Below are positions 1 through 64,000 of a DNA stretch of 64,000 nt, one piece after another (the first letter of the stretch is position 1; each line of letters starts with the position of its first letter). Under the pieces are notes generated by a model, which did not search any database, was not told the origin of the DNA, and saw only the letters and a program-made list of their open reading frames with translations. A program made the position numbers and the translations under genes. The DNA comes from Runella rosea. GTDB lineage: Bacteria > Bacteroidota > Bacteroidia > Cytophagales > Spirosomataceae. Where the stretch lies: the NCBI RefSeq assembly GCF_003325355.1, contig NZ_CP030850.1, positions 1,860,001-1,924,000 of the forward strand. Reading direction: 5' to 3'.

Positions 1-336
1 AATAATCCCGCCCAGAACGTGATAAAGTCCATTGTACTGTCCTGTATTTTCGATGGCCAATACATCCCGGCTATCCTGCACTACACAAATCACGGAGGCG
101 TCTCGTTTGGGGCTCAAACAAATGCCACACAGCTCGCCATCCGATATATTATGGCATTTCTTACAATAGTGAATCTGCGTCCTTACCGCAACCAACGCAT
201 CTGCCAACGAATGCGTCTCTTTTTCAGTACGTTTGAGTAAGTGAAGTACAATTCTTAAAGCACTTTTTTTCCCGATGCCTGGAAGTTTTGATACTTCACT
301 TACCGCTTCTTCAATTAGTTTTGAGGGGAAATTCAT
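1..336 (-). CDS. recR: Recombination mediator RecR, N-terminal part (runs off left edge)
   Basis: The first 112 codons are visible, starting from the ATG at 334-336; the rest lies beyond base 1. RecR works with RecO and RecF to load RecA at single-strand gaps. The visible part has the family layout: a helix-hairpin-helix around residues 18-34 ([11 protein letters not shown]), a four-cysteine zinc finger (Cys58, Cys61, Cys70, Cys73) and the start of a Toprim domain from about residue 81 ([11 protein letters not shown]). The reading frame is open to the window edge, so this is a truncation by the window and not a broken gene. The 5' side faces the AraC-type regulator gene on the same strand. 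Confidence 0.95.
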
Positions 337-412
337 ATAGTATAATCAGCAACACCACGTTTCTTCCGCAAAAATACGAAATCCCCGTGCCCGGTCATAC
401 TAAAAATAAACC

Positions 413-1249
413 TTATTCTTTCCCTTTAGCGTAGCGCAACGGCGTAACACCAAATAGTTTTTTGAATTGTCCGATAAATTTAATGGGGTGGCTATAGCCC
501 AATTTCTGAGAAACCCCCGTAACATTCAGCGCTCCTGATTTTAGCCATTCAGCGGCTTCACTCATGCGTTTTTGCTGATAATATTGATAAAAAGGCATTC
601 CGAAGGCTTCCTTAAACAGGTATTTGAACTTACTTTCACTCATACTCAACTGATTGCTAAGCTCAGTAATGGTAGGAATAGGCTGTTCAAATTCAAGCAT
701 ATAGTTATTAACCACCCATTCAATTTTGAGACGGTCATTTTTCAAAACTTTTGGACTTTTTAAGACCTCAAAATAAGAATTCAGGTAATTAAACAACGCA
801 CTTTTTAAGCGCAGGTTATTGTTTAGGCGTGACGGATCTGAATTTCGAACAAGTGTCAGTAACTGCGAATCAAGCGATTCGTAGAAAGAAGGCAACGACA
901 CAAAATCATAGAGATTCTTGATTTGAGCAAACGAGTCAAGAAGGTTATTCTCGATCAGCCATTCTGTCGACACCGAAAGCCTTAACAACCGCACTGTCTT
1001 GTACTTCTTCAGCGGTTCAATTTCCATTCTCTCATCTCCAAAAGAAAGAAATTGTGTTTTTGTCTGAGTAGTCTGCTGAGCGCGATACACTCTTACTAAT
1101 TCGGAGGACTCCCACAAACAGGTAACACCTGGCTCGGGCAGAGGTAGTAAAGTTTTGCCTGACATTAAAATGAACTCGGCATCCAGTCCCTGCTCCAGAT
1201 TGAATGTTGTACCTTTAAAACCAACGTTGAGATTATGTATAGTACTCAT
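413..1249 (-). CDS. AraC-family transcriptional regulator (278 aa)
   Basis: A DNA-binding regulator with a C-terminal AraC double helix-turn-helix in roughly residues 185-275. The second helix pair shows the usual pattern: VTGVSQKLGYSHPIKFIGQF followed by KLFGVTPLRY. The N-terminal 180 residues have no sensor domain that I recognise, so the ligand is unknown. The ATG at 1247-1249 is the only plausible start. The gene diverges from a second AraC-type gene at 1653 across 403 bases of AT-rich DNA. It lies 76 bases upstream of recR on the same strand, which looks like chance neighbourhood and not an operon. Confidence 0.85.
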   Translation of the reverse strand: MSTIHNLNVGFKGTTFNLEQGLDAEFILMSGKTLLPLPEPGVTCLWESSELVRVYRAQQTTQTKTQFLSFGDERMEIEPLKKYKTVRLLRLSVSTEWLIENNLLDSFAQIKNLYDFVSLPSFYESLDSQLLTLVRNSDPSRLNNNLRLKSALFNYLNSYFEVLKSPKVLKNDRLKIEWVVNNYMLEFEQPIPTITELSNQLSMSESKFKYLFKEAFGMPFYQYYQQKRMSEAAEWLKSGALNVTGVSQKLGYSHPIKFIGQFKKLFGVTPLRYAKGKE

Positions 1250-1652
1250 AACTATTAAAGTGTTTTAATTTTCATAACATTTATAAACGCGCAATACTTT
1301 TAACAAATTAAACTAATTTCTATGCCTTTTTGGTACATTTTTTCAATAAAAAACTTTAGGAACAAGGATTTTGACATATTTGAAAACTATTTGGACAAAT
1401 TCCTTAAAAATCATTTCTTTTCAATCAGACACTTCAGTAAAAATACCGTATAATATTCACCAAAACCCATTTATAGCTTCTATAGCCTATCCAAAAGGCT
1501 ACAAAATGTAATCCAGTCCGACATGTTTTTCCTAAAGGATTAAAGCAGGCAATTACGATAATTTACCGCTCTTAAAGGTTTCTCTTCCAGAATAATTGTA
1601 ATTTTGGTATATAATAAATGATTACGTTTATTTTATCCCATTTGTACACTAA
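1250..1652. other. Divergent intergenic region between two AraC-type genes
   Basis: This is 403 bases of AT-rich DNA without a credible coding frame. It contains an 11-base-spaced direct repeat of TATTTG (1377-1382 and 1388-1393), the spacing of one helical turn that AraC-type proteins often use for half sites, and a TAnnTTTG element at 1599-1606 pointing towards the right-hand gene. I see nothing else in it. Confidence 0.5.
1599..1606 (+). promoter_or_regulatory. Candidate -7 promoter element for the AraC gene at 1653
   Basis: TAATTTTG matches the Bacteroidota -7 consensus TAnnTTTG exactly and lies 46 bases before the start codon at 1653. There is no clear TTG at the expected -33 distance, so the call rests on the -7 match and position only. 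Confidence 0.35.
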
Positions 1653-2525
1653 ATGAGTATTATTTACCACGAAATCACCCCACTTACCGACAATGACTGC
1701 TTTATGGTGTTTGCCCGGGTCAAAAACAAGTTTGACTTCCCGCTTCATTATCATGAGGAGTTTGAACTGAATTTCATTGAGGGTGCCAAAGGTGCCAAAC
1801 GTATCATTGGCGACAATATCGAAGTCATTCAGGATACAGAATTGGTATTGGTAGGGTCAAATGTTCCGCATGGGTGGTTTACGAATGAGTACGAAGGCGA
1901 GGAGATTCATGAAATCACGATTCAGTTCCACCGGGATTTGTTGGATGATAAATTTCTGCGTCGCAATCAGCTCAGTTTTATCCGCACCATGCTTGAACGC
2001 TCGGCATGCGGCATCTCATTTTCTACCGAAACCATCAATTCCATTAAGCCAAGACTCATCGCGCTCAAACAAAAAAGCGGATTTGACTCGGTGTTGGAAT
2101 TAATGTCAATTCTCCACGACTTATCTATCTCCCGCAATATGCGTACGCTGACGAGTTCTTCCTTCGTCAATGAAAACTTTACGTACAATAGTCGACGCAT
2201 CGAAAAAGCCTTTGAGTTTATGAAGGTCAATTACGATAAAAATATTTCGCTGGAAGATATGTCTAAAGTGGTGAACATGACGGAGGTTGGTTTTAGTCGA
2301 TTTATGAAAAAACGAACTGGGAAAACCTTCATTGACAGCCTCAACGATATTCGCTTGGGCCACGCGTCTCGCCTTTTAATTGACACTACCCTCACCATCG
2401 CCGAAGTTTCTTTTCGGTGCGGTTTCAACAATTTATCCTATTTCAACCGCATTTTTAAGAAAAAACACCAATGCACTCCTAAAGAATTTCGTGAGAATTA
2501 TTCGGGAACCCGAACCTTTGTTTAG
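1653..2525 (+). CDS. AraC-family transcriptional regulator with cupin-like N-terminus (290 aa)
   Basis: This regulator has an N-terminal segment of cupin type: FPLHYHEEFELNFI at about residues 30-43 has the H-x-H...E spacing seen in AraC-type sensor domains, followed by GDNIEVIQDTELVLVGSNVPHGW. Two helix-turn-helix units fill the last 100 residues or so (ISLEDMSKVVNMTEVGFSRF, then IAEVSFRCGFNNLSYFNRIF ending CTPKEFRE). Proteins of this layout often sense small sugars or similar ligands and control uptake or catabolic genes, but no such target genes lie next to it, so the ligand is unknown. It is divergent from the AraC gene at 413-1249, and the two may share control. Confidence 0.88.
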   Translation: MSIIYHEITPLTDNDCFMVFARVKNKFDFPLHYHEEFELNFIEGAKGAKRIIGDNIEVIQDTELVLVGSNVPHGWFTNEYEGEEIHEITIQFHRDLLDDKFLRRNQLSFIRTMLERSACGISFSTETINSIKPRLIALKQKSGFDSVLELMSILHDLSISRNMRTLTSSSFVNENFTYNSRRIEKAFEFMKVNYDKNISLEDMSKVVNMTEVGFSRFMKKRTGKTFIDSLNDIRLGHASRLLIDTTLTIAEVSFRCGFNNLSYFNRIFKKKHQCTPKEFRENYSGTRTFV

Positions 2526-2856
2526 TGTTATTGTACTTTTTGGCGTAATTTTGCATAACTATAAGGTGAGGTTACGGAATTTGCGGTCGGTTGACTACAA
2601 AATTGGTAAAGCTTTCTCCTCTCAATTACATTAATTTTTAGGTCAAGGCTTCCCTAAGTTGCTATCTATTCTTAGCAGCATCAGGCAACGCTCGATTTTA
2701 TGTTATACTCTAAAAACCAACACTTTGAAAGTCATCATTCTTAAAAAATCTTTCATTATCGTAAGCTTTATCGAAGTACCATTTCAAGCCGTTCAAACAA
2801 TTCAGTCAATGATTTTGGACGAATAGCGCATAACCATCATTTCTCATCTAAGTGGC

Positions 2857-2870
2857 GGCTTTATAAAGCC
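2857..2870. promoter_or_regulatory. Perfect 14-base palindrome, candidate operator
   Basis: GGCTTTATAAAGCC is a perfect inverted repeat centred about 40 bases upstream of the -7-like element TACGTTTG (2900-2907). That position would suit an activator or repressor site for the gene at 2980. The binding protein is unknown; a chance 14-base palindrome is possible. Confidence 0.3.
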
Positions 2871-2899
2871 AAATTCTATATATCATTTTTTATTATCGT

Positions 2900-2907
2900 T
2901 ACGTTTG
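2900..2907 (+). promoter_or_regulatory. Candidate -7 promoter element for the gene at 2980
   Basis: TACGTTTG is an exact TAnnTTTG match 72 bases before the start codon. No TTG sits at a good -33 distance. Confidence 0.35.
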
Positions 2908-2979
2908 CAGTTGTTATGTCAGAAACTGATACAAAATCTGCCATACATCCTGCGGACCATAAACTTTTATTTACTAATT

Positions 2980-3336
2980 ATGAGCAAGCAATCGTATATC
3001 CCCGTAGTCATTGAATGGGCAAAACGCAAGGGGTATGACCAAATTCGGGCAAATATGGAAGGTTTTGAGCAACCTATTGCCTACGAGCGTCAAAATGACG
3101 ATGAGCGATTCATTCCGGACGTCACCGCCAAGCAACTCTTAGAACAATCCTACTTTGAAATCATTCTTAAAGGAGACCGTCCCGATAAAATCGTTTCAAA
3201 ACTTCGTTTGTTGAGTATGTTGGTAAGTCAGAAAGGCGGACGTTTGTTCCTGATGACGCCTCCCGGAAACCTCAATTTCGCCAAAGAACTCGTCACCAAA
3301 TACTCCATCAACGGCGAAATCGTCAAGATTGTATAA
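2980..3336 (+). CDS. Hypothetical protein (118 aa)
   Basis: I do not recognise this protein. The ATG at 2980 is chosen over an in-frame upstream start at 2905 because residues before it look non-coding and the -7-like element lies in that stretch. It is soluble, with no signal peptide or membrane segment, and reads as alternating helices and strands. An acidic-then-E...K arrangement (Asp47 in FIPDV, Glu60 and Lys64 in YFEIILKGD) is faintly like the PD-(D/E)XK nuclease fold, but the spacing is not standard and I do not assign that function. It stands alone, with about 450-500 bases of non-coding DNA on each side. Confidence 0.65.
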   Translation: MSKQSYIPVVIEWAKRKGYDQIRANMEGFEQPIAYERQNDDERFIPDVTAKQLLEQSYFEIILKGDRPDKIVSKLRLLSMLVSQKGGRLFLMTPPGNLNFAKELVTKYSINGEIVKIV

Positions 3337-3835
3337 GTAGGTGTTCTTCCCACTTTCATGGACAATAGTCGGCAATTTTGGCACAACATTCGTCAAAAAA
3401 TGCATCCCCAAAGCAGCGATGACCGCTGCCTTGGGTCCCGACCTAAGAAAAAACACCCAACTACGTTTTGGCAATCTAGCATCCACAACTGTACTTCTTT
3501 GTTTTTACAATTCTTCCATTGAAACTTTTCCTATCTTACTAATATAGATTTTATAGGAATAGCAATCACGTTCTCCCCTATATTTATCAAATTATAATCT
3601 TTCATTAAGGCTTTCTTAAGTTGGGCGGCGTAGGTTTGTTACCCACGTCACCTCACCCTTAAAAGCCCTTAGTATGGATGCCGTCTTAGCTCTACTCAAA
3701 ATTCCAGTCCCGATTGATATGAAAGAGCCTTTGTTTCCCCTCTACTTTAATCTTTACTGGTACTGCTGATAGTCCGACTCTTACGTACATTAGCAACTAA
3801 AAACGTCGGTTAGCCTTGCTATAAATCACCACTAT
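3337..3835. other. Non-coding gap, possibly with gene remnants
   Basis: This 499-base stretch has no gene I can support. Short frames look protein-like, for example a 24-codon minus-strand frame at 3531-3605 (MKDYNLINIGENVIAIPIK) and a plus-strand frame from 3674, but each stops quickly. They could be decayed fragments of an older gene. No repeat or insertion-sequence ends are visible. Confidence 0.3.
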
Positions 3836-4528
3836 ATGGAGAATTTCCCAAAGATACTTTTTGTAGAAGACGACAAAAGAATCTCTGATGCCACAAAAAA
3901 AGGGCTTGAAAAACAGTCGTTTACGGTTGAGCCTGCGTACGATGGTTTTGTGGGTGCCCGGCTGGCCACGACCCAGCCCTATGACCTTATTATACTGGAC
4001 ATCAACCTGCCCCTCATGAACGGCTTTGAAGTGTGTAAGGCAATCCGGCAGCATGGTAGCACAACCCCCATTCTGATGCTAACGGCACTAGGGGAAATTG
4101 ACGACCGCGTAAAAGGGCTGGACTTTGGGGCCGACGATTACCTCATCAAACCTTTTGACTTCCGCGAACTGATGGCCCGTATTCATGCGCTACTGCGACG
4201 AGCCAACCCCACCCACGACCAAGCCTCGGAAGTGCTTCGCGAAGCAAATCTTGAGATGAATCTCGTGACCAAAACCGTCAGGAGAGACAATCAGCCCATC
4301 GACCTCACCGCCCGGGAATTTGAACTGCTGGAGTTTCTGCTGCGCAACAAAGGCCGGGTACTGTCTAAGATGGACATCATTGAACACGTCTGGGACTTGA
4401 ATTTTGACACCAACACCAACGTAATTGAGGTGTTTATCAACTATTTACGCAAAAAAATCGACCGCAATTTTGAGCCCAAGCTGATCCATACCAAAACAGG
4501 ATTGGGGTATTATCTCAAAGCCGACTAG
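3836..4528 (+). CDS. OmpR/PhoB-family response regulator (TCS 1, 230 aa)
   Basis: A two-component response regulator. The receiver domain occupies residues 1-120, with acidic pocket EDD (11-13), phospho-acceptor Asp55 (LIILDINLP) and Lys105 (LIKPFDFRE). The C-terminal winged helix spans about residues 130-230 and ends in the family pattern VEVFINYLRKKID...RTKTGLGY-like (here IHTKTGLGYYL). Its kinase partner follows after 3 bases. The pair is closely similar to the pair at 14511-16579, which sits beside the RND pump, so the two systems look like an old duplication. Likely targets are the two genes downstream, where an 11-base-period direct repeat precedes the start. Confidence 0.93.
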   Translation: MENFPKILFVEDDKRISDATKKGLEKQSFTVEPAYDGFVGARLATTQPYDLIILDINLPLMNGFEVCKAIRQHGSTTPILMLTALGEIDDRVKGLDFGADDYLIKPFDFRELMARIHALLRRANPTHDQASEVLREANLEMNLVTKTVRRDNQPIDLTAREFELLEFLLRNKGRVLSKMDIIEHVWDLNFDTNTNVIEVFINYLRKKIDRNFEPKLIHTKTGLGYYLKAD

Positions 4529-4531
4529 CCA

Positions 4532-5908
4532 ATGCAAATACGCTACAAAATAGCTTTGCAATTTACGCTTATCGTACTGGCCATATTGCTGGTATTCTCG
4601 GGCATCGTGTACTACCGCGCCGAAAGCCAACGCCGAAATAGTTTTTACGACCGACTTTCCCGAAGGGCAAAAACCACCGCCCGGCTGTTGGTGGACGTCA
4701 AAGAATTTAACACTACCCTGCTCAAACTTATTGACAAAAACTCTTCTTCGAGGCTGCCCGAAGAAGAAATTTTCATTTATGACTACCGAAATCTATTGCT
4801 ATATTCAAACGTCGAAAAAGTCTCCCCTTACGTGACGCAAGAACGAATCAATGAAGTCAGACTGGCTCAAGAAATTAGATTTCAGTACGAAGGCCGCGCC
4901 GTCATTGGTCTGGTGTTTGAAGGGCGCTACGACCGCTTTGTAATCGTCGCCTCGGCCATTGACAAAAACGGACGATTACAGCTAAAAGAACTCATTATCA
5001 CTTTATTGTTTGCGTTTTTAGGAGGTATTTTGACCACAGTCGGATTGGCTTTGTTTTTTGCTCATCAGTCCTTGCGTCCCATCATTACCATCAACCGCGA
5101 AATTAGCGACATCACCGCCAAAAACCTCCGAAAACGCATTCATCAGGGCAACGAAAAAGATGAAATAGCGCAATTGGCCATCAATTTCAACCTGATGCTC
5201 GAACGACTAGAACTGGCCTTTAAACAACAGCGGCAGTTTGTATCGCACGCGTCGCACGAGCTTAGAACACCGCTTTCGGCCCTCAAAACGGAGATTCAAA
5301 TAGGGCTTTCTTCCCATAATTCTCCCGAAGAACACTATCATATTTTACAAAATCTCCTCAAAGACACCGACCGCCTCATTGAGCTTTCCAACGGATTGCT
5401 CCAAATCGCCCGCATCAACGAAACCCCCGAAGAGCTACCGTTTGACAAAGTACGCATGGAAGAAGTGCTCCTCAATGCCCAGCGGGAGGTAGTGGCGAGC
5501 CATTCCGATTACCAAATCCAATTCGACTTTGACCAAATTCCCGAAGAAGACCACCTAACGCTCGTCATGGGCAACGAAGCCCTGCTCAAAAATGTATTTG
5601 TTAATTTATTGGAAAATGCCTGTAAATATACCCCCAACCATCAGGCCAGTTTGCGGTTGGGATTTGATGCCGAGTGGTGCAATGTGAGGGTCATCGACCA
5701 AGGAATTGGCATCTCAAACCAAGAACTACCCAACATCTTCCAACCTTTTTATCGTGCCAAAAACGCCATTGATTACCATGGTTTTGGCATTGGGTTGTCG
5801 GTCGTCAAAAGAATCATTGAGCTTCATGAAGGCACGATTGAAGTAAAAAGCAAACCACATCTGGGTACTGAGTTTATTATCAAACTCAAGCATTTGAAAG
5901 AGGAATAA
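4532..5908 (+). CDS. Membrane sensor histidine kinase (TCS 1, 458 aa)
   Basis: Partner kinase of the regulator just upstream. Two membrane helices (about residues 8-28 and 155-177) enclose a periplasmic sensor loop of about 125 residues. A HAMP segment follows (residues 178-230, ending before LERLELAF), then the phospho-acceptor box SHASHELRTPLSA with His242, and a GHKL ATPase with N box (NVFVNLLENACKY), G1 (VIDQGIGI) and G2 (GFGIGLSVVKR). The layout is that of CusS-like metal-responsive kinases. The sensor loop has no His- or Met-rich cluster that would name a metal, so the signal is unknown. Confidence 0.92.
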   Translation: MQIRYKIALQFTLIVLAILLVFSGIVYYRAESQRRNSFYDRLSRRAKTTARLLVDVKEFNTTLLKLIDKNSSSRLPEEEIFIYDYRNLLLYSNVEKVSPYVTQERINEVRLAQEIRFQYEGRAVIGLVFEGRYDRFVIVASAIDKNGRLQLKELIITLLFAFLGGILTTVGLALFFAHQSLRPIITINREISDITAKNLRKRIHQGNEKDEIAQLAINFNLMLERLELAFKQQRQFVSHASHELRTPLSALKTEIQIGLSSHNSPEEHYHILQNLLKDTDRLIELSNGLLQIARINETPEELPFDKVRMEEVLLNAQREVVASHSDYQIQFDFDQIPEEDHLTLVMGNEALLKNVFVNLLENACKYTPNHQASLRLGFDAEWCNVRVIDQGIGISNQELPNIFQPFYRAKNAIDYHGFGIGLSVVKRIIELHEGTIEVKSKPHLGTEFIIKLKHLKEE

Positions 5909-5969
5909 ACGGGCAATTTTAACCGTTTGATTGACACATCCAGCCGAAAAGAGTTCCTCAATTTTCAAC

Positions 5970-6013
5970 CTCCTAAGTGAATTCTAATTTTTCGTTAAGT
6001 CCTCGTTAAGTTT
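5970..6013 (+). promoter_or_regulatory. 11-base-period direct repeat, candidate response-regulator site
   Basis: TCGTTAAGT occurs at 5992-6000 and again at 6003-6011, exactly one 11-base turn apart. Two weaker copies in the same register (TCCTAAGT ending at 5978, and an AATT-containing unit at 5981-5991) lie before them. OmpR/PhoB-type regulators bind direct repeats with this period. The repeat lies 55 bases upstream of the coiled-coil gene at 6067 and after the TCS 1 genes, so autoregulation of a regulon gene by TCS 1 is a reasonable guess. Confidence 0.45.
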
Positions 6014-6066
6014 TGGGTTAAACCTTTGTGTCATCAATATAAAGTTCCACCCAAAACATCACGCTC

Positions 6067-6987
6067 ATGGAATGGACTGCGCAAAACTCAAAAACCATCG
6101 CTACCGTGTTGACTTTACTGCTCATTACCAGCGCAATAGGCGGCATCTACTATTGGAACAAGAGCGGTGATGTAGCCAAAGAAAGAGATAGAAACGCCCT
6201 CAAAGCCGACTCTCTCTTGTCTGTAAAACTTAGCCTAGAGCGTGATATCAATCTCTTAAGCCTTGACTTAAACAGCTCTCGGCGCGAAAAAACAGACGTC
6301 AATAAAAAACTCGCTTCTTCCCAAATTTTTTTGACCCAAAAAAACAGGATTGTTGCCAAACTGACCCAAGAAACCAACGCCCAAAAAGACGATTTGGCGG
6401 CACTTCGCGAACAAGTAGCGGAGCTTGACGCCCTCAAAAGTGAATTAAAAGCAGAAATAGAAAACTACCAAAGCCAAAAAGACAAGTGGCTCGTGGATAA
6501 CAATCAGCTCAAAACCACCAACGAAACCCTCCAAATACAGATCAATGACTTGAATGGTAAGCTAAACGGCATGGTTCCGAAAAGCGTGGTAACGGCTACC
6601 AATTTTAGGGTCGACGTATTAAAAAACAATCACAAAGTAACTGCCAAGGCAAAAAAAGCCAATAGCATTGTGGTCTCGTTTACGCTGCCAGCATTGCTCA
6701 CCACCGAAGGGAATCAGCAGGTGTTTTTGAGCCTGACCGACGTGGAAAACCGACCGATGAGTGGTGCGATTCAGCAACTTTCTGTCAATGCTAACGAAAC
6801 CACGCTTTTCGTACCTGTCCATGCCACGCAGTCCCTCGACTTTGGCAAAAATCCCCAAAAAGCGGTATTTGAGTTTACCCCTAATGAAAAAATAACCAAC
6901 GGAATATACAGAGCCAGTATTTACACCGAAAACACCTACCTCGGCTCCGTAGAATTTCAGTTGCGCGATAGCTTTCTGTTTTTCTAA
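6067..6987 (+). CDS. Membrane-anchored coiled-coil protein (306 aa)
   Basis: I recognise no named family. One membrane helix lies at residues 12-30 (VLTLLLITSAIGGIYYW) with a short cytoplasmic N-terminus. It is followed by a long heptad-rich coiled coil (about residues 35-175, rich in K, E, L and Q, without proline). The C-terminal 120 residues (from about VTATNFRVDV) read as a beta-sandwich. The topology suggests a periplasmic stalk with a globular head. It follows the TCS 1 genes and precedes the TPR gene on the same strand, with 99 bases between, so the two may be co-regulated output genes of TCS 1. Confidence 0.8.
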   Translation: MEWTAQNSKTIATVLTLLLITSAIGGIYYWNKSGDVAKERDRNALKADSLLSVKLSLERDINLLSLDLNSSRREKTDVNKKLASSQIFLTQKNRIVAKLTQETNAQKDDLAALREQVAELDALKSELKAEIENYQSQKDKWLVDNNQLKTTNETLQIQINDLNGKLNGMVPKSVVTATNFRVDVLKNNHKVTAKAKKANSIVVSFTLPALLTTEGNQQVFLSLTDVENRPMSGAIQQLSVNANETTLFVPVHATQSLDFGKNPQKAVFEFTPNEKITNGIYRASIYTENTYLGSVEFQLRDSFLFF

Positions 6988-7086
6988 TACAATCAAATCG
7001 TCGTTACTTTTTTCACACCATTATTTCGACTTGACCAATTACCCCACCCCACCTTGCATCTTTTTCGTTAACCTAAAAAAAAGCGC

Positions 7087-8787
7087 ATGAAAAAACCACT
7101 CAACCTCCTAATTGTCGGCCTATTTTGGCTTACAGCAGGTATCCTGACCGCCCAGGCGCAGGATTTGGTAACCGCTCTTCAGTGGCTGGAAAGAGGGCAA
7201 ACCGAGAAAGCCAGCCAACAGCTTCAGCAGCTCCTTCAGAGCCAACCGACCGCCCAAACGTATTTTTATAATGGCTACGCCGCCATCCGCACCCATAATT
7301 TACAGGAAGCAGGCAATTATTTTGAGAAAGGAATGATTTTGGACGAAAAACGTCATCCGCTCAATAAAGCAGGTATGGGCATTGTGGCGATGCTGGAAGG
7401 ACGTACCACCGACGCCGAGCGTATTTTGGCCGAAGTCATGAAAGAAAGCAAAGGAAAGGATGTCGAAATTTTGGGTCGGATTGGGGAAGCTTACACGGGC
7501 TATACGCAGGTAATCAACGCTACCGACAAACCCATGTACGCCCAACACAACGCCGCCAAGGCCATCGAATACCTAGAGCAAGCCCTCAAACGCGACAAGA
7601 AAAACGGGCAGCTTTGGCTGGCACTGGGCGATGCCCGGGCGCTATCTACTCCCTCCAACGGCGGCCCTGCGGTGACAGCCTACGAGTACGCGCTCGAATT
7701 TTTGACCGATAAAAGTCTGCCCAATCACCGCATCGGTACCATTTACTGGGCGGGTAAAAGTTATAATTTAGCGAGCGATTTTTACCGAGCGGCCCTCAAA
7801 GCAGATTCTCTGTACGCGCCTTCGTATTTGCAGTTGGCCGAGTTGAATTTCAAAACCAACCGTTACAAAGAAGCAGCGGCGGCCATGAACAAGTACTTGG
7901 CCCTCGCAGAAAAGCCCGACGCCCAATTACGGTATCGTTCGGGGCAGTTTGATTATTTGGCGCGAGAATATGCCCGAGCTGTACAGAAAATCGAAAAGGT
8001 GAAAAACGAAGTGGAAACGCCCGTCAAATATCGGCTTTTAGGAAGGTCTTACTTTAGTTTGAAAGACTACGACAAAACCATTGAAAACCTGAAAACATTT
8101 CTTGAAAAAGCCCCCGACAAAGCAGAAGGGCTAGAATACAAACTGCTAGGGCGTGCCTACCAAAACATCAGTGACACCACCATTGCCAAGGACTCCATTG
8201 CGGTTTTCTATCTGGCAAAAGCCGCCACGACCGACACCACTGAAAATTTATACAGCGAAGTGGCCGAAATGAGCTACAAACTCAAACACTACGAAGACGT
8301 GGTCAAATACGTAGAAGCGGGTGAAAAACGCTTTCATAAATCATCGGTAAAAGATAAATTTTGGTTGGCCATGGCTGCCTACAAAATGGGGCGCGAAGAT
8401 TCTACCATGTACCTAAAAGCCGATTCGGCCTTTGCAGCTGTGCAAGAATCCAGCCCAGACCATTTGCCCACGATTCTGTACCGCGCCAAATCCAATTATT
8501 ACGGATATGCCAACCAAGATACCGCCTACGTAAAATCAATCCCCTTTTATGAGCGATTTGTGGAGCTGGCATATACCAAAAAAGAAGAACAGAAATTTAA
8601 GTACGACATGAGAATTGCCCTTAAATACCTCTTTTCGTACTATACATCGGTTGAAATCAACCCCGAGAAAGCCCTCGACGTGGCCCAAAAAGGCAAAGCA
8701 CTCGACCCCGCCGACAAGGATTTTAACGATATGATGGCCCAACTAAATAACCGACCTCCTAACCCCTCCTTTTCTAAACCTCAGTAA
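7087..8787 (+). CDS. Exported tetratricopeptide-repeat protein (566 aa)
   Basis: A signal peptide (MKKPLNLLIVGLFWLTAGIL, cleavage likely after AQA) leads into an almost continuous series of TPR-like helix pairs. Repeats are clear around residues 30-90 (LERGQTEKASQQLQQLL, then YFYNGYAAIRTHNLQEAGNYF), 155-200 (AIEYLEQALKRDKKNGQLWLALGDA) and 305-345. The protein is probably a periplasmic scaffold. No enzymatic motif is seen. It ends at a strong hairpin terminator shared with the convergent pump operon. Its place behind TCS 1 and a coiled-coil protein suggests an envelope-maintenance role, which is inference. Confidence 0.85.
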   Translation: MKKPLNLLIVGLFWLTAGILTAQAQDLVTALQWLERGQTEKASQQLQQLLQSQPTAQTYFYNGYAAIRTHNLQEAGNYFEKGMILDEKRHPLNKAGMGIVAMLEGRTTDAERILAEVMKESKGKDVEILGRIGEAYTGYTQVINATDKPMYAQHNAAKAIEYLEQALKRDKKNGQLWLALGDARALSTPSNGGPAVTAYEYALEFLTDKSLPNHRIGTIYWAGKSYNLASDFYRAALKADSLYAPSYLQLAELNFKTNRYKEAAAAMNKYLALAEKPDAQLRYRSGQFDYLAREYARAVQKIEKVKNEVETPVKYRLLGRSYFSLKDYDKTIENLKTFLEKAPDKAEGLEYKLLGRAYQNISDTTIAKDSIAVFYLAKAATTDTTENLYSEVAEMSYKLKHYEDVVKYVEAGEKRFHKSSVKDKFWLAMAAYKMGREDSTMYLKADSAFAAVQESSPDHLPTILYRAKSNYYGYANQDTAYVKSIPFYERFVELAYTKKEEQKFKYDMRIALKYLFSYYTSVEINPEKALDVAQKGKALDPADKDFNDMMAQLNNRPPNPSFSKPQ

Positions 8788-8816
8788 TCTGATTGTATTC
8801 GTGGCTGTATGTAACC

Positions 8817-8851
8817 AATTGACTGCTATCATTGATGGCAGTCAATTTTTT
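8817..8851 (+). terminator. Intrinsic terminator between the TPR gene and the convergent pump gene
   Basis: AATTGACTGC (8817-8826) pairs perfectly with GCAGTCAATT (8838-8847); the loop can pair further (ATCA with TGAT). A T run follows at 8846-8851. It lies 29 bases after the TPR stop and 16 bases before the end of the pump gene. Confidence 0.8.
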
Positions 8852-8867
8852 ATTCTTACAGCTTTAA

Positions 8868-11800
8868 TCAATCTAAATCATTGATTGTATGAACATTGTG
8901 GCGGTAAAAAAAGCGGTAGATAATCGGAAAAATCATCAGTGTAAGGACGGTGGCCGTAATCAACCCACCAATCACCACTATCGCCAGTGGCTTTTGGGTT
9001 TCGGAGCCGATGCCCGTAGAAAGCGCCGCGGGCAACAACCCGATAGCCGCCATGAGGGCCGTCATCACTACGGGACGAATTCTTGATTTTACGCCTTCTC
9101 GGATGGCAGTGTCGAGCGGTATTCGAGAAGATAAATTTTTGTTGAAAACCGAAATCAAAATTACCCCATTCTGGATACAAATTCCGAATAAAGCAATAAA
9201 ACCTACCCCCGCAGAGATTCCAAAATTAATTCCTGTAAAATGGATAGCTAAAATCCCTCCCATGATGGCAAAAGGAACATTGGCCAATACCAAGCCTGCA
9301 TCTTTAGCATTGCCAAACATGATGAATAAGATGATAAAAATGGCAATTAAACACATAGGTACGACTTGGCCCAATTGCTTGGTTGCTCGCACCTGATTTT
9401 CAAATTCGCCCGTCCAGTTGATGGAATATCCTTTGGGTAACTTCTTCAAAATTGGTTCTACTTTGCGTTGGGCTTCGGCAATGGTACTGCCCAAATCGCG
9501 CTCCCGGACCGAGAATTTAACCCCGATAAATCGCTTATTGTTATCCCGGTACACAAAAGCAGGGCCCGTTACTTTGCGCAGCGTAGCAATTTCTTTTAAC
9601 GGAATCTTACTGCCTTTCAAGGTCGGCACCATCAGGCGCAAAATATCATCTTCGGTACGGCGATACGGCTCCTGATAGCGCAGGCGAATATCAAATTTGC
9701 GCTCTCCTTCGTACAAAATAGAGGCGGTTTTTCCACCAATAGCCATTTCAATCACGGCCTGCGCATCGGCAATGCTGACGCCATACAATGCCATTTTGCT
9801 GTCGTGCAAAATCACGCTCATTTCGGGCTGACCGATGTTACGCAAAATCCCTACATCCTTGACCCCAGGCACGTCTTTGATGGCCTCAATAACTTCATTG
9901 GCCTTGTCGTTCAGAACGTCCAAATCATCCCCAAAAATCTTCACGGCATTACTCGCGTTCATTCCCGCCACGGCCTCAGCTACGTTGTCGATGATGGGTT
10001 GTGAATAATTGTAGTTAATACCCTGGAACTGTTTGAGTTTTGTATCCATCTCCTCAATTAGGTCGTCGGTCGAAATCTTACGTTTCCAATCGTCTTTGGG
10101 CTTCAGGTTGACCTGCATTTGTACGTAATAAAATCCCGACGGGTCCGTGCCATCGTTGGAGCGGCCCGTTTGCGACAATACACCGTTTACTTCGGGAAAT
10201 TCCATGAGTTTTTGGCGCAGGATTTTCACCGTTTTTACGGTCTCGTTTAGCGAGCTACTCATGGGCAGTTTGGCTTCCACCCACAAAGCACCTTCGTTGA
10301 GTTGAGGCAAAAATTCGGTTCCCAACAGGGTAGCTGAAAAAAGCGTGGTACCCAAGAAAATCATGGATGCCAACACACTGATTTTCTTGTTTTTATAACA
10401 CCATTCAAAGCCCCTTAAAACTACACGATCAAAGAAATGGACAATCGGATTATTTTTTTCCCGAACATTTTTACGCAACAAAAACGAGCACAGTACCGGC
10501 ACCAGCGTAAGCGTATACAACAATGCACCCAACAACGCGAAGCCCAGCGTATAGGCCAGTGGGCTGAACATTTTCCCTTCTACTTTCTGAAAACTAAAGA
10601 TGGGAATGAGGGCGGTGATAATAATGAGTTTGGAAAAAAACACGGCTTTGCCCAGTTCGCCACCTGTCTTTTTGATAAGGCCCAATTTAGCCAGTTTATT
10701 GAATCGTTCCATGCCGTTTTTAAGGGCCAGGTGGTCGAGTGCCACAAAAATCCCTTCCACCATCACCACCGCTCCGTCGATGATAATCCCGAAGTCGACG
10801 GCCCCCATAGAAAGCAAATTGGCCGACATACCTTTGAGCCTTAAACACATAAAAGCAAACAACAACGCCAACGGAATAATGATGGACACTATCAGCGTGG
10901 TGCGCCAATCGGCCATGAACAAAAATACGATGACCGTCACAAACAATATACCTTCAAAGAGATTGTGCAGCACCGTTTTGGTGCAAAAAGCTATCAAGTT
11001 GTCGCGGTCATAAAACGTCACCATTTTTACGTCGGGAGGCAAAATTTTGGTGTTAAGCTCCTCAATTTTGGCCTTGACCCTGGCCAGTACTTCGCTGGGG
11101 TTTTCGCCTTTGCGCTGCACCACAATACCCTCCACCACATCGTCGTTGGTGTTGAGGCCCGCTTGCCCTACGCGCGGCAAATTTGACTCTTTGACCTCTG
11201 CTACGTTTTTGACCAATACTGGATTGTCGTTGACATATTCTACAATGATATTTTCAATATCGGCAATTGAGTTGAGTAAACCGATACCCCGCACTACGTA
11301 CGCCTGACCGTTGCGCTCAATGACATCCCCGCCCACGTTGACGTTGCTTTTGGTAACGGCCTGATAGACTTCCAATGGCGTAATATCATATTTGGCCAAT
11401 TGCGTGGGATTGGCCTGAATTTCATAGATTTTTTCCCGACCGCCAAAGGCCACCACGTCGGCTACGCCTGGTACACTTCGTAGTTGTCGGTCAATAATCC
11501 AATTATGCAGCGTCAGCAATTCGCGGCTATCGCGGTCTTTACTCTCCAGCGTAAACCGAAATATCTCGCCCGTGGGGCCATAAGGCGGCTGCACATCAGG
11601 CTCAACGCCTTCGGGCAGCGACACCGTTCGGAGCTGGTTATTCACCTGTTGTCGGGCAAAAAAATCATCCACATCATCCTCAAAAATGATTTTGATGATA
11701 CTTAGTCCAAACATGGTAATACTGCGCACGTTGGTTTTGCGCTGCACCGAATTCATCGCCACCTCTACGGGCACAGTCACAAAACGTTCAATCTCTTCGG

Positions 11801-11981
11801 CACTACGTCCGTTCCATTCCGTCACCACAATGATTTGGGTATTGGTTACGTCGGGAAACGCCTCCAGCGGCGTATTGAGGTAGCTCACCACGCCCGAGAT
11901 GACCAGAATCCCCGTCATAAAGAAAACGAAAAAGCGGTTTTTGAGCGAAAATCCGACAATTCCTCTGATAAATTTATTCAT
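8868..11981 (-). CDS. Heavy-metal efflux RND transporter, inner-membrane pump (CzcA/CusA family, 1037 aa)
   Basis: This is the proton-driven pump of a tripartite metal exporter. Length and layout fit the family: an N-terminal helix, porter domain, helices 2-6, a second porter domain and helices 8-12. The helix-4 signature DFGIIIDGAVVMVE at about residue 400 matches the DFG...DGA form of divalent-cation pumps (Zn, Co, Cd, Ni) more than the form of Cu/Ag pumps, so I lean to a Czc-type substrate. The ATG at 11979-11981 (MNKFIRG) is preferred over one 12 codons upstream because homologues start at the helix. It is the last gene of the three-gene minus-strand operon. I leave the symbol blank because the metal is not proven. 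Confidence 0.93.
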   Translation of the reverse strand: MNKFIRGIVGFSLKNRFFVFFMTGILVISGVVSYLNTPLEAFPDVTNTQIIVVTEWNGRSAEEIERFVTVPVEVAMNSVQRKTNVRSITMFGLSIIKIIFEDDVDDFFARQQVNNQLRTVSLPEGVEPDVQPPYGPTGEIFRFTLESKDRDSRELLTLHNWIIDRQLRSVPGVADVVAFGGREKIYEIQANPTQLAKYDITPLEVYQAVTKSNVNVGGDVIERNGQAYVVRGIGLLNSIADIENIIVEYVNDNPVLVKNVAEVKESNLPRVGQAGLNTNDDVVEGIVVQRKGENPSEVLARVKAKIEELNTKILPPDVKMVTFYDRDNLIAFCTKTVLHNLFEGILFVTVIVFLFMADWRTTLIVSIIIPLALLFAFMCLRLKGMSANLLSMGAVDFGIIIDGAVVMVEGIFVALDHLALKNGMERFNKLAKLGLIKKTGGELGKAVFFSKLIIITALIPIFSFQKVEGKMFSPLAYTLGFALLGALLYTLTLVPVLCSFLLRKNVREKNNPIVHFFDRVVLRGFEWCYKNKKISVLASMIFLGTTLFSATLLGTEFLPQLNEGALWVEAKLPMSSSLNETVKTVKILRQKLMEFPEVNGVLSQTGRSNDGTDPSGFYYVQMQVNLKPKDDWKRKISTDDLIEEMDTKLKQFQGINYNYSQPIIDNVAEAVAGMNASNAVKIFGDDLDVLNDKANEVIEAIKDVPGVKDVGILRNIGQPEMSVILHDSKMALYGVSIADAQAVIEMAIGGKTASILYEGERKFDIRLRYQEPYRRTEDDILRLMVPTLKGSKIPLKEIATLRKVTGPAFVYRDNNKRFIGVKFSVRERDLGSTIAEAQRKVEPILKKLPKGYSINWTGEFENQVRATKQLGQVVPMCLIAIFIILFIMFGNAKDAGLVLANVPFAIMGGILAIHFTGINFGISAGVGFIALFGICIQNGVILISVFNKNLSSRIPLDTAIREGVKSRIRPVVMTALMAAIGLLPAALSTGIGSETQKPLAIVVIGGLITATVLTLMIFPIIYRFFYRHNVHTINDLD

Positions 11982-12038
11982 AATTATAAAGCGCCCCAAA
12001 GGAGCATTTATTAACATCCTTGTTGGAAAGTCAGGCCA

Positions 12039-13127
12039 CTAATCATTTAAAGCATCATACACCAAAAGCTGATTTTTGGCAATCACCCGCTCGTTGTTTT
12101 TTAAACCCTGTTGTATATACGCAACATCATTCAGCATTTTGTAGACATTCACTTCACGCGTTTCGATGTTGGAGCGGCCCTTAAAAACCATCACCCAATT
12201 TTTACTGCGGTCAAAAATGACGGCACCCGCTGGAATAGCCGTCATAGAACCTCCTTCGTCGAATTTGAGGGATACGGTAGCATGCATTTCGGGCTTGAGT
12301 TTATAGCCTGCGTTATTGAGTCGAATCCGTACTTTCATGGTTTTATTTTCGGGGTCAAGCACGTTGTAAATTTTGTCCACACTCCCCCGAAATAGCTCAT
12401 CACCGTAGCTAATGGTTTGAATATCAGCCATCATCCCGAGTTTCACTTTCGGAATATCGCTCTCGTTCACGTTGGCCATCACCCAAACCTCACTGATTTG
12501 CCCAATGGTAAAAATCTGCTCGTTGTTATCAGACCGAAGTTGCATCCCGGGGTTGACGTTTTTGCTGAGCACAAAGCCATCAATCGGCGCTTTGACAATG
12601 TAGTTTTGGGTTTTTCCTAAGCCATAAATGCGAAAAACCTCTTTCATTCGGTTTAGTTCGGCTTGCGCGTTTTCTACCTCTTTTTTAGCCGAGGTTACTT
12701 CGCGCTGTGAGTTCAGTTTACTTTCAAAAAGTTCTTCTGCTGTTTTAAGGTTTTTCTCGGCCACCAATACTTCGGCCTGCGCCTGAATCATTTGTCGCTC
12801 AAAATCAGCCACTTCTCCCGAACGAATGGTAGCTAGTACTTGGCCTTTGCGAACATAATCGCCCAGTTCTACCGTTACGTTTTCTACATTTCCTCCCACC
12901 AGCGGAAACACTTTAATGACACGGTTTTCGTCGGCAATGACTTTACCCACGAGGGTCAACTCACTACGCACTGGCTCCGTCACAACGCTTGCCAGTTCGA
13001 TGCGCTTCATCATGGTGTCCGACAACATAAAAGCCTTATTGTCTTCAACAACAGGCTTTTTTTCTTGACAAGCCGCCAATATTCCACCGCATACTATGAC
13101 CAAAAAGAAAGTTTGTTTAGTATTCAT
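12039..13127 (-). CDS. Efflux RND periplasmic adaptor lipoprotein (CzcB/CusB-like, 362 aa)
   Basis: The membrane-fusion partner that links the pump to the outer-membrane channel. The ATG at 13125-13127 gives a proper lipoprotein leader (FFLVIVCGGILAAC, lipobox Cys near residue 20). It then shows a barrel-sandwich half (VELGDYVRKGQVLATIRSGEV), an alpha-helical hairpin (residues about 110-170, FERQMIQAQAEVLVAEKNL) and the second lipoyl half (YIVKAPIDGFVLSKNVNPG), followed by beta-barrel and membrane-proximal domains. No His- or Met-rich N-terminal metal site is visible. The start lies 1 base after the stop of the channel gene, so translation is probably coupled. Confidence 0.92.
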   Translation of the reverse strand: MNTKQTFFLVIVCGGILAACQEKKPVVEDNKAFMLSDTMMKRIELASVVTEPVRSELTLVGKVIADENRVIKVFPLVGGNVENVTVELGDYVRKGQVLATIRSGEVADFERQMIQAQAEVLVAEKNLKTAEELFESKLNSQREVTSAKKEVENAQAELNRMKEVFRIYGLGKTQNYIVKAPIDGFVLSKNVNPGMQLRSDNNEQIFTIGQISEVWVMANVNESDIPKVKLGMMADIQTISYGDELFRGSVDKIYNVLDPENKTMKVRIRLNNAGYKLKPEMHATVSLKFDEGGSMTAIPAGAVIFDRSKNWVMVFKGRSNIETREVNVYKMLNDVAYIQQGLKNNERVIAKNQLLVYDALND

Positions 13128-13128
13128 T

Positions 13129-14376
13129 TTATTTAAAAAGTTCTTGTCCAACCGTGAAATTAAGCTCTTCATACGCCCCCACTCTATCCGCCTTTAGGCG
13201 GTTCAATTCTTTGATGCTTTCGCTGTAGGTTTCAATCAAATCAATAAATTCGAGCAACGTCAGATTGCGCTTTTGGAAGTTTTCCAGCACACCTTTGTTC
13301 AGCAACTCAAACTGGTCAGTAAATTTTGAATCGACGCTTTGCACCATGTTTTCAACGTAGCGTACTTTCTCCAATGCCGCCGCAACTTCATTGGCCACCG
13401 CATTAATTTTCTGATTCTGAATACCTTTTTGGTAGTCAATCAGGGTTTTAGCCACTTTAATGTTTCCCTGATTTTTGTTGAAAAGCGGCAAATCGGCCGA
13501 GAGCGTCAGGCCCGAATAATTATTGACAAAGCTACCCGCTTGGTCGTAGGTTGCACCGATACGCAAATTGGGTACTGCAAGGGCTTTCTGCAAATGGTAG
13601 TTCCATTCGGCCTGCCGGGCAAACGACTCAGTTACTTTCACATCCCCCCTATTTTGCAGGGCTAGCTCATTGAGAACCGAAACGTTATAATTGGCCAATT
13701 GATACCGACTTAACTCCGTTTCGTTTACCAGCGGAGTCACCGACCTCTCCGTATTAAGTAGTGTTTTAAGGCCTTTTTGTTTTTCAGTTAGTTGAAATAG
13801 AATCTCGGTTTTATCATTATTCAACTGAAAAAGCAGCGCTTTAAGGCGGAGCAACTCCCGTAGCGATACGTTGTTTTTTTCGTATTGCGTTTCAAACGCC
13901 ACCACGGTACGCTCCAAAGTCTCAATCTGCCGCTGATAACGGTTGAGGGTATTTTGTAAGAAGAAAATATCGAAAAAATTGGAACGCAGTTCAAACTTGA
14001 GGATACGCAGCAAATCCATAAACTCATATTCGGTCAGGCGGGCGTTTTCGAGGGTAAGCGCCACTTGTTTGTTGCGTTTGCCTGCCGTCTGAATCACCTG
14101 CTCAATAGAGATGATTTTTTGCCCGCCGCGCCCTACATCTAGCACCCGTTGCCGGTTGGGATTGTAGAGGTTCCACTCGGTAGAGAGCGTAGGGTTATCC
14201 CACAATTTTGCCTGAATGACCGACGCCTGCGCCGCATCAATCCGATACCGCTCCGCCAACAAAATGAGGTTTTTTTCAACAAACAGGCTATCGGCCTGCC
14301 TGAGTGAAATCCGTAACGAGTCTTGGGCAAGCCCACCAATCGGCAGCAGAAAGGCCATGAAAATGATAATTCGCAT
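13129..14376 (-). CDS. TolC-family outer-membrane efflux channel (CzcC/CusC-like, 415 aa)
   Basis: Outer-membrane factor of the tripartite pump. It has a signal peptide (MRIIIFMAFLLPIGGLAQ) and two repeated helical halves typical of TolC proteins. LAERYRIDAAQASVIQAKL near residue 40 and WNYHLQKALAVPNLRIGATY near residue 270 mark equivalent positions of the two halves. It is the first gene of the operon channel-adaptor-pump and diverges from the TCS 2 regulator across 134 bases. That divergent pairing is the classic arrangement for metal-induced efflux. Confidence 0.9.
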   Translation of the reverse strand: MRIIIFMAFLLPIGGLAQDSLRISLRQADSLFVEKNLILLAERYRIDAAQASVIQAKLWDNPTLSTEWNLYNPNRQRVLDVGRGGQKIISIEQVIQTAGKRNKQVALTLENARLTEYEFMDLLRILKFELRSNFFDIFFLQNTLNRYQRQIETLERTVVAFETQYEKNNVSLRELLRLKALLFQLNNDKTEILFQLTEKQKGLKTLLNTERSVTPLVNETELSRYQLANYNVSVLNELALQNRGDVKVTESFARQAEWNYHLQKALAVPNLRIGATYDQAGSFVNNYSGLTLSADLPLFNKNQGNIKVAKTLIDYQKGIQNQKINAVANEVAAALEKVRYVENMVQSVDSKFTDQFELLNKGVLENFQKRNLTLLEFIDLIETYSESIKELNRLKADRVGAYEELNFTVGQELFK

Positions 14377-14481
14377 ACGTCGTATAAAATACTTTTTGCA
14401 AAGGTGTGTCGGCGATATTAACCTGATATAAAGCCGACCTTAAAAAAACCTAAATTGGCAAGTGAAGGCCTCAGGATGTAC

Positions 14482-14489
14482 TATATTTG
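14482..14489 (+). promoter_or_regulatory. Candidate -7 promoter element for the TCS 2 operon
   Basis: TATATTTG is an exact TAnnTTTG match, 21 bases before the start codon at 14511. The nearest TTG (14455-14457) is 24 bases away, slightly long for a -33 box. The 134-base divergent region should also hold the promoter of the pump operon, for which I see only a 7-of-8 match (14399-14406, minus strand). Confidence 0.45.
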
Positions 14490-14510
14490 GCCTAAGAATA
14501 GTTTAGAACC

Positions 14511-15215
14511 ATGAAAACCGACACCGAACCAAAAAAAATCCTCATCATTGAAGATGACCAACGGATTGCGCAACTGCTCACGCGGGGATTGACCAACAAG
14601 GGTTTTGACACTGAAGTAGCCTACAACGGTCAACTAGGCTTGCGCCGGGCACAAACCATTGCCTTTGATTTGGTGATTCTCGACATTAACCTTCCCGAGC
14701 TGAGTGGTTATGAAGTATGCAAACGACTACGTGATGTAAAACCCACCCTCCCGATTCTGATGCTCACAGCTATGAGTGAGGTAGACGACAAAATCGAAGG
14801 GTTTGAGGCAGGCGCTGATGATTACATTATTAAGCCGTTTGATTTCAGGGAGCTTTATCACCGGGTGTTGGTAGGCTTACGCCGAAACAACCCCGAAGTG
14901 GAAACGGTCGGAAAAGTGCTTCGAATTGCCGATTTGGAGGTTTTTTTAGATAGTAAACTCGTCAAACGCGCTGGAAAAGAAATCAATCTTACCGCCCGTG
15001 AATATGAATTTTTGGTGTTTTTGGTCAAAAACAAAGGAAAAGTACTTTCTAAAAACGACATTGCGGCCCAAGTTTGGGACGTTCATTTTGATACGGGCAC
15101 CAACGTCATTGAAGTCTATATAAACATTTTACGACGAAAAATAGACCGCGATTTTGAACCCAAATTAATCCACACGCGCCCGAGTTTGGGCTATTTACTG
15201 CGCGAACACCCATGA
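14511..15215 (+). CDS. OmpR-family response regulator (TCS 2, 234 aa), next to RND metal pump
   Basis: Receiver domain with acidic pocket EDD (residues 14-16), phospho-acceptor Asp58 (LVILDINLPELSGYEVC) and Lys108 (IIKPFDFRE), then a winged-helix DNA-binding domain (about 135-234). The tail (VIEVYINILRRKID, then HTRPSLGYLL) fits the CusR/CopR group. Divergent placement from the efflux operon makes it the likely activator of the pump in response to metal. Its stop overlaps the kinase start by 4 bases (ATGA at 15212-15215), which indicates translational coupling. It is paralogous to the regulator at 3836. Confidence 0.93.
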   Translation: MKTDTEPKKILIIEDDQRIAQLLTRGLTNKGFDTEVAYNGQLGLRRAQTIAFDLVILDINLPELSGYEVCKRLRDVKPTLPILMLTAMSEVDDKIEGFEAGADDYIIKPFDFRELYHRVLVGLRRNNPEVETVGKVLRIADLEVFLDSKLVKRAGKEINLTAREYEFLVFLVKNKGKVLSKNDIAAQVWDVHFDTGTNVIEVYINILRRKIDRDFEPKLIHTRPSLGYLLREHP

Positions 15216-16579
15216 AAATCCAAACCAAAATTGCCATTCAGTTTTCGTTGATTGTGGGAAGCCTACTGGCCGTCTTTTCGTTTGTCATTTACCAATTATT
15301 TGCCGAATTCAGGGAGCAAGAATACTACGACCGACTGAAAAGCAAAGCCATAACGACCGCCCAATTGCTCATAAAGGTGGACGAAATAGACCGTGATTTG
15401 CTCAAAATCATTGATAAAAATACCCTAACGGCCCTAGTCGACGAAAAAGTGTTGGTATTTGACCAACAAAACAAGCTGTTTTACAGCAGCTTGGATGACC
15501 ACGTAATTCACTACGGGAATGATTTATTGAACCGTGTAAGAAAAGAAAAATACGTCGAAACAAGCGATGACGAAAACGAAGTAGTTGGGCTTTTGTATGA
15601 ACTCAACGGGCAAAATTACGTCATTTTGGCCTCGGCCTACGACAAATTCGGCCACAGCAAAATGGCCAATCTCCGCGATATACTTTACAGTGGTTTGGTC
15701 ATTAGTATTCTTGTTACGGTTTTACTGGGGATTTTTTTTGCGGGAAATGCCTTAGGCCCCGTCAACCAGTTCATTAGTCAAATCAGCACAATCACGGCCA
15801 ACAACCTACGCGAACGTTTGGATGAGCGCCACGGAAAAGACGAAATCGGCCAGCTTGCGGCGGCGTTTAATAAAATGATGTATCGTTTGGAGCAGTCGTT
15901 CGAACTGCAAAAAAGCTTTGTGTCGCACGCCTCGCATGAACTCCGAACCCCCCTTGCCGCCCTTAAATCGGAAGTAGAAATAAGTTTGGACGAAAAACTT
16001 AGCGTGGCGCAGCACCGGGGTATCTTGGAAAATATCCGAAAAGACATCAATCGACTCATTGCTTTGAGCAATAGTCTTTTACAGATTGTCAGACCGCTAA
16101 AATCTTCCATCAACAGCGCGGTTGAAGTCCGCATCGACGATGTGGTGTTTCAGGCGCAAGATGATTTACTTTTGAGCAAACCAGAGTATCGCATCAGCGT
16201 GGAATATGCAAAAGAACCCGAAAATGAAAAACACATTACCATTCTGGGAGATGAACCCCTTCTTAAAACCGTATTCACGAATCTAATCAGCAATGCCTGC
16301 AAGTATTCCGCTAATCATCAAGCACTTGTGGCTATTGACTTCAACGAAACGCATACGCTCGTCAGCGTTCAGGACGAAGGCATCGGCATTCCCGAAGAAG
16401 ACCTTACCGCCATTTTTGAGCCTTTTTACCGTTCCAAAAATGCCCTGACTATTTCAGGGTTTGGCGTGGGTCTGTCGGTGTGTAAAAGGATTGTCGAGCT
16501 ACACAAAGGTAAAATCCACGTAGAGAGCCAACTTCAGCACGGTAGTAAATTTTTGGTGGAATTGCCGCATATTTTGTAG
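15212..16579 (+). CDS. Membrane sensor histidine kinase (TCS 2, 455 aa), CusS-like
   Basis: Same architecture as the kinase at 4532: helix at about 8-28, periplasmic loop of about 125 residues, helix at about 158-178, HAMP, phospho-acceptor His242 in SHASHELRTPLAA, and GHKL ATPase with N box (TNLISNACKY), G1 (VQDEGIGIPEED) and G2 (GFGVGLSVCKR). The two kinases align without large gaps and differ mainly in the sensor loop, as expected if they read different signals. The loop lacks an evident metal cluster. The pair most likely senses the metal exported by the divergent pump. Confidence 0.92.
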   Translation: MKIQTKIAIQFSLIVGSLLAVFSFVIYQLFAEFREQEYYDRLKSKAITTAQLLIKVDEIDRDLLKIIDKNTLTALVDEKVLVFDQQNKLFYSSLDDHVIHYGNDLLNRVRKEKYVETSDDENEVVGLLYELNGQNYVILASAYDKFGHSKMANLRDILYSGLVISILVTVLLGIFFAGNALGPVNQFISQISTITANNLRERLDERHGKDEIGQLAAAFNKMMYRLEQSFELQKSFVSHASHELRTPLAALKSEVEISLDEKLSVAQHRGILENIRKDINRLIALSNSLLQIVRPLKSSINSAVEVRIDDVVFQAQDDLLLSKPEYRISVEYAKEPENEKHITILGDEPLLKTVFTNLISNACKYSANHQALVAIDFNETHTLVSVQDEGIGIPEEDLTAIFEPFYRSKNALTISGFGVGLSVCKRIVELHKGKIHVESQLQHGSKFLVELPHIL

Positions 16580-16660
16580 TGTGTAACAAATATCACTGTA
16601 CAAGCCTCTGCTAGTTCGGAACTTTGTCGTATCAAATTAAAATCAAAACCGACAAAGACC

Positions 16661-16987
16661 ATGTTTGACTTCCTTAAAACCAAAAAAAATTACGAAGACG
16701 TTAACGCTTCAAACTTTAAACAATTGATTGACGAAACGCCTAATGCCGTGGTATTAGACGTGCGTACCGCTGCCGAAATGCGTTCGGGCGCCATCAAGGG
16801 TGCCATCAATATTGATTTAATGAGCGCTGATTTCCAACAAAAAATTGGCAAATTAGACAAAAGCAAAACTTATTTTGTGTATTGTCGCAGCGGCAACCGT
16901 AGCGGTCAAGCCTGTAAAATGATGGGAAATGCGGGCTTTGAGCACGTTTATAACCTATCGGGCGGGATGATGAGCTGGCCCTACTAG
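16661..16987 (+). CDS. Single-domain rhodanese (108 aa)
   Basis: A cytoplasmic sulfurtransferase or persulfide carrier. The rhodanese domain fills the protein: the substrate-domain start VVLDVRTAAEMRSGAIKGA and the active-site loop CRSGNRSG (Cys near residue 87), which presents the persulfide-carrying cysteine. Family members move sulfane sulfur to thiol acceptors such as thioredoxin. It opens a run of seven plus-strand genes with small cysteine-bearing membrane proteins, a thioredoxin and a Crp/Fnr regulator, and starts 81 bases after the TCS 2 kinase. A weak -7-like element (GAACTTTG, 16619-16626) precedes it. Confidence 0.92.
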   Translation: MFDFLKTKKNYEDVNASNFKQLIDETPNAVVLDVRTAAEMRSGAIKGAINIDLMSADFQQKIGKLDKSKTYFVYCRSGNRSGQACKMMGNAGFEHVYNLSGGMMSWPY

Positions 16988-17037
16988 GGCACTTTGTAAG
17001 TAGCTAAATTGTTTATTCATAAAAATAATAACCGATT

Positions 17038-17277
17038 ATGACGGCGGTACTCAAGAATTGGGATTTTATGCGAATTTTGCGGATGGGGATGAGCTTGTGG
17101 CTCATCTATTCCGCCTTTGTTGATCATCAACCGCTTCTGGGATTGCTAGGAGGATTGTTTGCCTTGCAGGCGGTTATGAATGTAGGATGCTGCGGTTCGG
17201 GCGGTTGCGCCGCGCCAAACACCCGACAAAGTGCCCCAAAAACCATTGAAGAAACACAATATGAAGAAGTTAAGTAA
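17038..17277 (+). CDS. Small membrane protein with C-terminal CC/C cysteine cluster (79 aa)
   Basis: It has two short membrane helices (about residues 12-27 and 32-48) and then a cysteine knot GCCGSGGCAAP at about residues 50-60. A similar tail follows such helices in small membrane proteins linked with rhodaneses in Bacteroidota (from general memory, not searched). The cysteines could pass on sulfane sulfur or bind metal; this is inference. It overlaps the next gene by 17 bases, so the two are translated together. The tail after the cysteines is polar. Confidence 0.75.
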   Translation: MTAVLKNWDFMRILRMGMSLWLIYSAFVDHQPLLGLLGGLFALQAVMNVGCCGSGGCAAPNTRQSAPKTIEETQYEEVK

Positions 17278-17491
17278 TATGCCTTGGGGCTGGCTGGGAG
17301 CAGTGGCAGGGGCCATCGGCGGGTATTGGTACTGGAAAGAAATTGGGTGCCTGACCGGAACCTGTCCGCTCAAATCTCAGTGGCAAACTATGGTACCTTA
17401 TGGCGCATTGATGGGGTATTTTGGAGGTGGAATGTTGCAAGATTTACAACTCAGTAAATTTATGCCACGCCGCAACGACGCCGAGAAGTAA
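17261..17491 (+). CDS. Small membrane protein, DUF6132-like (76 aa)
   Basis: The start is the ATG at 17261, inside the end of the previous gene. Two membrane helices flank a short loop with two cysteines (IGCLTGTCPLKS, near residues 25-36): WGWLGAVAGAIGGYWYW and MVPYGALMGYFGGGML. The C-x4-CP loop and glycine-rich helices match my memory of DUF6132 proteins, whose function is unknown. Its overlap with the cysteine-tipped protein and its place before thioredoxin suggest a role in thiol or sulfur handling at the membrane. Confidence 0.75.
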   Translation: MKKLSNMPWGWLGAVAGAIGGYWYWKEIGCLTGTCPLKSQWQTMVPYGALMGYFGGGMLQDLQLSKFMPRRNDAEK

Positions 17492-17528
17492 TCAGGGCGT
17501 ATTTTTTATCTTTAAACAACAACAGATC

Positions 17529-17846
17529 ATGGAAAAGAAACAGACATTTAATGAAATAATTCAGAGTGAAACGCCCGTTTTGGTGGATTTTTTTGCCGAA
17601 TGGTGCGGTCCTTGCAAAATGATGTCACCGATTTTGAAAGATTTCGCTTCCCAAATGGGCGACCGCGTGCGCGTCATTAAAATCGACGTCGATAAAAACC
17701 CTGCAGCATCCCAAACCTACCGCATTCAGGGTGTTCCAACCTTGATTCTTTTTCAGAAAGGGAAAATCGTATGGCGGCAGTCGGGCGTAGTTCAGAAAAA
17801 ACAGCTGGAACAAATTGTAAATCAATTGGCTACGCAAGCGCAATAG
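17529..17846 (+). CDS. trxA: Thioredoxin (105 aa)
   Basis: A standard thioredoxin with active site EWCGPCKM at about residues 27-34 and cis-proline loop GVPTLILF near residue 75. It is cytoplasmic (no signal peptide). The ATG at 17529 is chosen because an upstream in-frame start lies inside the preceding gene and would add 36 residues of non-thioredoxin sequence. It reduces disulfides or strips sulfane sulfur from rhodanese persulfides. The next gene starts directly after its stop codon. It is probably a dedicated thioredoxin for this cassette and not the housekeeping copy; that is inference. Confidence 0.94.
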   Translation: MEKKQTFNEIIQSETPVLVDFFAEWCGPCKMMSPILKDFASQMGDRVRVIKIDVDKNPAASQTYRIQGVPTLILFQKGKIVWRQSGVVQKKQLEQIVNQLATQAQ

Positions 17847-18464
17847 ATGACACTGCCACCCCAATTCAACATTTTTCCCGACAATCTCCGTCAGGAGATG
17901 CTCCAAAAAGGAATTCCCAAAACCATTCCAGCGGGTGTAGAAATACTGCGGGCTGGTCAATACATTCAGGCCGTCCCGATTGTACTGTCGGGACTGGTCA
18001 AAGTCATCACGCGCAACGAAGAGCGTGAGTTCTTGCTGTATTATATTCACCCCAACGAAAGTTGCATTATGTCTTTTTTTGGGGTAATTCAGGAAGAATC
18101 CAGTAAGATTGTGGCCGTTACGGAGGCCGAAACCGAGTTGCTGCTTTTGCCTTCCGAATGGGTGCGCTCGTGGTCCAAACTGTATCCTGAATTTAACGTT
18201 TTCTTTCACCTACTCAACAATCTGCGCTACACAGATTTGCTCCAAACCATCAACGCCCTTTTGTTTGATAATCTTGACAACCGCATTCTGGCTTTCCTGC
18301 GCGAAAAAGCCCGTCAGCAGGAAACATCCTTCATTAAAATTCGGCACCGCGAAATCGCCGACGCCATGGGCACTTCTCGGGAGGTCATCAGTCGTGTGAC
18401 CAAAAAATTGGAACACGAAAAGAAAATTGCCCAATATTCCGACGGAATTGAGGTACGGTTGTAA
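17847..18464 (+). CDS. Crp/Fnr-family transcriptional regulator (205 aa)
   Basis: Cyclic-nucleotide-binding-fold sensor domain (about 1-125) and a C-terminal winged helix (about 150-205, IRHREIADAMGTSREVISRVTKKL). The N-terminal iron-sulfur cysteines of FNR and the cAMP-binding arginine motif of CRP are missing. The only cysteine, Cys73, sits in ESCIMSFFG, in the sensor barrel where CRP binds its ligand, so a redox or persulfide switch is possible (inference). The ATG follows the thioredoxin stop with no gap, showing tight coupling. It probably controls this cassette. Confidence 0.9.
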   Translation: MTLPPQFNIFPDNLRQEMLQKGIPKTIPAGVEILRAGQYIQAVPIVLSGLVKVITRNEEREFLLYYIHPNESCIMSFFGVIQEESSKIVAVTEAETELLLLPSEWVRSWSKLYPEFNVFFHLLNNLRYTDLLQTINALLFDNLDNRILAFLREKARQQETSFIKIRHREIADAMGTSREVISRVTKKLEHEKKIAQYSDGIEVRL

Positions 18465-18509
18465 CCTATGTTACTGACTCGAAGGGGTTTTTAGTCCGAC
18501 CTTTACCCC

Positions 18510-18605
18510 ATGAAATCAAACACCACAAAACTCATCGTTGTATGCCTGCTTTGCGCGGTGCTATTGGTGGGTTTGTATTTTCTGATTGAAGGCATTAAAC
18601 ACTAA
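18510..18605 (+). CDS. Single-helix membrane microprotein (31 aa)
   Basis: A very short frame, ATG at 18510 and TAA at 18603-18605, encodes MKSNTTKLIVVCLLCAVLLV followed by GLYFLIEGIKH: a short basic start, one hydrophobic helix with two cysteines (Cys12 and Cys15, C-L-L-C) and a short tail. It fits snugly between the Crp/Fnr gene (ends 18464) and the DUF2892 gene (starts 18621). Composition and position argue that it is real, but there is no homology evidence here. Confidence 0.5.
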   Translation: MKSNTTKLIVVCLLCAVLLVGLYFLIEGIKH

Positions 18606-18620
18606 AAACATCTTACGAAC

Positions 18621-18824
18621 ATGAAACCTAACATGGGCGGCACCGACCGCATTATTCGCCTTATTGTAGCCGCTATCGCCGTTGCACTGTATTTTACGGG
18701 AACCCTTACGGGCACACTCGGCATCATAGCGCTGGTGGTAGCCGCCATTTTCGCGCTAACAAGCGTGGTGAGTTTTTGCCCTTTATATACTATTTTTGGC
18801 TTGAATACTTGTCCAGCGAAATAG
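18621..18824 (+). CDS. DUF2892-family small membrane protein (67 aa)
   Basis: This matches DUF2892 by pattern: an N-terminal GGTDRIIRLIVA, two membrane helices, and the C-terminal SFCPLYTIFGLNTC with two cysteines. In several bacteria the domain is fused to rhodanese (YgaP-type), which supports a membrane sulfur-handling role for the cassette. It is the last gene before the terminator at 18854. Confidence 0.9.
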   Translation: MKPNMGGTDRIIRLIVAAIAVALYFTGTLTGTLGIIALVVAAIFALTSVVSFCPLYTIFGLNTCPAK

Positions 18825-18853
18825 GCAATTATAGCCTCTATATTAGCCTTTAC

Positions 18854-18883
18854 AACCTGCTCTTGACCAAAGCAGGTTTTTTT
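18854..18883 (+). terminator. Intrinsic terminator of the rhodanese-thioredoxin cassette
   Basis: AACCTGCT (18854-18861) pairs with AGCAGGTT (18871-18878), followed by a T run to 18883. It lies 29 bases after the DUF2892 stop and sets the cassette limit. Confidence 0.8.
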
Positions 18884-19017
18884 GTGCCTTGTCAGCGGGT
18901 TTCGTGCGCCAAAAACCCCAATTCAACCCAAATCTTTCTCAATTCAAGAAAAAAGTCATTTTTCTCATGGTGATTGACGCGAATTTTGGGGTGTATTTGA
19001 ACCAAAACAGCATCGCC

Positions 19018-19776
19018 ATGAAATTCAATGAATCTAAAACATTCTCTTTATCCCTAAAAAGCTTCGCATTCGTATTCCTGCTGGGCGGGGGGCTTTTGTC
19101 AAGCTGCAAAACCGCACAAGTGGCTTTCACGCCAGAACTAAACGCCACCGCCATGCCTGTAAAAGGCCGTCAGGGATTCCAGATTGGGCAGGTTATTCGC
19201 TACGGCGACTACCGCACCGATAAAGTCAAGCGCGGCTGGACCCGAAGTTACGATGTACCGTTTATTCTCAGGTTTCAGGGCGCACAGGAAAAACTCAGTT
19301 TTACGCAATTCAGTCCCGAAGGCCGCGCGGTCAAGGTATCCTGCGTCAGTCGTTTTAAAAGCAACGATTTGAGTTTGGTACAAGACTTTTTTAGCATCCC
19401 GCTTCAATACGAAAATTATTTTGCGGGGACCATCCTGACTGCACAAGAAGACACCTGGGATTTTGTTTTGTACAATCCCAACGGTGATTTCTTGAAACAA
19501 AGAGAATCAGCGGGCTACGCCCGAAACTACGTCCAAACCATTGAAATCAAAGCTGTTCGCGGACTGGAAAACCAGCCCGAGTGGCTCAAAAAAATGGGGG
19601 TATATGGGCACGAGTTTGTCCTCAATGGCAAGGTTGTAGGAGCAGTATCTACCCTCAACAACGGCACGGTTTGGATTGACCCTTCGTTGGACGCCGAAAC
19701 CCGTACCATCATGGCAGCACTGGCCACGGGCATCCTGCTCCGCACCGACGTAGAGGTGGTGGAAACAAACAGTTAA
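19018..19776 (+). CDS. Lipoprotein of unknown function (252 aa)
   Basis: The ATG at 19018 gives a lipoprotein leader (LKSFAFVFLLGGGLLSSC, lipobox Cys near residue 28). Upstream in-frame starts would spoil the leader. The mature part is beta-rich with no motif that I recognise; it has one mid-protein cysteine (VSCVSRF) and no repeats. It stands alone, between the terminator at 18854 and the terminator at 19983. A -7-like TGTATTTG (18992-18999) precedes it but differs from consensus at one position. Confidence 0.75.
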   Translation: MKFNESKTFSLSLKSFAFVFLLGGGLLSSCKTAQVAFTPELNATAMPVKGRQGFQIGQVIRYGDYRTDKVKRGWTRSYDVPFILRFQGAQEKLSFTQFSPEGRAVKVSCVSRFKSNDLSLVQDFFSIPLQYENYFAGTILTAQEDTWDFVLYNPNGDFLKQRESAGYARNYVQTIEIKAVRGLENQPEWLKKMGVYGHEFVLNGKVVGAVSTLNNGTVWIDPSLDAETRTIMAALATGILLRTDVEVVETNS

Positions 19777-19982
19777 TCGCCAAAACAAAGACTGCGGAAG
19801 CAACAGATTGTAGTGCCACGATTCGTTGGCCTATTTATACACTCTAATCCGCAAATTTGACAGTTCAAGGGAATCATTTTTCAAGTTTTCGGTAAAAGAG
19901 CCAATTTTACATCGTCAATGTGAAACACATACAGCCATCGAAAACAATCATTATTTTATCATAGGTTAGGGTTTAGAAGCAG

Positions 19983-20018
19983 ACAAAGTCGGGTTATTTG
20001 GCCCGACTTTGTTTTTTT
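19983..20018 (+). terminator. Strong intrinsic terminator upstream of arsR
   Basis: ACAAAGTCGGG (19983-19993) and CCCGACTTTGT (20002-20012) form a perfect 11-base stem with an 8-base loop and a seven-T run. It is 206 bases beyond the lipoprotein stop. Confidence 0.85.
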
Positions 20019-20106
20019 ACAACCAATTTTTCTTTTCTACAAACGCTATTTAAAAACAACTATCGGGCAGATTGAAAATAAAGATGATGTAATAAAAGAA
20101 GCATTC

Positions 20107-20122
20107 ATCGTATATTTGCGAT
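20107..20122. promoter_or_regulatory. arsR operator overlapping the -7 promoter element
   Basis: ATCG-TATATTTG-CGAT: inverted half sites ATCG/CGAT flank an exact TAnnTTTG element (20111-20118). The start codon of arsR is at 20140. A repressor bound here would cover the -7 box, the standard logic of ArsR autorepression. Confidence 0.55.
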
Positions 20123-20139
20123 ATATAATAACAAATCCA

Positions 20140-20481
20140 ATGGCTACTAACCGAAAAATGGATTTTCTTGCTGACGAAATCGCCTTAGCCGATTTTGCCA
20201 AAGCCATTGCTCATCCAGCACGCATCGCGATTCTGAAACTATTGGCTCAACAAAAGATCTGCATTTGCGGCGAAATCGTGGAAGGCTTGCCGTTGGCGCA
20301 GGCCACGGTATCTCAACACTTGAAGGAATTAAAATCCATCGGGCTTATCAAAGGCACCATCGAAGGAAAAACCTCTTGTTACTGCATCGATTGGGAGGTA
20401 TTCAACCAGTTTGTGAATCAATTTGGGGTTTTTACTGAACTGGCCAAAAATGCGCCAATCCAGGCGCAATCATGTTGCTAA
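20140..20481 (+). CDS. ArsR-family metalloregulatory repressor (113 aa)
   Basis: A winged-helix repressor of the ArsR/SmtB group. The ATG at 20140 is chosen over a TTG 24 bases upstream that lies in the operator. The metal-binding cysteines fall in ICICGEIV (the ELCVCDL-like position, start of the recognition region), followed by LPLAQATVSQHLKELKSIGLI. Extra cysteines occur in SCYCID and in the tail SCC. This pattern fits As(III)/Sb(III) sensing but does not prove it. It is followed by an arsenate-reductase-like gene. Confidence 0.92.
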   Translation: MATNRKMDFLADEIALADFAKAIAHPARIAILKLLAQQKICICGEIVEGLPLAQATVSQHLKELKSIGLIKGTIEGKTSCYCIDWEVFNQFVNQFGVFTELAKNAPIQAQSCC

Positions 20482-20580
20482 TCTGATCAGACAGTGAAGT
20501 TTTAAAACCATTACACTACGTCTCAAAAAAAACTTTCCTTTTTAGACAATTCCCTCACACTATGACCGCAGGCAACAACC

Positions 20581-21186
20581 ATGATTCCTAGCGTAAAACA
20601 TTACTTTGAAGCTCTCAATCTCGACGAAGTTTCCACAGAACGCCAAGCTGTTTTGCAACCGTTGGCAAATTACGTAAAAGCAAAAATAACATCACAACAA
20701 CCTATTAATCTGACGTTTATCTGTACGCACAATTCTCGTCGCAGTCACTTGGGGCAAGTGTGGGCGCAGGTAGCGGCGGCTTATTTTGGGATTAAAAATG
20801 TTCATTCTTTTTCGGGAGGAACAGAAGCCACCGCCTGCAATCCCCGCACGATTGCGGCTTTTGAGCGGGCAGGATTAAAAGTAACAAAGACCACTGAATC
20901 TGAAAATCCTTTGTACGAAATTAGTTTTGATGATTTGACGGCACCCATCATTGCTTTTTCCAAAGTCTATGACCAATCCCCCAACCCAACCCAAGGTTTT
21001 GCGGCAGTCATGACCTGCGACCACGCCGAAGCCAACTGCCCGTTTATTCCTGGTGCCGAGCGGCGCCTGCCCATTATGTACATCGACCCCAAAGTTTCCG
21101 ACGACACCCCCGAAGAAGCCGCCACCTACGACGCACGCTGTCGGCAGATTGCGACCGAGATGAAATGGGTGTTTAACAACGTGTAA
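20581..21186 (+). CDS. Arsenate-reductase-like low-molecular-weight tyrosine phosphatase (201 aa)
   Basis: A protein of the low-molecular-weight phosphatase fold. The P-loop FICTHNSRRSH, near residue 48, has the C-x5-R signature (Cys, then Arg after THNSR). The general-acid region (TCDHAEANCPFIPGAERR, near residue 142) carries Asp and cysteines. At 201 residues it is longer than typical 140-residue ArsC because of an N-terminal helical extension of about 40 residues. With arsR 99 bases upstream, a role in arsenate reduction is likely. The ATG at 20581 is the start because an earlier ATG at 20562 hits a stop after 9 codons. No arsenite exporter gene follows. Confidence 0.82.
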   Translation: MIPSVKHYFEALNLDEVSTERQAVLQPLANYVKAKITSQQPINLTFICTHNSRRSHLGQVWAQVAAAYFGIKNVHSFSGGTEATACNPRTIAAFERAGLKVTKTTESENPLYEISFDDLTAPIIAFSKVYDQSPNPTQGFAAVMTCDHAEANCPFIPGAERRLPIMYIDPKVSDDTPEEAATYDARCRQIATEMKWVFNNV

Positions 21187-21289
21187 ATCATTAAAATAAA
21201 GCCTTAAAATGGGTTTTATGTGACCAAAGTCACCGTTTCTTTGCTGATTAAGTTGCAGATTTACGGCGTACAAAAATCAATCGTTACAA

Positions 21290-21388
21290 ATGGCCGCTTT
21301 TATTTTTTTCATCGTCATGTTACACTTGGTCGGCGGTTTTGGCTGGGTATTTTACAAAATTGCTTTTCAGAAAAGCAAATCGAAATAG
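21290..21388 (+). CDS. Single-helix membrane microprotein (32 aa)
   Basis: ATG at 21290, TAG at 21386-21388; the product MAAFIFFIVMLHLVGGFGWV-FYKIAFQKSKSK has one membrane helix (residues 3-23) and a basic tail. It sits between the phosphatase (ends 21186) and the dinB-like gene (starts 21411), in a 224-base gap with no other frame. Hydrophobic content and the positive C-terminus suggest a real membrane peptide, but there is no homology evidence. Confidence 0.4.
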   Translation: MAAFIFFIVMLHLVGGFGWVFYKIAFQKSKSK

Positions 21389-21410
21389 TGCCTAAAATCA
21401 TTTTGAACCT

Positions 21411-21869
21411 ATGGATGTAAATACGCAATTATTACTACCCCTATGGACCGAAGCCCGTACACGTTTTTCCAATCAGTTGAAGAATATTACGGAAAGCGAC
21501 CTCACCAAAAAACTCGGAGATAGTCCCAACAGCGCGGGTTTTCTGATACGGCACGTGGCGGATGTGGAGTTACTTTTTAGCAAAAATGTGTTCGGACAAA
21601 CTGACTTAAAAGTATCCGCCAAGACGGTTATTGCCCAACGAGACACGGGCGAATGGACGAATTTATCCGAACTGTTAGCTTATCAGCAAGAGGCTTTTGA
21701 GTGCTTAGAAAAAGCTATTTTGGCCCAAACCGACGCCGACTGGCAAAGCAGCATTACCACCAAAGAATTTGGCGCCAAGACCAAAGCCGAAGCCCTCGGA
21801 CGCATTGTTTCACACACGGCTTACCATGCGGGACAGCTGGGCATTGTCTTAAAATACGGAATGGTTTGA
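21411..21869 (+). CDS. DinB-family protein (152 aa)
   Basis: A four-helix-bundle DinB-like protein of unknown catalytic role; relatives are metal-dependent and several act as thiol transferases. Potential metal ligands are His48 (IRHVADVEL) and the two histidines of SHTAYHAGQLG near residue 138. No signal peptide. It starts 22 bases after the microprotein and may be in one transcript with it, or separate. A second DinB-type gene lies at 54680. Confidence 0.85.
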   Translation: MDVNTQLLLPLWTEARTRFSNQLKNITESDLTKKLGDSPNSAGFLIRHVADVELLFSKNVFGQTDLKVSAKTVIAQRDTGEWTNLSELLAYQQEAFECLEKAILAQTDADWQSSITTKEFGAKTKAEALGRIVSHTAYHAGQLGIVLKYGMV

Positions 21870-21950
21870 CTGGTCGAAAAAGTTAATGATTAGGCTTTTA
21901 TTCCAAAAAAAGCAGGAAATTTATCACTCCAAAAACAGCACCATTTACGT

Positions 21951-21958
21951 TAATTTTG
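21951..21958 (+). promoter_or_regulatory. Candidate -7 promoter element for the DUF3365-rhodanese pair
   Basis: TAATTTTG is an exact TAnnTTTG match 104 bases before the start at 22063. No good -33 element is seen. Confidence 0.3.
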
Positions 21959-22062
21959 TGAGTAGAGCCCTAAAAACAAGGGCTACGTGGACAAAATCAA
22001 AGCTGAAAAGTCTAAATTGAGGCTGTATTTACCGGCAAAGTCAAACTGAAAACCCTTTTCGT

Positions 22063-22629
22063 ATGAAACCTTTACTTTTTTCCGGTGCTTTTTTTCTGTC
22101 AGCGGTATTAATAACCGCCTTCAAATCACCACAAACACCCCAACAAACCGTCAATTACCATAAGCTCGGTGATTCGCTCAGCTTACAGGCCCAACAAAGT
22201 CTCATTTCCAACTTATTGGGAGCGATTGAAAAAGGCGGCGCGGCCTATGCGGTAGATTATTGCAACGAAAATGCCGTGCCGCTCACCAAAGCACTTTCTC
22301 AGAAACATCAGGTGGAGATTCAGCGAATTTCGGCCAAAAACCGTAATCCTGATAATGCCGCATCGCTGTTTGACAAAAAAATACTGGATCTTTTTGCCGC
22401 CAACTCCCTGAAAGACACGCTCGTGCAGGTTTCAAAGGGCTACGTTTATTACAAACCCATCAAAATCGGGATGCCTACCTGCCTGCAATGCCACGGCAAA
22501 CCCAAGCAGGACATTGAAGCCGCCACGCTGAAAACAATTCAACGAAAATACCGTTTTGACAAAGCAACTGGCTACGCCATGGGCGAATTAAGAGGCGCAT
22601 GGAAGCTGACGTTCGTCACCAAACAATGA
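22063..22629 (+). CDS. DUF3365 (Tll0287-like) haem-binding protein (188 aa)
   Basis: An exported protein with a hydrophobic leader (LLFSGAFFLSAVLITAF) and a c-type haem motif CLQCHG near residue 142, preceded by GMPT. This matches the DUF3365 family, whose members bind haem c in a PAS-like fold and are proposed redox sensors. It is probably periplasmic, since c-type haem is attached outside the membrane. The rhodanese-type lipoprotein gene follows after 8 bases, so they form a small operon. The physiological partner is unknown. Confidence 0.82.
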   Translation: MKPLLFSGAFFLSAVLITAFKSPQTPQQTVNYHKLGDSLSLQAQQSLISNLLGAIEKGGAAYAVDYCNENAVPLTKALSQKHQVEIQRISAKNRNPDNAASLFDKKILDLFAANSLKDTLVQVSKGYVYYKPIKIGMPTCLQCHGKPKQDIEAATLKTIQRKYRFDKATGYAMGELRGAWKLTFVTKQ

Positions 22630-22637
22630 AAAGTTAA

Positions 22638-23030
22638 ATGAAAAACAGTCTATTTCTTCTCGGATTCATCTTTGGGCTTGGAGCTTGCTCATCGGGCCAA
22701 AAAGCACAAACTATTGACGCCAAAACCTTTCAAAACCTCATAGATACCCTCCCCGACGAGGTAGTGGTAGATGTCCGCACTGGTCCCGAACTCGTGGGTG
22801 GTGTTATTCCGCAGGCCATTCACATGGATTATAACGGTCCCGATTTTGAAAAACAGATTGCCAAACTCGACAAAAATAAACCTGTGTTGGTCTATTGCGC
22901 TACGGGTGGTCGCAGCGCCAGCGCGGGCGAATTATTGCTAGAAAAAGGGTTCAAAAAAGTCTATAACCTAGACGGGGGCCTCAACGGATGGCGAGCAGCG
23001 GGGTATTCAACCGCCATTGTGGCCCAATAA
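22638..23030 (+). CDS. Rhodanese-domain lipoprotein (130 aa)
   Basis: The lipobox leader (LFLLGFIFGLGACSSG) places the protein in the periplasm or outer membrane. The rhodanese domain follows, with VVVDVRTGPELVGG and active-site loop CATGGRSAS (Cys near residue 95). It differs from the cytoplasmic rhodanese at 16661 by this export signal. It is coupled to the haem DUF3365 protein upstream, so the pair could couple sulfur transfer to haem redox in the envelope (inference). The stop lies 3 bases from the stop of the convergent gene at 23034. Confidence 0.9.
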   Translation: MKNSLFLLGFIFGLGACSSGQKAQTIDAKTFQNLIDTLPDEVVVDVRTGPELVGGVIPQAIHMDYNGPDFEKQIAKLDKNKPVLVYCATGGRSASAGELLLEKGFKKVYNLDGGLNGWRAAGYSTAIVAQ

Positions 23031-23033
23031 CCG

Positions 23034-23789
23034 TCATTTGGCTACGTAATTGCTCTGCTCAATCATAGAAAGCAATTTAGACTTTCCTGCCAAAAAGGCT
23101 TTATCGTACTCCGTGGTGGGGATGGTTTTGTCCAAAATTTCGTAGTTCTCATAATTCTGAAACACTATCCCGCCAACGGTGTCACGCTTGACGGCTTTAC
23201 GCAAGCGCGGGCCACCGTTGGCATACGAAAGGTAATCGAGCGTATTGGTGGATTGATTTATCCAATAACAAAACTCATCTTCGTGGTCTTTACCGCCACC
23301 TTCCTGCTCAAAAGTAACCCTGATTTTGTGGTATTTTTGATTGTCAATGCTTATTTCACCTATGTATTTTAGAATAACGGCAGGCTCCGAGAGCTTGAAA
23401 GGAAGCAACACAAAATACGCGATAGCATTGATACCTTCACGGTATTTAGCGGTATCTTTTTCGGAAAGCACCTGAGTTGTATCATTGCGCTTTCTGACAA
23501 AACTTTCGTTGGTCAAAATATCATGGTACACGTTGTTTAGGGAATCAGTGGTGGTGCGCTCGTAGGTAAATTGAGTACCCGTTTGTTTTAAGTGAACCTT
23601 AAATTTTCGAAAGTCAAACGACACATCAAAGGCTTCGTAATGTTTGCCACCGTGGGCTTCAATGCATTTGTCAACTATTTCTTTGGCCTTTTTATCAACG
23701 GGACTTTCCTTAGCTTTGCTGTTTTGGTTGGCGTTATTACAGGCAATACAACCACTTAAGAAGATAAGAAAACAAACTAATCTTAACAT
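23034..23789 (-). CDS. Lipoprotein, DUF6503-like (251 aa)
   Basis: The first ATG (23787-23789) gives a lipoprotein leader (LVCFLIFLSGCIAC). The mature part has the pattern EAHGGKHYEAFDVSFDFRKF near residue 45 and later beta-rich segments (YLSYANGGPRLRKAVKRDTVGG). This resembles the DUF6503 group from memory, not checked by search. The function is unknown. It is convergent with the rhodanese lipoprotein, and the coding ends are only 3 bases apart. Confidence 0.7.
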   Translation of the reverse strand: MLRLVCFLIFLSGCIACNNANQNSKAKESPVDKKAKEIVDKCIEAHGGKHYEAFDVSFDFRKFKVHLKQTGTQFTYERTTTDSLNNVYHDILTNESFVRKRNDTTQVLSEKDTAKYREGINAIAYFVLLPFKLSEPAVILKYIGEISIDNQKYHKIRVTFEQEGGGKDHEDEFCYWINQSTNTLDYLSYANGGPRLRKAVKRDTVGGIVFQNYENYEILDKTIPTTEYDKAFLAGKSKLLSMIEQSNYVAK

Positions 23790-23950
23790 AGAGACCAAGA
23801 TTTAGGTAGAACAGTTAAACCGACAAATCGGCATTTTTGTTGCTAAACTACGTTATTTTCAAGACTAACCGCTTCAATTAGCTTTATTTTCTCTCTCCAT
23901 CGGGTCGCTGCCTTTTAGCTGTTACCTTTACCCTCTAAACCTCAATCATC

Positions 23951-25006
23951 ATGTCATTTCTTATCTACGGCGCAAGCGGATTTACGGGCACACTTATCGT
24001 CGAGTTGGCGGTAAAGCAAGGCCAAAAACCTGTCATTGCGGGACGAAGTGAAGCCAAAATCAAATCCTTGGCCGAAAAACACGGGCTTAAGTACCTGATT
24101 TTTGACCTGAATAATCGCGAAAATATCGTCAAACAAATCGAAAAATTTCCGTTGGTTCTGAATTGTGCTGGTCCCTTTACCCGAACCGCCCAACCCTTAG
24201 TAGAAGCCTGCTTGGCCGCCAAAACGCACTATTTGGACATTACGGGTGAGATTGAAGTATTTGAAAAAATCAAATCATATCACGCGCAAGCCCTTAAAAG
24301 TAAAATCATACTCATGCCCGGCGTAGGCTTTGACGTGGTTCCGACGGACTGCCTAGCCAAGCTACTCCACACAAAACTCCCCGACGCTACACACCTTGAA
24401 TTGGCCTTTACCAACGTCGGTGGCAGCGTGTCGCACGGCACCGTGACCACCATGCTCGAAAACCTCGGTAATGCGGGCGCAGCCCGAGAAAACGGGGTAA
24501 TAGTGCCCAAACCGATGGGTGACAAAGGCAAAATAATTGATTTCGGTAAGTTTAAACACTTCGCCATGACCATTCCGTGGGGAGATGTCTCTACTGCGCA
24601 TCATACCACGGGTATTCCCAACATCGAAACCTACGTGGGTGTACCAAAGTTGGCGTATTGGTTCATGAAGCTACAATTTTTGTTCAACCCTATTTTACGC
24701 AGTCGTTTTATCAAAAAACAATTGCAAAACTACGTTGATAAAAAAATAACGGGACCGACCGAACATCAGTCCCAAAAAGGACAATCATTCATTTGGGGCA
24801 AGGCCACAAATACCGAAGGCAAAACCGTCGAAGCACGTTTGGTCACCCCCGAAGGTTACAAATTGACCGCAGAGGCTTCGTTGCGCATCACCCAAAAAAT
24901 ATTGGATTTAAAGAATGTAGCAGGCTACCAAACCCCAGCGGGGCTGTTTGGCTATGCATTGGTTACGGAAATAAAGGGAGTAACTTTCGAGAAAGAACCA
25001 AGTTGA
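23951..25006 (+). CDS. Saccharopine-dehydrogenase-like NAD(P)-binding reductase (351 aa)
   Basis: An N-terminal Rossmann domain with YGASGFTGTLIVELAV (residues 4-19) followed by AGRSEAKIKSLAE. The next segment (VLNCAGPFTRTAQPLVEACL, near residue 70) and the mid-protein GVGFDVVPTDCLA match the trans-acting enoyl-reductase/saccharopine-dehydrogenase superfamily. Substrate cannot be read from sequence: family members act on lysine intermediates or on polyketide and lipid intermediates. It is the right-hand member of a divergent pair with the DUF6503-like gene, and it has no obvious pathway neighbours. Confidence 0.82.
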   Translation: MSFLIYGASGFTGTLIVELAVKQGQKPVIAGRSEAKIKSLAEKHGLKYLIFDLNNRENIVKQIEKFPLVLNCAGPFTRTAQPLVEACLAAKTHYLDITGEIEVFEKIKSYHAQALKSKIILMPGVGFDVVPTDCLAKLLHTKLPDATHLELAFTNVGGSVSHGTVTTMLENLGNAGAARENGVIVPKPMGDKGKIIDFGKFKHFAMTIPWGDVSTAHHTTGIPNIETYVGVPKLAYWFMKLQFLFNPILRSRFIKKQLQNYVDKKITGPTEHQSQKGQSFIWGKATNTEGKTVEARLVTPEGYKLTAEASLRITQKILDLKNVAGYQTPAGLFGYALVTEIKGVTFEKEPS

Positions 25007-25023
25007 TTCTTTCTCAAAAATCA

Positions 25024-25770
25024 TTACCGAATCGGGTCAAAAATAGAGCCACTCACGCCTGTTTCGGTCAGTGACCGTCCTGTTCTGAGGTCTTCTATAG
25101 GCAGTTTCAACGGTCCAAGTTGATGAAAACTGGGCAACATTACCCCAGAGGGCTGTTTGCTCCACCCCTCCCACGTAGCCAATACCCCTCCGACGGGAAG
25201 GACTTTTACCCACATTTTGTAGGATAAAGGCAATCCGTTGGTGTCGAGCTTCCAGAGGTAGGCATCGCCTGGTGTAACTCCTCCGCTGGCATAACTGACC
25301 AATAAATCGTTGGTACCGTTTTGATTGGGCACCAAACTACGGGTGGTTCCTTCGTCAAACACTTTGAAAGGAGCAATCAACCAAAACGAATCGTTGCAAA
25401 AATATGCCCATGCTTTTCCACGAACCACATCCAAATCTGGCCCTTTTACTTCTTCAGTTCCTTTGAATGCCCTCCCCTTTTCCCAAGTTTGGAGGTTCAA
25501 TAAAACCCGATAGTCGCCCCAATTGACAAAAACAAAATTGTTGTTTTTATCCCAAACGTACGTATGACCACCGCCGTATTTCCACGTGACGATATGGGTA
25601 CTGTCCCACGCCGATTTGTTGACCGCTACCAGCATTTTTTTTGCTAAACTATCGGCCTGAGCGCTTGGTGGTGCCACTGGTCTTTTTTCGTTCAAGAACG
25701 CAAACGCAGTTAACCCAATCACTGCCACTAACCCTACGAAAATCCCCAATCCTTTTACAATTTTTCTCAT
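25024..25770 (-). CDS. Hypothetical membrane-anchored or exported protein (248 aa)
   Basis: An N-terminal hydrophobic stretch (IVKGLGIFVGLVAVIGLTAF, residues 4-23) anchors or exports the protein. The remainder is beta-rich with many aromatic residues (HTYVWDKNNNFVFVNWGDY near 85). I do not recognise a domain. It is convergent with the reductase gene (17 bases apart) and lies upstream of a short minus-strand gap to the DUF3820 gene. Function unknown. Confidence 0.7.
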   Translation of the reverse strand: MRKIVKGLGIFVGLVAVIGLTAFAFLNEKRPVAPPSAQADSLAKKMLVAVNKSAWDSTHIVTWKYGGGHTYVWDKNNNFVFVNWGDYRVLLNLQTWEKGRAFKGTEEVKGPDLDVVRGKAWAYFCNDSFWLIAPFKVFDEGTTRSLVPNQNGTNDLLVSYASGGVTPGDAYLWKLDTNGLPLSYKMWVKVLPVGGVLATWEGWSKQPSGVMLPSFHQLGPLKLPIEDLRTGRSLTETGVSGSIFDPIR

Positions 25771-25812
25771 TCGTAAGTTTAGTTTATAAAGTAAAAATAC
25801 CTGCTAAAACCT

Positions 25813-26037
25813 TTATTTCTTCTCTCGCAATGGTTTCAGCAGGTATTCTAATCCATTCAATTTAATTTCATAGATCGTTGCCAACAATACCCCCAGCTTA
25901 CCGTTCGGAAAGCCTTCTTTGTGAAACCACACCAAGTAAGGTTCGGGCAAATCACAGAGTAATACTCCTTTGTATTTGCCAAAAGGCATTTGAAAAGTCA
26001 CTAATTCCTTCAAGTAATTTGGATCAAAATCGCTCAT
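25813..26037 (-). CDS. DUF3820-family protein (74 aa)
   Basis: A small soluble protein whose core TFQMPFGKYKGVLLCDLPEPY fits DUF3820, a family described as putative quorum-sensing-regulated virulence factor; its molecular function is not known. Length matches the family. It starts 31 bases after the acylase stop on the same strand and may share its transcript. Confidence 0.85.
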   Translation of the reverse strand: MSDFDPNYLKELVTFQMPFGKYKGVLLCDLPEPYLVWFHKEGFPNGKLGVLLATIYEIKLNGLEYLLKPLREKK

Positions 26038-26068
26038 TAGTTGGCATTCTGTTTAATAAAATAAGGTT

Positions 26069-28249
26069 TTATTGCCCTGGATGATACGTCCGCTCGGCAT
26101 TTTTCAAGACATCTTCTTTGTAAAACAATACATCTTTGAATTTCCCCTGTGCGTACATCGAACCTTGGTCGAAAAAGTGCTTAGAGGCAGGGTCGCCGCT
26201 TTCGCCACCCGCCAACAGCGACTTAGCGGTAATACGAGGGCCAAATTCAACGGCACAAATAAAGCTGTTGCCGCTTACGCCGTAGCGCTTGTTGGTACCT
26301 GGATACGGGCGGCTGTTATACGACGGCAGCATTCCCCACAACGCCGACGCATATTTGACGGGATAACTCGGCTGGTTGTCATCGTATTTGGATTGCACAT
26401 CGCCCGTCAAACGCTGAAAACGGTTGATTTCCCCCCACGGCATTTGCCATTTTCCAAACTTGCCTTTCAGGTCGCTCAGGGTGGAAGCCAAAGGCGCGGT
26501 CAGTTGAGTTAAAGTTGCTTCCGCAGCAAAGCGTTTGGTCATTGTCACTTGGTCAGCTTCGCCTTCGTTGATGTAAAGACGGGTAATGGTCGGCGTCAGT
26601 TTTTGGGCCCATTCGATGGCCACCGTAGTCGCTACAGAATTCTCAGACGTATGATAATCCCAATTTTTCAATAACGTAACCGCCTCATTCAATTGCGAAT
26701 ACAACGAATCGGTTGGCTTCACATTTTTCTCAAACGAACTAACCAACGCGGGCACCAGCACTTCAAACGCCGAAAGGTAAGTGTCATAGCCCGACGCAAT
26801 CACCTTGTCGAGGGTATAACCTGTTCCTTGACTCAGTACTCGAACGGCATTTACCCCCCGAAAATTCTCGCCATCGGGTGCCATGTATGGCGGAAAATTT
26901 TCTTTCTTTGGGCTGTTTACCCCCGCCGCCGTAAAAGGCGTTGAGTTACAATTTTGCAGCCAGCCATTCACGGGATTGTACAAATGAACGGACTCTTCCA
27001 CGGGATGCAGTCCTTTCCATTCAGTTGCGGGCGTGGTGCCATCCATTACTTTCGACCAGTTTAGATTTTTATCACGAATAGGCACATAATTCCCGTGCCA
27101 ATAGGCAATATTTCCTTTGTAGTCCGCAAAAACTGTACTGTTTGAGGTATTGGCTTTGAGGTCCATAATTTTTTTATAGTCTTCAAATCCTTTGGCTTTG
27201 GTGCGCTTCCAGCTCTGAATCAAGCTCGTCATGGAGCGATTATACGACCGCAGACTTACCCATTTGCCGTCGCGCTTGGCCATAATCGGCCCGTGATGCG
27301 TATAATAAGTGTTAAATGTTCTGCTTTTCAGAACATCACCGTCGAGGTATTTAATGGTGATTTTCTTTTCCGTAACGGGCTTAAGTTTTTGGTCATACTC
27401 GTAGAAAAATTTATCACCTTTTTTTGTCACCTTTTCGGCATACATATCAGCTACATCGACGTTACATGAAGTGTGCATCCAGCCGCAATATTTATTAAAA
27501 CCCTGATAAACAAAGAATTGCCCCCAAGTTACGGCCCCGTACGCGTGAAGCCCCTCCTCGCTCACGACTTGCACTTCTGGTCGAAAATAAAACGTTACGT
27601 GGGGATTAATGTACAAAATGGCATTCCCTGAGGCCGTTTTAGAAGGCGCAAATGCGAAGCCATTGGAGCCTGTTTGGTACTCTGGGTCTTTGGGTTCGGC
27701 CAAGGCAGCGGTGGCCTCTCCCGAATAGAAATTCTTCAATTCTGGCACCGTCAACTCTGCCGTGCTGATGGCCCCGATACTGCCATCGGTCCACAATAGT
27801 TGATACCAAGGTTGAAATTTGGTTAGCAATGCTGGCTTTACCTGTGGATTTTTGAGTAAATAGTAATTAATACCATCGGCATAGGCATTTAGCAGTTTTT
27901 TCATCCACGGCTCCGCTTTGTTGTAATCTGCAATCGCTTCCGTGGTATCAATCAACAACTTAATTTGCAAATCATTGTACAAAGCCGACTCTCCTTTTAG
28001 CTCGGCCATTCGGCCCAATTTTTCAATATAATTCAATTCGACGCGTTTAAAATCATCCTCGCATTGGGCGTACAACAATCCAAAAACGGCATCGGCATCC
28101 GACTTGCCGTAGATGTGCGGAATGCCCCAATTGTCGCGAATGATGGTGACGCGGTTTGCCTGCTGCTGATAGCGGGCGATTTCGGCGGGCGTAAATTTTT
28201 GGGCAAATACCGATAACGGTAATAGAAACAGGAGGATAAGGTGCTTCAT
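26069..28249 (-). CDS. Penicillin-acylase-family Ntn hydrolase (726 aa)
   Basis: An exported member of the penicillin acylase family, which cleaves amide bonds of beta-lactams, acyl-homoserine lactones or other acylated amines. Signal peptide MKHLILLFLLPLSVFAQ. The N-terminal alpha chain is followed by the autocatalytic cleavage site TGSNGFAF, where Ser195 would become the beta-chain N-terminal nucleophile, as in the family. About 530 residues follow, with DGDVLKSRTFNTYYTHHGPIM near 310. Substrate cannot be told from sequence. A near-perfect promoter lies about 68-97 bases upstream. The DUF3820 gene follows on the same strand. Confidence 0.9.
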   Translation of the reverse strand: MKHLILLFLLPLSVFAQKFTPAEIARYQQQANRVTIIRDNWGIPHIYGKSDADAVFGLLYAQCEDDFKRVELNYIEKLGRMAELKGESALYNDLQIKLLIDTTEAIADYNKAEPWMKKLLNAYADGINYYLLKNPQVKPALLTKFQPWYQLLWTDGSIGAISTAELTVPELKNFYSGEATAALAEPKDPEYQTGSNGFAFAPSKTASGNAILYINPHVTFYFRPEVQVVSEEGLHAYGAVTWGQFFVYQGFNKYCGWMHTSCNVDVADMYAEKVTKKGDKFFYEYDQKLKPVTEKKITIKYLDGDVLKSRTFNTYYTHHGPIMAKRDGKWVSLRSYNRSMTSLIQSWKRTKAKGFEDYKKIMDLKANTSNSTVFADYKGNIAYWHGNYVPIRDKNLNWSKVMDGTTPATEWKGLHPVEESVHLYNPVNGWLQNCNSTPFTAAGVNSPKKENFPPYMAPDGENFRGVNAVRVLSQGTGYTLDKVIASGYDTYLSAFEVLVPALVSSFEKNVKPTDSLYSQLNEAVTLLKNWDYHTSENSVATTVAIEWAQKLTPTITRLYINEGEADQVTMTKRFAAEATLTQLTAPLASTLSDLKGKFGKWQMPWGEINRFQRLTGDVQSKYDDNQPSYPVKYASALWGMLPSYNSRPYPGTNKRYGVSGNSFICAVEFGPRITAKSLLAGGESGDPASKHFFDQGSMYAQGKFKDVLFYKEDVLKNAERTYHPGQ

Positions 28250-28316
28250 AAGGGTTTTAAAGTAGTTTGATGATGAAAATCAGTCAGGGCTATCCACGTT
28301 TATTTTGTAGATTTAG

Positions 28317-28346
28317 CAAACTTATCAATAACTCTTGCAAGCTCAA
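28317..28346 (-). promoter_or_regulatory. Promoter of the acylase gene
   Basis: On the minus strand, TTG (28344-28346) is followed by 19 bases and then TAAGTTTG (28317-28324), an exact TAnnTTTG. Spacing fits the Bacteroidota -33/-7 pattern. The transcript would start about 60 bases before the acylase ATG. Confidence 0.55.
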
Positions 28347-28371
28347 AAGAAATTAGGGCTGGTTTTTTATT

Positions 28372-30873
28372 ATGGCAGTCAATCCTTATCCATTTCTAGG
28401 CCTTTCGGATGCTGAAATCGAAGACTCCTTAGAAAAAAACGGAAACAATGCACTCCAAAAAGGTGACAACGATGTTTGGTGGCAAGCGCTCAAAGAAGCA
28501 GCTACCGAGCCGATGTTTCTGCTCTTGGTCGCGTGTACCATTATTTATTTTTCGTTGGGCGAATTGTCGGAAGGCTTCTTTATGTTGGGGGCCATATTAC
28601 TGGTTTCGGCCATCTCTTTTTATCAGGACTCCCGCAGTAAAAAAGCCCTAGAAGCCCTAAAAGCATACACGCAGTCGGCCGCGACGGTGATTCGAAACAA
28701 TCAGTTAGTCGAAATTCCCGTCGATGAGTTGGTCATCGGCGATACCGTCGTAGCCTCAGAGGGAGAACTCATTCCTGCCGACGGCAAACTACGGCAAATC
28801 AACGATTTCTCCGTCAACGAATCACTGCTGACGGGCGAAGCCTTTGCCATTCAAAAAGAGCTTAATTCCGACGAAAATGGGCATGTCTACCGAGGTTCAT
28901 TAGTGCAATCTGGACAGTGTGTTTTTGAAGTAACGGCCGTGGGGAAGCAATCAAAATTGGGGCAAATCGGCCAATCGCTCAGTGAAATTCAATCCGAAAA
29001 AACACCTTTACAAATACAAATTGAGAATTTTGTCAAAAAAATGGCCGCCGTTGGCGTAGTGGTTTTCCTGATTATTTGGGGGATTAATTATTTGCAATCG
29101 CGCAATATTTTAGAAAGTTTGCTCAAAGGGTTGACCATCGCTATGTCGGTACTCCCCGAAGAAATTCCCGTGGCATTTGCTTCATTTATGGCCTTGGGCG
29201 CTTGGCGATTGATGCAGCAGGGCGTCATTGTCAAACAAACCCAAACCGTGGAAGCGCTGGGTTCGGCCACGGTGTTATGCACCGATAAAACGGGCACCAT
29301 TACCGAAAACAAAATGGAATTGCATCAAATATATGTGATGCAAACCAACCAAGTTGCTCAAAGCGGCCATTGGGATTCGGCCGCCGCACAAGAGCTCATC
29401 ACCACTGCCATGTGGGCCAGCGAACCCGCCCCCTTTGACCCCATGGAAAAGGCCCTGCATCAGGCATACACATCTATTACTGCCACCGACGAGCGCCCAC
29501 TGTTTAAATTTATTCATGAATATCCGTTGTCGGGCAAACCCCCAATGATGACGCATCTCTTTGAAAATGAGTCAGGAAAACGTATCATTGCTTGTAAAGG
29601 AGCACCCGAGGCCATCATTCAACATTCTTCCGTTTCAAACGAGCAAAAAGCCATCATCTTCCAACAAGTCGCCGACTTTGCTGCAGAGGGATACCGGGTG
29701 TTGGGCGTAGGAACAACCGATTTTACTGGTAATGATTTTCCCAAAAATCAACAGGATTTCGAGTTTCGATTTTTAGGATTAGTAGGATTTTATGACCCGC
29801 CCAAACGTAACATTTCCAAAGTTTTCAAGCAATTTTATGACGCTGGTATTCAAGTCAAAATCATCACGGGTGACAATTCACTCACGACCGCTTCCATTGC
29901 TAAACAAGCCCATTTTAAGAGCAAGCTCCCTCCCATCACGGGCGACGAATTGCTTAAACTAAGTCCCGAAGAGCAGGCCGATAAAATCAGCAAAGCGAGC
30001 ATCTTTACCCGTATGTTTCCCGAAGCCAAGCTTAAAATTATCAATACTTTAAAAGACCAACACCAAATCGTGGGCATGACGGGCGACGGCGTCAACGACG
30101 GCCCAGCCCTCAAGGCAGCCCACATCGGAATTGCAATGGGAAAACGTGGCTCAGAAATCGCCAAACAGGCCTCTTCGTTGATTTTGGTGGATGATGATTT
30201 CGGTAAAATGGTAGATGCCGTCGCGATGGGGAGAAAAATTTACACCAATCTCAAAAAAGCCATTCAATACATCATATCCATACACATCCCCATCATTCTG
30301 ACGGTAGCGTTGCCGCTGATTTTGGGCTGGATTTATCCATCCATTTTTACGCCCGTACACGTAATTTTTCTAGAACTCATCATGGGGCCGACCTGCTCCA
30401 TTGTTTACGAAAATGAGCCCTTAGAAAGAAACGCCATGAAGCAGCCACCCAGGGCGCTCACGGACACATTCCTAAACCTCAAAGAGTTATCTATCAGCAT
30501 TGTACAAGGCTTATTTATTACGCTAGGCACTTTGTTTTCCTACCGCTATTCGGTCGCAGAAGGCTATGACGAAAACCTGACCCGGACCATGGTTTTTGTG
30601 ACGTTGGTTATGGCTAATGTATTTTTAACGCTGGTCAACCGCTCGTTTCAGGAATCTATTTTTACCACTTTTCGGTACAAAAACAACCTATTGGTTGGGG
30701 TCATTGGTATCACGATTTTACTACTTGCAGCGCTCGTCTACGTCCCTGTTTTTGCGGACTTTTTCAAACTAACGCCCCTCGCCTTCCCTCAGGTAGGAAT
30801 CGCCGCTTTGGTAGGTTTCGGGTCAGTAATTTGGTTTGAAGGATATAAGTGGATACGTAGGCAAAAGCCGTAA
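28372..30873 (+). CDS. Cation-translocating P-type ATPase (833 aa)
   Basis: A P-type ion pump with all core motifs: the cation-transporter N-terminus, actuator TGE loop (LLTGEAFAIQKE near 165), phosphorylation site CTDKTGTITEN (Asp near 306), nucleotide-binding domain, and hinge GDGVNDGPALKAAHIGIAMG near 572. The helix-4 motif PEEIPVAF and helix-6 GPTCSIVYENEP place it with the Ca2+/P2-type branch and not with heavy-metal P1B pumps (no CPC motif, no N-terminal metal-binding domain). The ion could be Ca2+, Na+ or other; not resolvable here. It ends at a long hairpin shared with the convergent Ada-like gene. Confidence 0.92.
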   Translation: MAVNPYPFLGLSDAEIEDSLEKNGNNALQKGDNDVWWQALKEAATEPMFLLLVACTIIYFSLGELSEGFFMLGAILLVSAISFYQDSRSKKALEALKAYTQSAATVIRNNQLVEIPVDELVIGDTVVASEGELIPADGKLRQINDFSVNESLLTGEAFAIQKELNSDENGHVYRGSLVQSGQCVFEVTAVGKQSKLGQIGQSLSEIQSEKTPLQIQIENFVKKMAAVGVVVFLIIWGINYLQSRNILESLLKGLTIAMSVLPEEIPVAFASFMALGAWRLMQQGVIVKQTQTVEALGSATVLCTDKTGTITENKMELHQIYVMQTNQVAQSGHWDSAAAQELITTAMWASEPAPFDPMEKALHQAYTSITATDERPLFKFIHEYPLSGKPPMMTHLFENESGKRIIACKGAPEAIIQHSSVSNEQKAIIFQQVADFAAEGYRVLGVGTTDFTGNDFPKNQQDFEFRFLGLVGFYDPPKRNISKVFKQFYDAGIQVKIITGDNSLTTASIAKQAHFKSKLPPITGDELLKLSPEEQADKISKASIFTRMFPEAKLKIINTLKDQHQIVGMTGDGVNDGPALKAAHIGIAMGKRGSEIAKQASSLILVDDDFGKMVDAVAMGRKIYTNLKKAIQYIISIHIPIILTVALPLILGWIYPSIFTPVHVIFLELIMGPTCSIVYENEPLERNAMKQPPRALTDTFLNLKELSISIVQGLFITLGTLFSYRYSVAEGYDENLTRTMVFVTLVMANVFLTLVNRSFQESIFTTFRYKNNLLVGVIGITILLLAALVYVPVFADFFKLTPLAFPQVGIAALVGFGSVIWFEGYKWIRRQKP

Positions 30874-30879
30874 TCATCA

Positions 30880-30926
30880 AGTTTTGAGAAACGGCACGCG
30901 CATCAGTGTCGCGGTTTCTCAAAACT
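30880..30926. terminator. Long hairpin shared by two convergent genes
   Basis: AGTTTTGAGAAAC (30880-30892) pairs with GTTTCTCAAAACT (30914-30926), a perfect 13-base stem with a structured 21-base loop. There is no T run on either strand, and the right arm overlaps the last codons of the Ada-like gene. It may act as a transcript end or a mRNA-stabilising structure for both genes. Confidence 0.5.
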
Positions 30927-31191
30927 GCAAGTCTCGTTCTTTTTTCCAATCCTGATATTCTTTCGGCATACAGTGTCCACAGGGTCGGTAACCATGCTGC
31001 AATGCCTCTTCTTCGTTCTTAAAAAAAACGCGGTTTTGAGGTTTGAGTCTTTTGCCCGACGCGCAGGTAAGCTGTCCGTAAATTTTTAAGTGACAATTGC
31101 CACCAAGACAGATTTCACCCGTACCAATCAACGCTGAAAGCATTCTCAATCGTCCAAAAACATTACGGCCCAACTCTGTGTATTTTCTCAT
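30919..31191 (-). CDS. Ada-type zinc-binding domain protein (90 aa)
   Basis: A stand-alone copy of the Ada N-terminal metal-binding domain: cysteines in CLGGNC, LTCASGKR and YRPCGHCMP spaced as in Ada, where the zinc-bound cysteine takes up methyl from DNA phosphotriesters. No methyltransferase or AraC domain is attached. Its start overlaps the stop of the oxygenase gene by 4 bases (31188-31191), so both are made together. The role as an alkylation-damage sensor or accessory is inference. Confidence 0.82.
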   Translation of the reverse strand: MRKYTELGRNVFGRLRMLSALIGTGEICLGGNCHLKIYGQLTCASGKRLKPQNRVFFKNEEEALQHGYRPCGHCMPKEYQDWKKERDLQF

Positions 31192-31895
31192 TTTGCGTCA
31201 TGAAAAATGATTCCAACATTGTAGCGTTGTCCCGCCAATACTTCACTGACACCGTGCCGCATGGCCGTTCGATAGTACCCTTTTGTACCTAAAACGGGTC
31301 TAAAATTAGTCGTAAAAACCAGCATTTGACCCTGAGTCGGACGAAGTACAATTGCCTTGGACTGCATTCGGGGGCGCTGTTCGGTCATAACAAATTCGCC
31401 GCCTTTGTAGTCTTTTTCGGAGTCAGTTAGAAATAACACCGCTTGAAAAGGGAAATACACTTCTCCGTATAAATCCTGATGCAAGGTATTAAAGTCTCCA
31501 TTCTTGTATTTAAGAATCAGCGGAGTGGGCCGAAGTTGCCCCTTTTGGTGACATAATTCTAAAAACCTACTGAGCGTTTCGGGATAATGTACAGGAATGC
31601 CCAATTTACGCATCCAATCGTTGGCAACGGGAGCCAAATACGGATATAATCCATTGCGAAGTTGGTCGATAACGGCGGGTAGCGGGTATGAAAAATACTT
31701 ATATTCCCCAAGGCCGAAATTATACCGTTTCATATCAATTACGCTGCGATACGCTTCGGGGGTCTCGTACATTTCAATTAACGCGTGACATACTTCGGGA
31801 GACACCACGTCAGAAAAAAAAGCGAAGCCCTTTTGACTCAGTGATTCAATGGCTTCGCTCCAGTTGAGGCTGGAAAGAGGAACTATTGGTTGCAT
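31188..31895 (-). CDS. 2OG-Fe(II) dioxygenase (235 aa)
   Basis: A jelly-roll oxygenase that uses iron and 2-oxoglutarate. Ligands are His139 and Asp141 (LHQDLYG) and His214 (RHGVSEV), with Arg224 (QRYNVGIIF) for 2-oxoglutarate. The type resembles prolyl-hydroxylase-like and AlkB-like proteins; the substrate is not readable. Its coupling to an Ada zinc-domain protein by a 4-base overlap suggests nucleic-acid alkylation repair, which remains inference. A short hairpin (GTTCTTTT...AAAAGAAC, 31905-31926) lies just before the start. The coathanger gene at 31975 ends upstream. Confidence 0.85.
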   Translation of the reverse strand: MQPIVPLSSLNWSEAIESLSQKGFAFFSDVVSPEVCHALIEMYETPEAYRSVIDMKRYNFGLGEYKYFSYPLPAVIDQLRNGLYPYLAPVANDWMRKLGIPVHYPETLSRFLELCHQKGQLRPTPLILKYKNGDFNTLHQDLYGEVYFPFQAVLFLTDSEKDYKGGEFVMTEQRPRMQSKAIVLRPTQGQMLVFTTNFRPVLGTKGYYRTAMRHGVSEVLAGQRYNVGIIFHDAK

Positions 31896-31974
31896 TATTT
31901 ATCGGTTCTTTTTTCAACAAAAGAACGTGAAAGCCGACAGCCCAACAATCCGTTTCTTGCGGAATGTGTGAAGG

Positions 31975-34900
31975 TTAGGGACACCCGCTGATTTGGGCCC
32001 GAAACACCGCCCCTTGACTTGTATTGAAGCCCGGATTCAGTTCAACAAACCGTTTGGCATCGTAAAGCACATTCGACGTACTTGCCACGCTCGCCGTCGA
32101 AACCAGCATTCCTTCTTGCTGGGTACTTGCTCCTGCCACCGTTGGTCCGTTTACCACCCGCTTGGTTTCCACAAAAATATCATCTACGCCCAACTCGTCG
32201 CGGCTACCGCTCGTAACAACCTTTCGATAATAACGCCAAAGTAATTGGATGTAAGGCTGATTCATTAGTGCAACAGGCAATTTTACTTCAAATACCGCGC
32301 TATCGCCCACAAGCCCCCGATTATACTCTATTACCTGATTACTTTCATTTAACAAATCTACAAAATCCACAATATCGCCGATACGATACTGTAAACGAAT
32401 CGCATGTTGCTGTGCACCTATTGATTTAGTACGCCCTTTCCACCGAATTATTATTTCACTTTTGTTCTGTGTGCTTAAAGCTAAAATAGCCCCCCCAAGC
32501 TTTGCCCCCGGATAACCCGTATTTCCATTATCAGTATTAATAAATGAAACCCCTTCTGCATTTAATCCTTTAATACGGGTTCGTGATGTCAAATTATATA
32601 ACCCAGTTGTAAAACCAACTATAGCCGAATTAACCCCAGGGTCAGAATCTTCCATATACACAAACTTCATATTAGCTGGACTTGTTCCTGCGGCTGAAAC
32701 ATCCGACCATTCTTTGAAACTATACCCACACGCACCTTCCAAACTTGCCGCTACTGGTACTGGGTTCTCAGAAAGAATCATTACCTCGAAAACCGCCGTA
32801 TACACAATACCAGGTGTCACGGTCAAAACAGAATCTGTACTGGTTGTTGCATTGTAAGACCAATGTTTAAATTTATAACCTGTTTTTCCGTAAGCCCGCA
32901 GTTGTACGGGAATGCCGTTGTAATACCTTCCTGTCCAAGGGTAAGGCGTAGAACTGACGCCGGGCGTCGTTGGTAAAATGTCAATGGTGTTTACTTTCAC
33001 GTAACCGTGGTCAGGATTAGATACATTGACCGTCAGGTCGTACTGACCGCTGATGCCAAATTTCCCCTGAATCTGTCCTCGTTGATTGTTGGGACGCTGT
33101 TGAATAAAATTAATACAGTCGTTGATTTTAGTTAACCACTCGGTGCTACTAGCCAGTGTTTTCCAACGGTCGAGGTGGGCCGGAATTTCGGCGCTGATAC
33201 CGTCGCGTTTGGCATTGACGAGTTGCGTGAGGTGGGCGGGTAGGAAGGCCGTATTCATCAAATCGGCAAAACGATTGATGAACGCAAACTTAAATGTCTC
33301 ATTCAGCAATAATTTACCCAACAAAAACCCCGGGCTGCCAACGGTCCCAATGGTTGAGGCAATCGAAAGTCGGTTTTGGGTAGGCTCCGTCATGGCGTGG
33401 TCGGTATCGTAGAGGCTCCACCGCCACCGTCCGTCATGACCATAGGCTGCATTGGAGTTGTAGGGAGTTCTCAAACGCCAAAGTTTGATGTTGTTGGGGC
33501 CCCAATCCCAGTTGTTGTAGTAAATCTCCGCAATCTCATAATCTATAAAACTCTCCACATCCATTTGGGTCTTAATGTAGTTATAATGCGTCGCGTTGGA
33601 GATATTGTTTACGTTGATATAATTGAGCATGGCGTCGTAGTGCTGTGTGTCACCTTCGTCTACCTCCGTCCCTATCACGTCCAGATTGTCGGCATCTACT
33701 CCGTATTTTTGGGCATAATAATGCTTATCCTGTCGTTGGCGCAAGTTATGAATGCCCCAATATTCTCCGTTCAAAAACAGAATGGAAGGCCTATACGCCT
33801 GAATATCCATCTTCAGGTGTGCCACCGACCCGTGGATGAAAGCATCTTTAAATAATGTTCCCGCATAATCATTCCCCGAATTTCGCAAGATAAACGTTTT
33901 GTACTCCGAATAGGGCAAATCAGGAAATATTGAGTTTTCGATGGTTTTATATTGATCGGTGCCGTAGATTCTCAGTGACTTAAACCGATACCCGCGCGAC
34001 CAACCGCCGTGGATTCGAAGGCCTATATCTTGTTTGTAAACCACCGTATCAGACTCAATAATTTCAAAATGAGATGCTCGTTCGGCCGCTTCGCCCGTTC
34101 GGCGGTAGTTGGCAGGATTATCGGTATCGGGGCCTTGATTCGGGTTAGCCAACCGCCAATTATCAAAATCAATCCCGGGTACATAAATCCCGTTGTAGTA
34201 ATCAAACAATCCATCTTCTTGCGACATGATTGACACCACAGGCAGCGTAAATTTATTGGCTCCACTCGGCGAAAAGAAAAACGAACTCGACGTAATCTCG
34301 CTCGGCAATGCCCCAGGCTTCACAGCTATTGCCCTGACAATCTTACCCTTATAGATGGGAGATGCAGGCAAATAATTCAACATTTGACTATGAGTGCTCG
34401 CCATCATGCTGATTTTGTTGGGCATACTTGAAGGGTCTACCACCGATATTGAGCTCGTGTATTTGTAGGATTGATAGGTCTGATACAGACTAGGTCCCGG
34501 AAATGCATTGCGGTATTCGTAGTTTTGGGGCGTCAGTTTTGTAGAATCGGGCACAGAGCCGTCGATGGTATAATAGATTTTAACGCTTGGGTCGGGATGA
34601 TTCATGGATAGCATGAACGAGCTGTTATAAAATCCACCTGAATGAGAAAACGCAGGAGCAGCCAACAACTCATTGTAGCTATTGGCCTCAACGTTGGTCG
34701 CTCCGGGCGATGCAGGTTTAAAATACTTCAGGCCCACTCCACCGTTGGGCAACCGACCGTAAGAAATATCCATCGGCTGAGGTCCGAACGAAAGGCTATC
34801 TATAATCGTAACGCCGTCATCATCCACCAACGCTACCCGCTCTCCATCGGCTGACAGCGAAAAACTCGTGTGGTTAGCCCCCCTTGACACGGTACTGCTC

Positions 34901-35178
34901 GCCCATATGACCAAGTATCCGTTGGCAGGTACAACCACTTGTCCAGGGGTGGTTGAAAAACGAAATTTCATCAAATTAGAATACGTATCTGTCATGTAAA
35001 AACCTGCCAAATCAACGGGGCTACCGCTTGAATTATACAACTCAATCCAATCCGAATATTCGCCAGCATTATCAGTAATGGTATTCTGATTGGAAGCCAT
35101 CACTTCATTTATTTTCACTTGTGCGCACAGGCTGGTGATATGCAGAAAAAAAATCAATCCAAATAAAAAATGTTTCAT
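31975..35178 (-). CDS. CotH-kinase-like surface protein 1 with lamin-tail domain (1067 aa)
   Basis: The ATG at 35176-35178 gives a signal peptide (KHFLFGLIFFLHITSLCAQ). Domains in order: lamin-tail domain (about 20-135, VKINEVMASNQNTITDNAGE-like, ISYGRLPNGG), chitobiase-C-like beta domain (about 195-250, PDPSVKIYYTIDGSVPDS), CotH core (about 330-690, IGLRIHGGWSRGYRFKSLRIYG and WSLYDTDHAM), a beta repeat (YDLTVNVSNPDHGYV near 735 and GYKFKHWSYN), and a C-terminal sandwich ending VLYDAKRFVELNPGFN and GCP, the 3-coathanger-stack style. CotH proteins are atypical kinases that phosphorylate coat proteins in spores; here the role is unknown. It is separated from copy 2 by 693 bases. Confidence 0.85.
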   Translation of the reverse strand: MKHFLFGLIFFLHITSLCAQVKINEVMASNQNTITDNAGEYSDWIELYNSSGSPVDLAGFYMTDTYSNLMKFRFSTTPGQVVVPANGYLVIWASSTVSRGANHTSFSLSADGERVALVDDDGVTIIDSLSFGPQPMDISYGRLPNGGVGLKYFKPASPGATNVEANSYNELLAAPAFSHSGGFYNSSFMLSMNHPDPSVKIYYTIDGSVPDSTKLTPQNYEYRNAFPGPSLYQTYQSYKYTSSISVVDPSSMPNKISMMASTHSQMLNYLPASPIYKGKIVRAIAVKPGALPSEITSSSFFFSPSGANKFTLPVVSIMSQEDGLFDYYNGIYVPGIDFDNWRLANPNQGPDTDNPANYRRTGEAAERASHFEIIESDTVVYKQDIGLRIHGGWSRGYRFKSLRIYGTDQYKTIENSIFPDLPYSEYKTFILRNSGNDYAGTLFKDAFIHGSVAHLKMDIQAYRPSILFLNGEYWGIHNLRQRQDKHYYAQKYGVDADNLDVIGTEVDEGDTQHYDAMLNYINVNNISNATHYNYIKTQMDVESFIDYEIAEIYYNNWDWGPNNIKLWRLRTPYNSNAAYGHDGRWRWSLYDTDHAMTEPTQNRLSIASTIGTVGSPGFLLGKLLLNETFKFAFINRFADLMNTAFLPAHLTQLVNAKRDGISAEIPAHLDRWKTLASSTEWLTKINDCINFIQQRPNNQRGQIQGKFGISGQYDLTVNVSNPDHGYVKVNTIDILPTTPGVSSTPYPWTGRYYNGIPVQLRAYGKTGYKFKHWSYNATTSTDSVLTVTPGIVYTAVFEVMILSENPVPVAASLEGACGYSFKEWSDVSAAGTSPANMKFVYMEDSDPGVNSAIVGFTTGLYNLTSRTRIKGLNAEGVSFINTDNGNTGYPGAKLGGAILALSTQNKSEIIIRWKGRTKSIGAQQHAIRLQYRIGDIVDFVDLLNESNQVIEYNRGLVGDSAVFEVKLPVALMNQPYIQLLWRYYRKVVTSGSRDELGVDDIFVETKRVVNGPTVAGASTQQEGMLVSTASVASTSNVLYDAKRFVELNPGFNTSQGAVFRAQISGCP

Positions 35179-35871
35179 AACAAACCTATCTTCAATCTGA
35201 TTTATTTTTATTAAAAATGCGATGCAATTTTTGGGTTCTCTCATCCAAGTACAGACCATTTTATCAACAGCACAATGGCTATTGACAAAACTATTTTTCA
35301 TACATAGTTATAATAAATTTGTTCATCGAAGCCGTAGTCAATGGGTTGTTAAGGCTCGAAAAAAACCTCCGAATATATCTGCATGTGTAGGTAAAAATAT
35401 ACCTTTTAACACAGTCAGCTAGATTTTCTAACAAAAAAGGTATCAATAATTACACTTAATCACAATGCATAATTATTTCATTTATTTTAATTTTTATGAA
35501 ATAATTATCAAACGGTCTTTCTTTTTAAGATACATTTATAATAAAAAATGCATCAAACATTTGAATATACACGTTCTCAATTCGACAAGGCATCATTATT
35601 CGTATACTACAATTTCATTTAAGTTAATAAAACAAAATCAGCAAGAGACAAATGGGTCAATTTGCAGCCATATTTGCAGAAGTACAAAAGCAATTAATTA
35701 TGCGAATAGTAGGCTTACGCACTAAATTGCGATTAGAAAAAAATATTTCTATATAATGGTTGGTTTTTACTTTTAAGCACCCAGAGAAGCGTTTCTATCA
35801 AAAAGAACTTGTACTAATAAATATGCCTTTTTCAAACCGTAAAAGCATTAAAAAAACTGAGCAAATTCCCC
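35179..35871. other. AT-rich intergenic region upstream of CotH copy 1
   Basis: The 693 bases hold no convincing gene. A 13-base motif TTATCAAACGGTC occurs at 35505-35517 (also upstream of copy 4 and upstream of gldK). A minus-strand -7-like TAGTTTTG lies at 35286-35293, 107 bases before the start, without a clear -33. The gap probably holds the promoter of copy 1. Confidence 0.45.
35505..35517. repeat. Shared 12-13-base motif, copy 1 of 3
   Basis: TTATCAAACGGTC; the same sequence occurs at 46077-46089, and its first 12 bases at 63379-63390. All three are in gaps upstream of minus-strand surface or secretion genes. Confidence 0.4.
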
Positions 35872-38800
35872 CTACGGGCAACCATTAATTTGGGCTTGAA
35901 ACACCGCCCCCTGATTCGTATTAAAGCCTGGATTCAGTTCAATAAAGCGCTTGGCCTCGTACAACACATTCGAACTGCTGCCCACACTCGCCGTCGAAAA
36001 CAGCACGCCATCACTCACTGTGCTCGCGCCCACTACCGTAGTCCCGCTCAACACCCGTTTGCTCTCCACAAAAATATTATCCAAACCCAACTCGTCGCGA
36101 TTACCACTCGTGCCGGCCTTGCGATAATAACGCCACAGCAAATACAAATAGGGCTGATTCAACAACGCACTCGGTAAATTTACCCTCAACACCGAACTGC
36201 TCCCATTGGCGCCTCGGCTGTATTCAACCAATTGATTATTGGCATCTAATACATCCCTAAATCCTTCTATCTTGTCAATACTATACTGAAGTCGAATCCC
36301 ATATTCCTGCGCTCCCCTAGATACCGTCCGTCCCGTCCATGTCACACTTACGCTGTCTTTGCCTTCCGTGTTCAACACTAAAAGAGCTCCGCCTAGCTTC
36401 GTGCCAGGATAAACCGTTCCGCTACCCGTATTTACAAACGAAACGCCGTTTACGCCCTGACCACGAATCCGCGTGCCGCTCGTCAGGGCATAGCCTCCCG
36501 TCGTAAAACCCTTCACTTCCGAGTTTACTCCCGGGTCAACGTCGGCCATGTAAACAAATTTCATGTTCGCTGGAAATGTACCCGCCACCGAACTAGAGGC
36601 CCACTCCTGAAAAGAATATCCACAAGAGCCCAACGTCGCGGATACCAAGGCGGGCTCAAAAACTGCCGTATAGCTACGGGCCGAACTCGCCGTAATGGTC
36701 TGCACACTGTCGGTCAATATCGTTGCATTATACACCCAATGTTTGAACTTATACCCAAGTTTCGGACGTGCCCGTATCACCACGGGAATCGAATTATCCG
36801 ACTTATAAAAGTAGCTTCCCGTCCAAGGGTAAGGCGAAGCAGTCACACCCGGAGTACTCGGCAAAATATCAATCGTGTTGACCCGCACGTAACCGTGGGC
36901 AGGATTCGACACATTGACCGTCAAGTTGTACTGACCGCTAAGACCAAATTTGTTTCGAATGTGGGTTCGCTGATAGCCAGGGCGGTCTTGCACAAACTTA
37001 ATACAGCTCGCAATTCGGGTCAGCCATGTTGAACTATCCGTTAAAGTCTTCCAACGTGTAAGATGAGCAGGAATCTCGGCGCTTATCCCATCACGTTTAC
37101 CCTCAATGAGTTGGCTGATACGATTGGGTAAAAAAGTTGTATTCATTAAATCGGCAAAACGATTTATAAAATCATTCCGAAATGTCTGATTCTGCAATAA
37201 TCGCGCTAATAAAAAACCGGGGGCAAAAGAATTGCTGGCACCTTCGGATGCGGCAGATAAACGATCTTGTGAAGCATCTGACATCGACAAATCTAAGTCA
37301 TATAAACTCCATCGCCATCGGCCATCGAGCCCATAAGGTGCTGTCGGTGTGTAGGCTACCTGCCGTCTCCAATACCGGTTATTATTGGTTCCCCAGTCCT
37401 GATTGTTATAAAAGATTTCAATAATCTGATAATCTCTAAAATTTTCAACATCCATCTGGGTCTTTACATAATTATAGTTTGTGCTGCTTGTTACTCCATT
37501 GTTGTAAATGTAGTTAAGCATCGCATTGTAATGAGTTGCGCTCCCTTCTTCTATCTCCGTATCAATAAGGTCCAAGCTATCTTCATTCACTCCGTATTTC
37601 TGAGCGTAATAGTGTTTATCTTGCCGCTGACGCATGTTATGAATACCCCAATATTCACCGTTCAAAAAAAGAATAGCGGGTCGATACGCCTGAATATCAA
37701 TATTTAAGTGCGCTACCGATTCGTGTGCGAGCGCATCACGAAACAAAGTCGATGTATAATCTTGACCAGAATTTCGTAGGATAAACGTTTTATATTCATC
37801 ATAGGGCAATTGCGGAAATAAAGGATGCTCAATGGTTTTGTACTGGTCAGTACCGTACAACCGCAGTGACTTAACCCGATAACTTGCCGACGACGATCCG
37901 TTTATTCGCAAGCCTACATCCTGTTTGTAAACCACGGTATCAGTCTCAATGATTTCGAAATGAGCAGGTCGCTCAGCCGACTCACCACTCCGATGATAAT
38001 TAGCGGGACTCGCAGGCCCCGGCGTCTGAGTGGGGTTTGCATTACGCCAATTGTCAAAATCAATCCCCGGTACATAAATCCCATTGTTGTATGAAAATAA
38101 CCCATCCTCCTGCGACATCACCGACACCACAGGTAGTGTAAACTTATTGACTCCACTCGATGAAAAGAAAAAAGAACTCGACGTGATTTCACTCGTCAAA
38201 GCCCCCGCCTTCACCGCCACCGCCCGAACCACCTTCCCCTTATAAAGCGGAGACGTCGGCAAATAACTCAAACTTTGGCTGTGAGTACTGGCTATCGTGC
38301 TGATTTTGTTGGGTAAACTCGATGCATCATCCACCGTCAAAGGGCCCGTGTAGCTATATGATTGGTACTGCTTCGTCTGGTTACTGCCTGGATAGTTGTT
38401 GCGGTAGGTATAGCTCTGTGGTGTCAAACTCCCCGCCGATGGTACCGACCCATCAGTGGTGTAATAAATACTCACCCCAGCGTCTGGATGACTAATCGTC
38501 AAACCAAAACTACTGCTGTAAAACCCGCCTGCATGGGAAAAAACGGGCGGGCTCAACAACTCATCATAACTGTTAGATGCCACATTGGCCGATCCAGGTG
38601 TAGGTGCCGTAAAGTACTTCAAACCACTACCTCCGTTGGGCAGCCGACCATAAGATATATCCATCCGTTGGGGGCCAAACGTCAGACTATCCACTATACT
38701 CAGGCCATCTGGCATCACCAAAGCTACCCGCTCTCCATCCGCCGACAACGAAAAACTCGTGTGATTCACCCCTCTTGACACCGTACTGCTGGCCCAAATA

Positions 38801-39072
38801 ATCAAGTATCCGTTGGCAGGTACCACCACCTGTCCCGTGGTAGATGTAAATCGAAATTTCTTTAAATTTGAATAATCATCCGTCAGATAATACCCCCCCA
38901 AGTCTATCGCAACTCCGCTTGGATTGTGTAGTTCTACCCAATCAGAATATTCCCCCGTGTTGTCAACAAGCGTATTCTCATTCGACGCCATGAGCTCATT
39001 AATCTTTACTTGTGCCCTAATAACAGTAGCACTCACCAACACAAGAAGCAGGAGGGTAAAATAGTTTTTCAT
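35872..39072 (-). CDS. CotH-kinase-like surface protein 2 (1066 aa)
   Basis: Same domain order as copy 1: signal peptide (MKNYFTLLLLVLVSATVIRAQ), lamin-tail, chitobiase-C-like, CotH core, beta repeat, coathanger C-terminus ending GCP. In the core the expected His of the HG motif is Asn (VGLRINGSSSASYRVKSLRLYG) and the DxD motif is DLD (LYDLDLSM). Bases 36043-36937 and 38036-39060 are almost identical to copy 3 by eye, while the core between them is much more different. It starts 22 bases after copy 3 stops, and so lies in one transcript with copies 3 and 4. Confidence 0.85.
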   Translation of the reverse strand: MKNYFTLLLLVLVSATVIRAQVKINELMASNENTLVDNTGEYSDWVELHNPSGVAIDLGGYYLTDDYSNLKKFRFTSTTGQVVVPANGYLIIWASSTVSRGVNHTSFSLSADGERVALVMPDGLSIVDSLTFGPQRMDISYGRLPNGGSGLKYFTAPTPGSANVASNSYDELLSPPVFSHAGGFYSSSFGLTISHPDAGVSIYYTTDGSVPSAGSLTPQSYTYRNNYPGSNQTKQYQSYSYTGPLTVDDASSLPNKISTIASTHSQSLSYLPTSPLYKGKVVRAVAVKAGALTSEITSSSFFFSSSGVNKFTLPVVSVMSQEDGLFSYNNGIYVPGIDFDNWRNANPTQTPGPASPANYHRSGESAERPAHFEIIETDTVVYKQDVGLRINGSSSASYRVKSLRLYGTDQYKTIEHPLFPQLPYDEYKTFILRNSGQDYTSTLFRDALAHESVAHLNIDIQAYRPAILFLNGEYWGIHNMRQRQDKHYYAQKYGVNEDSLDLIDTEIEEGSATHYNAMLNYIYNNGVTSSTNYNYVKTQMDVENFRDYQIIEIFYNNQDWGTNNNRYWRRQVAYTPTAPYGLDGRWRWSLYDLDLSMSDASQDRLSAASEGASNSFAPGFLLARLLQNQTFRNDFINRFADLMNTTFLPNRISQLIEGKRDGISAEIPAHLTRWKTLTDSSTWLTRIASCIKFVQDRPGYQRTHIRNKFGLSGQYNLTVNVSNPAHGYVRVNTIDILPSTPGVTASPYPWTGSYFYKSDNSIPVVIRARPKLGYKFKHWVYNATILTDSVQTITASSARSYTAVFEPALVSATLGSCGYSFQEWASSSVAGTFPANMKFVYMADVDPGVNSEVKGFTTGGYALTSGTRIRGQGVNGVSFVNTGSGTVYPGTKLGGALLVLNTEGKDSVSVTWTGRTVSRGAQEYGIRLQYSIDKIEGFRDVLDANNQLVEYSRGANGSSSVLRVNLPSALLNQPYLYLLWRYYRKAGTSGNRDELGLDNIFVESKRVLSGTTVVGASTVSDGVLFSTASVGSSSNVLYEAKRFIELNPGFNTNQGAVFQAQINGCP
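36043..36937. repeat. Near-identical C-terminal repeat unit, CotH copies 2 and 3 (first member)
   Basis: About 895 bases matching 39266-40160 with only a few substitutions that I can see by eye. It covers the beta repeat, C-terminal sandwich and part of the coathanger region. Confidence 0.75.
37571..37702. repeat. 132-base identical island inside the diverged CotH core (copy 2)
   Basis: This stretch reads identically at 40791-40922 in copy 3, with different sequence on both sides in the core. Such an island inside a diverged region fits short-tract gene conversion. Confidence 0.6.
38036..39060. repeat. Near-identical N-terminal repeat unit, CotH copies 2 and 3 (first member)
   Basis: About 1,025 bases matching 41256-42280 with roughly one to two percent differences by eye. 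It covers the signal peptide, lamin-tail and chitobiase-C-like domains. Confidence 0.75.
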
Positions 39073-39094
39073 ACGATGTAAGGTTCATTTTTTT

Positions 39095-42000
39095 CTACGG
39101 ACAGCCATTAATTTGGGCTCGAAACACCGCCCCTTGGCTCGTATTAAAGCCTGGATTCAGTTCAATAAAGCGCTTGGCCTCGTACAACACATTCGAACTG
39201 CTGCCCACACTCGCCGTCGAAAACAATACGCCATCACTCACCGTGCTCGCACCCGCTGCACTAGGCCCGCTCAACACCCGTTTGCTCTCCACAAAAATAT
39301 TATCCAAACCCAACTCGTCGCGATTACCACTCGTGCCGGCCTTGCGATAATAACGCCACAGCAAATACAAATAGGGCTGATTCAACAACGCACTCGGTAA
39401 ATTTACCCTCAACACCGAACTGCTCCCATTGGCGCCTCGGCTGTATTCAACCAATTGATTATTGGCATCTAATACATCTCTAAATCCTTCTATCTTGTCA
39501 ATACTATACTGAAGTCGAATCCCATATTCCTGCGCTCCCCTAGATACCGTCCGTCCCGTCCATGTCACACTTACGCTGTCTTTGCCTTCCGTGTTCAACA
39601 CTAAAAGAGCTCCGCCTAGCTTCGTGCCAGGATAAACCGTTCCGCTACCCGTATTTACAAACGAAACGCCGTTTACGCCCTGACCACGAATCCGCGTGCC
39701 GCTCGTCAGGGCATAGCCTCCCGTCGTAAAACCCTTCACTTCCGAGTTTACTCCCGGGTCAACGTCGGCCATGTAAACAAATTTCATGTTCGCTGGAAAT
39801 GTACCCGCCACCGAACTAGAGGCCCACTCCTGAAAAGAATATCCACAAGAGCCCAACGTCGCGGATACCAAGGCGGGCTCAAAAACTGCCGTATAGCTAC
39901 GGGCCGAAGTCGCCGTAATGGTCTGCACGCTGTCGGTCAATATCGTTGCATTATACACCCAATGTTTGAACTTATACCCAAGTTTCGGACGTGCCCGTAT
40001 CACCACGGGAATCGAATTATCCGACTTATAAAAGTAGCTTCCCGTCCAAGGGTAAGGCGAAGCAGTCACACCCGGAGTACTCGGCAAAATATCAATCGTG
40101 TTGACCCGCACGTAACCGTGGGCAGGATTCGACACATTGACCGTCAAGTTGTACTGACCGTTGAGACCAAATTTGCTTTGGATATGGGTTCGCTGATAGC
40201 CAGGGCGCTGTTGAAAAAAAAGAACACAATTAGTAATTTTCGACAGCCACGCTGCGCTATCCGATAAGGTTTTCCAACGCTCAAGATGAGCAGGAATCTC
40301 AGCGCTTATTCCATTACGTTTTGCTGCAATAAAATCCGTGAGATAAGACGTAGTGAATACTGTATTCATTAAATCGGCAAATCGATTGATAAAATCGTTC
40401 CGAAATGACTGATTCTGCAATAACTTTCCCAATAGAAAGCCCGCGTCCCAATAATTTGTAAATGAAGAAGCAATCGACAATCTGTTGTCCGTCCAATTAC
40501 TAATTGTAGCATCGGCATCATATAAGCTCCAGCGCCATCGACCATCGTGCCCCAAAGGTGCTGATGGATTATAAGGGACTTGCAAACGCCAATATTTAAT
40601 ATTATTGGTTCCCCAATCCTGATTATTGTAAAATATCTCGGTTATCTGATAGTCGCGAAAGCTCTCCACATCCATCTGGGTTTGAACATAATCATAGTGG
40701 GTATTGCTTACTACACCATTGGTATTAATATAACTAATCATCGACCTATAGTGAGTAGTAGTGCCCTCTTCAATCTCTTCTCCTATGATGTCCAAGCTAT
40801 CTTCATTCACTCCGTATTTCTGAGCGTAATAGTGTTTATCTTGCCGCTGACGCATGTTATGAATACCCCAATATTCACCGTTCAAAAAAAGAATAGCGGG
40901 TCGATACGCCTGAATATCAATCTTCAAGTGGGCTACGGTTTCATGGACAAGCGCATCCTTAAAATATGTTCCATTGTAATCATTTCCTGCATTCCGCAGG
41001 ATAAATGTTTTATATTCATCATACGGCAATTGAGGGAACAAAGGGTGCTCAATTGTTTTATATTGATCTGTGCCGTACAACCTCAATGATTTAAATTTAA
41101 ACCCCCGGGACCAACCACCATTGATACGAATCCCCACATCTTGCTTGTAGACTACCGTATCAGATTCAATAATTTCAAAATGGGATGCCCGTTCGGCAGG
41201 CTCGCCTGTGCGTCGATAATTACCCGGACTTCCAAAATCGGGAGTGAGCGAAGGATTTGCATTACGCCAATTGTCAAAATCAATCCCCGGTACATAAATC
41301 CCATTGTTGTATGAAAATAACCCATCCTCCTGCGACATCACCGACACCACAGGTAGTGTAAACTTATTGACTCCACTCGATGAAAAGAAAAATGAACTCG
41401 ACGTGATTTCACTCGTCAAAGCCCCCGCCTTCACCGCCACCGCCCGAACCACCTTCCCCTTATAAAGCGGAGACGTCGGCAAATAACTCAAACTTTGGCT
41501 GTGCGTACTGGCTATCGTGCTGATTTTGTTGGGTAAACTCGATGCATCATCCACCGTCAAAGGGCCCGTGTAGCTATATGATTGGTACTGCTTCGTCTGG
41601 TTACTGCCTGGATAGTTGTTGCGGTAGGTATAGCTCTGTGGTGTCAAACTCCCCGCCGATGGTACCGACCCATCAGTGGTGTAATAAATACTCACCCCAG
41701 CGTCTGGATGACTAATCGTCAAACCAAAACTACTGCTGTAAAACCCGCCTGCATGGGAAAAAACGGGCGGGCTCAACAACTCATCATAACTGTTTGAAAC
41801 CACATTAGCCGACCCAGGTGTAGGTGCCGTAAAGTACTTCAAACCACTACCTCCGTTGGGCAGCCGACCATAAGATATATCCATCCGTTGGGGACCAAAC
41901 GTCAGACTGTCCACAATACTCAGGCCATCTGGCATCACCAAAGCTACACGCTCTCCATCCGCCGACAACGAAAAACTCGTGTGATTCGCCCCTCTTGACA

Positions 42001-42292
42001 CCGTACTGCTGGCCCAAATAATCAAGTATCCGTTGGCAGGTACCACCACCTGTCCCGTGGTAGATGTAAATCGAAATTTCTTTAAATTTGAATAATCATC
42101 CGTCAGATAATACCCCGCCAAGTCTATCGCAGCTCCGCTTGGATTGTGTAGTTCTACCCAATCAGAATATTCCCCTGTGTTGTCAACAAGCGTATTCTCA
42201 TTCGACGCCATGAGCTCATTAATCTTTACTTGTGCCCTAATAACAGTAGCACTCACCAACACAAGAAGCAGGAGGGTAAAATATCTTTTCAT
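39095..42292 (-). CDS. CotH-kinase-like surface protein 3 (1065 aa)
   Basis: The ATG at 42290-42292 (MKRYFTLLLLVLVSATVIRAQ) is used in place of an earlier in-frame start because it gives the signal peptide shared with copy 2. Domain order as in copies 1 and 2. The core has VGIRINGGWSRGFKFKSLRLYG, again Asn in place of His, and DAD at LYDADATI. Part of the core (for example RRTGEPAERASHFEIIESD) is closer to copy 1 than to copy 2, whereas both ends match copy 2: a mosaic. It starts 46 bases beyond the stop of copy 4. Confidence 0.85.
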   Translation of the reverse strand: MKRYFTLLLLVLVSATVIRAQVKINELMASNENTLVDNTGEYSDWVELHNPSGAAIDLAGYYLTDDYSNLKKFRFTSTTGQVVVPANGYLIIWASSTVSRGANHTSFSLSADGERVALVMPDGLSIVDSLTFGPQRMDISYGRLPNGGSGLKYFTAPTPGSANVVSNSYDELLSPPVFSHAGGFYSSSFGLTISHPDAGVSIYYTTDGSVPSAGSLTPQSYTYRNNYPGSNQTKQYQSYSYTGPLTVDDASSLPNKISTIASTHSQSLSYLPTSPLYKGKVVRAVAVKAGALTSEITSSSFFFSSSGVNKFTLPVVSVMSQEDGLFSYNNGIYVPGIDFDNWRNANPSLTPDFGSPGNYRRTGEPAERASHFEIIESDTVVYKQDVGIRINGGWSRGFKFKSLRLYGTDQYKTIEHPLFPQLPYDEYKTFILRNAGNDYNGTYFKDALVHETVAHLKIDIQAYRPAILFLNGEYWGIHNMRQRQDKHYYAQKYGVNEDSLDIIGEEIEEGTTTHYRSMISYINTNGVVSNTHYDYVQTQMDVESFRDYQITEIFYNNQDWGTNNIKYWRLQVPYNPSAPLGHDGRWRWSLYDADATISNWTDNRLSIASSFTNYWDAGFLLGKLLQNQSFRNDFINRFADLMNTVFTTSYLTDFIAAKRNGISAEIPAHLERWKTLSDSAAWLSKITNCVLFFQQRPGYQRTHIQSKFGLNGQYNLTVNVSNPAHGYVRVNTIDILPSTPGVTASPYPWTGSYFYKSDNSIPVVIRARPKLGYKFKHWVYNATILTDSVQTITATSARSYTAVFEPALVSATLGSCGYSFQEWASSSVAGTFPANMKFVYMADVDPGVNSEVKGFTTGGYALTSGTRIRGQGVNGVSFVNTGSGTVYPGTKLGGALLVLNTEGKDSVSVTWTGRTVSRGAQEYGIRLQYSIDKIEGFRDVLDANNQLVEYSRGANGSSSVLRVNLPSALLNQPYLYLLWRYYRKAGTSGNRDELGLDNIFVESKRVLSGPSAAGASTVSDGVLFSTASVGSSSNVLYEAKRFIELNPGFNTSQGAVFRAQINGCP
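39266..40160. repeat. Near-identical C-terminal repeat unit, second member
   Basis: The partner of 36043-36937; the offset between the two is 3,223 bases. Confidence 0.75.
41256..42280. repeat. Near-identical N-terminal repeat unit, second member
   Basis: The partner of 38036-39060; the offset is 3,220 bases, so the core differs by a one-codon net length change. Confidence 0.75.
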
Positions 42293-42337
42293 AGAGCGTA
42301 AGAAGCTGAGTTGAGCAATATTCAAAGAAACTCCAAC

Positions 42338-45300
42338 TTATGGGCAACCATTAATTTGGGCTCGAAACACCGCCCCTTGGCTCGTATTAAAGCCTGGATT
42401 CAGTTCAATAAAGCGTTTGGCTTCGTACAACACATTCGAACTGCTGCCCACACTCACCGTCGAAAACAATACGCCATCACTCACCGTGCTCGCACCCGCT
42501 GCACTAGTCCCGCTCAACACCCGTTGGCTTTCTACGATAATATTGTCCACCCCCAATTCGTCTCGATTACTACTTGAACCATTTTTCTTATAGTATCGCC
42601 ACAATAACTGAATGTAGGGTTGATTTAATAAAGGTGCAGGCAACTCTACTTCGAATACTGCACTATCTCCTGCTACTCCTCGGCTGTATTCAATAATTTG
42701 ATTATTGCTATCCAATAGATTGTCGAATGCTAATTGATCTCCAATGCGATATTGTAAACGAATGCCGTATTCACGAGCGCCTACCGCTATTGTTCGTCCC
42801 GTCCATTTCACCTTAACTGAACTCTTATCTTGGGTATTCAATGCCAAAATAGCACCGCCCAACTGTCCTCCTGTCCCCGTTGCAGGATACCCAGCATTAT
42901 TCCCTCCACCTGTATTTATGAAAGAAAACCCCCGGGCATTACGTCCGTTTATTCTCGTAGAACTTGTCAAATTGTAGGCACCATTGGTATAACCTGCTAT
43001 GGCCGAACTAACCCCTGGGTCGCCATCTGCCATATACACAAATTTCATGTGGGCAGGGGTCGTTCCAGCCGCCGAGGTAGAATCCCACGCGGTTAAACTA
43101 TACCCGCACGCTTCCAATAGTGCGGCCGTAGGCACTGGATTTTCGGACAATATCGCCGACTCAAAAACCGCCGTATAGCTACGGGCCGAAGTCGCTGTAA
43201 TGGTCTGTACACTATCGGTCAGTATTGTGGCATTATAGACCCAATGTTTGAACTTATAGCCAGGTTTCGGACGCGCCCGTATCACCACCGAAATAGAGTT
43301 ATCAGACTTATAAAAGTATTTACCCGTCCAAGGGTAAGGTGAAGCAGTCACCCCAGGGGTTGTTGGCAAAATATCAATCGTGTTGACCCGCACATAACCG
43401 TGGTCTGGGTTGGAGACATTGACCGTCAAGTCGTACTGACCAGTCAGACTAAATCGACTCTGAATATGTCCGCGAACAATGGGTGGACGCAGCGAGGCAA
43501 ACGTAGTCATGAGGTTTACAAAACCCAGCCAAGCCGCATACGTTGAGGGGCGCTGCCAACGGGTAATATTCCCCCTTATTTCTGCATCAATAACATTTTT
43601 TTTGGCGTTGATAATCTCCAACAAGCGGGCGGGTTGAAAATGGGTATTAATCAAATCGGCGTAACGGGTAATGAACTGGTTTTTGAACTCAGTATTCTCA
43701 ATGAGGTATTTATAAGGGTAATCATTTGCACTGGGATTATCGAATTTGGTGAAGTAGTTTTCATTGTACTCTTCAAAACTCAAATCAGTATCGTACAAAG
43801 CCCAACGCCAACGGCCATCCTTGCCTTTGCCCTTTGTGGAAGAATAGGGTGTTTTGTACCTCCAATAAGTGATATTCCCAACGGGCCAGTCCCAATTGGC
43901 TACGTACAACTCCATGACCGTATAATCAATAAAACTCTCAACATCAATGCGTTCCTTTATATAATTATAGTTTGAGGTGTTAGACATCGTATTATTTTTC
44001 ATAAAATTGAGCGTAATTCCCCAATGACCCGAATCATCCTCAATTTCGGGCACGTTGTTGTCATTAAAGCCCGTATAATGTTCTATCGAATCCGCATTAA
44101 TGTTGTAGTGATTGGCATAATGGTACTCGTCGAGGCGTTCCATAAGGTGGTGAATCCCCCAGTATTCACCGTTGATAAACATTACAGAAGGACGAGACTG
44201 TTGATTTTCAAAATTCAGTCCTTGGGCCATTTGTGAAATAGATGCATCCCTAAACAACGTTCTTTCGTAGTCATTTCCTGATGTTTTCAACATAAAACGC
44301 TTAAAATTGGTAAAGGGAAGCGTAGGCACGAGCGGATAATTAAATTCGGGAGCACCGTAAGCACCGCTGGCATAGAATCGTAGGCTTTTTTTATCAAGAT
44401 CTCTCGAACCTGAGCCATGTATACGTAGGCCCACATTCTGGCTGAATTTTACACCGTTGGTATCCAGTATTTCAAAATTGACGGGAATTTCGGTAGAGCG
44501 ATTGTAATTCTTTTCAGTGCCCGACGTGTTAGTTCCGTTCCTATAATCCACAAAATCTTTTCCAGCAACGTAAATTCCGTCGGTATAATCAAAAAGTCGG
44601 CTGGGAGTGGTTTGGATAGATATAACCGGAACAGTATATTTTGATAGCCCAGAAGGCGTAAAAAAGTATATTTTAGAGATGATTTCACTCGGCAACTTTC
44701 CGGGCACATACACCCTGGCGCGTACGGTCGTTCCTTTATACACTGAGTCGGCCTGCGGTGGAGTATAGCTGTATTTTATCGTGGTCGAAATATTAGAGAC
44801 GACATTGGGCAGTACGGGCGAATTTCGGTTTATAATGCTGATAGGAGTACCGTTGTACTGATATGACCGGTAGGTATTTGTGTAACTCGGCCCTGCCGTT
44901 TGACCCACAAATTCGGGGTATTGATTCTTGTAGGAGTAATTGGTCCCTGCCAAATTTCCACTGCTCGGATCGGAGCCATCGGTGGTATAATAAATGATTC
45001 CGCCTGGCTCTGTTGTACTGATAGTCAGCGAAAACGTGCTTGGGTAAAAACCACTTTCAGCCGAAAACACCGGAGATGCGGCCAAACCCGTGTACGCATT
45101 CGCCGTAAGATTTACGGTACCCGGCGATGCGGGCGAAAAATACTTAAAAGTAGCCGACCCATTCGGTTCTCTCCCGTAAGAGATATCCCTCCACTGCGGC
45201 CCAAACGACAGGCTATCTACAATCGTTGACCCATCGGGCAAAACCAACGCCAATACCTCGCCATCCGCAGAAAGCGAAAAACTCGTGTGTTTTGCACCCC

Positions 45301-45595
45301 GTGTCACCTCACCGCTAGCCCAGATGATTAAGTAGCCGTTGGCTGGCACCACCACCTGACCCATCGTAGTGATAAAACGAAATTTCATCAAATTGGAGAA
45401 ATTGTCGGTAATGTAATACCCCGCCAAATCAATCGGGGATGCAGTAGGATTGTACAACTCCAACCAGTCTGAGTAAGCGCCAGCATTATCAGTGATGGTG
45501 CTAGCATTGGAGGCCATCAATTCATTGATTTTGATTTGTGCTGACAAAAAAACTGAATAGCACACAAAAATCGAAAGAAGTATAATTTTTTTCAT
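42338..45595 (-). CDS. CotH-kinase-like surface protein 4 (1085 aa)
   Basis: First gene of the minus-strand array. Signal peptide MKKIILLSIFVCYSVFLSAQ, lamin-tail (INELMASNASTITDNAGAY), chitobiase-C-like domain (YYTTDGSDPSSG), CotH core with NVGLRIHGSGSRDLDKKSLRF (His present) and LYDTDLSFEEYN, beta repeat (YDLTVNVSNPDHGYVRVNT), and a coathanger C-terminus. It is the most divergent copy in the core and slightly longer, but its last 60 residues or so nearly match copy 3. A divergent LytS/LytTR pair begins 800 bases upstream. Confidence 0.85.
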   Translation of the reverse strand: MKKIILLSIFVCYSVFLSAQIKINELMASNASTITDNAGAYSDWLELYNPTASPIDLAGYYITDNFSNLMKFRFITTMGQVVVPANGYLIIWASGEVTRGAKHTSFSLSADGEVLALVLPDGSTIVDSLSFGPQWRDISYGREPNGSATFKYFSPASPGTVNLTANAYTGLAASPVFSAESGFYPSTFSLTISTTEPGGIIYYTTDGSDPSSGNLAGTNYSYKNQYPEFVGQTAGPSYTNTYRSYQYNGTPISIINRNSPVLPNVVSNISTTIKYSYTPPQADSVYKGTTVRARVYVPGKLPSEIISKIYFFTPSGLSKYTVPVISIQTTPSRLFDYTDGIYVAGKDFVDYRNGTNTSGTEKNYNRSTEIPVNFEILDTNGVKFSQNVGLRIHGSGSRDLDKKSLRFYASGAYGAPEFNYPLVPTLPFTNFKRFMLKTSGNDYERTLFRDASISQMAQGLNFENQQSRPSVMFINGEYWGIHHLMERLDEYHYANHYNINADSIEHYTGFNDNNVPEIEDDSGHWGITLNFMKNNTMSNTSNYNYIKERIDVESFIDYTVMELYVANWDWPVGNITYWRYKTPYSSTKGKGKDGRWRWALYDTDLSFEEYNENYFTKFDNPSANDYPYKYLIENTEFKNQFITRYADLINTHFQPARLLEIINAKKNVIDAEIRGNITRWQRPSTYAAWLGFVNLMTTFASLRPPIVRGHIQSRFSLTGQYDLTVNVSNPDHGYVRVNTIDILPTTPGVTASPYPWTGKYFYKSDNSISVVIRARPKPGYKFKHWVYNATILTDSVQTITATSARSYTAVFESAILSENPVPTAALLEACGYSLTAWDSTSAAGTTPAHMKFVYMADGDPGVSSAIAGYTNGAYNLTSSTRINGRNARGFSFINTGGGNNAGYPATGTGGQLGGAILALNTQDKSSVKVKWTGRTIAVGAREYGIRLQYRIGDQLAFDNLLDSNNQIIEYSRGVAGDSAVFEVELPAPLLNQPYIQLLWRYYKKNGSSSNRDELGVDNIIVESQRVLSGTSAAGASTVSDGVLFSTVSVGSSSNVLYEAKRFIELNPGFNTSQGAVFRAQINGCP

Positions 45596-46394
45596 AGGGT
45601 TTAATTACGGTGTAGGGTGAAATTTGATGTAAGCTAAAAACAACAGATATTTTCTAGAAATCCAGCTCTTTTTCACACCCAGACCCACTTCTGAATTATC
45701 CCAATGATTGCTAACAATAGATTATTCGCCGTTTACTATTCTTAAAACTACAAATCAAAATAGGCGATAAAATAACTTTAGAGAGATTAAAATAGGGTAT
45801 TTCAAAGTAACCTTAAATTAAAAATAAGAACCAAAAGTTTTAACTTTTACTAAGTATATGTAATAGCCCCCCTGTGTTCATATAAATATCCTTCTTGCTT
45901 TCACGTACTCTCGTGATTTAATGTTGATTTCTTATTCGTAAAAATTTATACCCGAACATTTATCAATATATCTCCTTCATTATAAGGCTATAATACATTT
46001 TATTATTTAGAGAGCCACAATTATAAAAGTTTATCCTTAGACAAAGCTCAAAATGCCTAAGAATGTGACTGAAAAGTTATCAAACGGTCGATTATTCTTC
46101 AGGACTAGTTAAAAGTAGCTAAATAAAAAATTAAATCTTTAATTCTACATGCCTTGTATTCATGATTTTCATTCTATTTTACAGAGATTTGGTTCTTGTG
46201 ATATCAGGGATATTTTTTAGCATTTATACATCATTTTTTGCAGATGAACTAAAGGTACCAGTAGTTACTATTTAGTCATACACACCAACATTGAAAAACA
46301 CTCAGGTCTTGATGTAAGTCATTCAATGACTCAAAATCAGGATTCAGGCGGATTGATTTGGTATTCAGGGCCCTATAATTTATTTTTATAGTCA
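45596..46394. other. AT-rich divergent region between the CotH operon and the LytS/LytTR operon
   Basis: 799 bases without a credible gene. It must hold promoters in both directions. The 13-base motif TTATCAAACGGTC lies at 46077-46089. No exact TAnnTTTG faces the CotH operon; a weaker TTGATTTG (46353-46360) faces the kinase gene. No LytTR-type repeat could be assigned with confidence. Confidence 0.45.
46077..46089. repeat. Shared 12-13-base motif, copy 2 of 3
   Basis: TTATCAAACGGTC, identical to 35505-35517, 480 bases upstream of the first CotH gene of the operon. Confidence 0.4.
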
Positions 46395-47513
46395 ATGAAC
46401 ACCACCCACTCCGCCCGGCTTACAACTCGCCAAAAATGGCAACTCGCATTAAGTATCTCTATCATTTATATGCCGCTTCGAGTATATATCAGTATTTATG
46501 ATTTCGAGGAGATTTCGCTGGCCCAAAGACTTCCATTATGGGTGATGGAAATTACGGTCATTGTACTCTTTTTCTTTGTTTGGATAAGCGTTATAGAATG
46601 GATTCAACAACAACTATTCGGGTGGTTTGGTACTGACTTTTTGATGGAGTTTAAAATTCCTGCCCAATTGGCCATGTTTATCATTGCCTGCGCCATGGCT
46701 GTTGTCTATAATACGGGCTTCCGAACATTATGGAGCACTGCCGAGAGTGCCTTAGAAACGCAATTTGGGCTTACCCAAAACAGGTCTTATCAAAGTACAA
46801 TGGCCCTTCAATACACGAGAAGTCAAAAGAAGAAATCGAATAATGGCCTTACTATCATGGCTCTTTTATCGGCTTTTTATTTAGCCTCCAACCGAAGAGC
46901 GTATTATCAATTGAGTGAAATCCAAATCAAAACCGAACGTTTGGAAAAAGAAAATGCTCAAGCAAAATTTACCGCTCTGAGAAATCAGGTAAGTCCTCAT
47001 TTTTTGTTTAATAATTTCAGTATCCTGACATCTCTGATTGAAACCGACCCCACTTTATCCATTCAATTTATCAATCGACTATCAAAAGCCTATCGTTATA
47101 TTTTAGAACAAAGCGACCACGAGCGTATCATTTTGAAAAAAGAACTAGACTTTCTTAAAACCTATATCTTTCTACTTAATACGCGTTTTGACGATAAGTT
47201 GCAGGTGAGCATTGACCTCTCGGAGCAGGACGCAGGGCATTATTTCGTAGCTCCACTTACGTTACAGTTATTAATTGAAAACGCCGTGAAACACAACCAA
47301 ATGTCAGACGAGGCACCACTCAAAGTTTCTATTTTTATCAAATCGAATTATTTAATTGTGAGCAATCCCATCCAGCTCCGTCCTAAATTGGAAACCTCCA
47401 CCGGTTTAGGGCTACAAAATATCATTAATCGTTACAAACTTCTGACAGATTACCCCGTTTTGGTAGAGGACCAGGATACTGTTTTTATAGTTAAAATTCC
47501 GCTTCTGACATGA
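46395..47513 (+). CDS. LytS-type membrane sensor histidine kinase (372 aa)
   Basis: A kinase of the HisKA_3-less, LytS/YpdA type. Membrane helices lie at about residues 16-34, 48-68, 88-108 and 150-165. The phospho-acceptor box RNQVSPHFLFNNFSIL carries His202, and the GHKL-type ATP site follows with LLIENAVKHNQ and TGLGLQNIINRY. The stop overlaps the regulator start (ATGA at 47510-47513), so expression is coupled. It is divergent from the CotH operon and so a candidate for its control, but the signal it reads is unknown. Confidence 0.92.
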   Translation: MNTTHSARLTTRQKWQLALSISIIYMPLRVYISIYDFEEISLAQRLPLWVMEITVIVLFFFVWISVIEWIQQQLFGWFGTDFLMEFKIPAQLAMFIIACAMAVVYNTGFRTLWSTAESALETQFGLTQNRSYQSTMALQYTRSQKKKSNNGLTIMALLSAFYLASNRRAYYQLSEIQIKTERLEKENAQAKFTALRNQVSPHFLFNNFSILTSLIETDPTLSIQFINRLSKAYRYILEQSDHERIILKKELDFLKTYIFLLNTRFDDKLQVSIDLSEQDAGHYFVAPLTLQLLIENAVKHNQMSDEAPLKVSIFIKSNYLIVSNPIQLRPKLETSTGLGLQNIINRYKLLTDYPVLVEDQDTVFIVKIPLLT

Positions 47514-48286
47514 ATGTCCTGATTATTGAAGATGAAAAATTAACGGCGCAGTGGCTAGAAACGTTACTTACCCGCTACGACCCCAGTATTCGAATATCGG
47601 CACAACTCCCTTCAGTCACCAAAACGGTGCATTGGTTTAAAGAAAACCAATATGATTGGCCCGATCTATTGTTTCTTGACATTCACCTAGAAGATGACCT
47701 AGGGTTTCGAATCATTGAAGAACTGCAACTTACCATACCCGTTATTTTTACGACAGCCTACGACGATTACATGCTTCAAGCATTTAAGGTCAACAGCATT
47801 GATTACTTGCTTAAACCCATTGATCCAAACGAGTTGGCCGCCGCGTTGGATAAATTCAAGGCATTGTGGCAAAACAAACCTATCCAATCCACTGAAAACA
47901 ATGTATCAGCGCTGCTTCAAATTCTCAAAAAATCAACAACGCCAGCCTACAAAGACCGTTTTATGGTTACAATAGGTACGAAACTTCGCAGCATAAAAAT
48001 ACAGGACATCGCTTATTTTTCGTTTGAAGAAAAAGCAACGTTACTAACCACCCACGAAGGTCTTCGCCTCATCGTGGATTATAGCCTCGAACGACTAGTC
48101 CAACTTCTCGACCCGCATCTTTTCTTTCGACTTAATCGGTCTTTTCTGGTAGCACTATCAGCCATTCATACGGTACATACGTATTCAGGAGGAAAACTTA
48201 AAGTCGAAGTTGTTCCTCCACCACGACAGGAAATCTTTGTGAGCGGCGACCGAGTAACCAGCTTTAAAGAATGGTTTGGAAAATAA
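47510..48286 (+). CDS. LytTR-family response regulator (258 aa)
   Basis: Receiver domain with acidic residues EDE (7-9), phospho-acceptor Asp57 (LLFLDIHLEDDLGF) and lysine in YLLKPIDPNEL. The C-terminal LytTR DNA-binding domain (about 150-258) shows IAYFSFEEKATLLTTHEG and FFRLNRSFLVALSAI. LytTR regulators in Bacteroidota often control surface or polysaccharide genes. With the CotH operon divergent next door, that operon is the first candidate target. Confidence 0.92.
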   Translation: MNVLIIEDEKLTAQWLETLLTRYDPSIRISAQLPSVTKTVHWFKENQYDWPDLLFLDIHLEDDLGFRIIEELQLTIPVIFTTAYDDYMLQAFKVNSIDYLLKPIDPNELAAALDKFKALWQNKPIQSTENNVSALLQILKKSTTPAYKDRFMVTIGTKLRSIKIQDIAYFSFEEKATLLTTHEGLRLIVDYSLERLVQLLDPHLFFRLNRSFLVALSAIHTVHTYSGGKLKVEVVPPPRQEIFVSGDRVTSFKEWFGK

Positions 48287-48501
48287 TTCGGTTTGGAACA
48301 ACTCCGTTATTCAACTCCACAAATACCCGATTTAGCTACTGAAAACAGGCATTTAGGCACTTTCATTTGGGGGCTATGGCATTCTTTTGCATTTTTGAAC
48401 CATTAACACACATTATTAACACTCTTATTAAAATGCCCTTTCAACCTCCGCTACAACCGTTGGCGACGTATTTCCTATTCGACTAATACAAAAACATTAC
48501 C

Positions 48502-48522
48502 ACGCAAAAGACCTTTTTGCGT
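48502..48522 (+). repeat. Hairpin 1 of a twin set
   Basis: ACGCAAAA pairs with TTTTGCGT around the loop GACCT. Its left arm and loop are nearly the same as hairpin 2 (CACGCAAAAGACCTT versus CACGCGAAAGACCTT). Confidence 0.5.
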
Positions 48523-48549
48523 AAAAATTTTTAGATAAATTAAGTGAGT

Positions 48550-48592
48550 AAGCCACGCGAAAGACCTTGTTTTTCGCGTGCTTGATTTTTTT
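48550..48592 (+). terminator. Intrinsic terminator of the LytS/LytTR operon (hairpin 2)
   Basis: CACGCGAAA (48554-48562) pairs with TTTCGCGTG (48572-48580); AAG and CTT extend the stem across a one-base bulge. A seven-T run follows at 48586-48592. Confidence 0.75.
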
Positions 48593-48633
48593 GCTCCTGT
48601 ATTCGACCTAATAATAAGTCCCTAACGATTGTA

Positions 48634-48664
48634 TTGGATATATAAAAAACCCGAAGTAAGTTTG
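48634..48664 (+). promoter_or_regulatory. Promoter of the lipoprotein gene at 48694
   Basis: TTG (48634-48636), 20 bases, then TAAGTTTG (48657-48664), an exact TAnnTTTG. It is 29 bases before the start codon at 48694. This is one of the best promoter matches in the window. Confidence 0.6.
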
Positions 48665-48693
48665 ACTCATTGTCATTGCTTTACTTCAAATTC

Positions 48694-49479
48694 ATGAAAC
48701 AAATCTTTTCTCTTCTCCTAGTTTTGGGAGTACTACTTGCAGGTTGCTCAAAACCAGAACAGCAGGGAGAATCTACCACAGCCACTACCACAGATTTCAA
48801 AACAACGTCTGCTGCCCTTCCTTTTTCGGGATATTGGTTGAGCGAAAGTTATTTTAACGACATCAAAGCGCACCAATCGCCCCAAAAATCACAAGAAGGG
48901 AGCGAAGAAGTTTTTCTGGTGATACCAGACAGCACCCTCCAACCCACCATGATGGTCTGGAATTTTCATGAGGGCAGTGAAGAAATCACGGTCCTAAAAA
49001 AAGACGACGCCTACCAACTCTACGAAGTAGTAATCGACAGCCTAACGCGCCCCCTGAAAGACATCAAAATAATCTCACCGACCAAAATTGAAATCGGCAA
49101 TAAGACCTTCGTAAAAATCAGTCCTCACGCTAAGACTAACGAAAAAAACAACCCGCTCATTCTGGAAGAAATCCTGTTTAAAGGAAAATACAGTTTGGCT
49201 GACGGCAAAGAAGTTGAATTTAAAAACAATGGCGAAGTAACAGGTTTGGAAAACTACCGTTATTATCAACCAGCCATTGACTACATCGGGCCGGGGTTAC
49301 AGATTGACCAAGTAAGCTTGAGCAGTAGCGAAGACAAAAAAGAATGGATGGCCTTCAAATTTCGAGGCGACACCTTGCTTATTCACCAAATCAAATGCGT
49401 CGAATTTGACAAATCCAATAACGAATGCGGATTAGCCGATTTTGGAGCACTAAAACATACCCTAGTACGAAAAAAATAA
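48694..49479 (+). CDS. Lipoprotein of unknown function (261 aa)
   Basis: The ATG at 48694 gives a lipoprotein leader (QIFSLLLVLGVLLAGC). The mature part is polar, with a beta-rich core (PFSGYWLSESYFNDIKAHQ). I do not recognise a family. It stands 36 bases before a serine hydrolase gene and probably shares its transcript from the promoter at 48634. It may be a cofactor or partner of that enzyme, but nothing shows this. Confidence 0.7.
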   Translation: MKQIFSLLLVLGVLLAGCSKPEQQGESTTATTTDFKTTSAALPFSGYWLSESYFNDIKAHQSPQKSQEGSEEVFLVIPDSTLQPTMMVWNFHEGSEEITVLKKDDAYQLYEVVIDSLTRPLKDIKIISPTKIEIGNKTFVKISPHAKTNEKNNPLILEEILFKGKYSLADGKEVEFKNNGEVTGLENYRYYQPAIDYIGPGLQIDQVSLSSSEDKKEWMAFKFRGDTLLIHQIKCVEFDKSNNECGLADFGALKHTLVRKK

Positions 49480-49515
49480 AAACACAGCCAATCTACATTA
49501 ACCGACAAACCTTCC

Positions 49516-51159
49516 ATGAAAACATTAAAAATTCTCTTTGTATCTGTTTGGTACTTCACAGCGGGGATAGTTTTTGCCCAAAGCCCCACCCTTACGTCAG
49601 AATTTGACAAGCTACTCACCGAACAATTCAAATCCAGCGAATCGGGAGCCACAGCGCTGGTGGCGCAAAAAGGCAAAATCATCTACCAAAAAGCATTTGG
49701 GCAGGCAAATTTGGAGTTGAACGTACCGATGCAAACGTCAATGGTTTTTCGCATCGGCTCAATTACAAAACAGTTTACGGCGGTGGCTATTCTGCAACTA
49801 ATGGAGCAGGGAAAACTGAGTTTGGAGGACGAAATCACCAAATTTATTCCTGATTATCCCACCCACGGCCATAAAATAACCGTTGAGCATTTGCTGACCC
49901 ACACCTCGGGCATTAAGAGCTACACCGACATGAAAGAGTTTGGAGATGTGATTCAGAAGGATATGAAACCCGAAGAACTCATTCATTTTTTCAAGAATCA
50001 GCCCATGGACTTTGCCCCAGGTACTAAGTGGCACTACAACAACTCGGGCTTTTTTTTGCTGGGCTACATCATCGAAAAAGTGTCGGGCAAAACCTATCCC
50101 GACTACGTTGAGCAAGTATTTTTCAAGCCACTGGGCATGACCCATTCTTATTATGGAAACGACGCCAAATTGATTCTCAACCGAGCAGCGGGTTATGAAC
50201 AAGGAAAAGATGGTATTCAGAATGCCTCACCTATGAGCATGACATTGCCCTACGCGGCGGGCTCTATTCAATCAACGGTTGAAGATTTGTGGAAATGGCA
50301 CCAAGCCGTTCATGCCTATCAGTTAGTGAGAAAAGAAACGTTGGAGAAAGCATTTACGCCGTATAAGCTTATCAATGGCAAACCGACCAACTATGGCTAC
50401 GGGTGGTTTTTGGGGGATATTCAGGGAAGCTCGACCATCGAACACGGCGGGGGCATCAACGGATTTTTGACAAGCTCTATTTATTTACCCAAAGAAGATG
50501 TGTTTGTGGCCGTTTTCTCTAATTCTACCGCCAAATCACCCGATAATGTCGCCGCCAAATTGGCCGCTTGGGCCATTGACAAACCCTATAATTTTAAAGA
50601 AGTTGCGTTGGATGAAAACACCTTAAAAAGCTATACTGGTGTGTATGAAAACCCCGAAGTAGGTCAACGGATTATTTCTTTGGAAAACGGAAAGCTCTAT
50701 TCCCAGCGCACAGGAGGGTCCAAATCTCACATAAAACCATACGATAAAGACAAGTTCTTTTTTGAAACATCTTTGTCATTTCTCAACTTCCAACGCGATG
50801 TAAATCAGATGATTACGGGTGTAATTTCTAGTCAGCGGGGAGCACAGACCATGCTTTGGACCAAAACCGACAAACCCATTCCCACGCGCATGGAGCAAAA
50901 AGTAGATGAAACGGTTTTAGCTAAATACACGGGGGAGTATCAACTCGCGCCAGGTTTTATTCTTAGCATTACCCAAGAAGGTCAGAAGCTCTTTGCGCAA
51001 GCAACGGGTCAGGGCAAAAATGAACTCTTTGCCGAGTCAGAAACCAAGTTTTTTCTTAAAGTAGTCGATGCCCAAGTAGAGTTCTTTAAAAATGAAAGCG
51101 GCCAGATCGACAAATTGATTTTATACCAAGGAGGTCAAAAAATTGAAGGAAAAAAATGA
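49516..51159 (+). CDS. Beta-lactamase-family serine hydrolase (547 aa)
   Basis: An exported serine hydrolase of the class C beta-lactamase/DD-peptidase fold. Signal peptide ILFVSVWYFTAGIVFAQ. The nucleophile motif is Ser82-Ile-Thr-Lys85 in RIGSITKQF, the YxN motif is WHYNNSGFFLLGY near 175, and EHGGGINGF near 315 stands for the KTG-like triad. A C-terminal domain of about 190 residues follows, of the kind seen with this family (YTGVYENPEVG, YTGEYQLAPGF repeats). The substrate could be peptides, esters or D-amino-acid derivatives; it is not readable here. Confidence 0.88.
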   Translation: MKTLKILFVSVWYFTAGIVFAQSPTLTSEFDKLLTEQFKSSESGATALVAQKGKIIYQKAFGQANLELNVPMQTSMVFRIGSITKQFTAVAILQLMEQGKLSLEDEITKFIPDYPTHGHKITVEHLLTHTSGIKSYTDMKEFGDVIQKDMKPEELIHFFKNQPMDFAPGTKWHYNNSGFFLLGYIIEKVSGKTYPDYVEQVFFKPLGMTHSYYGNDAKLILNRAAGYEQGKDGIQNASPMSMTLPYAAGSIQSTVEDLWKWHQAVHAYQLVRKETLEKAFTPYKLINGKPTNYGYGWFLGDIQGSSTIEHGGGINGFLTSSIYLPKEDVFVAVFSNSTAKSPDNVAAKLAAWAIDKPYNFKEVALDENTLKSYTGVYENPEVGQRIISLENGKLYSQRTGGSKSHIKPYDKDKFFFETSLSFLNFQRDVNQMITGVISSQRGAQTMLWTKTDKPIPTRMEQKVDETVLAKYTGEYQLAPGFILSITQEGQKLFAQATGQGKNELFAESETKFFLKVVDAQVEFFKNESGQIDKLILYQGGQKIEGKK

Positions 51160-51486
51160 AGTAACTGAAAAGATTTTAAGAAATACCCGTTTTGACTCCT
51201 TTTTCATAAAATTGAACCGCTACCAGAGAACGCCTTTGGGCATCGGTTCAATTTTATTTAGGTAAAACTGCTTGACATCATCAAGTTGAAAAGTTAATTT
51301 AACATATTCAATAGGCCTCCTTGCCTCAATTTCTTCCGCACACTTCTCTTAACAAGTTTTTCTCCACACACTTACTTAATAATTCTCTGATACACAGAGC
51401 ATAACCCAATTGATTCATCCCGAATCAATGTTATTTCTATTTTTCAAAGTGATTACCCTTTATCTAAACTCAAATCAATAAATCAA
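51160..51486. other. Gap with long hairpin terminator
   Basis: Contains the hairpin at 51206-51257. The remaining bases (about 230) before the gene at 51487 are AT-rich, with no exact -7 match found. Confidence 0.5.
51206..51257 (+). terminator. Long hairpin after the serine hydrolase
   Basis: ATAAAATTGAACCG (51206-51219) pairs with CGGTTCAATTTTAT (51244-51257), a perfect 14-base stem with a 24-base loop. The T tract is part of the stem. Confidence 0.65.
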
Positions 51487-51972
51487 ATGAAAAACTCCCT
51501 ACGCTTCGTTATTGCATCTGCTTTGATGCTGTTTTCTTTAGCCTCCTTTACGCCCAATGTCGACAAGACCTATTATTGGGATGATTACAACATCGAAATA
51601 ACGGTACCCCAAGATTTTAAAATAACGAAGGATACAAAAAATGAATTTGAAATGGCTGGTGAAGGCATGGAGCTTTTCATGTACATCTGGAACCAAAAAG
51701 CCATCAGTGCAGCCGACATTGACGACGCCACCATTGCAGCCGCCAAAACCCTCAAACTCACCGAAGTGGACGACGAAGGCACGTTTGAAAACGATGATTT
51801 TGCGGGGTATTACGTTGAAGGTTTTAAAGACGGCGACCGCATCATGTTCGCGGGGATTGTCGACTTAAAAAGCCGTACCAATTTTTTCATTTCCATAACA
51901 TTTGATGACAAAGACGAGGAAGCCGAGAAAGAAGCGATTAAAATTTTAGAGAGCATCGGCCACAAATCTTAG
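51487..51972 (+). CDS. Secreted hypothetical protein (161 aa)
   Basis: Signal peptide (LRFVIASALMLFSLASFTPN). The mature 140 residues are acidic and beta-rich with a short helix (DEEAEKEAIKILESIG). No family recognised. It ends 76 bases before the convergent GMC gene stop, with a shared hairpin between. Confidence 0.65.
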   Translation: MKNSLRFVIASALMLFSLASFTPNVDKTYYWDDYNIEITVPQDFKITKDTKNEFEMAGEGMELFMYIWNQKAISAADIDDATIAAAKTLKLTEVDDEGTFENDDFAGYYVEGFKDGDRIMFAGIVDLKSRTNFFISITFDDKDEEAEKEAIKILESIGHKS

Positions 51973-51973
51973 C

Positions 51974-52007
51974 AAAAAAATAGGAGGCGGTATTGCTACC
52001 GCCTCCT
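51974..52007 (-). terminator. Terminator of the GMC oxidoreductase operon
   Basis: AGGAGGCGGTA (51982-51992) and TACCGCCTCCT (51997-52007) form a perfect 11-base stem with a 4-base loop. On the minus strand a U run follows (A run at 51974-51980 on the plus strand). It can also end the plus-strand transcript from 51487. Confidence 0.85.
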
Positions 52008-52048
52008 GCACCCTATTTCTACTTCTGTAAACGCACTTTGTCGACTGG

Positions 52049-53764
52049 TTACAGGTTCTTCTTTTTCAATTCATCGACCGCAAACGCCGCTGCACGGGCC
52101 GTAAGCGCCATGTACGTCAACGAGGGGTTCACACACGAAGCCGAAGTCATGGCGGCACCATCGGTCATAAAGATATTTTTACACGCATGTACTTGATTAT
52201 GCGCATTCAGCACCGACGTTTTGGGGTCTTTACCCATCCGTGCCGTACCCATTTCGTGGATACCGATTCCCAAATTTGATTTGGTGTTATCGTACGCATT
52301 GATGTTCTTAAAACCTGCTGCTTCGAGCATTTCAGCCGCGTCGTTTTTCATGTCTATCCGCATTTTACGCTCGTTTTCGCCGTAACCTGCATCAAACACC
52401 ACCAACGGCATGCCCCATTTGTCTTTCTTGGTGGGGTGAAGGGTAAAGCGGTTGTTTTCATTTGGCAAAACTTCACCGAAGCCACCGATTCCCATGTTCC
52501 AACCTCCCACTTCCGTCATTTCTTCTTTAAACGCCGCCCCAAAACCTTCCATGCCTACGCCGCGTCCCCAGCTGCTACGGCTTGCTCCGCCTTGATAGCC
52601 AAATCCACGCACATAATCGCGTTTGTCTTTGCCCCAGTTGCGATAACGCGGAATGTATACCCCATTGGCACGGCGGCCAAAATAGTATTGGTCTTCAAAA
52701 CCATCGTAGGTTCCAGAAGCACCCACGCCCAAGTGGTGGTCCATGATGTTGCGCCCCAATTGGTCACTCTCGTTGCCTAACCCATTTGGGAAACGGCTTG
52801 ACTTAGAGTTCATTAAAATCGAGGCCGATGGAATTGCCGAAGCATTGAGGAAGATAATTTTTGCGTAATAATCCTTCACTTCCAACGTATTTTGGTCGAT
52901 GGTCCGCACGCCAGTAGCCCGGCCTTTCTTCTCATCGTACAATACTTCCGACACGATTTTGTTGTTGGCTAAAGTCAACCGTTTGGTCTTCATCGCCGCT
53001 GGCAAAGTAGCCGCTTGCGTGCTGAAATACGCCCCAAACGGACAGCCACGCATACACATGTTTCGGTACTGACACGCAGCCCGACCCAATGCCGTATGAA
53101 TACTCTGCGGTTTGGTTAGGTGCGCTACCCGTCCAATCGTCAACGTACGGCCCATTTTCCGCATCACTTCTGACTTAACGTGCTTTTCGAGGCAGTTCAG
53201 CTCCATAGCAGGCTGAAATTGACCATCGGGCAACACATCAAGCCCGTCTTTTGACCCGCTGATACCCGCAAAACGTTCAACATAATCGTACCACGGCGCA
53301 AGGTCTTTATATCGAATAGGCCAATCAATCGAAATTCCTTCCTTGGCATTGGCCATAAAATCTTCTTCATTCCAACGATAACTCTGGCGTCCCCACAACA
53401 GTGAACGCCCCCCAGTATGGTATGCCCGAATCCAGTCAAACGGGCGGGTCTCCAAATAAGGGTTTTTGCTGTCGTTTTCAAAAAGGTAACGGTGCTCTTC
53501 GTTGACCGTATAACCAGTCCGAATCCCCGCCCAATATTCTTCCGCCGACTGATTGTCTGGACGGCCACGGTGAGCAAGTTCCCAAGGAGCTTTCATGGCC
53601 GTTTCGTAGCCTTCTACGTGTTTAACATCACGACCCCGCTCCAAACACAACACTCGTAAACCTTTCTCGGTCAACTCTTTGGCCGCCCATCCGCCACTTA
53701 TCCCTGACCCAACGACGATGGCGTCGTAAGTCATTTCTTTTTGGGCATCAATATTTAGATACAT
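52049..53764 (-). CDS. GMC-family oxidoreductase (571 aa)
   Basis: A flavin enzyme of the glucose-methanol-choline group. FAD-binding motif VVGSGISGGWAAKEL near residue 17 and C-terminal GIHEMGTARMG and SCVNPSLTYMALTA near 500 and 550. The gene for a small subunit of gluconate-2-dehydrogenase type lies 37 bases upstream on the same strand, a pair known in Bacteroidota and related to glycoside-3-oxidising enzymes. A sugar or glycoside substrate is likely but is inference. It has no signal peptide and may be carried through the membrane by the Tat-exported small subunit. Confidence 0.9.
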   Translation of the reverse strand: MYLNIDAQKEMTYDAIVVGSGISGGWAAKELTEKGLRVLCLERGRDVKHVEGYETAMKAPWELAHRGRPDNQSAEEYWAGIRTGYTVNEEHRYLFENDSKNPYLETRPFDWIRAYHTGGRSLLWGRQSYRWNEEDFMANAKEGISIDWPIRYKDLAPWYDYVERFAGISGSKDGLDVLPDGQFQPAMELNCLEKHVKSEVMRKMGRTLTIGRVAHLTKPQSIHTALGRAACQYRNMCMRGCPFGAYFSTQAATLPAAMKTKRLTLANNKIVSEVLYDEKKGRATGVRTIDQNTLEVKDYYAKIIFLNASAIPSASILMNSKSSRFPNGLGNESDQLGRNIMDHHLGVGASGTYDGFEDQYYFGRRANGVYIPRYRNWGKDKRDYVRGFGYQGGASRSSWGRGVGMEGFGAAFKEEMTEVGGWNMGIGGFGEVLPNENNRFTLHPTKKDKWGMPLVVFDAGYGENERKMRIDMKNDAAEMLEAAGFKNINAYDNTKSNLGIGIHEMGTARMGKDPKTSVLNAHNQVHACKNIFMTDGAAMTSASCVNPSLTYMALTARAAAFAVDELKKKNL

Positions 53765-53801
53765 CTTAGGTTAGTTGTTTTAATTCTTGTACGTAATTTA
53801 T

Positions 53802-54437
53802 CTATAACGCGTACGCTTTTTGGCCTTTTTTCAACGGAATACATCCATCATAACGACCCGGAATAGGCACATAGTCAAGGGCTTTGGTGGCTCCTTGCTC
53901 CGAAGTAAAATAACCAAACAGTGTAAGCTCCTTGGCTAAACGCCAGAAAGGAGTGCCTTTGAGTTTTTTGGAATCTACCACTTCTTTGTCAACATTATCT
54001 CCCACTTTTACCTGCTGAACATTGGCGTTTTTCATCAATTCGGTGGTTTCTTTTTCCACCTGTTTCAAAATTTCAACTTGCTCGGCCGAAGTGGTTTCCA
54101 TGAATTTCTTACCGTGGGCTTTGGTGGCTTTAGCGTCCAAATCTGCTAATCCATCCAAAAAGTTTTGTTGTTCCTGCGCTTTGTAGCAGTCTTTCAACAT
54201 CAGCTCAATAAAAGGGCCCACCCCTGCGTCTTTCGCCCCAGGGGTCGAAGTACGAGGAATGATATGTTCTGCTACTTCAGCAACCAATGCTTGCTGGGCG
54301 GGCGTAAAGCTAAAAGCAGCTCCTGCGGTTGGGGGCATGGCAGCTCCTTCACCAAAGGCCATTAAAGTAGGTGCCGAAAGAGTACCCCCCATCAAAAGGG
54401 CTACCCGCGACAATGCTTCTCTGCGGTTCATGTTCAT
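53802..54437 (-). CDS. Gluconate-2-dehydrogenase subunit-3-type protein with Tat leader (211 aa)
   Basis: Small partner of the GMC enzyme. The ATG at 54435-54437 gives the leader MNMNRREALSRVALLMGG with twin arginines and a hydrophobic stretch (a Tat-type signal). The mature part shows FTPAQQALVAEVAEHIIPRT near 40 and the C-terminal GYFTSEQGATKALDYVPIPG. Such subunits are needed for export and electron transfer of the flavin subunit in other bacteria. An upstream in-frame start is not used, because it precedes the leader by 18 residues. Confidence 0.85.
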   Translation of the reverse strand: MNMNRREALSRVALLMGGTLSAPTLMAFGEGAAMPPTAGAAFSFTPAQQALVAEVAEHIIPRTSTPGAKDAGVGPFIELMLKDCYKAQEQQNFLDGLADLDAKATKAHGKKFMETTSAEQVEILKQVEKETTELMKNANVQQVKVGDNVDKEVVDSKKLKGTPFWRLAKELTLFGYFTSEQGATKALDYVPIPGRYDGCIPLKKGQKAYAL

Positions 54438-54679
54438 AGGATAGTTTAATTTCTTATTGGGAAGATGTAAAAATACATTAGAAGTGTCCAATTTTTACTT
54501 TTTGTAAACGCTTTTTTTAAGCAAAGAATATTTTATTCAACGTAAAGTTTCACAAATTTTATCCATGTCCCTGATTCACTGACTACTACGTAGTTTGTTA
54601 TTAAGCATAGGTGCCTATTTCAACCTTCATTTCAAATGCATCGCTTTAACTTTGAAAATCTACTCATTGGTAAATAAGC

Positions 54680-55132
54680 TTAAATGCGATCTAACAACCG
54701 GCGGTGGTAGTTGACCTGCCCCAAATGATAGCCCAAATGAACCGCCAAGTGAATTAAAAAATACTCGGTCGACATTTTTTCTTTAAAAACGACCAATGGA
54801 TATTCGGCGGCATAATCCTCTTCGGTCAGGGTCGACAAGGCATTTTTGATGACTTGAATCGTCGAATCCAACGCTGCAATCATTTTTTCGCGAGGCACGT
54901 CCTTGTCGCTGAACTCCAAGGGGCGATTTCTGACATAGCCCGTTTTGCCAATTTCGGCCCCAATAAAAGCATTCAAATTACCAATCAAATGCAGGGTCAG
55001 GTTTCCCGCCGAATTAGGAATTTGAGCTTCTGTTTTCCAGATAGTTTCTTCGTTTTGATATGCAAGAAGCTCTTCTTTCAGTTTGGTCAAATCACGCTCA
55101 AAAAGGGCAATCAATGTTTGTGTAATCATCAT
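54680..55132 (-). CDS. DinB-type protein, DUF1572-like (150 aa)
   Basis: A four-helix-bundle protein with possible metal ligands His48 (LTLHLIGNLNAF) and the histidines of IHLAVHLGYHLGQVNYHRR near residue 128-140. Its first codon lies 1 base from the stop of the permease gene on the same strand, so they are co-transcribed. The role is unknown; the family includes thiol-dependent transferases. A related protein at 21411 is only a distant paralogue. Confidence 0.82.
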   Translation of the reverse strand: MMITQTLIALFERDLTKLKEELLAYQNEETIWKTEAQIPNSAGNLTLHLIGNLNAFIGAEIGKTGYVRNRPLEFSDKDVPREKMIAALDSTIQVIKNALSTLTEEDYAAEYPLVVFKEKMSTEYFLIHLAVHLGYHLGQVNYHRRLLDRI

Positions 55133-55133
55133 G

Positions 55134-56459
55134 CTAATTTTTTGTGTTCAATGCTCTTTTCCATTTAAAATATACGTAGGCAATTCCTCCCAATCCCAGA
55201 AAAAACAACCCTGCCAGCGCCTGCTCGGGCTTTTCAATAAGCGTGTTAACAACGACAAATGCTGATAAAGCCATGAATATCAAAGGCGTAATTGGGTAGG
55301 CAAGTGTGCTGTAATTACGTTTTAGTTTGCGCTGCCTGAACTTAAAAATAGCCGCTGCCGTGAGGAAGAAAAAGAACGTATCTACAAACACCACATAGGT
55401 GATGAGATTGGAGAAGGTTTTCCAGAAAATCAACAATACAATTGTCCAAAAAGATTGGAAAATGATGGCCCAAAAAGGCGTTTGATAACGGGGATGAATC
55501 TCGGCAAACTGCTTAAAAAACAATCCATCCTGCGCCATTGCAAAATAAATGCGCGGCGCGGTCAGGATGTAAATGCCAATGGTTCCCAAGACCGACAACA
55601 CAATCAAAAACGAGATAAATTTTGCGCCCAATCCCCATACGGTAGAAATGGCTTCCGAAGCTACGCCCGTAGAAGCCGCAATCCGCTCAATGGGCAACAG
55701 CTTTAAATAGGCAACATTTACGCTTAAATACGCTAAACATACGATACCGATTCCCATCAACATGGCGCGGGGTACGAGACGATTGGCATCTTTGACTTCG
55801 GCCGCAATAAACGTAGCGTGTTGATAGCCTCCGTACGAAAAAGAAACCCCAATCAGCGCCAATCCAAAGGAGGATACAAGGGGCAAATTCTGCGCATTTG
55901 AGGTCCATGTAAAATCTGTAATGTTTATAGCGTACGTTCCTGCCACAAAACCAATGATAACCACCACGGCGATACCCACCAATTTGGCTGATGTAAAAAC
56001 AGAGGCAAACACACCACCCCATTTTACGCCCAGCACATTCATAATGGTGAGGAGCGCAATCGTGAAAACAGCCACTGCGAGTTGTACATTCTCTGGCATA
56101 GGAATCAGTTCATTCAGGTACGAAGTAAAAACCAATGTGAGCGCCGCCAATGAACCAGTATTGATCACCAAAAGCATGGACCAACTGTATAAGAATGCTG
56201 GAAGCTCGCCGAATGCTTCCTTTAAAAACACGTAAAAACCGCCTGCTTTAGGAAAAATAGAAGCAATTTCGGCAAAAGTGAGTGCCCCGCACAACGCCAC
56301 CACCCCTCCCGCCACCCATACGCCCAACATCCATCCAGTAGTGGGCAGGTAGCCAGCGATTTCAGAAGGTGCCCGGAATATTCCCGAGCCAATGCTCGAC
56401 CCTACCGCAATCATGGTCAGGCTGAAGAGCGTAATTTGTTTTTTAAGTTGGTGAGACAT
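55134..56459 (-). CDS. APC-family amino-acid permease (441 aa)
   Basis: Secondary transporter of the amino acid-polyamine-organocation family with about 12 membrane helices. Starts with SLTMIAVGSSIGSGIF, the GSG binding-loop of helix 1 typical of the family; helix 6 region SFSYGGYQHATFIAAEV has the GxQ-like features of the substrate site. No extra domains. Substrate is unknown. The DinB-like gene follows directly on the same strand and may be functionally linked. Confidence 0.9.
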   Translation of the reverse strand: MSHQLKKQITLFSLTMIAVGSSIGSGIFRAPSEIAGYLPTTGWMLGVWVAGGVVALCGALTFAEIASIFPKAGGFYVFLKEAFGELPAFLYSWSMLLVINTGSLAALTLVFTSYLNELIPMPENVQLAVAVFTIALLTIMNVLGVKWGGVFASVFTSAKLVGIAVVVIIGFVAGTYAINITDFTWTSNAQNLPLVSSFGLALIGVSFSYGGYQHATFIAAEVKDANRLVPRAMLMGIGIVCLAYLSVNVAYLKLLPIERIAASTGVASEAISTVWGLGAKFISFLIVLSVLGTIGIYILTAPRIYFAMAQDGLFFKQFAEIHPRYQTPFWAIIFQSFWTIVLLIFWKTFSNLITYVVFVDTFFFFLTAAAIFKFRQRKLKRNYSTLAYPITPLIFMALSAFVVVNTLIEKPEQALAGLFFLGLGGIAYVYFKWKRALNTKN

Positions 56460-56507
56460 GAAATAAAACCTAAGGGTTTGGCAGTTACGAAATTGAGTTA
56501 TCTCATC

Positions 56508-57212
56508 TTAAAGCAATCCTTCGTCGGCAAAACTCAGGTAACCGCCATCCGTAAAGATAATATGGTCTAAAACGGGAATTTCGAGCAGCTTACCCGCCGC
56601 CGTAAGGCGACGTGTGAGGTCTTTGTCGGCCTCACTCGGTTTGAGATTGCCCGAGGGATGATTGTGCGCCAAAATAATGGCACTAGCTAAATGTTCAACG
56701 GCCACTTTAAATATCATTTTTGGGTCGGCTACCGTTCCCGATACCCCTCCTTGACTGATTTGAACAGGGCGAATGACCTCATTGGCCCGATTAAGCAACA
56801 ACAACCAAAATTCTTCGTGGGGCAAGTCCAATAGATAAGGCCGAATTTGTTCGTACCCGTCCTTTGAACACGTAATACGCGGTTTTCGCATAATTTCGCT
56901 TTCTTTACGCCGCCTTCCCAGTTCCAACGCAGCAATAATCGTAATGGCTTTTGCTTCGCCGATACCCTTGATTTTCATTAAATCTTTGGTGGTCAACTTG
57001 GCCAATTCGTTCAGATTATTGGACGCTTTTTGGAGAATTACCTTTGCCAAATCTACCGCCGACAGTTCAACGGTACCTGAGCCAATCAAAATAGCAATCA
57101 ATTCGGCATCTGTCAGCGCGGCTTTTCCCTTCAAAAGCAATTTTTCGCGAGGGCGGTCTTCTTCCGCCCAGCTCAGTATTTTTCGTGATGAAGTGTAGTC
57201 GTTTTCAGTCAT
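56508..57212 (-). CDS. radC: RadC-family JAB-domain protein (234 aa)
   Basis: The ATG at 57210-57212 (MTENDYTSSRKIL) is preferred; 22 earlier in-frame residues overlap the divergent glycosyltransferase start. An N-terminal helix-hairpin-helix (LTTKDLMKIKGIGEAKAITI near 75) is followed by a JAB/MPN metalloprotease domain with the JAMM site (HNHPSGNLKPSEAD near 190, with the upstream Glu near 125). The name RadC is historical; its role in DNA repair is doubtful and the family is of unknown function. Confidence 0.92.
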   Translation of the reverse strand: MTENDYTSSRKILSWAEEDRPREKLLLKGKAALTDAELIAILIGSGTVELSAVDLAKVILQKASNNLNELAKLTTKDLMKIKGIGEAKAITIIAALELGRRRKESEIMRKPRITCSKDGYEQIRPYLLDLPHEEFWLLLLNRANEVIRPVQISQGGVSGTVADPKMIFKVAVEHLASAIILAHNHPSGNLKPSEADKDLTRRLTAAGKLLEIPVLDHIIFTDGGYLSFADEGLL

Positions 57213-57276
57213 GAAAGGTTCATAGGTGGTCGTTCGTGGTAAAAATACTAACTTGCCAGTGAAATCAAAGCGAGTC

Positions 57277-58287
57277 ATGCGTAAATACAGTATTATTATC
57301 CCCGTTTATAATCGGCCCGACGAATTGACCGAGTTGTTAACGTGTCTGGTAAAACAAACTTTTACCCATTTTGAAGTCATCATTATTGAAGACGGTTCCC
57401 GAATCAAATGTGATGAGGTGGTCAAAACCTTCAGCCAACAACTCGACATTCACTACTTCTACAAGGAAAATGGAGGCCAAGGCTTTGCTCGAAATTACGG
57501 ATTTGAACGGGCAAAAGGCGATTATTTTGTTATCCTTGACTCCGATGCACTGATAGAGCCTGACTATTTAAACATCGTTGAACAACGACTGAATACAGAG
57601 TATGTAGATTTATACGGCGGTCCCGACACCGACCATCCGAGTTTCACTCCTATTCAGAAAGCCATCAGTTATTCGATGACGTCTCTTTTTACAACGGGCG
57701 GCATTAGGGGTAAAAAAAGTAATTTGGGCGGTACTTTCCACCCTCGTAGTTTCAATATGGGAATTTCTCGCAAAGTGTGGGAACGTACGAGAGGATTTCA
57801 AATCAGCCGAATGGGCGAAGATATTATTTTTAGCATCACCGCTCTCCGAATGGGCTTCAAATCAGCCTTGATTCCAGAAGCATTCATTTATCACAAACGG
57901 CGCACTGGGTTTGGGGCTTTCTTTCGGCAGCTACGCTTCTTTGGGCGTGCGCGAATCAATATAGCCCGCTTTTATCCAAATGAACTCAAATTAGTTCACA
58001 CATTTCCTTTTCTGTTTACCCTCGGCTGCCTCAGTATTCCTTTGTTGTGGTTGATTCACCCTTGGCTGTTTCAGGCAGGAATTACATTTTTAGCAATTTA
58101 TATCATTCTGCTGTTTATCGACGCCACTCGACAGTCAAAAAGTCTAGAAGTGGGCGTATTGAGCATTATTGCGGCATTTGTGCAGCTTTTTGGTTATGGA
58201 TTCGGCTTCGCGCAGGAGGGAATAAAACGCCTACTTGAACCCAAAACCCACCGCGAAACAGGCGCTACCGTTGAATATCCTTCCTGA
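57277..58287 (+). CDS. Family 2 glycosyltransferase with membrane C-terminus (336 aa)
   Basis: The GT-A domain starts at the ATG at 57277: YSIIIPVYNRPDELTELL, with DxD-like DSDALIEP near residue 93 and a later acidic GEDIIFSI near 190. Two or three hydrophobic helices (FPFLFTLGCLSIPLLWL, then GITFLAIYIILLFI and the AAFVQLFGYGFGF region) anchor it to the membrane. It adds a sugar to an acceptor, possibly lipid-linked or surface glycan; the sugar is not readable. It is divergent from radC and shares a bidirectional terminator with gldN. Confidence 0.87.
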   Translation: MRKYSIIIPVYNRPDELTELLTCLVKQTFTHFEVIIIEDGSRIKCDEVVKTFSQQLDIHYFYKENGGQGFARNYGFERAKGDYFVILDSDALIEPDYLNIVEQRLNTEYVDLYGGPDTDHPSFTPIQKAISYSMTSLFTTGGIRGKKSNLGGTFHPRSFNMGISRKVWERTRGFQISRMGEDIIFSITALRMGFKSALIPEAFIYHKRRTGFGAFFRQLRFFGRARINIARFYPNELKLVHTFPFLFTLGCLSIPLLWLIHPWLFQAGITFLAIYIILLFIDATRQSKSLEVGVLSIIAAFVQLFGYGFGFAQEGIKRLLEPKTHRETGATVEYPS

Positions 58288-58295
58288 AAAAGCAC

Positions 58296-58327
58296 AAAAA
58301 AAGCGGCCATAGTGACCGCTTTTTTTT
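58296..58327. terminator. Bidirectional terminator between the glycosyltransferase and gldN
   Basis: AAAAAAAGCGG (58296-58306) pairs with CCGCTTTTTTT (58316-58326); A and T tracts on the two sides make it work on both strands. It lies 9 bases after the glycosyltransferase stop and 22 bases from the end of gldN. Confidence 0.85.
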
Positions 58328-58348
58328 ATGATACAATAATTGTAGTCA

Positions 58349-59428
58349 TTAATATTCCCACAAACCATGCTCTAATTCCATCAACTCATTTTCAAGTTGA
58401 ATGGATTTCCAAAGCGCCTCTTTTTCGCCACCATAAATGGTAATGAGGTCTTGGTCTTTGGGGTTTGAAGTTTTGATAATACGACCACTGAACAGACGAA
58501 GATCAAACGCATCCGCTAAGTTTTTGTGCTGAGCAGTATTGTATTCGTTGAACCAAATAAACTTTTTCGGATCGCTACGGAACAGCTTGTCCAAGTCTTT
58601 GTATCTAAAAGTAGCAATGGGTTTTTCAATTCCACCAGGGTTCAATTCCGACGGCAATACAATCGTAATGGTTTGAATATCGTAAATCAAACGTGAGCGC
58701 TTACGGTCAAAAATCCAATCTTCCTTCATTTCCAAAATCGGAACATCCTTAGGGAAAAACTGATTTTCTTCCATTTTCTGTGCTTCAGCCGCGGCAATTG
58801 CGGCGGCTTCTTCCGCCATTTTGCGTTTGATTTCGGTTGAATCTACTTGAGGCTTTACAGGTACTTTGGCAACTTGTCCCTTTTTACCTTTAGTAGTTGT
58901 TTTCTTTTTAGGTGCCGGTGTACCCCAACCATCATCTACGGGTTGTGTTTCTTTTTTGGGCGCTGGGGTTCCCCAGCCATCATCTGCCTTGGCAGGAGCT
59001 TTAGGGTCTTTCTTTGCAGCATCCCCCCAAACATCACCACCTTGAGCTGCATTGTCAGTACCGAAACCTGCTTTTATTTCATCTTCGGTCAACGTCTGCC
59101 CTTGATTTGGCATTTGAAGCGCCTTGCTGAAATCAGTACTCGTCATTTTTTTGGTCATATCGGCATCTACATACGCCTCCAACAGACCCGCCTTTACGGC
59201 ATCCATGATGTACTTGGTGATTTCATTGCCTACTGAAAACATAGGTTGATTTTGCTTTTCCCGCAAATCCAACCGGCGCCACAGTGTGCGTTTCATCATC
59301 ACATCAGCATCGTTAATCTCGCGCACTGACAGCGGATTGACACCCTTCGTGTCTTTCTCTTGGGCTTGAGTGCTCATGCTCAATGCTACCAAGGCCGCAC
59401 TACCTAATAGGCTACTCCATCTTTTCAT
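58349..59428 (-). CDS. gldN: Type IX secretion/gliding protein GldN (359 aa)
   Basis: Periplasmic component of the type IX secretion ring, working with GldK. Signal peptide MKRWSSLLGSAALVALSMST followed by QAQ. The N-terminal domain (DADVMMKRTLWRRLDLREKQ) and C-terminal domain (VPILEMKEDWIFDRKRSRLIYDIQ, ITIYGGEKEALWKS) fit GldN/PorN. Between them lies a low-complexity insert with two copies of DDGWGTPAPKK plus a shorter relative, followed by a lysine-rich stretch, not typical for most GldN proteins. It is last in the gldKLMN order. Confidence 0.93.
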   Translation of the reverse strand: MKRWSSLLGSAALVALSMSTQAQEKDTKGVNPLSVREINDADVMMKRTLWRRLDLREKQNQPMFSVGNEITKYIMDAVKAGLLEAYVDADMTKKMTSTDFSKALQMPNQGQTLTEDEIKAGFGTDNAAQGGDVWGDAAKKDPKAPAKADDGWGTPAPKKETQPVDDGWGTPAPKKKTTTKGKKGQVAKVPVKPQVDSTEIKRKMAEEAAAIAAAEAQKMEENQFFPKDVPILEMKEDWIFDRKRSRLIYDIQTITIVLPSELNPGGIEKPIATFRYKDLDKLFRSDPKKFIWFNEYNTAQHKNLADAFDLRLFSGRIIKTSNPKDQDLITIYGGEKEALWKSIQLENELMELEHGLWEY

Positions 59429-59458
59429 TTTCTTTGAGCGTTATTTTGATTACTTTAT

Positions 59459-59486
59459 TACTAACGAAATCTATTTCTTGTTAGTA
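59459..59486 (-). repeat. Hairpin in the gldM-gldN gap
   Basis: TACTAAC (59459-59465) and GTTAGTA (59480-59486) form a stem that continues as GAAAT/ATTTC with a two-base bulge. No T run follows, so it may be a mRNA-stability element and not a terminator. Confidence 0.4.
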
Positions 59487-59507
59487 CAAAATCGAAAATC
59501 AGTATTC

Positions 59508-61103
59508 TTAATTCAAAGGAACAGTCCGCGAATCAGTACCTATCCCTGCATCCTGAACGTCTCCTTTAAAGTTACGGCGCTGTACGCCCGATACTTCAAT
59601 CACAAGACGATCTCCAGGCGCTGCCTGAGCTGCCAAAGCATTGATTGAACCACTTGGTCCGTTAATCACTACTGGCTGCCCTTTAGGGCGAGCGCCACTT
59701 GCCAAACGAACTTCAATTTTTCCTACCCGGAAATTTGCATCTTCGGGCGAATAATTGATTAAACTCTCATCTGCAATCGCTTTTACGGAAATATTCCGTG
59801 CCATACTGGCCGAAATAGGGCGTTTATCGTCCACCAATGCGCCATTGATATAATATTCCAAACGAGGGCGAGGAACGCGGTTTACGCGGAAGCCTTCGGT
59901 ACCAATCAAGTTTCCTTGGTTCGAAATATTTAATTTAACATTTCTATTGTTTGGAATAATAATTACTTTCCCTTTGCCATTGTTGATAACTTCGGCGCCA
60001 TCAGCTGTAAAAGCTGGATTCCATAAAGGTCCTAAGCCTGGGCTTTGAATACTCAACACGTTCTTGCAACCCAAAAACAAAGGCGGCATCGAAGCTGATT
60101 CAATATTATAGGTTGGCTTAGCAACTTTATAGTCATATTTCATCGAAATCGTAGTATCACGACCGCTTGGCGTAGGGAATGAAATAACTCCCGACAGGGT
60201 TTTGGCAGCCAAACCATCTTTATCGTACGAACCACCCTGGGCCGTAAATTCAATGATTCCTTTTCCATCCTGTACCCGCAATGGTGCTCCACCTAAACTC
60301 ATGCGTGGCGTAAGAGAACTCGAAGAAGCCGCAATAAACATCTCTCCTTTGAACTTAGTACCCGCCACAACTACGTTAGACTCAGCACTAATCATTGCCA
60401 GAATTTTATCAAACTTAATGTCTTTCGCACCTACTTTAGCCGCCAAAGCATCGAGTACTTCCGCTTCTAAACGACGAATTTCCGATTGCTTTTGACTCAA
60501 TACCGCCAATGCAGCAGGAACGGGTGTTTGCGCAAAATTTAATTCTGCAAAGTCTTTCGTGCGTTGATCTTTGTCACGCTTTGCAAGAGGGTCTTCTTTA
60601 CCGTCGAGAGCCAATGGCGCAAAACTAGTTCCAGAGAGTTTATTCATTTGCTCTACGAAACCATTAAGCTTGTTTTTCAGATCATACGCTTTACCATTTT
60701 TGGAAGGTCCAATCATGTAAATAGCTACCTTGTCTTCTTCATTCGGGTTTTTGACCTTTCCAGTTTCAGGGTCAATTCCGCCCCCAGCCTCGGTTGCTAT
60801 TTGGCTTTTTATGGCATCAATCTCACTGATCATCCCACTTGCTATCTTGCGCACATCTTCAGCTTGCTTGACAATGGCCACTTCAAAAGCTCTATTTCCA
60901 GACTTTTCGACTTTATCTCTGATATTTTCAACAGTTCTTGCGTTGATTTTGTTAGCGGCGTTTGACGCAACCTCCATACTGTTGTTCAACAATTGGAATT
61001 TTTCCAACAATGCCGAACTTACTTGCAAAGCCAGCATGGCCGTCAAAACCAGATACATCATCCCAATCATCTTCTGACGGGGTGTCTCTTTTGCTCCTGC
61101 CAT
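59508..61103 (-). CDS. gldM: Type IX secretion/gliding protein GldM (531 aa)
   Basis: The inner-membrane motor partner whose long periplasmic part reaches the GldKN ring. One membrane helix near the N-terminus (MIGMMYLVLTAMLALQVS, residues 10-27), then helices and a chain of beta domains, all as in GldM/PorM: SSALLEKFQLLNNSMEVASN near 30 and, near 310, GVISFPTPSGRDTT. It works with GldL as a proton-driven motor. The start lies 95 bases after the gldL stop. The length is usual for the family. Confidence 0.94.
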   Translation of the reverse strand: MAGAKETPRQKMIGMMYLVLTAMLALQVSSALLEKFQLLNNSMEVASNAANKINARTVENIRDKVEKSGNRAFEVAIVKQAEDVRKIASGMISEIDAIKSQIATEAGGGIDPETGKVKNPNEEDKVAIYMIGPSKNGKAYDLKNKLNGFVEQMNKLSGTSFAPLALDGKEDPLAKRDKDQRTKDFAELNFAQTPVPAALAVLSQKQSEIRRLEAEVLDALAAKVGAKDIKFDKILAMISAESNVVVAGTKFKGEMFIAASSSSLTPRMSLGGAPLRVQDGKGIIEFTAQGGSYDKDGLAAKTLSGVISFPTPSGRDTTISMKYDYKVAKPTYNIESASMPPLFLGCKNVLSIQSPGLGPLWNPAFTADGAEVINNGKGKVIIIPNNRNVKLNISNQGNLIGTEGFRVNRVPRPRLEYYINGALVDDKRPISASMARNISVKAIADESLINYSPEDANFRVGKIEVRLASGARPKGQPVVINGPSGSINALAAQAAPGDRLVIEVSGVQRRNFKGDVQDAGIGTDSRTVPLN

Positions 61104-61198
61104 TTTTAAATAGTTGAATTTTAGCTTACTTTAATTGATTTTAACGAGGGTGACAGTGGTATTTAAGGGTTCAGAATTTTCAACTCTGCACCATCACA

Positions 61199-62002
61199 TT
61201 AACCTCGCATTGCGGTTAGCATATTACCGTACACATTGTTCAGGGCTGTAATATTTGTTGTCAATTTTGATATTTCAGCCTTAAACTGCTGTGATTCTTT
61301 GGTAGCATCCGCCATGTTCGCCATTGCATTTGTCAAGTTACCATAAAACGCATTCATGGCCTTGAGGTGCTTGGTTGTATCCTGCAATTCCAATTCATAC
61401 ACGGCATTAAGAGCGCCCATATTCTTGGTAATGTTTTGGAATTGGTCACGGTATTGTTGGGCATCTTTGGTTGCATCAGCCATAGAAGACATTGCATTGA
61501 TAGCCACACCGTAAGACTTATTCATATCATTGATTGAAGATGATGCCGTTTTTACGTTTTTAGCGTAATCGTTGGTTGCAATAGTTGCATCGGTCAAGTC
61601 TCCAATTTTAGATACTGTATCTGTTAAATTTTTAAATCCTTTACCAAGATTGTTGAAGATATCGGGAGTAATGTTGGCTTCGGCTAACATTTTATCCATG
61701 TTGGCAGTCAAACCAACTCCTTTTTTCTCTTCTTTACGCGAAGGTACTGGAGCCGCATCGTCTGCTAATTCAGGGTATACTTTTTCCCACGCGTATTCTT
61801 CAGAAGCAGGGTATAAAAAGCTTTGTACTGCGTACAAAACAAAAATCACAGCTTCGGTCAAAAGACCAACTGTCAAAATCTCACCACCACCTTCGATGTG
61901 AGTAATTTTTGCCCAAGCACCGATGATTACAACGGCTGCTCCAAGCGCATAAGCAGTAGGGACTATTTTACTCCAGAAAACACCTTGTTTTTGTGCTGCC
62001 AT
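61199..62002 (-). CDS. gldL: Type IX secretion/gliding motor protein GldL (267 aa)
   Basis: Inner-membrane motor protein. Two membrane helices at about 12-27 and 40-60 (TAYALGAAVVIIGAWAKI, then ILTVGLLTEAVIFVLYAVQ) carry the conserved glutamate in TEAV (about residue 49), the residue implicated in proton coupling in GldL/PorL. The cytoplasmic tail is helical with internal repeats (SSMADATKDAQQYRDQ, then ANMADATKESQQFKAE). It pairs with GldM. A terminator-like hairpin separates it from gldK. Confidence 0.94.
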   Translation of the reverse strand: MAAQKQGVFWSKIVPTAYALGAAVVIIGAWAKITHIEGGGEILTVGLLTEAVIFVLYAVQSFLYPASEEYAWEKVYPELADDAAPVPSRKEEKKGVGLTANMDKMLAEANITPDIFNNLGKGFKNLTDTVSKIGDLTDATIATNDYAKNVKTASSSINDMNKSYGVAINAMSSMADATKDAQQYRDQFQNITKNMGALNAVYELELQDTTKHLKAMNAFYGNLTNAMANMADATKESQQFKAEISKLTTNITALNNVYGNMLTAMRG

Positions 62003-62055
62003 AACAGAATTAAAATATTGGTTTAATAGAATCGGTTACAATAAATAAAGGTCGT

Positions 62056-62086
62056 AAAAAAGAAGGGTGCCGCCGGGCAGCACCCT
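62056..62086 (-). terminator. Hairpin with U run between gldK and gldL
   Basis: AGGGTGC (62064-62070) and GCACCCT (62080-62086) form a GC-rich stem with a 9-base loop. On the minus strand it is followed by TCTTTTTT (plus-strand A-rich stretch 62056-62063). It looks like an intrinsic terminator or attenuator inside the operon. Confidence 0.6.
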
Positions 62087-62110
62087 ATATTTTAAGGTAA
62101 TAAAGTCAAA

Positions 62111-63220
62111 TTATCTTTTACGTCCACGGGTAGTAGCTGCCCGACCGGCAAGGTTTTCAACTACGCAACGGAAACCAATGAACGAGCGTTTATTGTCTTC
62201 ATATTCCCAGCCGCGTGTTCCTGTTTCGAGGAAGTAAGCAACATCTTTCCATGATCCGCCCCGTACTATTTTACGCGGTTCGTCAGGATTATCATTCATT
62301 GGGTTCATATCCCAGTTAACAATCGTAGCATTATCGGCATAAGCATCCAACGTCCATTCCGCTACGTTACCTGCCATGTTATACAATCCATAATCATTGG
62401 CATTGTAGGCATTTGCGGGGGCAGTGTAAGGATACCCATCGGCGTCATAATTCCCACGCTGTGGTTTAAAGTTTGCTAAAAAGCAACCTTTTCCATTGGC
62501 TACATAAGGGTTACCCCAAGGATACTTGGCAGAGGCACGTCCGCCGCGAGCGGCCCATTCCCATTCGGCTTCGGTAGGAAGGCGGAATTTTGGAGAACGA
62601 TATTTACCCTCTTTGGCCCGGTAATCGTTGTAGAGATTAGAACGCCATTCTGAGAAATAGCGAGCGGCTTTCCAGCTTACCCCAACGACTGGATAGGTAT
62701 CAAAGGCAGGATGCGAATAGTAATACTCAAGCATCGGGTCACCGTTGTGATACGTGAAATCTTTTTTCCAAACCGTAGTATCGGGATGGTACTTTGAGAT
62801 GATTTCTTCTTCTCCCAGTACTGACAGTGAGTCAGTCATCAGAGATGCTACAAATTGACGATACTCGTGGTTTGTTACTTCAGTATCATCCATGTAAAAC
62901 GAAGTAATGGTTACCCGGCGGTTAAAATTGACCTGCGTAGCGGCAACATCTTCATCAGCCTGCCCCATCATAAAAGAACCTGATGGGATAAGTACCATTC
63001 CAAAGGGAGTATCCTGCTTATAGTCTTTACGACCAGTTGCAATTACTTCTCCGTTCCGAACGCCGACTTCCTGTTTGGCTCCTTTTTTGCCTCCTTTTCC
63101 TCCTTTGCTGTTTTTTCCGCCAAATTTATCTTTGACAAATCCACAACTTTGCAGCATCATCGCTACCATCAAAATCCATGCTCCTTTGGTGGCGCAGCCG
63201 AAAAATACCCTCTTGCTCAT
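62111..63220 (-). CDS. gldK: Type IX secretion lipoprotein GldK (369 aa)
   Basis: Outer-membrane-associated lipoprotein forming the periplasmic ring with GldN. The ATG at 63218-63220 gives the lipoprotein leader with Cys near residue 24 (MVAMMLQSC). It has a low-complexity lysine/glycine-rich stretch (GGKNSKGGKGGKKGAKQE) and then a formylglycine-generating-enzyme-like fold (FMMGQADEDVAATQVNFNRR; TDDTEVTNHEYRQFV-type segment; GNVAEWTLDAY; RGGSWKDVAYF; FIGFRCV), with the active cysteines replaced, as in GldK/PorK. A TTG start 7 codons upstream is less likely. Confidence 0.94.
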   Translation of the reverse strand: MSKRVFFGCATKGAWILMVAMMLQSCGFVKDKFGGKNSKGGKGGKKGAKQEVGVRNGEVIATGRKDYKQDTPFGMVLIPSGSFMMGQADEDVAATQVNFNRRVTITSFYMDDTEVTNHEYRQFVASLMTDSLSVLGEEEIISKYHPDTTVWKKDFTYHNGDPMLEYYYSHPAFDTYPVVGVSWKAARYFSEWRSNLYNDYRAKEGKYRSPKFRLPTEAEWEWAARGGRASAKYPWGNPYVANGKGCFLANFKPQRGNYDADGYPYTAPANAYNANDYGLYNMAGNVAEWTLDAYADNATIVNWDMNPMNDNPDEPRKIVRGGSWKDVAYFLETGTRGWEYEDNKRSFIGFRCVVENLAGRAATTRGRKR

Positions 63221-63351
63221 GGTTATTCCCGTTAGTTTCAAAATTCAGTATAGAAACGAAGTTCTATGTGTTTATTGTGTGTTTTTTTTAAAATTCTCTT
63301 TTACTGTTACAAAGAAGGGCTTTATTTATTTTAAAATTCCCCACAAGCCCC

Positions 63352-63386
63352 CAAAATTACTAAAAAACCATTAATTTTTTATCAAA
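63352..63386 (-). promoter_or_regulatory. Candidate promoter of gldK
   Basis: On the minus strand, TTTG (63383-63386) is followed by 23 bases and then TAATTTTG (63352-63359), an exact TAnnTTTG. The -33 element lies in the shared motif TTATCAAACGGT (63379-63390). It is 130 bases before the start codon of gldK. The spacing is at the long end of the accepted range. Confidence 0.4.
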
Positions 63387-63390
63387 CGGT
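63379..63390. repeat. Shared 12-base motif, copy 3 of 3
   Basis: TTATCAAACGGT, followed by another ACGGT-like unit (ACAACGGTC). It is upstream of gldK and overlaps a candidate -33 element. Confidence 0.4.
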
Positions 63391-63480
63391 ACAACGGTCA
63401 TCCAACAATAATATTGCCAAAGATGGAATTCGGCAAAAAAATATTATTCTATTTAGAAATTGGCCCAATTATTCCCTGTA

Positions 63481-64000
63481 TTAATACCTAAATCTTGGGG
63501 TACGCACAATTGTCTTTCTGCCTTTTGTAAGTGCTGGGAGTGCATAAGAAAGCATCACTTCATACGATGCGGGGGCTTTTACACTGCGACTTCCTCCTAC
63601 CAAATCAACGGCACCCGCCAAACGTAGCGCTTTATTGCCAAGCAGATTTATTCCAGCTATAATATTATAGGATTCCTGCACACGGTAGGTGATTCCTCCA
63701 AAAATCCATTCATCCCATGTAGCCATTACGCCCCCCTCTACCGACAACGTTTTAGGATTGAAATCCGTCAGGCTTTTTACAAGGATAAGTGGCTGTATTT
63801 CCAATCCATATAACGGTTCCCAACGGTAACCCGCGGTCAAATACGCATTGGGAGCTAAAATACTATTGCCCGTATCTCCTCCTAAATTAAATTTGGGTCG
63901 GTTCAGGTGATTAACGCTTGCACCAACATAAAAAGTACTTGCATCATAAAATACCCCTAAAGAAATATCAGGCTGCGTAACCCCTAAACGTCCAACTGGG
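63481..64000 (-). CDS. PorP/SprF-family type IX secretion outer-membrane protein, C-terminal part
   Basis: The frame is open from the stop at 63481 to the right edge of the window; the N-terminal part is missing. The sequence (VGASVNHLNRPKFNL, then GGVMATWDEWIFGGITYRV, VMLSYALPALTKG) is the antiparallel-strand pattern of the PorP/SprF family, outer-membrane proteins that tether type IX substrates. The position directly upstream of gldKLMN is the classical order for the secretion cluster. Confidence 0.9.
   Translation of the reverse strand, partial: PVGRLGVTQPDISLGVFYDASTFYVGASVNHLNRPKFNLGGDTGNSILAPNAYLTAGYRWEPLYGLEIQPLILVKSLTDFNPKTLSVEGGVMATWDEWIFGGITYRVQESYNIIAGINLLGNKALRLAGAVDLVGGSRSVKAPASYEVMLSYALPALTKGRKTIVRTPRFRY

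Follow-up and report, generated by a model that had tools for sequence, protein, structure and literature searches.

In Helicobacter pylori, the paralogs homA and homB undergo segmental concerted evolution by intragenomic gene conversion, and paralogs of the same strain cluster together in the homogenised segment (PMC2795765). Concerted evolution of babA and babB is credited to Pride and Blaser 2002 in a further paper (PMC4552749). In both pairs, it is the middle segment that varies among strains, and it has been proposed as a source of antigenic diversity. For the CotH kinases, reference points are the Bacillus cereus CotH structures 5JD9 and 5JDA and B. subtilis CotH (PMC7821199); our literature search on gene conversion in CotH genes found no relevant paper. 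Here, we report that two adjacent genes (c2 and c3) of a four-gene CotH array in Runella rosea show concerted evolution by gene conversion, in a gene family new to this process. The process is of the same kind as in homA/homB and babA/babB, the closest published examples of segmental concerted evolution: paralogs in one genome share homogenised segments and keep one segment distinct. Unlike the H. pylori pairs, the Runella genes are homogenised at both ends, around an enzymatic core that diverged long ago and that orthologs strongly conserve.

Methods

The window is the whole 64,000-nucleotide stretch analysed (contig NZ_CP030850.1, positions 1,860,001 to 1,924,000, forward strand), and coordinates without a prefix refer to it. 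Blocks of c2 and c3 were delimited by likelihood segmentation and by identity in codon windows. In place of GARD and GENECONV, the analysis relied on Nei-Gojobori counts and a simple permutation test. Ortholog comparisons rely on one close relative from the same genus, R. aurantiaca YX9 (draft assembly).

Results

The four genes lie in tandem on the minus strand in the order c4-c3-c2-c1 (Table 1), with gaps of 45 bp (c4/c3), 22 bp (c3/c2) and 570 bp (c2/c1), and encode proteins of 1,065-1,108 residues. Each protein carries a lamin-tail domain (LTD), an Fn3-associated region, a CotH kinase domain, a B-repeat-like region and GCX_COOH; c4 and c3 share 57% amino-acid identity. As with Bacillus CotH, the core matches PF08757 (E 1e-42 to 1e-45; 145.8-154.1 bits, curated cut-off 23.8), and its predicted fold (mean pLDDT 82) has 5JD9 and 5JDA as best PDB matches (Foldseek E 3e-11 and 4e-11, target TM 0.69), so that profile and predicted kinase fold both place it in that family. 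Unlike Bacillus CotH, the domain sits within a long multidomain protein that is not a spore-coat protein. The motifs NxDW..(N/G)N and YDxD occur in all four copies, which on sequence are putative kinases, and D559, N564 and D592 are invariant in the family alignment.

A signal-peptide-like stretch opens the proteins, and a C-terminal domain of surface type closes them. GCX_COOH matches number 39 in the genome, which also encodes a homolog of SprA, a type IX secretion/gliding component; on these two features, export of the CotH proteins to the surface is plausible. Five of the 39 matches lie on a small contig, C6 (14.1-44.9 kb), possibly a plasmid with secreted proteins.

Table 1. Positions of the CotH genes and of the c2/c3 mosaic segments in the window
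Feature	Coordinates	Strand	Remarks
c4, CotH copy 4	42338..45595	-	First transcribed; LTD, Fn3_assoc/CHB_HEX-like, CotH, B-repeat-like region, GCX_COOH C-terminus
c3, CotH copy 3	39095..42292	-	Probable donor; R. aurantiaca A23 (L021:8953-12147) is the full-length ortholog
c2, CotH copy 2	35872..39072	-	Probable recipient; orphan core
c1, CotH copy 1	31975..35301	-	Separated by the 570-bp spacer; recent exchange with c2/c3 not significant
5' homogenised block of c2	38036..39072	-	17/1,037 mismatches (98.4% identical) to 41256-42292
Diverged core part A of c2	37702..38035	-	31.7% different
Identical island of c2	37570..37701	-	0/132 mismatches; counterpart in c3 40790..40921 (-)
Diverged core part B of c2	36938..37569	-	Mostly 28-56% different; reaches residue 712
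3' homogenised block of c2	36043..36937	-	3/895 mismatches (99.7% identical); begins at residue 712
c3 GCX_COOH C-terminal region	39095..39271	-	Contains tract near-identical to c4, flanked by c3-like final codons

The original prediction described c2 and c3 as near-identical at both ends and strongly diverged in the CotH core between. Segmentation bore this out, giving sharply bounded blocks of 1,037 bp (5') and 895 bp (3') around a kinase core that is 74% identical outside the island, and not the uniform divergence named beforehand as a refutation. The predicted size of the 3' block was exact, but the block stops about 56 codons short of the 3' end of the gene; the last 168 bases of c2 and c3 are 8.9% different. 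The 5' block encodes the signal peptide, LTD and Fn3-associated region and stops at residue 346, ahead of CotH (Pfam match 388-700). In the predicted model, the last long CotH helix ends at residue 708 and a beta strand of the next domain begins at 712, and the breakpoints (346 and 712) lie at predicted domain boundaries.

Exact matching confirmed the predicted 132-bp island, with its coordinates corrected by one base (Table 1). It codes for the most conserved block of the family (FLNGEYWGIH...), within whose alignment N471-H478 is the longest invariant run, and its presence in the core exceeds chance (61 concordant polymorphic sites, at most 1 in 10,000 permutations). A closer short stretch within core part B (37138-37200) is 6% different. 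Runs tests reached the permutation limit (p about 1e-4) in three comparisons: c2/c3, the island inside the core, and the c3/c4 tail. In that tail, the match of c4 to c3 over the final ~60 codons was upheld, with codon windows mostly 0.93-1.00 identical; the A23/A4 tract of R. aurantiaca was independently significant. The proposal that parts of the c3 core resemble c1 more than c2 is weak: it holds in the first half (0.72 vs 0.69) but reverses in the second (0.63 vs 0.70), and a permutation test for recent c1-c3 core exchange found the longest c1-c3 run not significant (p 0.085).

The R. aurantiaca array comprises three genes (A4, A23 and A1), and in a Runella metagenome-assembled genome (MAG) gene 4 is directly followed by gene 1. 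A23 is orthologous to c3 over its full length (about 90%); c2 is that similar to A23 only across its flanks and at the island. Between species, the c3 and A23 cores have 91-95% nucleotide identity. For c2-c3, flank dS was 0.03 and core dS about 1.7, with synonymous sites in the core saturated and dating rough; for c3-A23 the values were 0.45 and 0.28, respectively, and for the A23-c2 core 1.85. In the core tree, c2 is the sister of (c3,A23) with support 95/96; the flank trees conflict with this and group c2 with c3. AU tests rejected c2+c3 for the core (p 0.0028) and c3+A23 for the C flank (p 0.005), and were borderline for the N flank (p 0.054). Paralogs are more similar than orthologs over part of the gene (flank dS 0.03 vs 0.45), and sharply bounded tracts accompany tree conflict along it, both being marks of concerted evolution. 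The conflicting trees and the dS contrast indicate that the flanks were homogenised after the split from R. aurantiaca and that the core difference is older. Differences in the 3' block are about fivefold fewer than in the 5' block (Fisher p 0.0055); the 3' block is the younger of the two, and at least two homogenisation events are therefore needed. The shared flank is as far from A23 as an ortholog would be, which favours c3 as donor; the direction was probably c3 to c2, with c2 the older paralog.

The spacer upstream of c2 (39073-39094), and not that of c3 (42293-42337), resembles the spacer before A23 (L021:8922-8952). A23 thus matches c3 in its core, yet c2 in its spacer, a conflict between positional and sequence orthology that simple orthology leaves unexplained.

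In the c2-c3 comparison, the core shows purifying selection (dN/dS 0.13), with differences concentrated at third codon positions (72/57/163). Between c3 and A23, it is the most constrained part of the gene (dN/dS 0.05; dN 0.013 vs 0.047 in the flanks), the opposite of a diversifying region, and the excess of amino-acid change that a diversifying system would have in its variable part was not seen in either comparison. A DNA search of the genome for silent or partial donor copies matched only the four array genes. Since the core divergence is old, as synonymous saturation shows, core variation has been kept and not newly produced. No donor of the c2 core closer than c3/A23 (74%) was found among 222 genomes of the family, and a search of plasmids returned only a 29%-identical Deinococcus match. 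By the tree, the c2 core would be an old resident; import is possible.

A tandem CotH-LTD pair with a similar mosaic is present in a second genus of the family (G181, L064; single 7.96-Mb contig). Its N flank (452 bp) has no mismatch (0/104 synonymous sites changed), its C flank has 4 mismatches in 1,028 bp (dS 0.01), and its core is diverged (dS 1.39) but for a 69-bp near-identical island. Near-identical flanks, diverged core and short island are as in Runella, and the motif at the C breakpoint (F.L...LT.NVS) is shared; the N breakpoint, by contrast, comes earlier, after the LTD (residue 172). The signal peptide and C-terminal tail are also diverged, unlike in Runella, so that no recent whole-gene duplication occurred there. 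In a relative of that genome (G202), one pair member has a lone ortholog, with no second copy in the surrounding 15 kb. In a third genus (G175), two genes, both at draft contig ends, share an identical 1,052-bp C flank beginning at the same motif, which is suggestive of a C-flank version of the mosaic. The mosaic was absent from nine other tandem CotH pairs (G080, G157, G162, G078, G110, G003, G197, G130 and G320), which, like six unlinked pairs (one each in G181, G196 and G202, three in G168), showed uniform divergence. Linkage seems to be necessary, not sufficient.

In ortholog 1, the domain that separates the B-repeat from the C-terminus (codons ~858-1072; c1 31975-32800 vs L010 and L011) comes in two sharply different versions, one in this genome and R. 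aurantiaca, the other in Runella sp. CRIBMP and the MAG, with about 90% identity on either side. The corresponding domain of ortholog 4 (c4 42338-43000 vs L021, L016 and L022) is patchy between species (60-70% from codon ~925), which suggests module exchange. Draft assemblies are broken or N-gapped inside C flanks (CRIBMP, G195 and G175; L067 end, L068 start; L102/L117; L130 and L131 ends), and copy numbers in drafts are probably undercounted.

Discussion

Gene conversion is well supported by the runs tests, conflicting trees, synonymous contrast and recurrence in a second genus. Its repetition is borne out by the unequal differences of the two blocks and the separate c3/c4 and A23/A4 tracts in the C-terminal domain. 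We consider it probable that c2 and c3 are old tandem paralogs whose flanks have been repeatedly homogenised by recombination from c3 into c2. The two would be paralogs of a secreted LTD-CotH kinase with cores that separated before the split from R. aurantiaca. After that split, RecA-type homologous recombination between adjacent direct repeats would have replaced the c2 flanks with copies of the c3 flanks, in two or more events that differ in age, with an additional 132-bp tract copied at the most conserved core block. The exchange would have been non-reciprocal conversion and not crossover; its tracts would begin in conserved blocks and end where the sequences differ more than recombination tolerates, or where loss of the distinct core would be harmful. 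Weighing against this history are the lack of c2-core relatives in the family genomes and on plasmids, the spacer conflict, the rough dating of the core and the dependence on one draft relative.

It is possible, though rather unlikely, that c2 arose by recent tandem duplication of c3 and its core was then replaced by import from an unsampled Runella lineage, sparing the island. Such an import would suit a c2 core without ortholog in the 222 family genomes, a single gene in R. aurantiaca where this genome has two, the lack of any gene between genes 4 and 1 in the MAG, and the comparable module replacement by an orphan allele in ortholog 1 (codons ~858 to ~1072). However, the unequal flank ages misfit a single duplication, the spacers before c2 and c3 differ, and the c2 core is sister to c3/A23, not to an outside lineage; in G181, where signal peptide and tail also differ, several replacements would be needed. 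The original prediction coupled conversion with selection for core diversity, producing surface variation in the population. Conversion is real, and the signal-peptide-like start and surface-type C-terminal domain suit a surface role, but the purifying dN/dS in both paralogs and orthologs, the third-position differences, the lack of silent donor copies and the conserved c3/A23 cores make selection of this sort highly improbable, and core diversification by positive selection was rejected on dN/dS.

Collapsed or chimeric repeats, which the breaks inside such genes in draft relatives might bring to mind, are scarcely credible as the source of the mosaic: all four genes lie within one 6.81-Mb contig of a genome that is 99.98% complete in 7 contigs, the G181 pair is likewise inside a single contig, differences are structured and frames are intact. 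The concern that near-identity reflects collapsed repeats is thus unlikely to apply. Hypermutation confined to the core and following a recent duplication would leave a differing core between unchanged flanks, but its chance is close to nil given synonymous saturation with purifying dN/dS, the presence of all substitution types, core branches of similar length for c2 and c3 (0.22 vs 0.15 plus tips) and an unmutated island; it was rejected on an ordinary substitution spectrum and ordinary codon positions.

Under repeated homogenisation of old paralogs, the likely outcome would be two predicted kinases that differ in their cores, and possibly in their substrates, and share an attachment and secretion scaffold. 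Whether LTD-CotH tandems of this bacterial family form a modular system is doubtful; in it, conserved blocks at domain borders would be switch points for recombination, and selection would keep cores distinct while scaffold and secretion domains are continually homogenised, so that several specificities share one surface scaffold. Draft assemblies break at such flanks and probably undercount copies, a warning for surveys of these genes. The Runella pair adds a clear case of segmental concerted evolution from an environmental bacterium and a predicted secreted kinase family; a second genus repeats the pattern, including the domain border at which the C breakpoint falls. The pair also points to the kinase core as the place to seek a functional difference between c2 and c3.
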